From positions 7,121 through 40,188 of the forward strand of contig JAHDFQ010000022.1 in the NCBI GenBank assembly GCA_020628085.1: a stretch of 33,068 nucleotides of DNA. The letters are read 5' to 3'. The DNA is from Saprospiraceae bacterium (GTDB lineage Bacteria; Bacteroidota; Bacteroidia; Chitinophagales; Saprospiraceae). Both the position numbers and the translations under genes were made by a program. The notes under the pieces are model-generated. The model was given only the letters and a program-made list of their open reading frames with translations, was not told the origin of the DNA and ran no database searches. This document shows positions 1-33,068 of the stretch, piece after piece (within the stretch, counting starts at the first letter, position 1; every line of letters begins with the position of its first letter).

Positions 1-96
1 GCCCCCAAAAGTAGGAAACCTATTTATAAATATAAAGCAGTTGATTACATCATAAAAGGGTACTAGCTTCCTTTCATTTGATAAAATTATAGCAAT

Positions 97-2340
97 TTGA
101 GAGCTTTAACAATAATTCTTGGTATTCTATTTTTCCTTAGTCCGACACTAAGAGCGGCTCACATCATTGGTGGTGAAATTACTTATGAGTGTTTGGGTAA
201 TGACAGTTACCAGTTTACCATGCGGATTTACCGAGATTGTGATAGTGGCGGTGCTTTATTTGATGCGCCAGGTAACAGTGTCGGTGCAGCTACAATTACG
301 ATCTTTAGAGGTTCAGGCGAATTTGATCGGCTATCATTAGGGGCACCTCAGATAAGAGAGATTCCTCCAGATTTTGAAAATCCTTGTCTGATCCTTCCAC
401 CGAATGTTTGTGTAGAAGAAGGGGTATACGTATTCAATGCGATTTTACCACAATCAGCAGATAATTACACCATTTCCTATCAGCGTTGTTGTCGAAATGA
501 ATCTATCACCAATTTAATTGATCCAGGTGCATCGGGTGCAACCTATACGGTAGAAGTTACTGCCGAATCTCAGGCGCAGTGCAACAATAGTCCTGTTTTT
601 AATAACTTTCCACCTATTATAATATGCTCTAATCAACCACTTAATTTTGATCATTCTGCTTCAGATGCAGATGGCGATCAGTTGGTTTACGAACTATGCA
701 CGCCTTTCCTAGGAGGAGGAAGAGACGGTTCTGGAGGACCAGGTTCAGGTGATCCGAATAGTCCAACAGGTGTAGCACCAAATCCAGATTTGCCACCACC
801 ATACGATCCTGTTGTTTTTGTACAACCGACCTATTCAGCAATTGCTCCACTGGCAGGCGATCCTATTGTAACCATTGATCCCGTAACTGGAATTATTACT
901 GGAACACCAACTATTATTGGGCAGTTTGTAGTGGGTGTGTGTGTTAGAGAGTTTAGAAATGGTGTATTGTTAAGTACTGTTCAACGAGATTTTCAGTTTA
1001 ATGTAGCTAGCTGTGAACCCTTCGTATCCGCGGATATTCGAGAAGATGAAATAATTAATGGAAATGAATATGTTGTTAATTCTTGTGGAAACAATACGGT
1101 TGAATTTATTAACCAAAGTACGCAGGAAGAATTTATTGACGTGGTGAATTGGTCGTTCGACATTAATGGATCAGTGCAAACAGTAGATACTTGGGATGCA
1201 ACGATTACGTTTCCAAGTGAGGGAACGTACGAAGGACAGTTAATTCTAAATCCAGGAACAACGTGTGGTGACACCGCCAATATTTTTGTGAATGTTTACC
1301 CTGATATCACTGCTGATTTTACATATGATTATGATACTTGTGTTGCTGGCGCAGTTAATTTTTTTGATCAGTCTTTCACAGGGGCAGGAGAAATAATAGA
1401 TTGGTCTTGGGATTTTGACGATGGGGGAACATCCATTGAAACCAATCCTGAATTTTTATATGATGCACCTGGAACGAAGCAAGTAGCTTTAACAGTTAGA
1501 GATACAAATGATTGTGAGGAAACAGTAATTGAACCGATCTATTGGGTGCCTGCCCCTGCTGAAATTATTGTCGCACCTAACATATTCGTCGGATGCAATC
1601 CTCAAACCGTTTTTTTTGATAATTTATCCTCACCTATTGATGAAACTTACGATATCTTATGGGACTTCGGAGATGGTACTACAGGAACAGAAATCAGTCC
1701 AGAACATGTATATGAAGAACCAGGAATTTATAGCGTTACCGTAGATATTGTCTCGCCCATTGGTTGTGCGATTGGAGCTGCCTTTCCGAATTGGATAACC
1801 GTTCGTGAAGCACCAGAAGCAGGCTTTGATTATACACCAGATAATCCTACTAATCTTCAACCTGATGTTAGTTTTATAGATGAGTCTAAACGAGCTAAAT
1901 TTTGGGATTGGTCATTTGATGTAGAAGGTTTCTCTACAGAACAAAATCCCGTTTATATGTTTCCTGATACTGGATTTCAGGAGGTTATACAAATTGTTAC
2001 TCATGAAAATGGTTGTCAAGATTCTGCTTTAATTTTGATTGATGTAGAACCTATTGTAACTTATTTTTTACCCAATGCTTTTACTCCCAATAGCGATTCG
2101 GTCAACGATATTTTTATTGGAAATGGAGTATATGAAGGTATGACGGAATTTGAAATGACCATTTGGAATCGTTGGGGGGAAAAAGTTTTTGAAACGGATG
2201 ATCCAAACGAAGGCTGGAATGGACAAAAAAATAATGTAGGTCAAATGTCGCCAAATGGCGTTTATGTAGTTTTAGTAAGATATTTAACACCCCGAAAAGT
2301 CCCCGTCAACCTTAAAGGTTTTGCTACGTTAATAAATTAA
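97..2340 (+). CDS. PKD-repeat surface protein with T9SS type B (gliding-motility C-terminal) sorting domain
   Basis: Predicted secreted cell-surface protein of 747 residues. The start is TTG: the frame has a stop at 82-84 and no ATG before the mature domain, and only the TTG start gives a signal peptide (hydrophobic stretch about residues 4-18, mature part beginning near AHIIGGE). An Ig/cadherin-like N-terminal half contains ADGDQLVYE and GIITGTP motifs. PKD-like modules follow, around residues 436 (WSWDFDDGG), 520 (ILWDFGDGT) and 601. Residues about 655-747 (FLPNAFTPN, WNRWGEKVFE, GWNG, PNGVYVV) match the gliding-motility-associated C-terminal domain, which in Bacteroidota directs export by the type IX secretion system. 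Paired cysteines recur through the protein. The next gene is a full-length paralogue in the same order. Adhesion or matrix function is an inference; no enzyme domain is seen. Confidence 0.9.
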   Translation: MRALTIILGILFFLSPTLRAAHIIGGEITYECLGNDSYQFTMRIYRDCDSGGALFDAPGNSVGAATITIFRGSGEFDRLSLGAPQIREIPPDFENPCLILPPNVCVEEGVYVFNAILPQSADNYTISYQRCCRNESITNLIDPGASGATYTVEVTAESQAQCNNSPVFNNFPPIIICSNQPLNFDHSASDADGDQLVYELCTPFLGGGRDGSGGPGSGDPNSPTGVAPNPDLPPPYDPVVFVQPTYSAIAPLAGDPIVTIDPVTGIITGTPTIIGQFVVGVCVREFRNGVLLSTVQRDFQFNVASCEPFVSADIREDEIINGNEYVVNSCGNNTVEFINQSTQEEFIDVVNWSFDINGSVQTVDTWDATITFPSEGTYEGQLILNPGTTCGDTANIFVNVYPDITADFTYDYDTCVAGAVNFFDQSFTGAGEIIDWSWDFDDGGTSIETNPEFLYDAPGTKQVALTVRDTNDCEETVIEPIYWVPAPAEIIVAPNIFVGCNPQTVFFDNLSSPIDETYDILWDFGDGTTGTEISPEHVYEEPGIYSVTVDIVSPIGCAIGAAFPNWITVREAPEAGFDYTPDNPTNLQPDVSFIDESKRAKFWDWSFDVEGFSTEQNPVYMFPDTGFQEVIQIVTHENGCQDSALILIDVEPIVTYFLPNAFTPNSDSVNDIFIGNGVYEGMTEFEMTIWNRWGEKVFETDDPNEGWNGQKNNVGQMSPNGVYVVLVRYLTPRKVPVNLKGFATLIN

Positions 2341-2477
2341 AGTATTTTCGTTTTTTAGATATTTGTTTATTGAACAAAGAGTACTCAGAAACGAATATTT
2401 TAAACAATCAGCTTTTGAGGTAGATTCCATAAAGTTTTTACGCTCATATAAATTATAATTGAACGAAAACTTCTTGC

Positions 2478-4760
2478 ATGTTACATATTGTACAATACCA
2501 AAACGCTCAACCCTTTTTATGTAAAAAATGGTTGAGCGTTTTTATTTTTCTGTGTTATTGCTTAGTAGGAAATGCCACACATATTGTGGGCGGTGAAATT
2601 GGTTACGAATGTTTAGGGAATGATGATTATCGCTTTACCATGAAAATGTATCGAAACTGTAATGGTGCGGCTCAGGGGGCGTTTCCAGATCCTGCCAATA
2701 TTGCTATTTATACCGTAGATGATGGTGGGAATTATGTGTTGTTTGATAATAGAAATGTTTTTTTAGAAGAAAATAATCCTCCAGAAATTCCACTTCCAGA
2801 AATACCTTGCTTAGAACCACCAGAAAATGTATGTGTTGAAGAAGGTTCGTATATTTTTAATAGTAATTTACCTCTATCGAACGGAAGTTATTATGTCATT
2901 TTTCAGCGATGTTGTCGAAATGGTTCGATCAATAACATTCTTGCTCCTGGAGATACTGGAATCACACTAGCTATCGAATTGACCTCTGCTGCACAAGTCG
3001 GATGTAACAATAGCCCTATCTTTAATGACTTTCCGCCTACTGTTATTTGTGCAAACGAACCGCTAAATTTCGATCATTCTGCCACAGATGCTGATGGTGA
3101 TCAACTTGTCTATGAATTTTGTGCCCCGATAAAGGGAGGAGGTCGAGCGGGAACTCAAGGTTTCCCTGGTGATGCTGCTGGTTGTGATGGTTGGCGACCT
3201 AATCCTGCTTGTCCACCACCATTTGAATCTGTAGACTTTGTCGTGCCAACATATACTGCTCTTGAACCGATGGGAGGTGCGCCTGTCGTGGGCATTAATA
3301 CGCTTACAGGCGTCATTTCTGGTGTTCCAAATATCATTGGACAGTTTGTCGTTGGTGTATGTGTGAAAGAGTTTCGAGATGGAGTTTTGTTGAGTACAAC
3401 ACAACGAGATTTTCAATTTAATGTGGAACAGTGCGATCCGTTAATAGAACCGATTATCGAGGCAGATATTATATTACCAGATAATACTTTCGTGGTGAAT
3501 TCTTGTGGCGATGAAAGCGTTGATTTAGTGAATCAAAGCAATATCGAAGATGATATAGATAGCTTTTTTTGGAGCTTTGATCTCAATGGCACAGAACAGA
3601 CATTCGATCAATGGAGTTTTAATTTAATGCTACCTGATACGGGAACTTATGAAGGTTTTTTATATTTAAATCCTGGCTCGCAGTGTGGCGATACCGCACG
3701 TGTTTTAGTCAATTATTTTCCAGATGCTAATGCTGATTTTAATGTAGAATATGATACCTGTGTGGCTGGTGATGTTTTTTTTACGGATCAATCTATGCAG
3801 TTTAACGATACAATTAGCGAACGGGCATGGACTTTTGGAAATGGAACAACTTCTACTGAAATAAATCCTTCTGTAGATTACGAAACGCTTGGAACATATC
3901 AGGTTCAGCTACGCATTGTAGATGAAAATGGTTGTACCGATATTATTTCCAAAACGGTTGATTGGTTTCCTGCACCAGAGTTAATTGTGATTGAACCGAG
4001 TTCATATGTTGGATGTCCACCTGCGGATATTTTCTTCAATAATTTAACAGAACCTATTGACGATACCTATCAAGTAGAATGGCTTTTTGGCGATGGCGAT
4101 ACGAGTTCTGTCGTTAGTCCTACCCATTTATATGATACAACAGGTTCATATTCCATTAACGTTGAGATTACTAACCCGTTTGGTTGTGTGACCAAAAGAA
4201 CGTTTCCTAATTTGATTAACGTTACGCCCGTCCCAGTTGCTAATTTTGGTTTTGAACCAGAGGTGCTAGACAACTTTAATCCTACCACAACCATGATTGA
4301 TTCTTCTCTATTTAATAATTCATGGTTTTGGGACTTTGATACAGAATCTGAAGCCTATATAGAACAACCAAGTTACTCTTTTAGAGATACGGGTTTACAG
4401 GTAGTTACTTTAATTGTAAGTCATCCAAATGGTTGTTCAGATACCACTTTTAGAATAATTGATGTGGTGCCAAAAGCTACTTATTTTTTACCTAATGCCT
4501 TTACACCAAATGGCGATGGAACGAATGATGTATATATCGGAAAAGGTTATTTAGATGGTATTTCTAACTTTAATTTTGAAGTTTGGAATCGCTGGGGAGA
4601 ACAAATTTTTCAAACCGATGATCCAAGCGAGGGTTGGAATGGAACAAAAAATAATACAGGTCAATTATCACCAAATGGAACGTATCAATGTTTCGTCTCT
4701 TTTATCGAGCCAAGAGGAGCATTGCAAGAATATCAGTCGTTTATAACATTAATGCGGTAA
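2478..4760 (+). CDS. PKD-repeat surface protein with T9SS type B sorting domain, tandem paralogue
   Basis: Secreted protein of 760 residues that matches the preceding gene along its length (THIVGGEIGYECLGND, QRCCRNGSI, GQFVVGVCVKEF, WNRWGEQIFQTDDP). Signal peptide: KKW then a hydrophobic run SVFIFLCYCLVGNA, with the mature chain starting at THIVGG. PKD-like modules lie near residues 450, 534 and 616, and the type B C-terminal sorting domain spans about 669-760. The ATG at 2478 is used because the closest later in-frame start (TTG at 2532) would remove the basic n-region of the signal peptide. Oddly, a 13-bp perfect stem followed by a T-rich stretch lies inside these first codons (2500-2542). 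The tandem arrangement suggests gene duplication; the role is probably adhesion or gliding surface structure. Confidence 0.9.
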   Translation: MLHIVQYQNAQPFLCKKWLSVFIFLCYCLVGNATHIVGGEIGYECLGNDDYRFTMKMYRNCNGAAQGAFPDPANIAIYTVDDGGNYVLFDNRNVFLEENNPPEIPLPEIPCLEPPENVCVEEGSYIFNSNLPLSNGSYYVIFQRCCRNGSINNILAPGDTGITLAIELTSAAQVGCNNSPIFNDFPPTVICANEPLNFDHSATDADGDQLVYEFCAPIKGGGRAGTQGFPGDAAGCDGWRPNPACPPPFESVDFVVPTYTALEPMGGAPVVGINTLTGVISGVPNIIGQFVVGVCVKEFRDGVLLSTTQRDFQFNVEQCDPLIEPIIEADIILPDNTFVVNSCGDESVDLVNQSNIEDDIDSFFWSFDLNGTEQTFDQWSFNLMLPDTGTYEGFLYLNPGSQCGDTARVLVNYFPDANADFNVEYDTCVAGDVFFTDQSMQFNDTISERAWTFGNGTTSTEINPSVDYETLGTYQVQLRIVDENGCTDIISKTVDWFPAPELIVIEPSSYVGCPPADIFFNNLTEPIDDTYQVEWLFGDGDTSSVVSPTHLYDTTGSYSINVEITNPFGCVTKRTFPNLINVTPVPVANFGFEPEVLDNFNPTTTMIDSSLFNNSWFWDFDTESEAYIEQPSYSFRDTGLQVVTLIVSHPNGCSDTTFRIIDVVPKATYFLPNAFTPNGDGTNDVYIGKGYLDGISNFNFEVWNRWGEQIFQTDDPSEGWNGTKNNTGQLSPNGTYQCFVSFIEPRGALQEYQSFITLMR
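2500..2549 (+). terminator. Terminator-like hairpin inside the signal-peptide codons of the 2478 gene
   Basis: The left arm aaaacgctcaacc (2500-2512) and right arm ggttgagcgtttt (2530-2542) are perfect reverse complements. The intervening bases contain a second pairable stem, ttttta/taaaaa (2514-2519 with 2522-2527). A T-rich run (tttatttttc) follows the right arm. In form this is an intrinsic terminator or attenuator, yet it lies 22 nt inside the coding sequence. Its activity is not established. Confidence 0.6.
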
Positions 4761-4869
4761 AACTTGATTCACTGAGATTTCCACATAAATTCAATTCAAA
4801 CCATCGAAATTAATATTTTAATTCTAGGCAACATATTTTTTAGAAAGGAACAAACATCAAATATTCCTC

Positions 4870-7137
4870 ATGCAAATCATCAAATATCCACTATTAATTT
4901 TTCAACTTCAATCGGATGTCTATCTCGGCATGTTGGTCGGAACGAGTTATCAAGTCGTGGAAAAAGATGAAAAAAGTGTTCGAAACAGCCTCACTCAATA
5001 TCTTCAAAAAGACTATAAAAAGTATGACTATTATCCAGATATGGACTTGGAAAATGTCAAAATGAAAATAGTAGAAGTGAGCGTCCGGCCAAGCTATAAG
5101 AAGGATGGTTATACGTTTCCGATGACGAATAGCCTGAAAGTACCGATGCCCTTGGTCTTTGGAGAAACAAAAGGAAATTATCAAGAATGTTATTTGCCAC
5201 TCATTGATGAAAGTTTTTACTATTATGACACCAAGCAATTCAAATCTTTATCCACACATTTTGCCACCACGGTGCTCAATCAAATGTCACCCGAACAAGT
5301 ACATCAATACATTCGATATCCTAAACCTAAATTGGATTTTATACAGCTTCGGATTAAAGAAAATCGAGACATAGATTATCATTTTGTAGGCAATCGGCAG
5401 TATGAAAAACTCAATCGTTTAGCCGAACGATATCCATATTCTAAAGCAACCCGTAAGAAAATATCTACTTTTCCAGAAGCCGCCTGGGAACTCGAAAATG
5501 AAGTCAATGAGGTAGTAGAAAAGTTACTTTCACAACGTGCCAATGTACTCATTGTCGGAAATCATGGTGTTGGAAAGAGTGCAGTTCTGAAACAAGCGAT
5601 TAAAAAAATAGATACTCTTTCTACAAAAGAAAATCTCAATTATACGTTTTGGCGTATTTTGTCTCAACGAATTACGGCAAGTTCAAAATATTTGGGACAG
5701 TGGCAGCAAGCGGTAGAAGATATCATAGAGGAATTAAGTTCTGCTAATGGCATTTTGTGGGTAGTTGATATCATTCAGTTACTGCAAACAGGCGGAGAAG
5801 GTGCGGAAGATAGTGTGGCCGCTTTTTTAAGTTCGTTTTTAGAACAAGGTAAACTGCAATTAATAGGTGAATTGACGCCACAGGAATTAGATAGTATGCA
5901 GCGGCTTTTACCTGGCTTTGTACAGAGTTTTCAGATCATTCGATTGGAAGAACTACCCGAAGCTAAAATTCAGAAAGTACTTCAAAAAGCATCGGATTAT
6001 GCTGTCAAGAATTTAAAAGTTACTATTCCGACAGATGCCATTCAGTTAATGTATCGTTTACTTCATCGGTACTATCCCTATGAAAGTTTTCCGGGGAAAG
6101 GTATTCAGTTTTTAGGAACTTGTGTAAGCAAAGCTCTAAATAATAATAAAACAAGAATATCAAAGCTAGATGTGGTTGATAATTTTGTGGAAAAAACGGG
6201 CCTACCTGCCTTATTTTTGAGAGATGATATGGCATTAGATATGGTTGAATTACAAGCATATTTTGACAGTCAGATTATTGGACAGCCTAAAGCGATTGAG
6301 CAGTTATTGAATATTATTAAAATATTTAAAGCAGGTTTAAATAATCCATATAAACCTATTGCGACCATGATTTTTGCAGGACCAACAGGCGTTGGTAAAA
6401 CAGCAAGTGCTAAAGCTTTATCGAATTACTTTTTTGGGAAAGGTCAACAAAAATCTCCATTGATTCGAATAGATATGAGCGAGTTTCAGCATCCAAGTCA
6501 AATCAATCGCTTTATTGGTGTTGGCAAAGAAGTCGGTCGGTTGGTACAGGAAATTCGAGAACGTCCTTTTTCGGTATTGCTATTAGATGAAGTAGAAAAG
6601 GCACACCCTGCTATTTTTGATGCCTTTTTGGCCGTTTTAGATGAAGGAATGTTAGTAGATGCTTTTGGACGAATGACCAATTTTAGAAACACGATCATTA
6701 TTATGACATCTAATTTGGGTGCAAGTAATCGAAAGTCAATTGGGTTTTCAGAGACAACGAGTGCTGAGGATAATTACTTTTCAGCAGTAGCTGCTCATTT
6801 CAGACCTGAATTTGTCAATCGAATTGATAGTGTCGTATTATTCAACGCTTTGAATGCAAATGATATTGAAAAAATTACTCGTAAAGAACTAGATGATTTA
6901 TCTCAACGGGAAGGATTTGCTAAACGAGGGTTGAAAATGGAATTTTCAGAAAACCTTATTCAACATCTAGCTAGCATTGGATTTGACGAAAAATATGGTG
7001 CTCGTCCTCTACAACGAACCATAGAACAAACGATTATCAGTCCAATGGCTGTTTGGATGTTACAGTACTCAACCGTTGAAAATAGAACTTTGTTTATTGA
7101 TATACAGAACGGACAGTTAAAGATAAATTTAATGTAG
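4870..7137 (+). CDS. Clp/Hsp100-like double AAA+ ATPase with non-canonical D1 and D2 pore
   Basis: Protein of 755 residues. Residues 1-190 resemble no Clp N-domain I know. D1 has Walker A GNHGVGKS (230-237) and a KYLG segment (273-276) resembling the D1 pore loop, but the Walker B is VVDII (298-302): the catalytic Glu after Asp300 is Ile, so D1 probably binds but does not hydrolyse ATP. D2 is well kept: Walker A GPTGVGKT (504-511), Walker B LLLDEVEKAHP (Asp573, Glu574), sensor 1 Asn615, Arg finger Arg651 and sensor 2 GAR (710-712). The usual GYVG pore-1 loop is missing; FIG at 548-550 runs straight into VGKEVG. There is no ClpB coiled-coil M-domain. A KSIGF segment (622-626) sits where ClpA/ClpC carry the ClpP-docking loop. 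A TPR protein follows 2 nt downstream, suggesting a coupled partner. Function unknown. Confidence 0.85.
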   Translation: MQIIKYPLLIFQLQSDVYLGMLVGTSYQVVEKDEKSVRNSLTQYLQKDYKKYDYYPDMDLENVKMKIVEVSVRPSYKKDGYTFPMTNSLKVPMPLVFGETKGNYQECYLPLIDESFYYYDTKQFKSLSTHFATTVLNQMSPEQVHQYIRYPKPKLDFIQLRIKENRDIDYHFVGNRQYEKLNRLAERYPYSKATRKKISTFPEAAWELENEVNEVVEKLLSQRANVLIVGNHGVGKSAVLKQAIKKIDTLSTKENLNYTFWRILSQRITASSKYLGQWQQAVEDIIEELSSANGILWVVDIIQLLQTGGEGAEDSVAAFLSSFLEQGKLQLIGELTPQELDSMQRLLPGFVQSFQIIRLEELPEAKIQKVLQKASDYAVKNLKVTIPTDAIQLMYRLLHRYYPYESFPGKGIQFLGTCVSKALNNNKTRISKLDVVDNFVEKTGLPALFLRDDMALDMVELQAYFDSQIIGQPKAIEQLLNIIKIFKAGLNNPYKPIATMIFAGPTGVGKTASAKALSNYFFGKGQQKSPLIRIDMSEFQHPSQINRFIGVGKEVGRLVQEIRERPFSVLLLDEVEKAHPAIFDAFLAVLDEGMLVDAFGRMTNFRNTIIIMTSNLGASNRKSIGFSETTSAEDNYFSAVAAHFRPEFVNRIDSVVLFNALNANDIEKITRKELDDLSQREGFAKRGLKMEFSENLIQHLASIGFDEKYGARPLQRTIEQTIISPMAVWMLQYSTVENRTLFIDIQNGQLKINLM

Positions 7138-7139
7138 AA

Positions 7140-7661
7140 ATGAATATAACGAGACATACTTTTATACTTATTATTGTCCTAACTTCTATTATTCAGTTCA
7201 TTGGTATAGAGTGTAAAAATGTTACTGAGCCTTCAACGCCTCAAGAAATTTTTAATGCATATTTTAAAAACCTGTCGTTGGATATTTGGAATAAACAAAT
7301 GCCACGAAGTCCTGCAACAGAGAAATGTATTGAATTATATAGAGCTAAGAATTATGAGGTAGCCATAGAGAAAATGTCGAAGCTAGCAGAAACAACTCCA
7401 CAGAAAGATCAGTGGGTACTAAGATTGTACTGGGGAATTTGTCATTTGAATTTGAACCAGCCCAAAGAAGCCTATACTTTATTCAATCAAATTGACCCTA
7501 ATTCATCAGTTGGAGAAGCAGCTTTATGGTATAAAGCATTAGCATTTATACAATCGGATAAAGTAGAACAAGCAAAATCGAGTTTGAAAAAAGTTGAATT
7601 GTTGGAAAATACTTACCATAAAAAAGCAACAGAAATTTTAACATTACTGGGCAACTTGTAA
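7140..7661 (+). CDS. Small exported or membrane-anchored TPR protein
   Basis: Protein of 173 residues. A hydrophobic segment at about residues 6-23 is a signal peptide or anchor. The Cys after GIE (residue 25) has Glu at -1, so a classical lipobox is not supported. From about residue 60 the helical pairs (AKNYEVAIEKMSKLAE, YWGICHLNLNQPKEAYTLFNQI, ALWYKALAFIQSDKVEQAKSSL) have the spacing of tetratricopeptide repeats. It starts 2 nt after the stop of the Clp-like gene, so the two are almost certainly co-transcribed and probably translationally coupled. A scaffold or substrate-presenting role for the ATPase is an inference. The stop lies 5 nt before the LytTR operator of the next operon. Confidence 0.8.
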   Translation: MNITRHTFILIIVLTSIIQFIGIECKNVTEPSTPQEIFNAYFKNLSLDIWNKQMPRSPATEKCIELYRAKNYEVAIEKMSKLAETTPQKDQWVLRLYWGICHLNLNQPKEAYTLFNQIDPNSSVGEAALWYKALAFIQSDKVEQAKSSLKKVELLENTYHKKATEILTLLGNL

Positions 7662-7665
7662 ATTT

Positions 7666-7693
7666 ACCGTTTACCACTTCTATCAACCATTCA
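7666..7693 (+). promoter_or_regulatory. Putative LytTR operator upstream of the response regulator gene
   Basis: Two direct half-sites, ACCGTTTA (7666-7673) and ACCATTCA (7686-7693), start 20 bp apart. ACCRTTYA in tandem about two helical turns apart is the form of site known for LytTR-domain regulators such as BtsR (ACC(G/A)CT(C/T)A). The second half-site ends 34 nt before the likely -7 element at 7727, exactly as in the partner operator at 10497-10525. This predicts autoregulation. Confidence 0.6.
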
Positions 7694-7726
7694 CCCAAAA
7701 AAGTATGTAGTTTCAAATAAAAGAGA

Positions 7727-7734
7727 TAAATTAG
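7727..7734 (+). promoter_or_regulatory. Likely -7 element of the LytTR/kinase operon
   Basis: taaattag matches the Bacteroidota -7 consensus TAnnTTTG at 7 of 8 bases and lies 27 nt upstream of the ATG at 7761. No TTG -33 element is visible at the proper distance, which would fit a promoter that depends on the activator bound just upstream. Confidence 0.4.
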
Positions 7735-7760
7735 TAACAACCAAATGATGATCTCTTTTT

Positions 7761-8525
7761 ATGCCATTGAAAACAATATTGATTGACGATGAGAAGGACT
7801 GTCTTCGTGTATTAGAATTGGAACTAGAAAAATTTCAATCCGAGATAGAAGTACTTGCACTTTGCTCTTCTGGAAAAGAAGGGTTATATGCTGTTAAGGA
7901 ATTTTCTCCTGATGTTATTTTTTTGGATATAGACATGCCTTATATGGATGGGTTTGAGTTTTTAGAACTTTTACCCAATAAAGAATTAGTAGATATTGTA
8001 TTTGTCACAGCACATAATGAATATGCTATCAAAGCTATTAAGGCAAGCGCTGTAGACTACCTTTTAAAGCCAATCAAATCAGCAGATTTAGTATGCACGA
8101 TTGAAGCAATCGTAAAAAAACGAAGAAATACTAATACCAACCGATATACGTTTTTGTTAAATCAGCTAAAATCCATTCAAGCGAACCAAATGACGAAGAT
8201 TGCACTGCCGACGTTCGATGGCTTGACTATGATTCAAATATCTGATATTATATACTGTGAAGCAGATGACAATTATGCTTATGTACAGTTGATGGATAGT
8301 GCGAAGTTGCTCATTACCAAACCTTTACGGTTTTTACAAGAAATATTACCAGAGGAGCTATTTTATCGAAATCACAAAAGTTTTTTAATTAATTTAAAAC
8401 GGATCAATCAGTTTGTCAAAGCTGATGGGGGCTACTTGGTTATGGAGGGAGGAAGCCAGATTCCAATATCTCGGAGTAAAAAAGAGATGTTGATAAATTT
8501 AATCAATCAGCAATTTTCTATATAG
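7761..8525 (+). CDS. LytTR family response regulator
   Basis: Protein of 254 residues. The receiver domain (about 1-120) has the acidic pocket Asp9/Asp10, phospho-acceptor Asp56 in VIFLDIDMP, Thr83 and Lys103 in YLLKPIK. A LytTR DNA-binding domain (about 145-254) shows IIYCEADDNYAYVQL and YRNHKSFLINLKRI. The family binds tandem direct repeats and usually activates transcription. The gene is followed 11 nt later by its likely cognate LytS-type kinase. ACCRTTYA repeats upstream of this gene and of the S74 gene at 10626 make both likely targets. All receiver catalytic residues are present. Confidence 0.95.
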   Translation: MPLKTILIDDEKDCLRVLELELEKFQSEIEVLALCSSGKEGLYAVKEFSPDVIFLDIDMPYMDGFEFLELLPNKELVDIVFVTAHNEYAIKAIKASAVDYLLKPIKSADLVCTIEAIVKKRRNTNTNRYTFLLNQLKSIQANQMTKIALPTFDGLTMIQISDIIYCEADDNYAYVQLMDSAKLLITKPLRFLQEILPEELFYRNHKSFLINLKRINQFVKADGGYLVMEGGSQIPISRSKKEMLINLINQQFSI

Positions 8526-8536
8526 GTTTTAGATGT

Positions 8537-10477
8537 ATGCGACAGATACTGGTCTTTTTCCTTTTTTTTTCTATTCATACGTTTGGTCAAGAAAGTATAG
8601 ATGTACATCGTACTTTCAGCCAAGCGACAACTAATTATATTAATTTAGGACACAAAGCTAGTTATTTCTCAGACTTCACAGATACATTATCCATTTCAGA
8701 AGTCCTACTAAAAAGTTTTCGGCAAGAAGCGTTTCATTATTATAAGCCAGTAGAATCACAAACATGTTGGGTAAAGTTTACCTTGCAGAATACAGACATT
8801 GAAAATGCCTATCCCTTAGCATTTATTTTTTCATCTTATGATGATGTACGTGTTTTCGAAAAGTCGCCAGAAGGCTTATATGAAAGGATCATGCCCTCTG
8901 ATTTTAAACAATTCTATTCGTTTTCATTAAAATCAAAAGCAACCAAAGACTTTATAGTTCGATTGCATAAGAACGATCAAAAAATTGGTCGTATTTATCT
9001 GAAATGTTGGTACTGGGGAAATACCTATCAGATATTAGGATCAATACAAAATAATTTTGCTGAGGAGATTATACAATCTCACACGCTTGCAATATTATTC
9101 AACGGTTTTTTTCTAACGCTATTTTTATATCATTTGATGATTTTTATACAAACTCAGAAAATGGTGTATCTATATTATTGTTTATATGTACTAAGTTTAC
9201 TTATTTATTTTTACCCTAAAAATCCTTATTATTTATATCTTTTTGCGTTGGAAGATACCTTCTCAATGCGCTATCATTTCTATAATGTATTAATTCAACC
9301 ATTCATTTATTTTTGGTATTTTAATTTCTTACGATCTTTTGTCGAAAAAGAAAAAAACTATCAAAACATTAAGAGGTTTTTACATTATTTAAGCATGTTT
9401 TGTTTGATTACTATTAGTTTATTAATTGTCGAATACCAATACCAATGGACTGGATATTTTTATACGATTTATAATGTTTTTCGGATACTCGTCATTATCA
9501 TTTGTATGACTTTGATAAGCTATTTTATAAAAAATTATACACCTGTCATTAAGTATATTTTAATTGGTGCTTCTTTCTTTTTGATTGGAGCTTTATTAGC
9601 ATTTGGTTTATCAGGTAAAGAAATGATATTTGGATCAAAAATAACGGCTATTCTATTTATGAAAATAGGTTCTGTTATTGAAATTTTATTATTTGCGCTC
9701 GGTCTTGGAGCCAGAATTAAATTAATAGAGCAACAAAAGCAAGACACGCAAACAAGACTGATTAATGAGTTGCAAAAAAATGAAAAATTACAAACCGCAC
9801 TTGAACAAAAATTACAGCAGGAAATCTCAATCATAAAATATGAAAAAGAAATAGCACAGTTAGAATCTCGTTTGTTAAGAAGTAGAATGAATCCACATTT
9901 TATTTTCAATAGTATGAACGCTCTGAAACGATTTGTATTAGAGAATAAACAAGTATCTGCTGCGGATTATTTAGATCAATTTTCGATCTTGCTTCGACAA
10001 GTTTTAATCAATTCAGGAAAAAGAATGATCTCTTTACAAGAAGAACTGGATGCTCTTCACAACTATTTAGAATTAGAACGAAATCGTTTAGAAGATGGAT
10101 TTGATTATCATATTGAGATTGACCCTAATGTAGACACCTATTTTACCCAAATACCTCCTATGCTTTTACAGCCTTTTGTCGAAAATTCAATTTGGCATGG
10201 TATACGACATCTGAAAAACATTAAAGGAAAGATTAGCATATCCATTCAAGAGGAAAATGAAATGATTTGTATTACTATAGAAGACAACGGCATTGGACGT
10301 ATCAAAGCCACTGAAATCAACCAACAAAATAGAACAGAACACGAATCTATTGCTAGTACACTAACCAACCAACGCCTTAGTATTTTAAAATCATATGAGA
10401 ATCTGATCATTGATATTGAAATCACCGATAAGCCAAACCATACGGGTACACTTGTTCGTATTGTTATGGCAGAATAA
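8537..10477 (+). CDS. 7TMR-DISM sensor histidine kinase, LytS/His_kinase type
   Basis: Membrane kinase of 646 residues and likely partner of the LytTR regulator 11 nt upstream. Order: signal peptide (1-17, ending FGQ), a periplasmic 7TMR-DISM extracellular sensing domain (about 30-165), seven hydrophobic segments (about 185-395), a Gln/Lys-rich coiled coil (about 398-447), then a cytoplasmic His_kinase domain with His454 in RMNPHFIFNSM. The ATPase domain has the N-box PFVENSIWHGI (Asn550) and G-box EDNGIGR (583-587). It should phosphorylate Asp56 of the regulator. The 7TMR-DISM ectodomain of this type often resembles a carbohydrate-binding fold, so a glycan or envelope ligand is plausible but unproven. 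Confidence 0.95.
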   Translation: MRQILVFFLFFSIHTFGQESIDVHRTFSQATTNYINLGHKASYFSDFTDTLSISEVLLKSFRQEAFHYYKPVESQTCWVKFTLQNTDIENAYPLAFIFSSYDDVRVFEKSPEGLYERIMPSDFKQFYSFSLKSKATKDFIVRLHKNDQKIGRIYLKCWYWGNTYQILGSIQNNFAEEIIQSHTLAILFNGFFLTLFLYHLMIFIQTQKMVYLYYCLYVLSLLIYFYPKNPYYLYLFALEDTFSMRYHFYNVLIQPFIYFWYFNFLRSFVEKEKNYQNIKRFLHYLSMFCLITISLLIVEYQYQWTGYFYTIYNVFRILVIIICMTLISYFIKNYTPVIKYILIGASFFLIGALLAFGLSGKEMIFGSKITAILFMKIGSVIEILLFALGLGARIKLIEQQKQDTQTRLINELQKNEKLQTALEQKLQQEISIIKYEKEIAQLESRLLRSRMNPHFIFNSMNALKRFVLENKQVSAADYLDQFSILLRQVLINSGKRMISLQEELDALHNYLELERNRLEDGFDYHIEIDPNVDTYFTQIPPMLLQPFVENSIWHGIRHLKNIKGKISISIQEENEMICITIEDNGIGRIKATEINQQNRTEHESIASTLTNQRLSILKSYENLIIDIEITDKPNHTGTLVRIVMAE

Positions 10478-10496
10478 TTTTTTTACGACAATCTTT

Positions 10497-10525
10497 ACCA
10501 TTCACACTTACTCAACTACCATTCA
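10497..10525 (+). promoter_or_regulatory. Putative LytTR operator upstream of the S74 gene
   Basis: Two identical half-sites ACCATTCA (10497-10504 and 10518-10525) start 21 bp apart; the 10-mer TACCATTCAC is repeated exactly. The distal end is 34 nt before the -7 element at 10559. The last half-site shares the 12-mer ACCATTCACCCA with the operator at 7666-7693. Confidence 0.65.
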
Positions 10526-10558
10526 CCCATTTTTTATAGACTCAAAAGTTTTCATATC

Positions 10559-10566
10559 TATATTTG
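10559..10566 (+). promoter_or_regulatory. -7 promoter element of the S74 gene
   Basis: tatatttg is a full match to TAnnTTTG. No TTTG -33 box is seen 19-21 bp upstream, consistent with activation from the LytTR operator. The expected leader is about 50 nt. Confidence 0.6.
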
Positions 10567-10625
10567 AAAGGGTTGAAATATGCACCATTTCTCCAATTTT
10601 ATAGTTCACTCAAAACTTAAATCAA

Positions 10626-11732
10626 ATGAAAAAAACAATTTTATTTTTAATGTTTGCTATTGCTATCTGTCATGTAGACATGCTAGCTCAGCAAAAAGAA
10701 ATTCCTGCTGATCGAAAATCTAAAGCAGAATTAAAAGAAAGTCAAGAAAAAGGCCCTTCTAACCCTTTAGAAGCACAAGTTAGTGCCACTAGCGACGGTC
10801 TACCCAGAATACTTATTGGCGCAAATAACTTCAATCAAAAGGAAAGTGGAAGACTTAGTTTTGATGAAGATGCAGATGGAACAGCGGGTATATGTGGTTT
10901 CGAATTTGATCATAATGGAGCAGAGGATAAGTTATCTCTTATTAGTGGTTGTTATATTCCTAGTGGTGGGGATACTTTATTCGTTGCTTCTCGTATTGGT
11001 AATATGAATTTCCCAAATAGAGTCGGCATTGGGTCTATGGATAACCCTGTGGCGCCTTGGACTTTAAGCGTAGAAGGGGATCAACTCATTCAAAATGGAA
11101 ACCTTAGAATCGTTCATGCAACAGACGATGATCAAACACGAATTGTAGGCGCTTCTGATTCAAAAATACAAATTCAAAAAACGAGCGGTTCTGACTGGGT
11201 GTTAGGTGGAAATAGTATAGGTGATTTTGTATTGATGAAAAATGTGTCTGCAGATGATTTTTCTGATGTTAAAAACGAGTATGAATTTTGGACAACTTAT
11301 TTCCGTCCTGCTGATGATGTTGAAGTTTCGTTGGGAGGAATTAATAATCGTTGGACAACGGTATATGCTTCAAATGGTACAGTCAATACTTCTGATAGAC
11401 GAGAAAAAAAGAATATTGCACCTATTGCTTATGGATTAGATGAAATCATGGCTTTACAACCTGTCAGTTACGACTGGGTCAATGATAGTAACGAAAAAAA
11501 GAAATTAGGATTGATTGCTCAAGATCTCAAAGAAGTCATTGATGAAGTTGTAGTGGATGGTCAAGAAGGTCATGTGAGAGAGGACGGTTCTGTTGATGCT
11601 GCTTCTGATCGTTTGGGAGTGTATTATTCCGATTTGATTCCTGTTTTAATTAAAGGAATGCAAGAACAGCAAGCTCAAATTGAAGATTTAAAGAGCGAAA
11701 TTATTACACTTAAAGCTCAAATAGAAGAGTAA
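10626..11732 (+). CDS. Exported protein with C-terminal peptidase S74 / intramolecular chaperone domain
   Basis: Protein of 368 residues with a signal peptide (KKTILFLMFAIAICHVDMLAQ). The middle part is Asp/Gly-rich and probably beta-stranded, as in trimeric fibre proteins. From about residue 250 it matches the S74 tail-fibre chaperone domain: TSDRREKKNI, then MALQPVSYDW and KKLGLIAQDLKEV. Ser256 with Lys261 fits the Ser-Lys pair that cleaves endosialidase-type chaperones from the folded trimer. A C-terminal coiled coil (about 338-368) would support trimerisation. No phage genes lie nearby; such proteins are common as host surface proteins in Bacteroidota. Its promoter carries a LytTR operator, so it is probably an output of the two-component system just upstream. 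Confidence 0.88.
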   Translation: MKKTILFLMFAIAICHVDMLAQQKEIPADRKSKAELKESQEKGPSNPLEAQVSATSDGLPRILIGANNFNQKESGRLSFDEDADGTAGICGFEFDHNGAEDKLSLISGCYIPSGGDTLFVASRIGNMNFPNRVGIGSMDNPVAPWTLSVEGDQLIQNGNLRIVHATDDDQTRIVGASDSKIQIQKTSGSDWVLGGNSIGDFVLMKNVSADDFSDVKNEYEFWTTYFRPADDVEVSLGGINNRWTTVYASNGTVNTSDRREKKNIAPIAYGLDEIMALQPVSYDWVNDSNEKKKLGLIAQDLKEVIDEVVVDGQEGHVREDGSVDAASDRLGVYYSDLIPVLIKGMQEQQAQIEDLKSEIITLKAQIEE

Positions 11733-11835
11733 AGTATTATAGTAAATAGAGATATAGAACCAAATGAAATAAATATAATCCCAGAAAACATATTTAATAT
11801 TTTTAGTATTTGATAAGAATTGGAAGATGTCCAGT

Positions 11836-11870
11836 AGTCTTCGAGGAAGTATCTTCGGAGGCTATTTTTT
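11836..11870 (+). terminator. Intrinsic terminator of the S74 gene
   Basis: The arms at 11836-11847 and 11852-11863 form a 12-bp stem (with three G-U pairs on the + strand) around an AGTA loop, followed by atttttt. The hairpin overlaps the last codons of lpxB on the opposite strand, so it sits exactly at the convergent junction. The T-run supports + strand termination only. Confidence 0.75.
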
Positions 11871-12992
11871 GTATAGTTCTCCTAATGAAGAAGTAATCAC
11901 CCTCGCCGCTCGCTCCGATGCACCTGCATTCCCTAGTTTCTCTCTAAGAATTGAATAATGAGCTTTCATTTTAGTAGCAATATTATCATCCAATAATTGC
12001 CGAAGTTCTACTTCTAATCGTTCTGGATTGAAGTCTTTTTGTATTAACTCCGTGACGATTTCCTGATCCATAATTAAATTAACCAAAGATATATATTTGA
12101 CATTGACGAGGAGTTTTGCAATTTGGTAAGAGATAGCACTAGCTTTGTAACAAACCACTTGCGGAACATCAAATAGGGCAGCTTCGAGTGTAGCTGTACC
12201 TGAAGTGACTAAAGCGGCAGTAGCTGATTGTAAAATAGAATAGGTCGAATTTTGTACTAACGAGACTTTATCTTTATACCGATCTAAAATATATTGATGA
12301 TAAAAACGAGCCGTTTGCGAAGGTGCCGCAGCGATGACAAAATGATAGTTGGGGAAACGATTTACCATTTCTAACATGGTCATTAGAGCCGTTTTAATTT
12401 CTTGTTTTCGGCTGCCTGGCAATACTGCAATAATTTCCTTGTCGGTAGGAACAAAATACTTCGTTTTCCAATCTATATTGGATTGATAATTGGAAACAAC
12501 GTCTAGTAGTGGATGACCAACAAAGTGCGCTTCATAATCATGTTTTGCATAAAAATCTTTCTCGAAAGGCAAAATACACATCATTTCATCGACCGTTGAT
12601 TTAATTCCATGTACTCGACTCGAATGCCATGCCCAGATTTGAGGAGAAATATAGTAAAAGACTTTAATACCTTGTGCTTTTGCCCATTTGGCAATCCGTA
12701 AATTGAATCCAGGATAGTCAATGAGTACAAGTGCGTCAGGTTGATAAGTTAAAATATCTTTTTTACAAAAGCTGATGTTTCCAAGTATTGTTCTTAGATT
12801 TTTAACGACTTCTACGAAACCCATAAATGCCAAATCTCGATAGTGTTTGACCAGTTTTCCACCCACAGATTCCATTTCATCACCACCCCAAAACCTGAAA
12901 TTGGCTGATTGATCTTGCTGTTTCAAGGCTCGCATTAAATTTGAACCATGCAAATCACCCGATGCTTCACCAGAAATAATGTAATATTTCAT
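11862..12992 (-). CDS. lpxB: Lipid-A-disaccharide synthase
   Basis: Inner-membrane-associated glycosyltransferase (GT19) of 376 residues. It joins UDP-2,3-diacylglucosamine and lipid X to form the lipid A disaccharide. The N-terminus YYIISGEASGDLHGSNLM and the segment ALVTSGTATLEAAL are family signatures, as are QIWAWHSSRV and VLPGSRKQEI. Length is normal. The ATG at 12992 gives the canonical MKYYIISGE start. A palindrome (13006-13038) lies just upstream of the start, and the gene is separated from the esterase gene by 156 nt of structured DNA. Confidence 0.96.
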   Translation of the reverse strand: MKYYIISGEASGDLHGSNLMRALKQQDQSANFRFWGGDEMESVGGKLVKHYRDLAFMGFVEVVKNLRTILGNISFCKKDILTYQPDALVLIDYPGFNLRIAKWAKAQGIKVFYYISPQIWAWHSSRVHGIKSTVDEMMCILPFEKDFYAKHDYEAHFVGHPLLDVVSNYQSNIDWKTKYFVPTDKEIIAVLPGSRKQEIKTALMTMLEMVNRFPNYHFVIAAAPSQTARFYHQYILDRYKDKVSLVQNSTYSILQSATAALVTSGTATLEAALFDVPQVVCYKASAISYQIAKLLVNVKYISLVNLIMDQEIVTELIQKDFNPERLEVELRQLLDDNIATKMKAHYSILREKLGNAGASERAARVITSSLGELYKK

Positions 12993-13005
12993 AGGCTTGA
13001 AATTG

Positions 13006-13038
13006 AATCATCAGATGACTTAAAGTCATCTGGTGAAT
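13006..13038. repeat. Imperfect palindrome upstream of lpxB
   Basis: The 15-nt arms 13006-13020 and 13024-13038 pair with one mismatch and one G-T pair around a taa loop (core cagatgact/agtcatctg). The core gatgact...agtca is shared with the RAYT-linked palindromes at 26104, 26782 and 31731. It may be a diverged REP or a 5'-leader hairpin of lpxB. No T-run follows, so a terminator is unlikely. Confidence 0.6.
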
Positions 13039-13084
13039 GCGTTTAATTATAGACTTATTCTTAATAAAATACTAAGTCGGTTCA

Positions 13085-13130
13085 GTATAAAAGCATGTAG
13101 TGGGCGTATGCTCGCTATCGACTTTTATAC
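13085..13130 (+). repeat. Nested symmetrical hairpin element
   Basis: The outer arms gtataaaag (13085-13093) and cttttatac (13122-13130) are perfect. After a symmetric 4x4 internal loop, the inner arms tagtgggc (13098-13105) and gctcgcta (13110-13117) pair over a GTAT tetraloop with two G-U pairs. G-U wobble pairs occur on the + strand only, hinting at + strand RNA if it is an RNA element. It lies 18 bases from the 3' end of the esterase gene. Confidence 0.6.
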
Positions 13131-13148
13131 ATCGTTAGCAGTAGTTTT

Positions 13149-14192
13149 TTATTCAACATTTAAGTTTTGTCTATCCACAAGAAAGTCAAATGTTAATTCA
13201 TTTAAGCCTTTTCCGTCCACTTGTGCATTCCAAGCTCCATGACCAGCACCCTCCAACGGCACGAGTTCATTGTAAATACCTATTGAGTCGTAAATATCTT
13301 TTAACTCGGTTGCCTCTGAAAAAGGCGTTGAAGGATTTACATCCATTGTTCCATGTGCCATAAATAATTCTGGGTCATTGATGTCATAAAGGTTTACTCC
13401 ATAAATGGCTTCATACAATTCTATTTTGATATCTGCTCCCCAGAAATAAATCATACTTTTTACATCGTAATGTTCATCAATGTTTGTTGAAGAAAGAGTC
13501 GAATCATCATCAATAGAAAGTTCATCTCTAAAATTATCTTGGTTTGAAATGCCCAAAGCAATGGTTGATATTGCACCTGCTGATGCTCCACCGATAGTAA
13601 TAAAGTCTTTGTTTAAACTATATGTAGCTGAGTTAGCAATAATCCAACGAAGTGCTGCTTTGGCATCTCTTTGAGCAGCATAAATTGCAACACTTGTTTG
13701 AACTTCATCAGGTGACATCGCATTTTGAAGACTGAAATTTATCCATTCTTCTGGTGCGATTCCTTTATGGAATGTGAGTACTTCTTCTGATGTCATTCCC
13801 ATTATCGTTCCTAATTCTTCAACAGTCCTGTAATCAATTGAAGCAAAAACCCACCCTCGTGAGGCATAGTAATTTGCCATATTCACTATTTCTGGTTTTG
13901 TCTTAGTTCCACCTTGAAAGCCTCCACCGTGAATAAACATAAAAACAGGTCTGTTTGTAGAATTGTTATCTGGATAATAAATATCTAATAGCAATGGAAC
14001 TGCCATAGAAGAAGTACTTGTATTGGTATGACCAAGACCCTCCGCATAAATTACGTTTTCATCTATCAGTACTGGAAATGATGATTCAGATTGAACTGTT
14101 GGAGTTTCATTGTCCATAATGATAGGTTCGTCTTCTTCACAAGATGCAAAGAATAGAATTAAAGCAAATATTGCATAGTTTATTTTATTCAT
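13149..14192 (-). CDS. Lipoprotein carboxylesterase, alpha/beta hydrolase
   Basis: Predicted membrane-anchored esterase of 347 residues. The lipoprotein signal ends FFASC (Cys18) followed by an acidic CEEDEP stretch. The oxyanion-hole motif HGGGFQGG is at 88-95, nucleophile Ser204 sits in GGASAGA, Asp284 in HGTMD and His318 in GAGHGAWN. This is a complete catalytic triad of the carboxylesterase / BD-FAE type. It probably hydrolyses acyl or acetyl esters in the periplasm or at the cell surface; the substrate cannot be read from sequence. It sits between lnt and lpxB on the same strand, with 75 nt to lnt, but functional linkage with lipid A or lipoprotein synthesis is not shown. Confidence 0.87.
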   Translation of the reverse strand: MNKINYAIFALILFFASCEEDEPIIMDNETPTVQSESSFPVLIDENVIYAEGLGHTNTSTSSMAVPLLLDIYYPDNNSTNRPVFMFIHGGGFQGGTKTKPEIVNMANYYASRGWVFASIDYRTVEELGTIMGMTSEEVLTFHKGIAPEEWINFSLQNAMSPDEVQTSVAIYAAQRDAKAALRWIIANSATYSLNKDFITIGGASAGAISTIALGISNQDNFRDELSIDDDSTLSSTNIDEHYDVKSMIYFWGADIKIELYEAIYGVNLYDINDPELFMAHGTMDVNPSTPFSEATELKDIYDSIGIYNELVPLEGAGHGAWNAQVDGKGLNELTFDFLVDRQNLNVE

Positions 14193-14267
14193 ATTAAGTT
14201 CTTTTGTGTTTTGAATTGGTTCTATGATTTCCCTTATTTAGTTTAATTACCGCCAACTAAGTTATAT

Positions 14268-16037
14268 CTATACTTTCTTCATTCGACTTTTAGAAAAAGC
14301 ACTTAAAATAAATAGAATCGAAACGAAAAAAGCGATCCGAGCAATCAAATCACCCCAGACTGTGTAAAATGTAATGCTTTTATTCATCAGAATCGTTCCT
14401 TTGATTGCTGTTGCTTCTTCATAATTTGTTGGATTGATAATATCACCTCTTTGATTGATAAAACAAGAAATTCCAGAATTGGCAGATCGAGCAATAGAGC
14501 GACGGGTTTCGATGGCTCGTAATCTCGAAAAGGCTAAATGCTGTTGATGTCCAGCGGTATTGTCCCACCAGCCATCATTGGTGACTACGAAAATAGCATT
14601 TGCACCTTTTTTAATATAACCTGTACAATATTCACCATAAATGGATTCGTAACAAATTACGGGTGCGGTTGCGCCTTTCGGTGATTGAAAAACAGAACGT
14701 TGAGGTTGTCCGCCGTTTCCAGCAACTGTTCCACCCAATTTATCTACTAATGGTTTGAAAAAGAAGAAGAACCGATGATACGGAAATATCTCTGCCCCAG
14801 GTACAAAAAGGGATTTTTTATAGAGTGGAATCTCGTCAGTTTGGTCAATTTGAATGGCAGCATTGTAGCTTTCCCAAAAAATAGTATTGTTACCTCGCTT
14901 AGATTCACGGATGGTTGATAGATCTGGTTTTTCATCAAATACTTTATAAGCAGAAATACCTGTTACCAAACTTAAATTGGGATATGATTTGACCAACTTA
15001 TCTAATTGGCGAATGGTCTTATTTTCAGAAAGATCATTCACACGTATAGATCGAAAACTGGTTTCTGGAAAGACTAAAAAATCCGTATTATCGTCTAGTT
15101 TTTCTTTTGATAATTGGATGAACTGATTGAGTTGCGTTCGTTCGGAAATAGAAAATTTTTCATGATGTGGCTCATAATTGGGTTGAACAACGACCACATT
15201 AGCAGCCTCACCTTGATCTTCCACGTTCATATACCAAACTACAGAAACTAAGATTGGCAACAGCACTAAGATTGCTAATTGAATGGCTTTTATTTTTTGA
15301 ATGGGTTCATTTTTGAGATAGGATTCTACTAGTTTAAAACCTAAAACATTAGCTAATAAAATCCATAAAGAACCTCCAAAAACACCTGTATATTCATACC
15401 ACTGCACCCAAGATGGATACTGCGCAAACGCATTTCCGAGGGTTAGCCAAGTCCAAGATAGTTCCCACCATTGATGTAGTTTTTCAAAACTAATCCAATA
15501 AGCGATTAAGCCAAATAGAGCGAGTTTTTCATTTAGATTCTTCCTTGTTTTATGAAAAATAATAAAGGGAATACACATCAAAAAGGAGTTAACCAAAATC
15601 GCCACTAAACCCGCTGCCAAAGCCGAATTTGATACCCAATAAGTGCTTAGAATATTCCATAATACAAAAGTAGTGTATGTGTATTTGACTAAAGTCCGTG
15701 TGCTTTTGGTCGTGATCTCCGCAGCAATTTCTTTTTCAATTATCAATAAAGGAATAAACGCTACAAACAATAAAGGCGTCAATGGCATACACGGAAATCC
15801 CAACCACAGTAATAAGCCCGACAAGGTAGAAAGACCCAACCAACGCTTATTGCTAGTAGATTTAGAAAAACGATTTTCCATTAAACCTACTCCTAAAACC
15901 CAAGCTGCCAATAGCAACACTAATGGTAAATATCCCCAGAGTTGATCTGCCTGATGGAGACGTTGCATTTGGACAGCACTTCCGATAAAAGCAAGTGCAG
16001 CGATGATTAAGAGTGGGGTTTTAATATTTTTTTTCAA
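14268..16037 (-). CDS. lnt: Apolipoprotein N-acyltransferase
   Basis: Inner-membrane enzyme of 589 residues that adds the third acyl chain to the N-terminal Cys of lipoproteins. About seven hydrophobic segments come first, then a nitrilase-like domain with the triad Glu325 (VFPETS), Lys408 (LYKKSLFVPGAE) and Cys462 (VICYES). A further hydrophobic segment near the C-terminus returns to the membrane. The start is TTG: in-frame stops lie just upstream, no ATG is available, and the TTG overlaps the TGA stop of the haemoglobin gene as TTGA (16034-16037), which indicates translational coupling. Confidence 0.94.
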   Translation of the reverse strand: MKKNIKTPLLIIAALAFIGSAVQMQRLHQADQLWGYLPLVLLLAAWVLGVGLMENRFSKSTSNKRWLGLSTLSGLLLWLGFPCMPLTPLLFVAFIPLLIIEKEIAAEITTKSTRTLVKYTYTTFVLWNILSTYWVSNSALAAGLVAILVNSFLMCIPFIIFHKTRKNLNEKLALFGLIAYWISFEKLHQWWELSWTWLTLGNAFAQYPSWVQWYEYTGVFGGSLWILLANVLGFKLVESYLKNEPIQKIKAIQLAILVLLPILVSVVWYMNVEDQGEAANVVVVQPNYEPHHEKFSISERTQLNQFIQLSKEKLDDNTDFLVFPETSFRSIRVNDLSENKTIRQLDKLVKSYPNLSLVTGISAYKVFDEKPDLSTIRESKRGNNTIFWESYNAAIQIDQTDEIPLYKKSLFVPGAEIFPYHRFFFFFKPLVDKLGGTVAGNGGQPQRSVFQSPKGATAPVICYESIYGEYCTGYIKKGANAIFVVTNDGWWDNTAGHQQHLAFSRLRAIETRRSIARSANSGISCFINQRGDIINPTNYEEATAIKGTILMNKSITFYTVWGDLIARIAFFVSILFILSAFSKSRMKKV

Positions 16038-16423
16038 AATAAATGGTTATCTACTTTTTCAATTTTATACTGCATCAAGTTTGCAATGTCTTTTGCTTTA
16101 TGACGGGCTTTCTCGGCAATTGCGCCTTCAAAATGAGTATCTATCGTTTCTGAAAAAAGGAAAAGCCATGTTTCAAAATGTACTTTATCCAAAGCTGCTT
16201 TTTGATGCAATTGAATATGCTTTAGCATTGGATTTCCTTTGTAAAACGCTTTTCCAAATAAAAGGCTTTCCCAAAACGCATAAATCCGTGGTAAATGTTC
16301 CTCAAAAGAAATTTGAACCACGTCCGTAAAGAAATAACCAATCGTATCGTCTTTGATCGCTTTTGCATAAAACGCATCAATAAGGATTTCAATATCTGCC
16401 CGACTAGCAATATCTTTTTTCAT
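16034..16423 (-). CDS. Group III truncated haemoglobin
   Basis: Haem protein of 129 residues, the usual length for group III truncated globins. Expected residues by comparison with Campylobacter Ctb: Tyr19 (B10), His43 (E7), proximal His69 (F8, in GNPMLKHIQL) and Trp86 (G8, in FETWLFLF). The helix signature AFWESLLFGKAFYKGNP is typical. The family handles O2, NO or related ligands and is often linked to microaerobic or nitrosative stress. Its stop overlaps the TTG start of lnt, so the two are translated from one message. It follows metG by 55 nt across a palindrome. Confidence 0.92.
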   Translation of the reverse strand: MKKDIASRADIEILIDAFYAKAIKDDTIGYFFTDVVQISFEEHLPRIYAFWESLLFGKAFYKGNPMLKHIQLHQKAALDKVHFETWLFLFSETIDTHFEGAIAEKARHKAKDIANLMQYKIEKVDNHLF

Positions 16424-16439
16424 GTTTCGGATACATTTC

Positions 16440-16471
16440 AGTAGTAGCTCCGAGTACTCGTGGCTACTACT
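16440..16471. repeat. Palindrome between metG and the haemoglobin gene
   Basis: The 9-bp arms agtagtagc (16440-16448) and gctactact (16463-16471) enclose a 2x2 internal loop and the inner palindrome cgagtactcg with a GTAC loop. No T-run follows on either strand. The sequence resembles the hairpin at 11836-11863 (shared agtag, ccgag/tcgag and ggcta blocks), suggesting a dispersed palindromic family. Confidence 0.6.
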
Positions 16472-16478
16472 CTACAGA

Positions 16479-18599
16479 CTATTTCACCACAAAACCATTT
16501 CCGAAGACTTCCTTCGGACTAATCAAACATAGCTCGCCTTTGGTGTTTTCGGCTGTTAAAACCATACCTTGTGATTCCACACCTTTGAGTTTTCGAGGAG
16601 CAAGATTGACCAACAAAACGACTTCTTGACCAACCAAATCTTCGGGTTTGTAATGTTCCGCTAGACCAGAAACGATAGTTCGGTTTTCAAAACCAATATC
16701 AATCGTCAATTTCAATAACTTCTTGGTCTTTTTGATTTTTTCGGCTTCGATGATCGTTCCTGTACGAATATCAAGTTTCGTGAAATCCTCAAAACTAGCG
16801 GTGTCTTTTACAGGTTCATGCGCAGGGACTTCTGCATCTAAAATCGCTTGTAAATTTGCTTTTTGTTGTTCGATTAATTCTTTACGAGAAGTATCTTTTC
16901 GGTCATTTATTTTGGCAAATAATAGTGCAGGTTCACCAATTTGATGTCCCGCAGGAATTAGGGATTGTTGAGTTTGGAACAAATCTAATACCTTAGTCAA
17001 ATCACCGTTTTCTACTTTGGGTAGATTTAAAAGTGATCTGATTTTTTCGGAAGAAAAAGGTAAAAATGGTTCACAAACCACACTTAAAAAGCCAACAATC
17101 TGTATACAGTTATGAATACAATTTTTGACCACTTGACTATCGGGTTCGGTTTTCCAAATTTTCCAAGGTGATACGTCTTGTAAATAGGTGTTTCCGATAG
17201 AAGACAATTCCATTAACTTCAAAATGGCATTTCTAAAATTATACTTGTCAAGTTCGCTACAAAGCTCTTCAATGACCGTTTTTACGCTAGTTAATGCTGT
17301 AGCAGCCGTTTCATTGTCAATAGCTTCTGGCACAACACCATCATAATATTTATTCGTTAAGACGATGACCCGATTGATGAAATTACCCAAGTTGGCGACC
17401 AATTCATTGTCATGAAATTCCGTAAACTCATCCCATTTGAAATCCGCATCTTTAGTTTCAGGCATATTCCGAATGAGCGTATAGCGCAACGCATCCTCCT
17501 TGTTTGGAAAGTCCTTAAACTCCTCCAAATATTGGTGCATTTCAATTCCCCAGCCTTTCGATTTCGAGAATTTGCGCCCTTCAAAATTTAAAAACTGATT
17601 GGCAGGTACATTAGTGGGTAAAATATAATCGCCATGTGCTTTCAACATCGCAGGGAATACGATACAGTGAAAAACAATATTGTCTTTTCCAATAAAATGG
17701 ATCAATTCCGCATCGTCGCTTTGCCAGTAATCTTTCCAATCCTTCCCATTGTCGGCTGCCCATTGTTTGGTCGCAGAAATATAACCGATTGGTGCATCAA
17801 ACCAAACATACAACACTTTACCTTCTGCACCTTCAACGGGTACTTTAATTCCCCAATCCAAATCACGGGTGATGGCACGAGGACGTAAGTCATTGAGCCA
17901 AGACAAACACTGACCCAAGACATGATTTTTCCATGCTTTTGGATCGTGGTGTTGCTCACCATTAAGTTGCCCGTTTTCAATCCATTCCTTCATCCATTCG
18001 GTATGTTTATCTAACTTAAAATACCAATGTGTAGTGGAACGTAAAACGGGTGTTTTCTTACTTAAAGTTGACTTGGGGTTGATGAGTTCGGTAGGAGAGA
18101 GGTCGGAGCCACAATTTTCACACTGATCGCCGTAGGCTTCTGGGTGCGAACATTTGGGGCAAGTTCCCACAATGTAACGATCTGCTAAAAATTGATTGAA
18201 TTCTTCATCGTAGTATTGATCGTTGGTTTCTTCAATAAATTCATCGCCTTTTTCATACAAATGTTTGAAAAAATCTTGTGCCGTTTGATGATGCAACTCT
18301 GCACTTGTTCTGTGGTATATGTCAAAAGAAATACCTAAGTCTTCAAATGACTGTTTATTAAGTGCATGATATTTGTCAATAATAGCTTGAGGTGCAATAC
18401 CTTCCTTCTTTGCACGAATCGTAATGGCTGCGCCGTGTTCATCTGATCCACAAACCCAAACCACGTCTTTACCTTTCAAACGCAAATAACGAACAAAAAT
18501 ATCGGCTGGCAAATAAGCTCCTGCCAAATGACCTAGATGTAATGCACCATTGGCATAGGGCAGGGCAGAAGTAACGGTATATCTTTTCGGTGTACTCAT
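16479..18599 (-). CDS. metG: Methionyl-tRNA synthetase
   Basis: Cytosolic class I synthetase of 706 residues. HLGH (21-24) is the HIGH motif after PYANGA, and KFSKS (343-347) is the KMSKS motif. A knuckle with Cys147, Cys150, Cys160 and Cys163 forms the zinc site. The C-terminal extension (about 600-706, FTKLDIRTGTI, ending in a KGVESQGMVL-type motif) is a Trbp111/EMAPII-like tRNA-binding and dimerisation domain. The start MSTPKRYTVTSALPYANG is canonical. No frameshift is seen. Confidence 0.98.
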   Translation of the reverse strand: MSTPKRYTVTSALPYANGALHLGHLAGAYLPADIFVRYLRLKGKDVVWVCGSDEHGAAITIRAKKEGIAPQAIIDKYHALNKQSFEDLGISFDIYHRTSAELHHQTAQDFFKHLYEKGDEFIEETNDQYYDEEFNQFLADRYIVGTCPKCSHPEAYGDQCENCGSDLSPTELINPKSTLSKKTPVLRSTTHWYFKLDKHTEWMKEWIENGQLNGEQHHDPKAWKNHVLGQCLSWLNDLRPRAITRDLDWGIKVPVEGAEGKVLYVWFDAPIGYISATKQWAADNGKDWKDYWQSDDAELIHFIGKDNIVFHCIVFPAMLKAHGDYILPTNVPANQFLNFEGRKFSKSKGWGIEMHQYLEEFKDFPNKEDALRYTLIRNMPETKDADFKWDEFTEFHDNELVANLGNFINRVIVLTNKYYDGVVPEAIDNETAATALTSVKTVIEELCSELDKYNFRNAILKLMELSSIGNTYLQDVSPWKIWKTEPDSQVVKNCIHNCIQIVGFLSVVCEPFLPFSSEKIRSLLNLPKVENGDLTKVLDLFQTQQSLIPAGHQIGEPALLFAKINDRKDTSRKELIEQQKANLQAILDAEVPAHEPVKDTASFEDFTKLDIRTGTIIEAEKIKKTKKLLKLTIDIGFENRTIVSGLAEHYKPEDLVGQEVVLLVNLAPRKLKGVESQGMVLTAENTKGELCLISPKEVFGNGFVVK

Positions 18600-18729
18600 A
18601 TCAAGTGATTTATGCTGCGAATATACAAGTTTGCTAACAGAAAATCCTTGAAAATAGTTTCTAAGAAATGGGAAATGAATTTATTATATACAGGGTGATA
18701 ATTAATTAGCTATTAAATAGTATTTTAAT

Positions 18730-20022
18730 CTATGGATTGCTTTCACATTCATCGATAGATAGCTCCAGTTCTGCGCCTAAAGGAACACAAAAATCAATGC
18801 CAATTTGTATAATTGAATCTGAGTACCATCTAACAATAGAGTTGCTACTCAAGCTAACATCATAATTTGTACTAATAAGATTTTTTGCTTTTATTAAAGA
18901 GTATTCAAAAAGTGTATCTACAGGAAGGTACTCTTCATGTGTACAATCATTTAAATCATATATTTCAACAATGTCAGAAAAATAGAAATTTGAAGTTATA
19001 TCATCTTCAGCTTGACCTCCAGCAAAGTAAATTTTATCATTAAGTCCCACAACGGCTAAATTTCTTCTTCCAGTTGGCATCTCTATAGTTGACCAATTTT
19101 CTTTTACACAATCAAAAATATCAACTGGTTCAACAAGTTGATTAGAAAAATTAATAACTTGACCACCTGCATAAAAGATTTTACCTTGATGTTGAGTCTG
19201 TCCTATCCGAAACCTATTCTCTCTGACTAGGCTATCTAAGCTCCATTGACCCGAAACATCATCGTAAATGTGTATGTAGGAATAAGACTCAATTCCATCT
19301 GACGATTCTTCCGTTCCAAAATAGGCTTTATTTTGAAATACTTGTCCAGTTAGTGCTTCTCTTTGAATAGGAAGAGCATCAATTGTCCAAGTTTCGTTAT
19401 TTACATCAAATATATTTATAGTATTGTAGTCTGTTCCAAAATAATTACCTCCTGCTAATATTATTTTATCATTTAAGCTAACCATTCCCATGTCAACTCT
19501 ACTAGGGCTAATTGTGAATTGTTTCCAAGTATCTGTATCAATATCGTAAACATCAAGATCGTTGTATGCAGCAAGATAGATTTTATTACCATTGGATGCT
19601 ATTCTCCCCCCTCTTGCATCGGGAATAATCTTAATAGTCCATGTGTCATTAAGTGTATCATAAATATCCATTACACTTGAGTTGTAATAACTTTGACCAT
19701 TTCCAACAAAGAATATTTTATCTCCAACGACCTCACACTGTAATTGACGTTTAGGTTTATCCAAATGAGCGATCGTCCAATTGCCTGTATTCACGTCTAG
19801 AATATCAACTACATCAGATATTTGTTGACTTCCTTGTATTTTACCTCCAGCAAAATAAATTTTTGAACCATGTGCGCAAGCACAAAGTTGAGATCTTGGG
19901 GTAGATAAGTTTTTAGTAGACCACTGACCATAAATGTTATTTTGCTCAGTTATGATTGCTGAAAATAGAATAATTAGTATAGTATGAAAGTTAATATGCC
20001 TAAGGTTAGAAAAGGATACCAT
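18730..20022 (-). CDS. Secreted kelch-repeat protein
   Basis: Protein of 430 residues with an N-terminal hydrophobic export signal (about 13-24, mature part near QWSTKN). About seven kelch motifs follow (KIYFAGG, KIFFVGN, KIYLAAY, KIILAGG, KAYFGTE, KIFYAGG, KIYFAGG, each followed by a D-x-W pattern), enough for one seven-bladed propeller. The last 60 residues (AKNLISTNYDVSL, then FCVPLGAELELSIDEC) resemble a short Bacteroidota surface module that often precedes T9SS sorting domains, but no sorting domain follows. Ligand unknown. A good promoter lies at 20064-20094. Confidence 0.85.
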   Translation of the reverse strand: MVSFSNLRHINFHTILIILFSAIITEQNNIYGQWSTKNLSTPRSQLCACAHGSKIYFAGGKIQGSQQISDVVDILDVNTGNWTIAHLDKPKRQLQCEVVGDKIFFVGNGQSYYNSSVMDIYDTLNDTWTIKIIPDARGGRIASNGNKIYLAAYNDLDVYDIDTDTWKQFTISPSRVDMGMVSLNDKIILAGGNYFGTDYNTINIFDVNNETWTIDALPIQREALTGQVFQNKAYFGTEESSDGIESYSYIHIYDDVSGQWSLDSLVRENRFRIGQTQHQGKIFYAGGQVINFSNQLVEPVDIFDCVKENWSTIEMPTGRRNLAVVGLNDKIYFAGGQAEDDITSNFYFSDIVEIYDLNDCTHEEYLPVDTLFEYSLIKAKNLISTNYDVSLSSNSIVRWYSDSIIQIGIDFCVPLGAELELSIDECESNP

Positions 20023-20063
20023 AATTGTATCTAGTTTAAAGTGAAGATAGCGTTATATTCAAT

Positions 20064-20094
20064 CAAATATACAAAATATCTCTTTTTATACAAA
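20064..20094 (-). promoter_or_regulatory. Promoter of the kelch gene
   Basis: On the - strand tatatttg (20064-20071) matches TAnnTTTG, and TTTG (20091-20094) is 19 bp upstream, the spacing of the Bacteroidota housekeeping promoter. The start codon at 20022 would follow a leader of about 35 nt. Confidence 0.65.
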
Positions 20095-20153
20095 AATATA
20101 ATGCCTGATTATGATGTATAGATTGAACTATAACAGAAAGTATAATCAAGAAA

Positions 20154-20777
20154 TCACATTTCTCGTAAATAATTATTGTTTTCTATTCCCAAAGATTCAA
20201 TAGTTCTCAAATCAAGCTGACCGACGGGAAGACCGCTCGCTTTTTGATACTCTGTTAATGCCTTTTTACTAGCAAGTCCAATTATATTTGATGATTCACT
20301 AATATTTAAATATCCTTTTTTTACTAAAGCCTCATTTAGCATTAGTGCAAATTTTTTATTCACTTTTGCTCCACAGATTACTTCTCTCCATTCTGTATTA
20401 GCTTCTTCCGTAGAATTATCTATTTCAAATGTATTTAGCTTGAATTCTTTAACTTCGGTTGTATCCAGCACAATGATTTCCTTATGGTCATATCTCAGTT
20501 TCTTATACCTCTTTTTGGTAAGATCACTTCTTAAAGTATACCAACCTACTCTTTCTATTTCGTCCTGTTTATCGTATCTGAAGTATAGTGTGTCAAGACC
20601 TTTTATATCCGTTTCTATTCCCGTGTAGGTATAAAAATCTATTAATTCGATTTCTGGCTTTACTTGAATTAGGCATTTTGCATAACATTTTCCAGGTTCT
20701 GCATTTGGAGGAATGTCTTGTGCGAACAATTGTCCAAATAGTACTAATTGGAGTAATAATAGTAGTTGATACTTCAT
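20154..20777 (-). CDS. Secreted peptidoglycan-binding-domain-like protein
   Basis: Protein of 207 residues with a signal peptide (LLLLLQLVLFGQLFAQ) and a mature N-terminus DIPPNAEPGKCYAKC, a phrase typical of Bacteroidota envelope proteins. Residues about 155-205 (NIIGLASKKALTEYQKASGLPVGQLDLRTIESLGI; shown in two parts: IGLASKKALTEYQKASG and LDLRTIESLG) look like the three-helix PG-binding type 1 domain. The middle part is unassigned. It starts 38 nt after the stop of the T9SS gene at 20815 and may be in one operon with it. Cell-wall binding is inferred from the domain alone. Confidence 0.72.
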   Translation of the reverse strand: MKYQLLLLLQLVLFGQLFAQDIPPNAEPGKCYAKCLIQVKPEIELIDFYTYTGIETDIKGLDTLYFRYDKQDEIERVGWYTLRSDLTKKRYKKLRYDHKEIIVLDTTEVKEFKLNTFEIDNSTEEANTEWREVICGAKVNKKFALMLNEALVKKGYLNISESSNIIGLASKKALTEYQKASGLPVGQLDLRTIESLGIENNNYLREM

Positions 20778-20814
20778 ATTCTGATCAATTATTTAAGTGT
20801 TTTGTATGAATGTT

Positions 20815-22065
20815 TTAATGCTTCAAAACCTTTTTGGTTATTCTATTTTCGCCACCTTCAATTTGGAGTAGATATATGTCTATTGGAAGATCAAACATTG
20901 GGATTTCATAGGCATCCCTTCTTTCTTTCACCTCGAATGTATTGATGAGTTTACCGCTTCTATCATATAGCTGAATGTTAGAATTGGGGTGCTCTAGTAA
21001 ATCACTTTCGACGTATAAATAGTTTTGAACGGGATTGGGATAGACGTTGGTGTTATCAAGTGAAGTACCGCAATCTATTCCGTTTTCGTATACATATTTT
21101 TCCTTTTTAGTTACGATTCCTGCTTCATATGTTATGATTTCTTTTAGTAATTCATCACAGTGATAAACATATTCTTCTATAATATTAATTTCGCAGTAGA
21201 TAAGTGAGTTATCGTAATGTTGCTGGATTGTTTCAATACTTAGTATTTGATCGCCATTATATGTATGTGTATGAAATTCTTCTGTAACTAAATCTAAAGT
21301 TTCATCTGAATGATATGTTTTAATGCTGAAAGAAGAATAAGTTTGATCGTTTCGATCATTATATGCGTAAGTGGACTCAATCTCTGCTGCATAATCTATA
21401 TAATTTGTCCAGCTTTTGATAATATTGCCTCGATCATCTAGCGTATAAATAATACTTCCTACCTGATCGGTTAATCCTTCTAGAGTTCTAAATATTGTTA
21501 TTACTGTATTTTCTAGAGTATGCTCATATTCCCAAGACAAAATCTTACGCCAAATCTGTTCTGCTTCAATCCAAATATATTGTTGCAGTAAATCAATCTG
21601 TTGGCATTTTTCTGCATTATAATGAGTCACCCATTTTTCATGCTCTTTGCTGACTTCATCATAATTAATAAAAACTAGAGAATCCGTACAACCACTTTCA
21701 AAATAGCTATATTCCCACGTTCTATTGGTCGTAATCGTTTCGTTCAGGTTGAGAAAAGTTTTAGTAGATAATAATCCATCTTCGGTGTAAGTTTGCTCAA
21801 CTTTTAGTGTATTATTGTATCTATTGGATGCTTCATGCCAGTAAAAAACATCAGATTCGATCATTTGTTGTTGAGCATCTAATGTATAGATTTCTTTTTT
21901 GTGAGGAATCAACTGTTCTAATTCAGTTGAATACTTAAACTCTTCTTTTTCCAACAATGGATTTTGAACCTGTCCGTGAAGTTTTAGACTAGTAATTAAA
22001 ACTACTAATATGAGCAGAAATTGGAGTGTTGTTATTGATCTTCTTTGATAGATATAGTTTATCAT
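20815..22065 (-). CDS. Secreted protein with T9SS type A sorting domain and YD-like strand repeats
   Basis: Protein of 416 residues. N-terminal hydrophobic export segment (about 12-31, ending LKLHGQ). The body alternates WEYSYFESG, WTNYIDYAAE and YAYNDRNDQ-like strands, with text-like spacing typical of Bacteroidota proteins that read as RHS/YD-like beta repeats. Residues about 338-416 (VYPNPVQNYLYVES, IQLYDRSGKLI, DIYLLQIEGG, ITKKVLKH) form the type A sorting domain for the type IX secretion system. Function unknown. No upstream promoter is clear. Confidence 0.85.
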   Translation of the reverse strand: MINYIYQRRSITTLQFLLILVVLITSLKLHGQVQNPLLEKEEFKYSTELEQLIPHKKEIYTLDAQQQMIESDVFYWHEASNRYNNTLKVEQTYTEDGLLSTKTFLNLNETITTNRTWEYSYFESGCTDSLVFINYDEVSKEHEKWVTHYNAEKCQQIDLLQQYIWIEAEQIWRKILSWEYEHTLENTVITIFRTLEGLTDQVGSIIYTLDDRGNIIKSWTNYIDYAAEIESTYAYNDRNDQTYSSFSIKTYHSDETLDLVTEEFHTHTYNGDQILSIETIQQHYDNSLIYCEINIIEEYVYHCDELLKEIITYEAGIVTKKEKYVYENGIDCGTSLDNTNVYPNPVQNYLYVESDLLEHPNSNIQLYDRSGKLINTFEVKERRDAYEIPMFDLPIDIYLLQIEGGENRITKKVLKH

Positions 22066-22301
22066 TTATTTATTTTTAAATTTAAAAATCTGAGTATTCA
22101 GTACCAAGCTACCCTTAGATTGCTTTAGTTTATTTTAAGTACAGAGTTTAAATTTTAAATAAATCAAGTGAAAAGGTAGGATGGTTAAAATCTACTTTTG
22201 CTCTTGTTTAGTAAGTTTATGTAAATTACTAAAAATATTGTTCATGTACAAGTAGTTATAGGTTGAATCTGAGAATAAACCATAGGTTGTCTAATCAAAA
22301 A

Positions 22302-23075
22302 TCATATTATAGTTTCTCTTGATTGCCACTTTTTGAAAAGAACATAACATCCAGTAACCGTCAATGTGAACATCGCTAATAAAGACATCACAACTACAAA
22401 GCTATCTCCTGATGTAATTTGACTATTTTTATAGTATATACCAAAGAAAGCCCAAAGTAGAACGACTGTAAACCAAATGTCTTGGTTAAGATAAAGCACG
22501 AGGAGTGTCCCTAGAATCCCAATTCCAATCAATAAACCCGTCCAAGTTGCTTCGTGTAAACCGAAAAAATCAAATCCGAGATCTATCAACAGTACATTAA
22601 GATTAGCTAATGCCGCTACACAAATCCAAGCGAGGTAGCAACTAAAAGGAACGGTATATGTCCATTTGGGATTTTCTATGACGGCTATCTTATAAGCTAT
22701 TTGAATTAATACGATCCACAGTATAAATATAAATATAAATGACCATATGATATGTAACGATTGCCAAGATAGTAGCCAACAAATATTTAAAATACAAGAG
22801 TATAAAAACAGAAATCCAATTGATGAAATTTCTGTAGAGATAATGTCTTTATTTTGATAAATCAATATAATTCCTTGGCATATGAAAATGCCTAGTAATA
22901 AATAAATGACAGACCAAATACTAAATGAAAAATCAGGTGGAGTGAGCAAATTTGGATATAAATCCGATACATCTCCAGGTGTTCTGCCAAAAAAAGGGAG
23001 TTGAATAGCCAAGAAATTGAAGATTACTAAACCAAGGTAGGCAACCGAGTTGATATAAATGAGTTTGTTTTGCAT
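22302..23075 (-). CDS. TspO-like tryptophan-rich polytopic membrane protein
   Basis: Protein of 257 residues with about eight hydrophobic segments and many Trp residues. The N-terminal part (LYPNLLTPPDFSFSIWSVIYLLLG) is characteristic of the TspO/MBR-related tryptophan-rich family, in an extended form longer than the 160-residue classical TspO. TspO binds tetrapyrroles and other hydrophobic ligands; whether this relative does so is unknown. It is transcribed divergently from the AAA+ gene at 23406. Confidence 0.75.
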   Translation of the reverse strand: MQNKLIYINSVAYLGLVIFNFLAIQLPFFGRTPGDVSDLYPNLLTPPDFSFSIWSVIYLLLGIFICQGIILIYQNKDIISTEISSIGFLFLYSCILNICWLLSWQSLHIIWSFIFIFILWIVLIQIAYKIAVIENPKWTYTVPFSCYLAWICVAALANLNVLLIDLGFDFFGLHEATWTGLLIGIGILGTLLVLYLNQDIWFTVVLLWAFFGIYYKNSQITSGDSFVVVMSLLAMFTLTVTGCYVLFKKWQSRETII

Positions 23076-23405
23076 AGATATGTAGTTAGATAGTGAAGCC
23101 TTGATTTTTTACAAGATAATTATTTTCTAGCTGGTTTAGGTAATAGATGAAACATAACTTCTGTTTTATAAAATTCAATTATCTTTAGAATCCGTTTGTA
23201 AGTTATACAAATAAATATTCAGTACAGATATATGCACATATACAAGTATGAAAAGAGCAAATGTAAGTTAAAGCTATATTGACAAAACACATATTGAATA
23301 TTAAACGTTTTCTGTTTGGATAATTAGGGATAAATTTGCTTTCTAGACCTATGAACTTACGAAATAACTTTTTTATCACTCATAGCATAGTTTTAAAATC
23401 GATAT
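23076..23405. other. 330-nt divergent intergenic region
   Basis: AT-rich region between divergent genes. It contains taaatttg (23331-23338), a perfect -7 element for the + strand AAA+ gene with a leader of about 60 nt. On the - strand, the complement of caaatgta (23258-23265) is a -7 candidate for the TspO-like gene, with CAAA at 23283-23286 at a short 17-bp spacing. No RNA gene or ORF was recognised. Confidence 0.5.
23331..23338 (+). promoter_or_regulatory. -7 element upstream of the TPR-AAA+ gene
   Basis: taaatttg fits TAnnTTTG exactly. The -33 region is weak (T-rich, no clear TTTG at 19-21 bp). Confidence 0.45.
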
Positions 23406-24752
23406 ATGAACGCCGACGAATTACAAAACCTACGTGAAGCCGTCAAAAGCTCACCAGACAATATTCCATTACGAAAATATTTAGCTAATTCTTTATACAA
23501 AGCAAAACGCTATGAAGAAGCAGAAATTGAATATAAAGATGCCTTACGCCTTTCGGCAAACGATACCAGTTTGAAATTGGGTTTGGTACGCTGTTTTTGC
23601 AAACGAGAAAAAACTTCTTTGGGATTGGTGATCGTAGAAGAAATACTGCAAATGCCAACTCCACCACCTGAAGCTTGGTTGTTGTATGCAAAGTTATTGA
23701 TGCAAACGAATAATCCATCCGAGGCGAAAGAGGCGTACGAAAAAGCGATTATTTTAGATGATGGTTTGAAGGATACTTTTTTGGAATCACAAATCAATCT
23801 CAAAAAAGCAGCAGGGGCGAATCCCGAACCAGAGAAAATCCAGTTGGGTGGTCAGGATTGGCAAGGCGATGATGAAAAATCGGTCGAGATTGAACGTCCT
23901 AAAACAACGTTTGATGAGGTTGGCGGAATGGATAAGGTGAAGGAAGAAATCCGTATGAAGATTATTCACCCTTTGGCGCATCCAGAAATATATAAAGCGT
24001 ATGGTAAAAAAATTGGTGGTGGGATTCTGATGTATGGCCCGCCTGGTTGTGGTAAAACACATTTAGCCCGTGCTACGGCTGGTGAAGTCAATGCTAATTT
24101 TATATCTGTGGGTATCAGCGAGATTTTGGACATGTATATGGGGCAAAGCGAGCGAAATTTACATGCTATTTTTGAAAAAGCTCGTAATCTTAAACCATGT
24201 GTTTTATTTTTTGATGAGGTAGATGCACTTGGAGCCAATCGAAGTGATATGCGTCAAAGTGTTGGACGGAATATCATCAATCAATTTTTGGCAGAATTAG
24301 ATGGTATCGAGTATGATAATGATGGAGTTTTAATTTTAGCTGCTACCAATACACCTTGGCACTTAGACCCTGCATTTCGTCGTCCTGGTCGATTTGATCG
24401 GATCATTTTTGTGCCGCCACCAGATGATGCCGCAAGAGCCTCCATTTTGAAAATAAAATTGGAAGGGAAGCCTGCTGAAACTATTAATTACGAGAAAATT
24501 ACTAAGAGAACGAAGGACTTCTCAGGGGCAGATATTGATGCGATCATTGATATTGCGATTGAATCAAAACTTGATGAATCCATTCGTCAAGGAAAAGCTG
24601 TTCCAATTAATACCAAAGATATTGAAAAGGCAGTTAGTAGGCATAAAGCCAGTACTAAAGAATGGTTCAATACCGCTAAAAACTATGCCCTGTTTTCTAA
24701 CGAAGCAGGTTTGTACGACGATATTTTAGATTTTTTGAATATTAAGAAGTAA
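23406..24752 (+). CDS. TPR-AAA+ ATPase, Cdc48/FtsH-like AAA core
   Basis: Protein of 448 residues. N-terminal tetratricopeptide repeats (about 5-130; LRKYLANSLYKAKRYEEAEIEY, read as YKAKRYEEAEIEYKDAL) lead to a short linker and a single classical AAA module. Walker A is GPPGCGKT (211-218), Walker B VLFFDEVDAL (Asp270, Glu271), and the second region of homology ends FRRPGRFDR with Arg326 and Arg329 as arginine fingers. The aromatic pore position reads MYMGQSE. The alpha-helical lid ends near 415. No protease domain and no membrane segment are present, so it is a soluble remodelling ATPase whose TPRs probably recruit partners. The next gene is a TPR membrane protein, a likely partner. Confidence 0.9.
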   Translation: MNADELQNLREAVKSSPDNIPLRKYLANSLYKAKRYEEAEIEYKDALRLSANDTSLKLGLVRCFCKREKTSLGLVIVEEILQMPTPPPEAWLLYAKLLMQTNNPSEAKEAYEKAIILDDGLKDTFLESQINLKKAAGANPEPEKIQLGGQDWQGDDEKSVEIERPKTTFDEVGGMDKVKEEIRMKIIHPLAHPEIYKAYGKKIGGGILMYGPPGCGKTHLARATAGEVNANFISVGISEILDMYMGQSERNLHAIFEKARNLKPCVLFFDEVDALGANRSDMRQSVGRNIINQFLAELDGIEYDNDGVLILAATNTPWHLDPAFRRPGRFDRIIFVPPPDDAARASILKIKLEGKPAETINYEKITKRTKDFSGADIDAIIDIAIESKLDESIRQGKAVPINTKDIEKAVSRHKASTKEWFNTAKNYALFSNEAGLYDDILDFLNIKK

Positions 24753-24845
24753 GTAGCAAAGCAACTTCAGTTATTGGTTACTTGTTGATTTGTTAACCAG
24801 TTTAGACGTTGACAATAATCGTCTATTTATTAAATTATCGTAAGC

Positions 24846-26096
24846 ATGAATCCACATTATGAACGAGGTCGGCAGTTGATGAGCCATAATAGAACGAAGG
24901 AAGCCATTGCGGAATTTCGGAAAGAACTGGCGCAGAATCCTGAAAATCCCTTCGCTTTTGCATTGCTATCGAACTGTTATTTACAGGAAAGACAATTTGC
25001 AGAAGCTTTGGAAGTTGCTAAACGTGCGATCCAATTAGAGCCAGAAATTCCAGAACTGTATAGCTTTTTAGGACAAGCCTATTATTATAATAAAAAAAGT
25101 GTGGAAGCTCGTGAAGCAGTAGAAGCGGGTCTGCAACTCAACCCCAATCATGCTCCGTTTTACCATTTGTTGGGAACAATTGATTTGTATGAAGAAGACT
25201 GGAACGCTGCATTGCAGCATGCGGAACAAGGTTTGGAAATAGATGCAGAACATGTTGACCTCATCAATTTACGGGCGCAAGCACTTATTCAGCTTAATCG
25301 AAAAGATGAAGCAAGTGCAACCTTAGATTATGCGCTGCATAAAGCACCTGAGAATGCGTTTTCACATACTAATAAAGGTTGGGTTGCTGTGGAGAATGAT
25401 CAATATGATGCTGCCATTGAGCATTTCAAGGAAGCCTTGCGACTTGATCCTACTTTTAAATTTGCCAGAACAGGTTTAAAAGAAGCCATTAAAGGAAAGA
25501 ATTATTTGTATCGGGGCGTTCTCAAATATTTCCTTTGGATGAGCAAGCAAACTTCAAATAATCAATGGGCTATTGTTATTGGTGCGTATGTGATTTATCG
25601 ACTGCTTTTAGCGGCCTTAGATAGCTATCCTGCATTGGCGCCATTGCTCTATCCATTAATTTTTGCTTACATTATTTTTGTGTTTTCTTCCTGGATTGCC
25701 AAGCCTATTTCTAATCTTTTTTTACGATTACATCCCTTGGGTAAGCATGCCTTGGATGATGATGAACGTTTGGCTTCAACAGCCGTTGGACTGGTGGTTA
25801 CCTTTGGAATTGTCACCCTGCTATTGGGTTGGATGATGTCCAATAGTATGCTGCTTATTTTAGGAATTTTTGGTGTGTTAATGACAATTCCTACCAGTGG
25901 TTTATTTAATACACATCCAGAGAGTCAAGCTCGAAAATCATTGACGTATTATGCCATTGCTTTAGGAATGATTGGCTTTGGAGTTATTTTTATACCTGCG
26001 TTGCAGCCATTTATGATCGTCTTTGGGTTGGGGATATTCTTTTATAGCTGGATTGCCAATTATTTTATTGGAAGAGAAAGTAAAGAGTTTTATTAA
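24846..26096 (+). CDS. TPR protein with C-terminal polytopic membrane domain
   Basis: Protein of 416 residues. About six tetratricopeptide repeats fill residues 1-215 (EAIAEFRKELAQNPENPFA, AGLQLNPNHAPFYHLLGTI, DAAIEHFKEALRLDPTFKF). About six hydrophobic segments fill 235-405. The TPR part therefore faces the cytosol or periplasm as a docking platform. It lies 93 nt after the TPR-AAA+ gene on the same strand. Its TAA stop (26094-26096) lies within the 45-bp inverted repeat of the RAYT element. Confidence 0.85.
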   Translation: MNPHYERGRQLMSHNRTKEAIAEFRKELAQNPENPFAFALLSNCYLQERQFAEALEVAKRAIQLEPEIPELYSFLGQAYYYNKKSVEAREAVEAGLQLNPNHAPFYHLLGTIDLYEEDWNAALQHAEQGLEIDAEHVDLINLRAQALIQLNRKDEASATLDYALHKAPENAFSHTNKGWVAVENDQYDAAIEHFKEALRLDPTFKFARTGLKEAIKGKNYLYRGVLKYFLWMSKQTSNNQWAIVIGAYVIYRLLLAALDSYPALAPLLYPLIFAYIIFVFSSWIAKPISNLFLRLHPLGKHALDDDERLASTAVGLVVTFGIVTLLLGWMMSNSMLLILGIFGVLMTIPTSGLFNTHPESQARKSLTYYAIALGMIGFGVIFIPALQPFMIVFGLGIFFYSWIANYFIGRESKEFY

Positions 26097-26103
26097 GTTT
26101 GAA

Positions 26104-26133
26104 GTCAAATGGTGACTGAAGTCATCATTTGAC
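26104..26133 (+). repeat. REP-like palindrome, left side of RAYT
   Basis: The arms gtcaaatggtgact (26104-26117) and agtcatcatttgac (26120-26133) pair over a 2-nt ga centre with one G-T pair. It is the inverted partner of 26782-26811. Confidence 0.85.
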
Positions 26134-26139
26134 TGTACT

Positions 26140-26757
26140 TTACACCAAACCTATTTTAGATGCTAAGTCTCGATTGCAAAGCGAGCCATTTCGTAGTCCA
26201 GCATAATCAGATGCGGAAGAGTATAACCAGTCTTCAGGTTTTTTAACCAAATTTGCTTTAACAGGATTTTGATGAATATAATTCATACAAACTCTTGCAT
26301 ATTGAATACCATCTGAAAATTTGAAAAAGGTAGATTCTTGATCTATATGAATGAAAGCATCCATATCCCAATCGTTGTTCACCTTCGTACCAATTTGAAA
26401 TAATGAGCCTGTTCGATTTTCCTGATTATTGATAGCTCTAGTATAACTTCTTAGCAAAATAGCTATTCCTTGACTCATATTTTGTTGTCTATTATGCTTT
26501 TGCTTTTTTTGAAAAGAAGAAGGTATTGTTTTAGTTGGTTTAATCATTTTACTCAATGTACATCCTTCAGGTTTCATGTAGACCAACCAATGAAAGTGAT
26601 TTGGCATCAAACAATAGGCAAGAAATGAGCAGTATGGTAGAAGCTCTTTGCGCATTTTTTGTAAGAAAAAGATATAATTTCTTTCTTGCGGAAAGATAAC
26701 TTGGCTATTGTTGCCCTTGTTATAAATATGGTAAATTTCGTTAGCTTCAAAAGTCAT
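26140..26757 (-). CDS. REP-associated tyrosine transposase (RAYT, Y1_Tnp family)
   Basis: HUH-type single-strand DNA nuclease of 205 residues, related to IS200/IS605 TnpA. It shows MPNHFHWLVYM with His54 and His56 (the HUH pair), catalytic Tyr105 in LLRSYTRAIN, and the C-terminal MNYIHQNPVKANLV and DWLYSSASDYAG blocks that mark the RAYT group. All expected residues are present, so it appears intact. It is alone, without TnpB. It is flanked by inverted palindromes, the usual setting of a RAYT and its cognate REPs, and another copy of the palindrome occurs at 31731. RAYTs are thought to mobilise REPs in trans. Confidence 0.94.
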   Translation of the reverse strand: MTFEANEIYHIYNKGNNSQVIFPQERNYIFFLQKMRKELLPYCSFLAYCLMPNHFHWLVYMKPEGCTLSKMIKPTKTIPSSFQKKQKHNRQQNMSQGIAILLRSYTRAINNQENRTGSLFQIGTKVNNDWDMDAFIHIDQESTFFKFSDGIQYARVCMNYIHQNPVKANLVKKPEDWLYSSASDYAGLRNGSLCNRDLASKIGLV

Positions 26758-26781
26758 TGTTACAATATTTTAGGTGTTTTA

Positions 26782-26811
26782 GTCAAATGATGACTGTAGT
26801 CACCATTTGAC
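26782..26811 (-). repeat. REP-like palindrome, right side of RAYT
   Basis: The arms gtcaaatgatgact (26782-26795) and agtcaccatttgac (26798-26811) flank a gt centre. The core is identical to the copy at 31731-31760 and an inverted copy of 26104-26133. Confidence 0.85.
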
Positions 26812-26818
26812 TTCAAAC

Positions 26819-27775
26819 TTAATAAACCGCCTCTACAATTCTTCGAATCGTCTCCGAGTCCCCCATCGTATAGTAGTGTAAACATGGAACACCACGTTCT
26901 TTGAGTTCTTTGGATTGTTGAATGCACCATTCAATTCCGATTTCTTTTACAGCAGCATTGTCCTTAGCCTTCATCAAATCTTTGACCAAAGCATCAGGCA
27001 TATCCACGAAAAATAAGCGGGGTAAGCTATTCAGCTGATATTTTTTAGTAATAGGTTTAAGCCCTGGCACGATAGGAACATGGATACCCATTGCTCGACA
27101 TTTATCCACGTAGTCGAAGTATTTTTGATTATCAAAAAACATCTGAGTGACGATATAATCCCCGCCAGCATCAATCTTTTGTTTGGTAAATTCTAAGTCC
27201 ATCATCGGATTTGGAGACTCAAAATGCTTTTCTGGATAACCCGCAATTCCGATACAAAAATCTGTTTTGGCACCGTCTACAATCGTACCATCTAAATAAT
27301 TACCATTATTAATATCATTAACTTGATGAATTAAGTCGATAGCATATTTATGCCCACCTCTTTCAGGAATAAACTTCCCTTCAAATTTTTGAGCATCTCC
27401 ACGCAGACAAAGTACATTCTGCACGTTCAAGAAATTCAAATCGATAAGTGCATTTTCTGTATCTTCCGTTGTAAAACCACCACAAATCAAGTGCGGAACA
27501 GCATCTACACCGTAGCGGTGCATAATAGCCGCACAAATACCTACGGTTCCTGGACGTTTACGAATAGCCGTTTTTTCATAATAACCACTTTCTCGTTTGT
27601 TATACACAAACTCTTGACGATGATAAGTCACATCAATAAAAGGTGGTTTGAATTCCATTAGAGGATCCAATGTATTGAAAATAGCTTCCATACTACCACC
27701 TTTTAATGGGGGTAAGACTTCAAAAGAAATCAATGTTTTTCCAGCCGCTTTTTCAAAATATTCTGTAACTTTCAT
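26819..27775 (-). CDS. metF: 5,10-methylenetetrahydrofolate reductase
   Basis: FAD enzyme of 318 residues that reduces methylene-THF to 5-methyl-THF for methionine synthesis. The N-terminal ISFEVLPP holds Glu19, equivalent to the catalytic Glu28 of the E. coli enzyme. The segments IDVTYH, HLICGGFTTED, LNVQNVLCLRGDA, FCIGIAGYPEKH and FDNQKYFDYVDKCRAMGI follow the TIM-barrel order of the family, and ENALIDL is typical of the Bacteroidota form. Length is normal. Its TAA lies in the RAYT inverted repeat. The nearby PLP gene at 28562 may share the methionine theme. Confidence 0.95.
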   Translation of the reverse strand: MKVTEYFEKAAGKTLISFEVLPPLKGGSMEAIFNTLDPLMEFKPPFIDVTYHRQEFVYNKRESGYYEKTAIRKRPGTVGICAAIMHRYGVDAVPHLICGGFTTEDTENALIDLNFLNVQNVLCLRGDAQKFEGKFIPERGGHKYAIDLIHQVNDINNGNYLDGTIVDGAKTDFCIGIAGYPEKHFESPNPMMDLEFTKQKIDAGGDYIVTQMFFDNQKYFDYVDKCRAMGIHVPIVPGLKPITKKYQLNSLPRLFFVDMPDALVKDLMKAKDNAAVKEIGIEWCIQQSKELKERGVPCLHYYTMGDSETIRRIVEAVY

Positions 27776-27820
27776 TGTATTTTTTTAATAGGATAGATCA
27801 ATTCTAATGAATCTATGGGT

Positions 27821-28417
27821 TTATTTTCTCTTCTTTTTCTTTACGGGTTTACACGTTTTGCAGTATTCATACAACTCATTGATTTCACTGTTTATCTTTT
27901 TAGAATAGTCAGATATGGTCGAACTCCAATCATTGCTGATTCTTAATTGACTATTGATTTCTGCATTGAGTTTTGAATATTCATTACTCACTTCCGCATG
28001 AGCTAGATCATAAAAATTAGCAGCAGAACCTAGTTTCTTACGTTCATACAGTTCTTTTCTAAACTTTCTAGCAAACAACTCCGACATATCAAATTGTAAA
28101 TTCGCCAACAATAGTAGCTCCGATGTCAATTTCTCATCACCTTCTTCTATCCAACTCATTGTTGGTAAATAATAGGCTTCAACATACTTGTTGAAGTTCT
28201 TAGTAAACATAAATTGTGCATTCGTCATTTGGTAGGCAAAGTCATAAGTTGTCTGAAAAGACATTTCCTGAACTTGATCTTCAGCTAAGTTAGGTGGGGT
28301 ATCCTGAAAAGACTGTTCGTCTATTACTAGATCCGCAGTCCACTGGACTTTCTTTTGGGCGAAGGAAATAACACTTGAAAAAAGGAATAATACTAAACTT
28401 AATAAACTTCTTGACAT
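27821..28417 (-). CDS. Small secreted protein, possibly a degenerate DUF922-like
   Basis: Protein of 198 residues with a signal peptide (LLSLVLFLFSSVISFAQ, cleavage near residue 20). WTADLVIDEQSFQDTPP and FDMSELFARKFRKELYE (109-125) resemble the conserved parts of DUF922, a secreted family with an HExxHFD-type motif. Here the expected histidines are absent: LANLQFDM (104-111) replaces them, so no zinc site is formed. The C-terminus is very basic (CKPVKKKKRK) and cysteines pair near the end. The family assignment is tentative; the function is unknown. Confidence 0.6.
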   Translation of the reverse strand: MSRSLLSLVLFLFSSVISFAQKKVQWTADLVIDEQSFQDTPPNLAEDQVQEMSFQTTYDFAYQMTNAQFMFTKNFNKYVEAYYLPTMSWIEEGDEKLTSELLLLANLQFDMSELFARKFRKELYERKKLGSAANFYDLAHAEVSNEYSKLNAEINSQLRISNDWSSTISDYSKKINSEINELYEYCKTCKPVKKKKRK

Positions 28418-28503
28418 ATTATTATTTTGTAAATAGATATGATATTACTCTAAAGAAACGATACTCTTTACACTAAATTATCATTGCATTGTCAAACGTA
28501 AAA

Positions 28504-28535
28504 CAGCTTCAAATGTTTGTAACACATTGAAGCTG
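28504..28535 (-). terminator. Intrinsic terminator after the cystathionine enzyme gene
   Basis: The arms cagcttcaa (28504-28512) and ttgaagctg (28527-28535) pair perfectly. On the - strand the stem is followed by ttttacgttt. It lies 27 nt after the stop of the - strand gene at 28562. Confidence 0.6.
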
Positions 28536-28561
28536 CACTTTTCTATTACATTGATAAATTT

Positions 28562-29707
28562 TTACAAATTAGCCAATGCTTCTTCCAAATCATTCACTAA
28601 GTCATCCACATCTTCCACCCCTATACTCAAACGAATCAAAGAATCCGTCAATCCGACTTTCAAACGTTCTTTTCTAGGAATAGAACCATGCGTCATACTT
28701 GCAGGATGACCGATCAATGATTCTACCCCTCCCAGTGACTCTGCTAATGTAAACACTTTTGTGTTACTCAATACTTTTTTAGCATCTTCAAAAGTATCCT
28801 TTTTCAAGTCAAAAGATACCATTGCTCCAAAATCACGCATTTGTACTTTAGCTATTTTATGCCCAGGATGTTCCTTAAAGCCAGGATAATTTACTCGATT
28901 TACCTTTGGATGTGCCTCTAGCATTTTAGCAATTTTCTTTGCATTTTTACACGCCCGTTCGACTCTTAAATGTAAAGTTTTAATACCTCTCAATACCAAA
29001 AAACAATCCTGTGGCCCAGGAACAGCACCTACAGCATTTTGGATAAAGAATAAACGATCTGCTAATTCTTGACTATTTACAACCACTGCACCATGTACCA
29101 CGTCCGAATGACCACCTAAATATTTAGTAGCTGAATGTAAAACCATATCTGCACCCAAATCAATAGGTTTTTGCAAATAAGGTGATGCAAAAGTGTTATC
29201 CACACAAACCAGTATATTATGCTTTTTGGCAATCGCACAAATAGCGTTAATATCCACAATATTTAACATTGGATTGGTTGGTGTTTCTATCCATACCAGC
29301 TTTGTAGAGTTAGTAATATGTTTTTCTAAATCTGCTGCATTGGATAAGTCTATAAACTTAGATTTGATGCCAAACGGTGCATATACCTTCGTTAACAAAC
29401 GATAAGAACCACCATATAAATCATTTACGGAAATAATTTCATCCCCTGATTTAAATAGCTTAATAATCGCATCCATAGCTGCCAAACCACTACTAAAACA
29501 GATGGCTGCTTTTCCATTTTCTAAAGCTGCTAAGTTAGCCTCTAAAACCGAACGAGTAGGATTTTGTGTACGTGCGTATTCGAATCCATTATGCTTCCCT
29601 GGTTCTTTCTGTGCATAAGTGGAAGTTTGGTATATTGGAGTCATTACTGCACCTGTCGCAGAGTCAGGGTGAACGCCTGCATGTATTACTTTTGTTCCGA
29701 ATTTCAT
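28562..29707 (-). CDS. Cystathionine gamma-synthase / gamma-lyase family PLP enzyme
   Basis: Cytosolic fold-type I transsulfuration enzyme of 381 residues. Lys195 in SATKYLGGHSDVVHG is the PLP Schiff-base lysine. The motifs PIYQTSTY, EYARTQNPTR, SSGLAAMDA, PTNPMLNIVDI, CVDNTFASPYLQKP and SLGGVESLIGHPASMTH are all in order. Synthase (metB-like) and lyase (methionine degradation) share these motifs, and the residue after SLGG does not settle it, so the symbol is left open. The context with metF leans to methionine synthesis. A 17-bp palindrome lies 27 nt upstream of the start. Confidence 0.93.
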   Translation of the reverse strand: MKFGTKVIHAGVHPDSATGAVMTPIYQTSTYAQKEPGKHNGFEYARTQNPTRSVLEANLAALENGKAAICFSSGLAAMDAIIKLFKSGDEIISVNDLYGGSYRLLTKVYAPFGIKSKFIDLSNAADLEKHITNSTKLVWIETPTNPMLNIVDINAICAIAKKHNILVCVDNTFASPYLQKPIDLGADMVLHSATKYLGGHSDVVHGAVVVNSQELADRLFFIQNAVGAVPGPQDCFLVLRGIKTLHLRVERACKNAKKIAKMLEAHPKVNRVNYPGFKEHPGHKIAKVQMRDFGAMVSFDLKKDTFEDAKKVLSNTKVFTLAESLGGVESLIGHPASMTHGSIPRKERLKVGLTDSLIRLSIGVEDVDDLVNDLEEALANL

Positions 29708-29733
29708 GTTCTTCTATAACATTTTAACATACC

Positions 29734-29783
29734 AACATTTTAACGAGTAAATTTATGACCTAATGGTTACTCGTTAAAATGTT
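29734..29783. repeat. 17-bp perfect inverted repeat upstream of the cystathionine enzyme gene
   Basis: The arms aacattttaacgagtaa (29734-29750) and ttactcgttaaaatgtt (29767-29783) are perfect reverse complements separated by 16 nt. An extra direct copy of aacattttaac begins at 29718. It lies in the 96-nt gap after the transketolase C-subunit gene; it could be a terminator or a leader hairpin, but no T-run follows. Confidence 0.7.
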
Positions 29784-29803
29784 ATGCGTTAATAAATCAA
29801 GGA

Positions 29804-30760
29804 TTATTTTCTCTTCATCACTTTTTTAACTGCCTCTACAATATTTTTAGGAGCTAAACCATATTTGACCAATAAATCAGCAGGTTTTCCACTTTCTCCA
29901 AACGAATCATTGACGGCAACCATTTCTAGAGGCGTTGGCATTTTACGAGCTAATAATTGAGCAACACTATCACCTAATCCACCGTGCATTTGATGTTCTT
30001 CTGCGGTGACTATACAACCCGTTTTACCAACAGATTTCAAAATAGCCTCATCATCTAATGGTTTGATGGTATGAATGTTAATCAGTTCTACGCTAACACC
30101 CTCTTTTGCTAGGGTTTTTGCTGCTTCTACAGCATTCCAAACGAGATGTCCTGTTGCAACGATAGTGACGTCGGTTCCTTCGTTCATCATATTTGCCTTC
30201 CCGATCTCAAAAGTCTGATCCGCAGGTGTGAAAACTGGCCAGCTTGGTCGTCCAAAACGAAGATAAACAGGACCTTCATGGTTAGCGATGGCAATCGTAG
30301 CTGCTTTAGTTTGGTTATAATCACAAGGATTAATCACCGTCATGCCTGGCAACATTTTCATCATACCCATATCTTCCAAAATTTGGTGGGTTGCACCGTC
30401 TTCACCCAAAGTTAAACCTGCGTGTGAAGCACAAATTTTCACGTTTTTATGAGAATAAGCTACGGACTGACGAATTTGGTCATACACCCGACCTGTGGAG
30501 AAATTAGCAAATGTTCCTGTATATGGAATTTTACCTGCGGTCGCTAAACCTGCTGCCATTCCAATCATATTGGCTTCTGCAATACCCGCTTGAATAAAGC
30601 GATCTGGAAACGCATCAATAAACGCATTCATTTTTAAAGAACCAATCAAATCCGCACATAAGGCTACGACTTGATCGTTTTGTTGACCGACTTCTAACAA
30701 TCCTGCCCCAAACCCATCCCGTGTCGCTTTCTTTTCTGTACTTACTATATTTTCTAACAT
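29804..30760 (-). CDS. Transketolase, C-terminal subunit
   Basis: Pyrimidine-binding and C-terminal part of a split transketolase, 318 residues. ThDP pyrimidine-domain landmarks are present: [19 protein letters not shown], with the acidic Glu for ThDP activation in GIAEANM, and [14 protein letters not shown]. The C-terminal transketolase domain ([11 protein letters not shown] read as [14 protein letters not shown], then [17 protein letters not shown]) is complete. It follows the N-terminal subunit gene by 71 nt on the same strand, and the pair makes an active enzyme in the pentose phosphate route. Confidence 0.95.
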
Positions 30761-30803
30761 TATTTTTTAATTGAAGTTGCTATGCAATTTTATTAATCAC
30801 CTG

Positions 30804-30819
30804 ATAGGCTAAAGCCTAT
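30804..30819. repeat. Short palindrome between the transketolase subunits
   Basis: The arms ataggct (30804-30810) and agcctat (30813-30819) surround a 2-nt aa. No T-run follows. It lies within the 71-nt gap between two co-directional subunit genes and could act as a processing or spacer hairpin; a repeat-family origin is also possible. Confidence 0.5.
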
Positions 30820-30831
30820 TCTACAAAAATT

Positions 30832-31680
30832 TTACACAGGATAATCACCCAATGTTTCTTCTAATTGAGAAAGTGCATCGGCTGTCTGTTCCTCATTAGT
30901 TGCCTTACCGTGCCACTTGTGTGTCCCTTGCATAAAATCAACTCCATAACCCATTTCGGTATGCATCATAATCGCAATTGGTTTACCCTTACCTGTTAGC
31001 TCCTTGGCATGGTTCAAGGTGTTGACAACGGATTCCATATCGTTTCCTTCCATTTGCAATACTTCCCAACCAAAAGCAGCCCACTTTGAAGGTAAATCAC
31101 CTAAGTGCATGACTTCACTCGTTGGGCCATCAATTTGTTGACCATTCCAATCTACCGTTACAATTAAGTTATCTACTTTATTATGCGGTGCGAAAAGGGC
31201 AGATTCCCAGATTTGTCCTTCTTGAAGTTCACCATCACCCGTTAGTACATAAACCAACTTATCATCACCGTCCATTTTCTTCGCCATCGCTGCACCTATA
31301 GCCACAGAAATACCTTGACCGAGTGAACCAGAAGCTACCCGAATACCAGGCAGACCTTCATGTGTGGCTGGATGTCCTTGCAAACGAGAATCTAATTTTC
31401 GGAAGGTTGCCAATTCTGCTTTGGGAAAATAACCTGCATGTGCTAACACACTGTACCAAACAGGCGAAATATGTCCGTTGGATAGAAAGAACATGTCTTC
31501 ATTTTTTCCATTCATATTAAAAGACTTGTCGTGTGACATAATCTCAAAATATAAAGCGGTAAAAAAGTCTGCACAACCCAATGATCCACCAGGGTGACCA
31601 CTCGACGCTAAATGGGTTTGACGGATAATATCACGTCTTACTTGAGAAGCGATTTTTTGAAGTTCTTGAATACTTGCCAT
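30832..31680 (-). CDS. Transketolase, N-terminal subunit
   Basis: ThDP-binding part of a split transketolase, 282 residues. SSGHPGGSLGCADF is the family N-terminal signature. GDGELQEGQIWESALFAPH begins the ThDP-diphosphate motif, which closes at WNGQQIDGPT with its Asn. The C-terminal subunit follows directly downstream. A -7 element at 31781-31788 and a REP-like palindrome (31731-31760) lie upstream, so the palindrome would be part of the leader RNA. Confidence 0.95.
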   Translation of the reverse strand: MASIQELQKIASQVRRDIIRQTHLASSGHPGGSLGCADFFTALYFEIMSHDKSFNMNGKNEDMFFLSNGHISPVWYSVLAHAGYFPKAELATFRKLDSRLQGHPATHEGLPGIRVASGSLGQGISVAIGAAMAKKMDGDDKLVYVLTGDGELQEGQIWESALFAPHNKVDNLIVTVDWNGQQIDGPTSEVMHLGDLPSKWAAFGWEVLQMEGNDMESVVNTLNHAKELTGKGKPIAIMMHTEMGYGVDFMQGTHKWHGKATNEEQTADALSQLEETLGDYPV

Positions 31681-31730
31681 AAGATTGGTATAGCTTTTAG
31701 AAAACTGGTAATAAACTAAATTTACTCGTA

Positions 31731-31760
31731 GTCAAATGATGACTGTAGTCACCATTTGAC
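31731..31760 (-). repeat. REP-like palindrome in the transketolase leader
   Basis: The arms gtcaaatgatgact (31731-31744) and agtcaccatttgac (31747-31760) flank a gt centre. The 30 bases are identical to the copy at 26782-26811 beside the RAYT gene 5 kb away, but the adjacent 15 bases of the RAYT inverted repeat are missing. Confidence 0.85.
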
Positions 31761-31780
31761 TTAAATTTTCAAATGTGTTG

Positions 31781-31788
31781 CAAAAGTA
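31781..31788 (-). promoter_or_regulatory. -7 element of the transketolase genes
   Basis: On the - strand tacttttg matches TAnnTTTG. No -33 match is found at 19-21 bp. The transcript would start about 95 nt before the N-subunit ATG and include the palindrome at 31731. Confidence 0.45.
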
Positions 31789-31857
31789 GCGATTTACCGT
31801 AAGATGATGGTTTTTTTATATTAAAAACTTATAAAGTTGTTGGTAAGAAAGTTTTGA

Positions 31858-31889
31858 TTGTTACAGAAAATTAGATTTTGATACTTTTG
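31858..31889 (+). promoter_or_regulatory. Promoter of the Gfo/Idh/MocA gene
   Basis: TTG (31858-31860) and tacttttg (31882-31889) are separated by 21 bp, matching the Bacteroidota -33/-7 arrangement. The start codon is at 31911 or 31914. Confidence 0.6.
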
Positions 31890-31910
31890 TGGAAACAACA
31901 TAGATAGATA

Positions 31911-32891
31911 ATGATGAAAATAGGTGTTTTAGGAGTTGGACATTTAGGAAAAATACATTTGAAGTGCATTCAGATGATTGATGATTATGAATTGGTCGGT
32001 TTTTATGACCCGAATGAGGATAACGCAACTGCGGCAATAAATTCTTATAGTGTCAAAAGGTTTACCGATATTGATGAATTAATAGACGCTGTGGATGTGG
32101 TTGATATTATTACACCCACGATTACACACTTTGAACTCGCCAAGCTCGCTATTCAAAAAGGAAAACACGTTTTCATAGAAAAACCATTGACGAATACCAT
32201 TGAAGAAGGACAAATTTTATTGGAATTGAGTCAGCAACATGGTGTAAAAGTACAAGTAGGACACGTCGAGCGATTCAACCCTGCTTTTTTGTCTTTGGGC
32301 GATACACCTTTGAATCCCAAGTTTATTGAAGCCCACCGACTCGCCATGTTCAATCCTCGTGGAACGGATGTATCTGTTGTACTAGACCTAATGATTCACG
32401 ACTTGGATATATTATTGAGTATGGTACCATCGAAAGTAAAAAAAATAAATGCGAGTGGCGTAGCGGTGGTGAGTGATACACCCGATATTAGTAATGCTCG
32501 GATTGAATTTGAAAATGGCTGTGTGGCCAATTTGACTGCTAGTCGTATTTCGATGAAACAGATGCGTAAAGTCCGCTTGTTTCAGAAAGATGCTTATATC
32601 AGTATTGATTTTCTGGAAAAGAAATCCGAGGTTATTCGTTTGTATGACAAAACAGCATCTAACCTTCAATCATTAGATAGCTTCGTAGAACTACCTACTC
32701 CAAAGGGCGACAAACTCATACAAATCAAAACCCCCAAAGCAGAACCCAGCAATGCCATCAAAATGGAATTGGAACTGTTTGCAAAAAGTATTCGTGAAAA
32801 TACCCGTCCCATTGTGAGTATTAAAGACGGCTTTAATGCTTTAAAATTAGCGCATCAAATTATTGAGGAGATTGAGAAAAGTGTGGTGTAA
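31911..32891 (+). CDS. Gfo/Idh/MocA family oxidoreductase
   Basis: NAD(P)-dependent oxidoreductase of 326 residues. The Rossmann glycine motif GVLGVGHLGKIH (residues 5-16) opens the dinucleotide domain, and EKPLTNT carries the family EKP motif. The C-terminal sheet domain includes VGHVERFNPAF and DLMIHDLDI, patterns seen in sugar and UDP-sugar dehydrogenases of the family. The substrate is not readable from sequence. Two tandem ATGs (31911 and 31914) are present; the second gives the usual MKIGVLG start. It is transcribed alone from its own promoter. Confidence 0.9.
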   Translation: MMKIGVLGVGHLGKIHLKCIQMIDDYELVGFYDPNEDNATAAINSYSVKRFTDIDELIDAVDVVDIITPTITHFELAKLAIQKGKHVFIEKPLTNTIEEGQILLELSQQHGVKVQVGHVERFNPAFLSLGDTPLNPKFIEAHRLAMFNPRGTDVSVVLDLMIHDLDILLSMVPSKVKKINASGVAVVSDTPDISNARIEFENGCVANLTASRISMKQMRKVRLFQKDAYISIDFLEKKSEVIRLYDKTASNLQSLDSFVELPTPKGDKLIQIKTPKAEPSNAIKMELELFAKSIRENTRPIVSIKDGFNALKLAHQIIEEIEKSVV

Positions 32892-32928
32892 GTAAAATGT
32901 TAAAGTTTATATCAAACCAAAAAAGGAC

Positions 32929-32959
32929 TTGCACTTATATCAAATATCTTTTATATTTG
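32929..32959 (+). promoter_or_regulatory. Promoter of the repeat-containing reading frame at the window end
   Basis: TTG (32929-32931) is followed after 20 bp by tatatttg (32952-32959), a full match to TTG-N19-21-TAnnTTTG. The -7 box overlaps a perfect inverted repeat, tcaaatat/atatttga (32940-32947 and 32953-32960), which could be an operator. A leader of about 30 nt with agaagg leads to the ATG at 32995. Confidence 0.6.
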
Positions 32960-32994
32960 AATCAGGGAACAAAACTAGAAGGCTAAAAATTGAA

Positions 32995-33068
32995 ATGAAA
33001 GGTCTTAACCAAAAAAATCTTTTCTTTTCTTTTCTTTTCTTTTCTTTTCTTTTCTTTTCTTTTCTTTT
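32995..33068 (+). CDS. 5' end of an exported protein with a repeat-encoded signal peptide (partial)
   Basis: Only 24 codons lie in the window. The frame begins MKGLNQKN, a basic n-region, and from codon 9 reads LFFSF three times, then L, which is the hydrophobic core of a signal peptide. These codons are made wholly by the CTTTT repeat. Every frame of a CTTTT tract is free of stops, so a change in copy number would shift the downstream frame without truncation inside the tract. Promoter and agaagg lie just upstream. The identity of the mature protein lies beyond the window. Confidence 0.6.
   Translation, partial: MKGLNQKNLFFSFLFFSFLFFSFL
33019..33068 (+). repeat. Pentanucleotide microsatellite (CTTTT)10
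   Basis: Ten uninterrupted CTTTT units fill the last 50 bases and reach the final base of the window, so the true number is at least ten. They begin exactly at the ninth codon of the reading frame at 32995. Such tracts are prone to slipped-strand changes. Confidence 0.95.

Follow-up and report, generated by a model that had tools for sequence, protein, structure and literature searches.

The stretch of DNA analysed here, which we refer to as the window (33,068 nt), corresponds to positions 7121-40188 of contig C253 of a Saprospiraceae genome assembled as 284 contigs (5.0 Mb), and its far end is occupied by a perfect pentanucleotide repeat. The features at this end of the window are as follows.

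31911-32891, + strand: gene for a GFO/IDH/MocA oxidoreductase (Pfam PF01408, E 2.3e-29), used as the upstream synteny anchor
32929-32959, + strand: promoter-like boxes TTG-N20-TATATTTG (direct reading), with TTG at 32929-32931 and, after the N20 spacer, TATATTTG at 32952-32959
32972-33018, + strand: upstream half of a leader element, AAACTAG..GGCTAAAAA..GTCTTAACC..AAAAT
32995-33018, + strand: ATG (32995-32997) and seven more codons, ATG AAA GGT CTT AAC CAA AAA AAT (MKGLNQKN; direct reading)
33019-33068, + strand: (CTTTT)10 tract (TRF), carrying on at the start of contig C6 as (CTTTT)10 and then CGTCTAAAA

The ten CTTTT units are 100% identical, and the last base of the tract is also the last base of the contig (C253:40188), so the unit number in the window is that kept by the assembler. 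Chance does not account for the tract: a three-unit CTTTT pattern, with up to one mismatch allowed, has eight overlapping matches in the window, all of them inside the tract, as compared with a mean of 0.03 and a maximum of 1 in 100 shuffles. We take the TTG-N20-TATATTTG boxes to match the promoter consensus of the Bacteroidota type. The first-pass annotation had described these boxes, the ATG at 32995, the eight codons that it opens and ten perfect repeat units, and all of this is borne out by re-reading and by TRF; it had also named an assembly artefact at the contig end as an outcome that would speak against its reading. The tract is not merely such an artefact: the same genome has an internal tract of six units on contig C141, and two more tracts at the start and the end of C6.

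Two other regions of the window deserve mention. At the far end from the tract (97-4760) lie two tandem paralogous genes for large proteins of 747 and 760 aa (49% identity), and a 205-aa open reading frame at 26140-26757 on the minus strand resembles a REP-associated or IS200-like transposase, an assignment that we presume from its MPNHFHWLVY motif.

The probable C253-C6 join and the downstream module

Contig C6 (33,365 bp) starts with AAAAT(CTTTT)10CGTCTAAAA, and its first 55 nt are identical to the last 55 nt of C253, as would be expected for contigs cut at a common k-mer. The overlap alone cannot choose between this join and a self-closure of C6, because the end of C6 also matches its start exactly over 51 nt, with a tract at both ends (L030:1-55 and L031:7321-7366) in the same orientation; this second overlap could have arisen through recombination of leaders with one another, from a circular form of the sequence or simply in the assembly. 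The deciding part is gene order. Relatives of the window oxidoreductase were found in 11 of 12 genomes searched (the source genome included) and relatives of a sugar transferase encoded on C6 in all 12, and the oxidoreductase, a gene labelled p290 and the sugar transferase have one order and orientation in ten of the ten relatives for which the neighbourhood was fetched. The spacing varies, with about 1.7 kb separating the oxidoreductase from p290 in genome G018 and about 6.4 kb of other genes separating p290 from the transferase in G002. In the source genome p290 and the transferase are both on C6 and the oxidoreductase is on C253. The 55-nt overlap and the conserved gene order together favour the join, and C6 very likely follows C253.

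With the contigs joined, about 4 kb of additional sequence separates the oxidoreductase from p290 in the source genome, a module consisting of the tract leader and four genes.

C6:229-1926: predicted lipoprotein of 565 aa, starting 173 nt past the tract, with its own start and signal sequence, MKNLWLLFFKISLVAFVLYGC
L030:1939-2812 (C6), behind the lipoprotein gene: two small related proteins (134 and 137 aa, 38% identical)
C6, also in the module: protein of 433 aa that carries a CHU_C type IX sorting domain

The lipobox motif in MKNLWLLFFKISLVAFVLYGC is our presumed mark of a lipoprotein. Neither of the two small proteins has a Pfam match, and none of the four module proteins has a match in the fetched neighbourhoods of the ten relatives. 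In the gap between p290 and the transferase of G002 (contig C86, L147) we observe a DUF1800 gene and a Por_Secre_tail protein in which MopE-type metal-binding motifs occur ten times, and the p290-transferase region may be an insertion hot spot.

A dispersed leader element and the readings of the tract

The tract belongs to a leader element that is dispersed in the source genome, with three upstream halves (at the window end, at the C6 end and on C141) and two downstream halves (at the C6 start and on C141). Similarity between the copies is continuous from about AAACTAG, just 3′ of the promoter-like box. With the tract set aside, the window copy is identical to the C6-end copy at 39 of 45 aligned bases (with five gap columns) and to the C141 copy at 40 of 45 (with gaps), and the C6-end and C141 copies are identical at 47 of 48. 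All three have a TAnnTTTR box, which begins 67 nt ahead of the tract in the window and 71 nt ahead of it in the other two; the boxes of the sister copies are TATATTTA on C141 and TATGTTTA at the C6 end, where a second box, TATTTTTG, lies 28 nt upstream of TATGTTTA. The copies have six, at least nine and at least ten units. No continuation of the C6-end copy was found among tracts of four or more units elsewhere in the assembly, and the kinase gene beside this half has its best match outside the source genome at 35% identity (in G002).

Both downstream halves share GGTGATGnCGTTTACCGTnCATC, which is matched exactly only in the source genome; with up to three mismatches it has 13 matches in 12 of 147 other genomes, all with exactly three mismatches, as against 11 for the backward control, and relatives yielded no copy of the downstream half. 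The six-unit tract on C141 is followed by a 93-aa open reading frame with a weak match to a type IX (T9SS) sorting tail (24.3 bits, below the Pfam cut-off of 27); it is apparently a gene remnant and fits decay as well as function. A search with the flank across the order gave matches in two of 396 genomes, these being the source genome and G017, in which contig C8 has a tract of 11 units with a similar 3′ flank, CAGCCTAAAA, adjoining a run of N and situated between genes with T9SS sorting tails. When genome contigs were scanned with a short flank pattern, 38 stretches were found, of which one, again the G017 tract, has more than the pattern's own two units.

What the tract does depends first on whether it is translated. 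The first-pass annotation had placed it within the signal-peptide codons of an exported gene switched by frame shifts, as in the opa genes of Neisseria, and this design is suggested by the ATG, basic n-region and hydrophobic repeat at 32995-33068 and by the presence of the pentamer in such codons in six further family genomes and in one from the wider order. All phases are open from the ATG to just past the tract; however, the three frames stay open for only 9, 1 and 3 codons past the tract on C6, and therefore the tract is probably not in the signal-peptide codons of a longer gene. With C6 following, no long exported frame of the kind expected beyond the tract is present: the frame from the ATG comes to 25-37 aa whichever unit number between 8 and 13 is taken, a result that at the window locus depends on the C253-C6 join. 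An Opa-type gene would have one of three phases open beyond its tract and would keep its start codon in sister copies. Neither is found here, and the window copy alone of the three has an ATG; moreover, the lipoprotein gene downstream has a start and signal sequence of its own. We also weighed a non-canonical start (frame WAKKKKRKVLT..) for the sister copies on C141 and at the C6 end; on C141 all frames close within 16 codons past the tract. We thus regard an Opa-like gene at the window locus as very unlikely. A short upstream frame, in which the ATG would initiate a hydrophobic peptide whose frame and length are set by the unit number and which is coupled to downstream translation, would make use of the phases open through the tract; because the C141 and C6-end leaders lack the ATG, the element as a whole does not conserve such a frame, and of the readings considered we give it the least credence.

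A structured RNA, whether a regulatory or a mobile element, with the CUUUU tract paired to a purine-rich arm and the size of a loop set by the unit number, has some appeal in that the minimum free energy (MFE) fold of the C141 leader does pair the purine arm with the tract, and a hairpin, GATGK..MCATC, can be drawn by eye in both downstream halves, with its last pair changed on both sides. The C141 MFE fold is nonetheless formed without this hairpin, there are just two sequences in which to look for covariation, and, at the six tract loci compared with the Rfam 15 covariance models, there were no matches with an E value of 1 or less. The part of C6 downstream of the tract folds mildly better than shuffles (z −1.59, 11 of 200 as good), and the 5′-truncated C141 leader has a z of +0.88. 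The model is weak because the fold energy of the whole leader is ordinary, the full C141 leader being matched in fold energy by 72 of 200 shuffles (z −0.35), and we consider it very unlikely. This ordinary fold would suit a neutral microsatellite, a pyrimidine-rich stretch of a duplicated leader that has grown by slippage and has no regulatory role, as would the restriction of the downstream half to the source genome and the apparent remnant behind the C141 copy. It does not sit easily with the retention of the leader just 3′ of promoter-like boxes in three copies, or with the G017 tract that has a similar 3′ flank and lies between sorting-tail genes; neutrality is a possibility that we take seriously and still hold to be unlikely.

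We favour, with a probability of roughly 0.55, the reading that the CTTTT repeat is prone to slippage and occupies the 5′ leader, with a putative promoter on one side and on the other a presumptive operon in which the predicted 565-aa surface lipoprotein comes first, and that it tunes the expression of that operon. The tract would lie between the promoter-like boxes and the predicted surface-gene operon on C6, as part of a small dispersed leader element; replication slippage would probably alter the unit number, and the altered length or fold of the leader would tune expression of the downstream surface genes. Since every frame through the tract closes soon after it, a change in unit number would not switch a gene on and off by shifting its frame. 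This leader reading is supported by the contig overlap and gene order, the closed frames, the sister copies without an ATG, the TAnnTTTR boxes and the placement of the lipoprotein gene 173 nt downstream, and further by the different unit numbers of the copies and the precedent of Moraxella uspA2. It is weakened by the potential of C6 to self-close by overlap alone, by the ordinary fold of the leader, by the confinement of exact GGTGATGnCGTTTACCGTnCATC matches to the source genome and by the position of the C141 copy before an apparent remnant.

Signal-peptide-like tracts in relatives and known repeat systems

The design proposed by the first-pass annotation can be looked for across the family. 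In 398 family genomes we looked for an ATGA with four CTTTT units coming 2-26 nt after it and found matches in seven, the source genome included, as compared with two genomes for the backward control. In a class-wide sample the same pattern matched two of 395 genomes (the source genome and the family member G092) and none of the 389 that belong to other families. Three of 60 genomes, again including the source genome, contain tracts of at least five units, and four such tracts are in relatives: two are of the signal-peptide type (G017 contig C136, and G044), one is the leader-like tract on G017 C8, and the fourth is on G017 C62. This last tract has seven units and lies near a contig end (L035).

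There are seven signal-peptide-like loci, six within the family (G521, G017, G002, G280, G092 and G528) and one, G044, in the order and outside the family. At every one of the seven, exactly one of the three phases leads into a long open reading frame with a hydrophobic leader. The downstream frames are 143-499 aa long, those of G092 and G528 reaching the end of the fetched stretch, and at each locus none of 2000 order-1 resamples gave a frame as long. Four of the seven (G521, G017, G002 and G280) have a lipobox-like cysteine, and on our assumption that this motif marks a lipoprotein we call them predicted lipoproteins. The encoded proteins comprise predicted lipoproteins with no Pfam family, one protein with a carboxypeptidase-regulatory domain, and others.

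By their assembled unit numbers, four of these loci are in phase (G017 with seven units, G092 with four, G528 with four and G044 with five) and three are out of phase, each one unit short (G521 with five, G002 with four and G280 with six). The out-of-phase loci have intact downstream frames of 190 aa (L165, G002), 381 aa (L162, G521) and 143 aa (L166, G280), and are candidates for the off states of phase-variable genes. They could alternatively be assembly errors or recent pseudogenes; intact frames behind out-of-phase tracts are what reversible switching predicts. As judged from sequence, the Opa-like design is present in Bacteroidota, and to this extent the original proposal holds in relatives, with one open phase at seven of seven loci, and probably does not hold at the window locus, where the frames close once C6 follows. 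The interpretation first given to the tract is thus probably wrong for the window and right in kind for the relatives.

The closest tested precedent for the window tract would appear, by analogy, to be the AGAT tract of uspA2 in Moraxella catarrhalis, which lies 132 bp upstream of the open reading frame and whose unit number affects the mRNA level (PMC7302503); another paper gives uspA1 and uspA2 as the two experimentally studied tandem repeats between promoter and start codon (PMC4679880). As in uspA2, a short tandem repeat with a unit that is not a multiple of three would lie outside the coding frame, between a promoter-like box and the start of a predicted surface-protein gene, and more than 100 bp upstream of it (173 nt here versus 132 bp, with positions here read from the sequence and promoter and export predicted). 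The two differ in the unit (a CTTTT pentamer rather than AGAT), in phylum, and in the presence here of three upstream halves in one genome. In the opa genes of Neisseria the repeat is (CTCTT)n in leader-peptide codons (PMC3960869). The seven loci in relatives are like opa in having a pyrimidine pentamer in signal-peptide-like codons with one open phase of three, whereas the frames through the window tract close soon after it; what the relatives encode is not Opa. Heptamer TAACTGA repeats upstream of start codons are described in PMC4679880 for Beggiatoaceae, cyanobacteria and five Bacteroidetes. The window tract resembles these in being an intergenic tandem repeat upstream of genes, with Bacteroidetes included; the TAACTGA repeats differ in their unit, in their many sets and, in the best-studied genome, in lying mostly within several nucleotides of the start codon.

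A limited search of open-licence PMC papers found no report of CTTTT or pentanucleotide phase variation in Saprospiraceae or other Bacteroidota. The Saprospiraceae are a mostly environmental family, and switching in Bacteroidota has mostly been discussed as DNA inversion. A correlation between long simple repeats in prokaryotes and their dependence on eukaryotic hosts has been reported (PMC4060949, citing Mrazek et al. 2007). If surface genes of Saprospiraceae do have pentamer tracts of the Opa-like and uspA2-like kinds, switching by slippage would gain a place in Bacteroidota, and phage or predator pressure, rather than host immunity, would be suggested as the driver. The three out-of-phase relatives with intact frames make the switching idea testable in existing sequence reads. 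We put forward tentatively that Saprospiraceae use CTTTT in two ways. In the signal-peptide codons of lipoproteins and proteins of the outer-membrane type it would act as a frame switch, and ahead of surface-gene operons it would form a tract of variable length within a leader cassette dispersed in the genome. If this is true, the two architectures would together give Bacteroidota a small system of phase variation based on a pentanucleotide, one that has converged on the designs of Neisseria opa and Moraxella uspA2.
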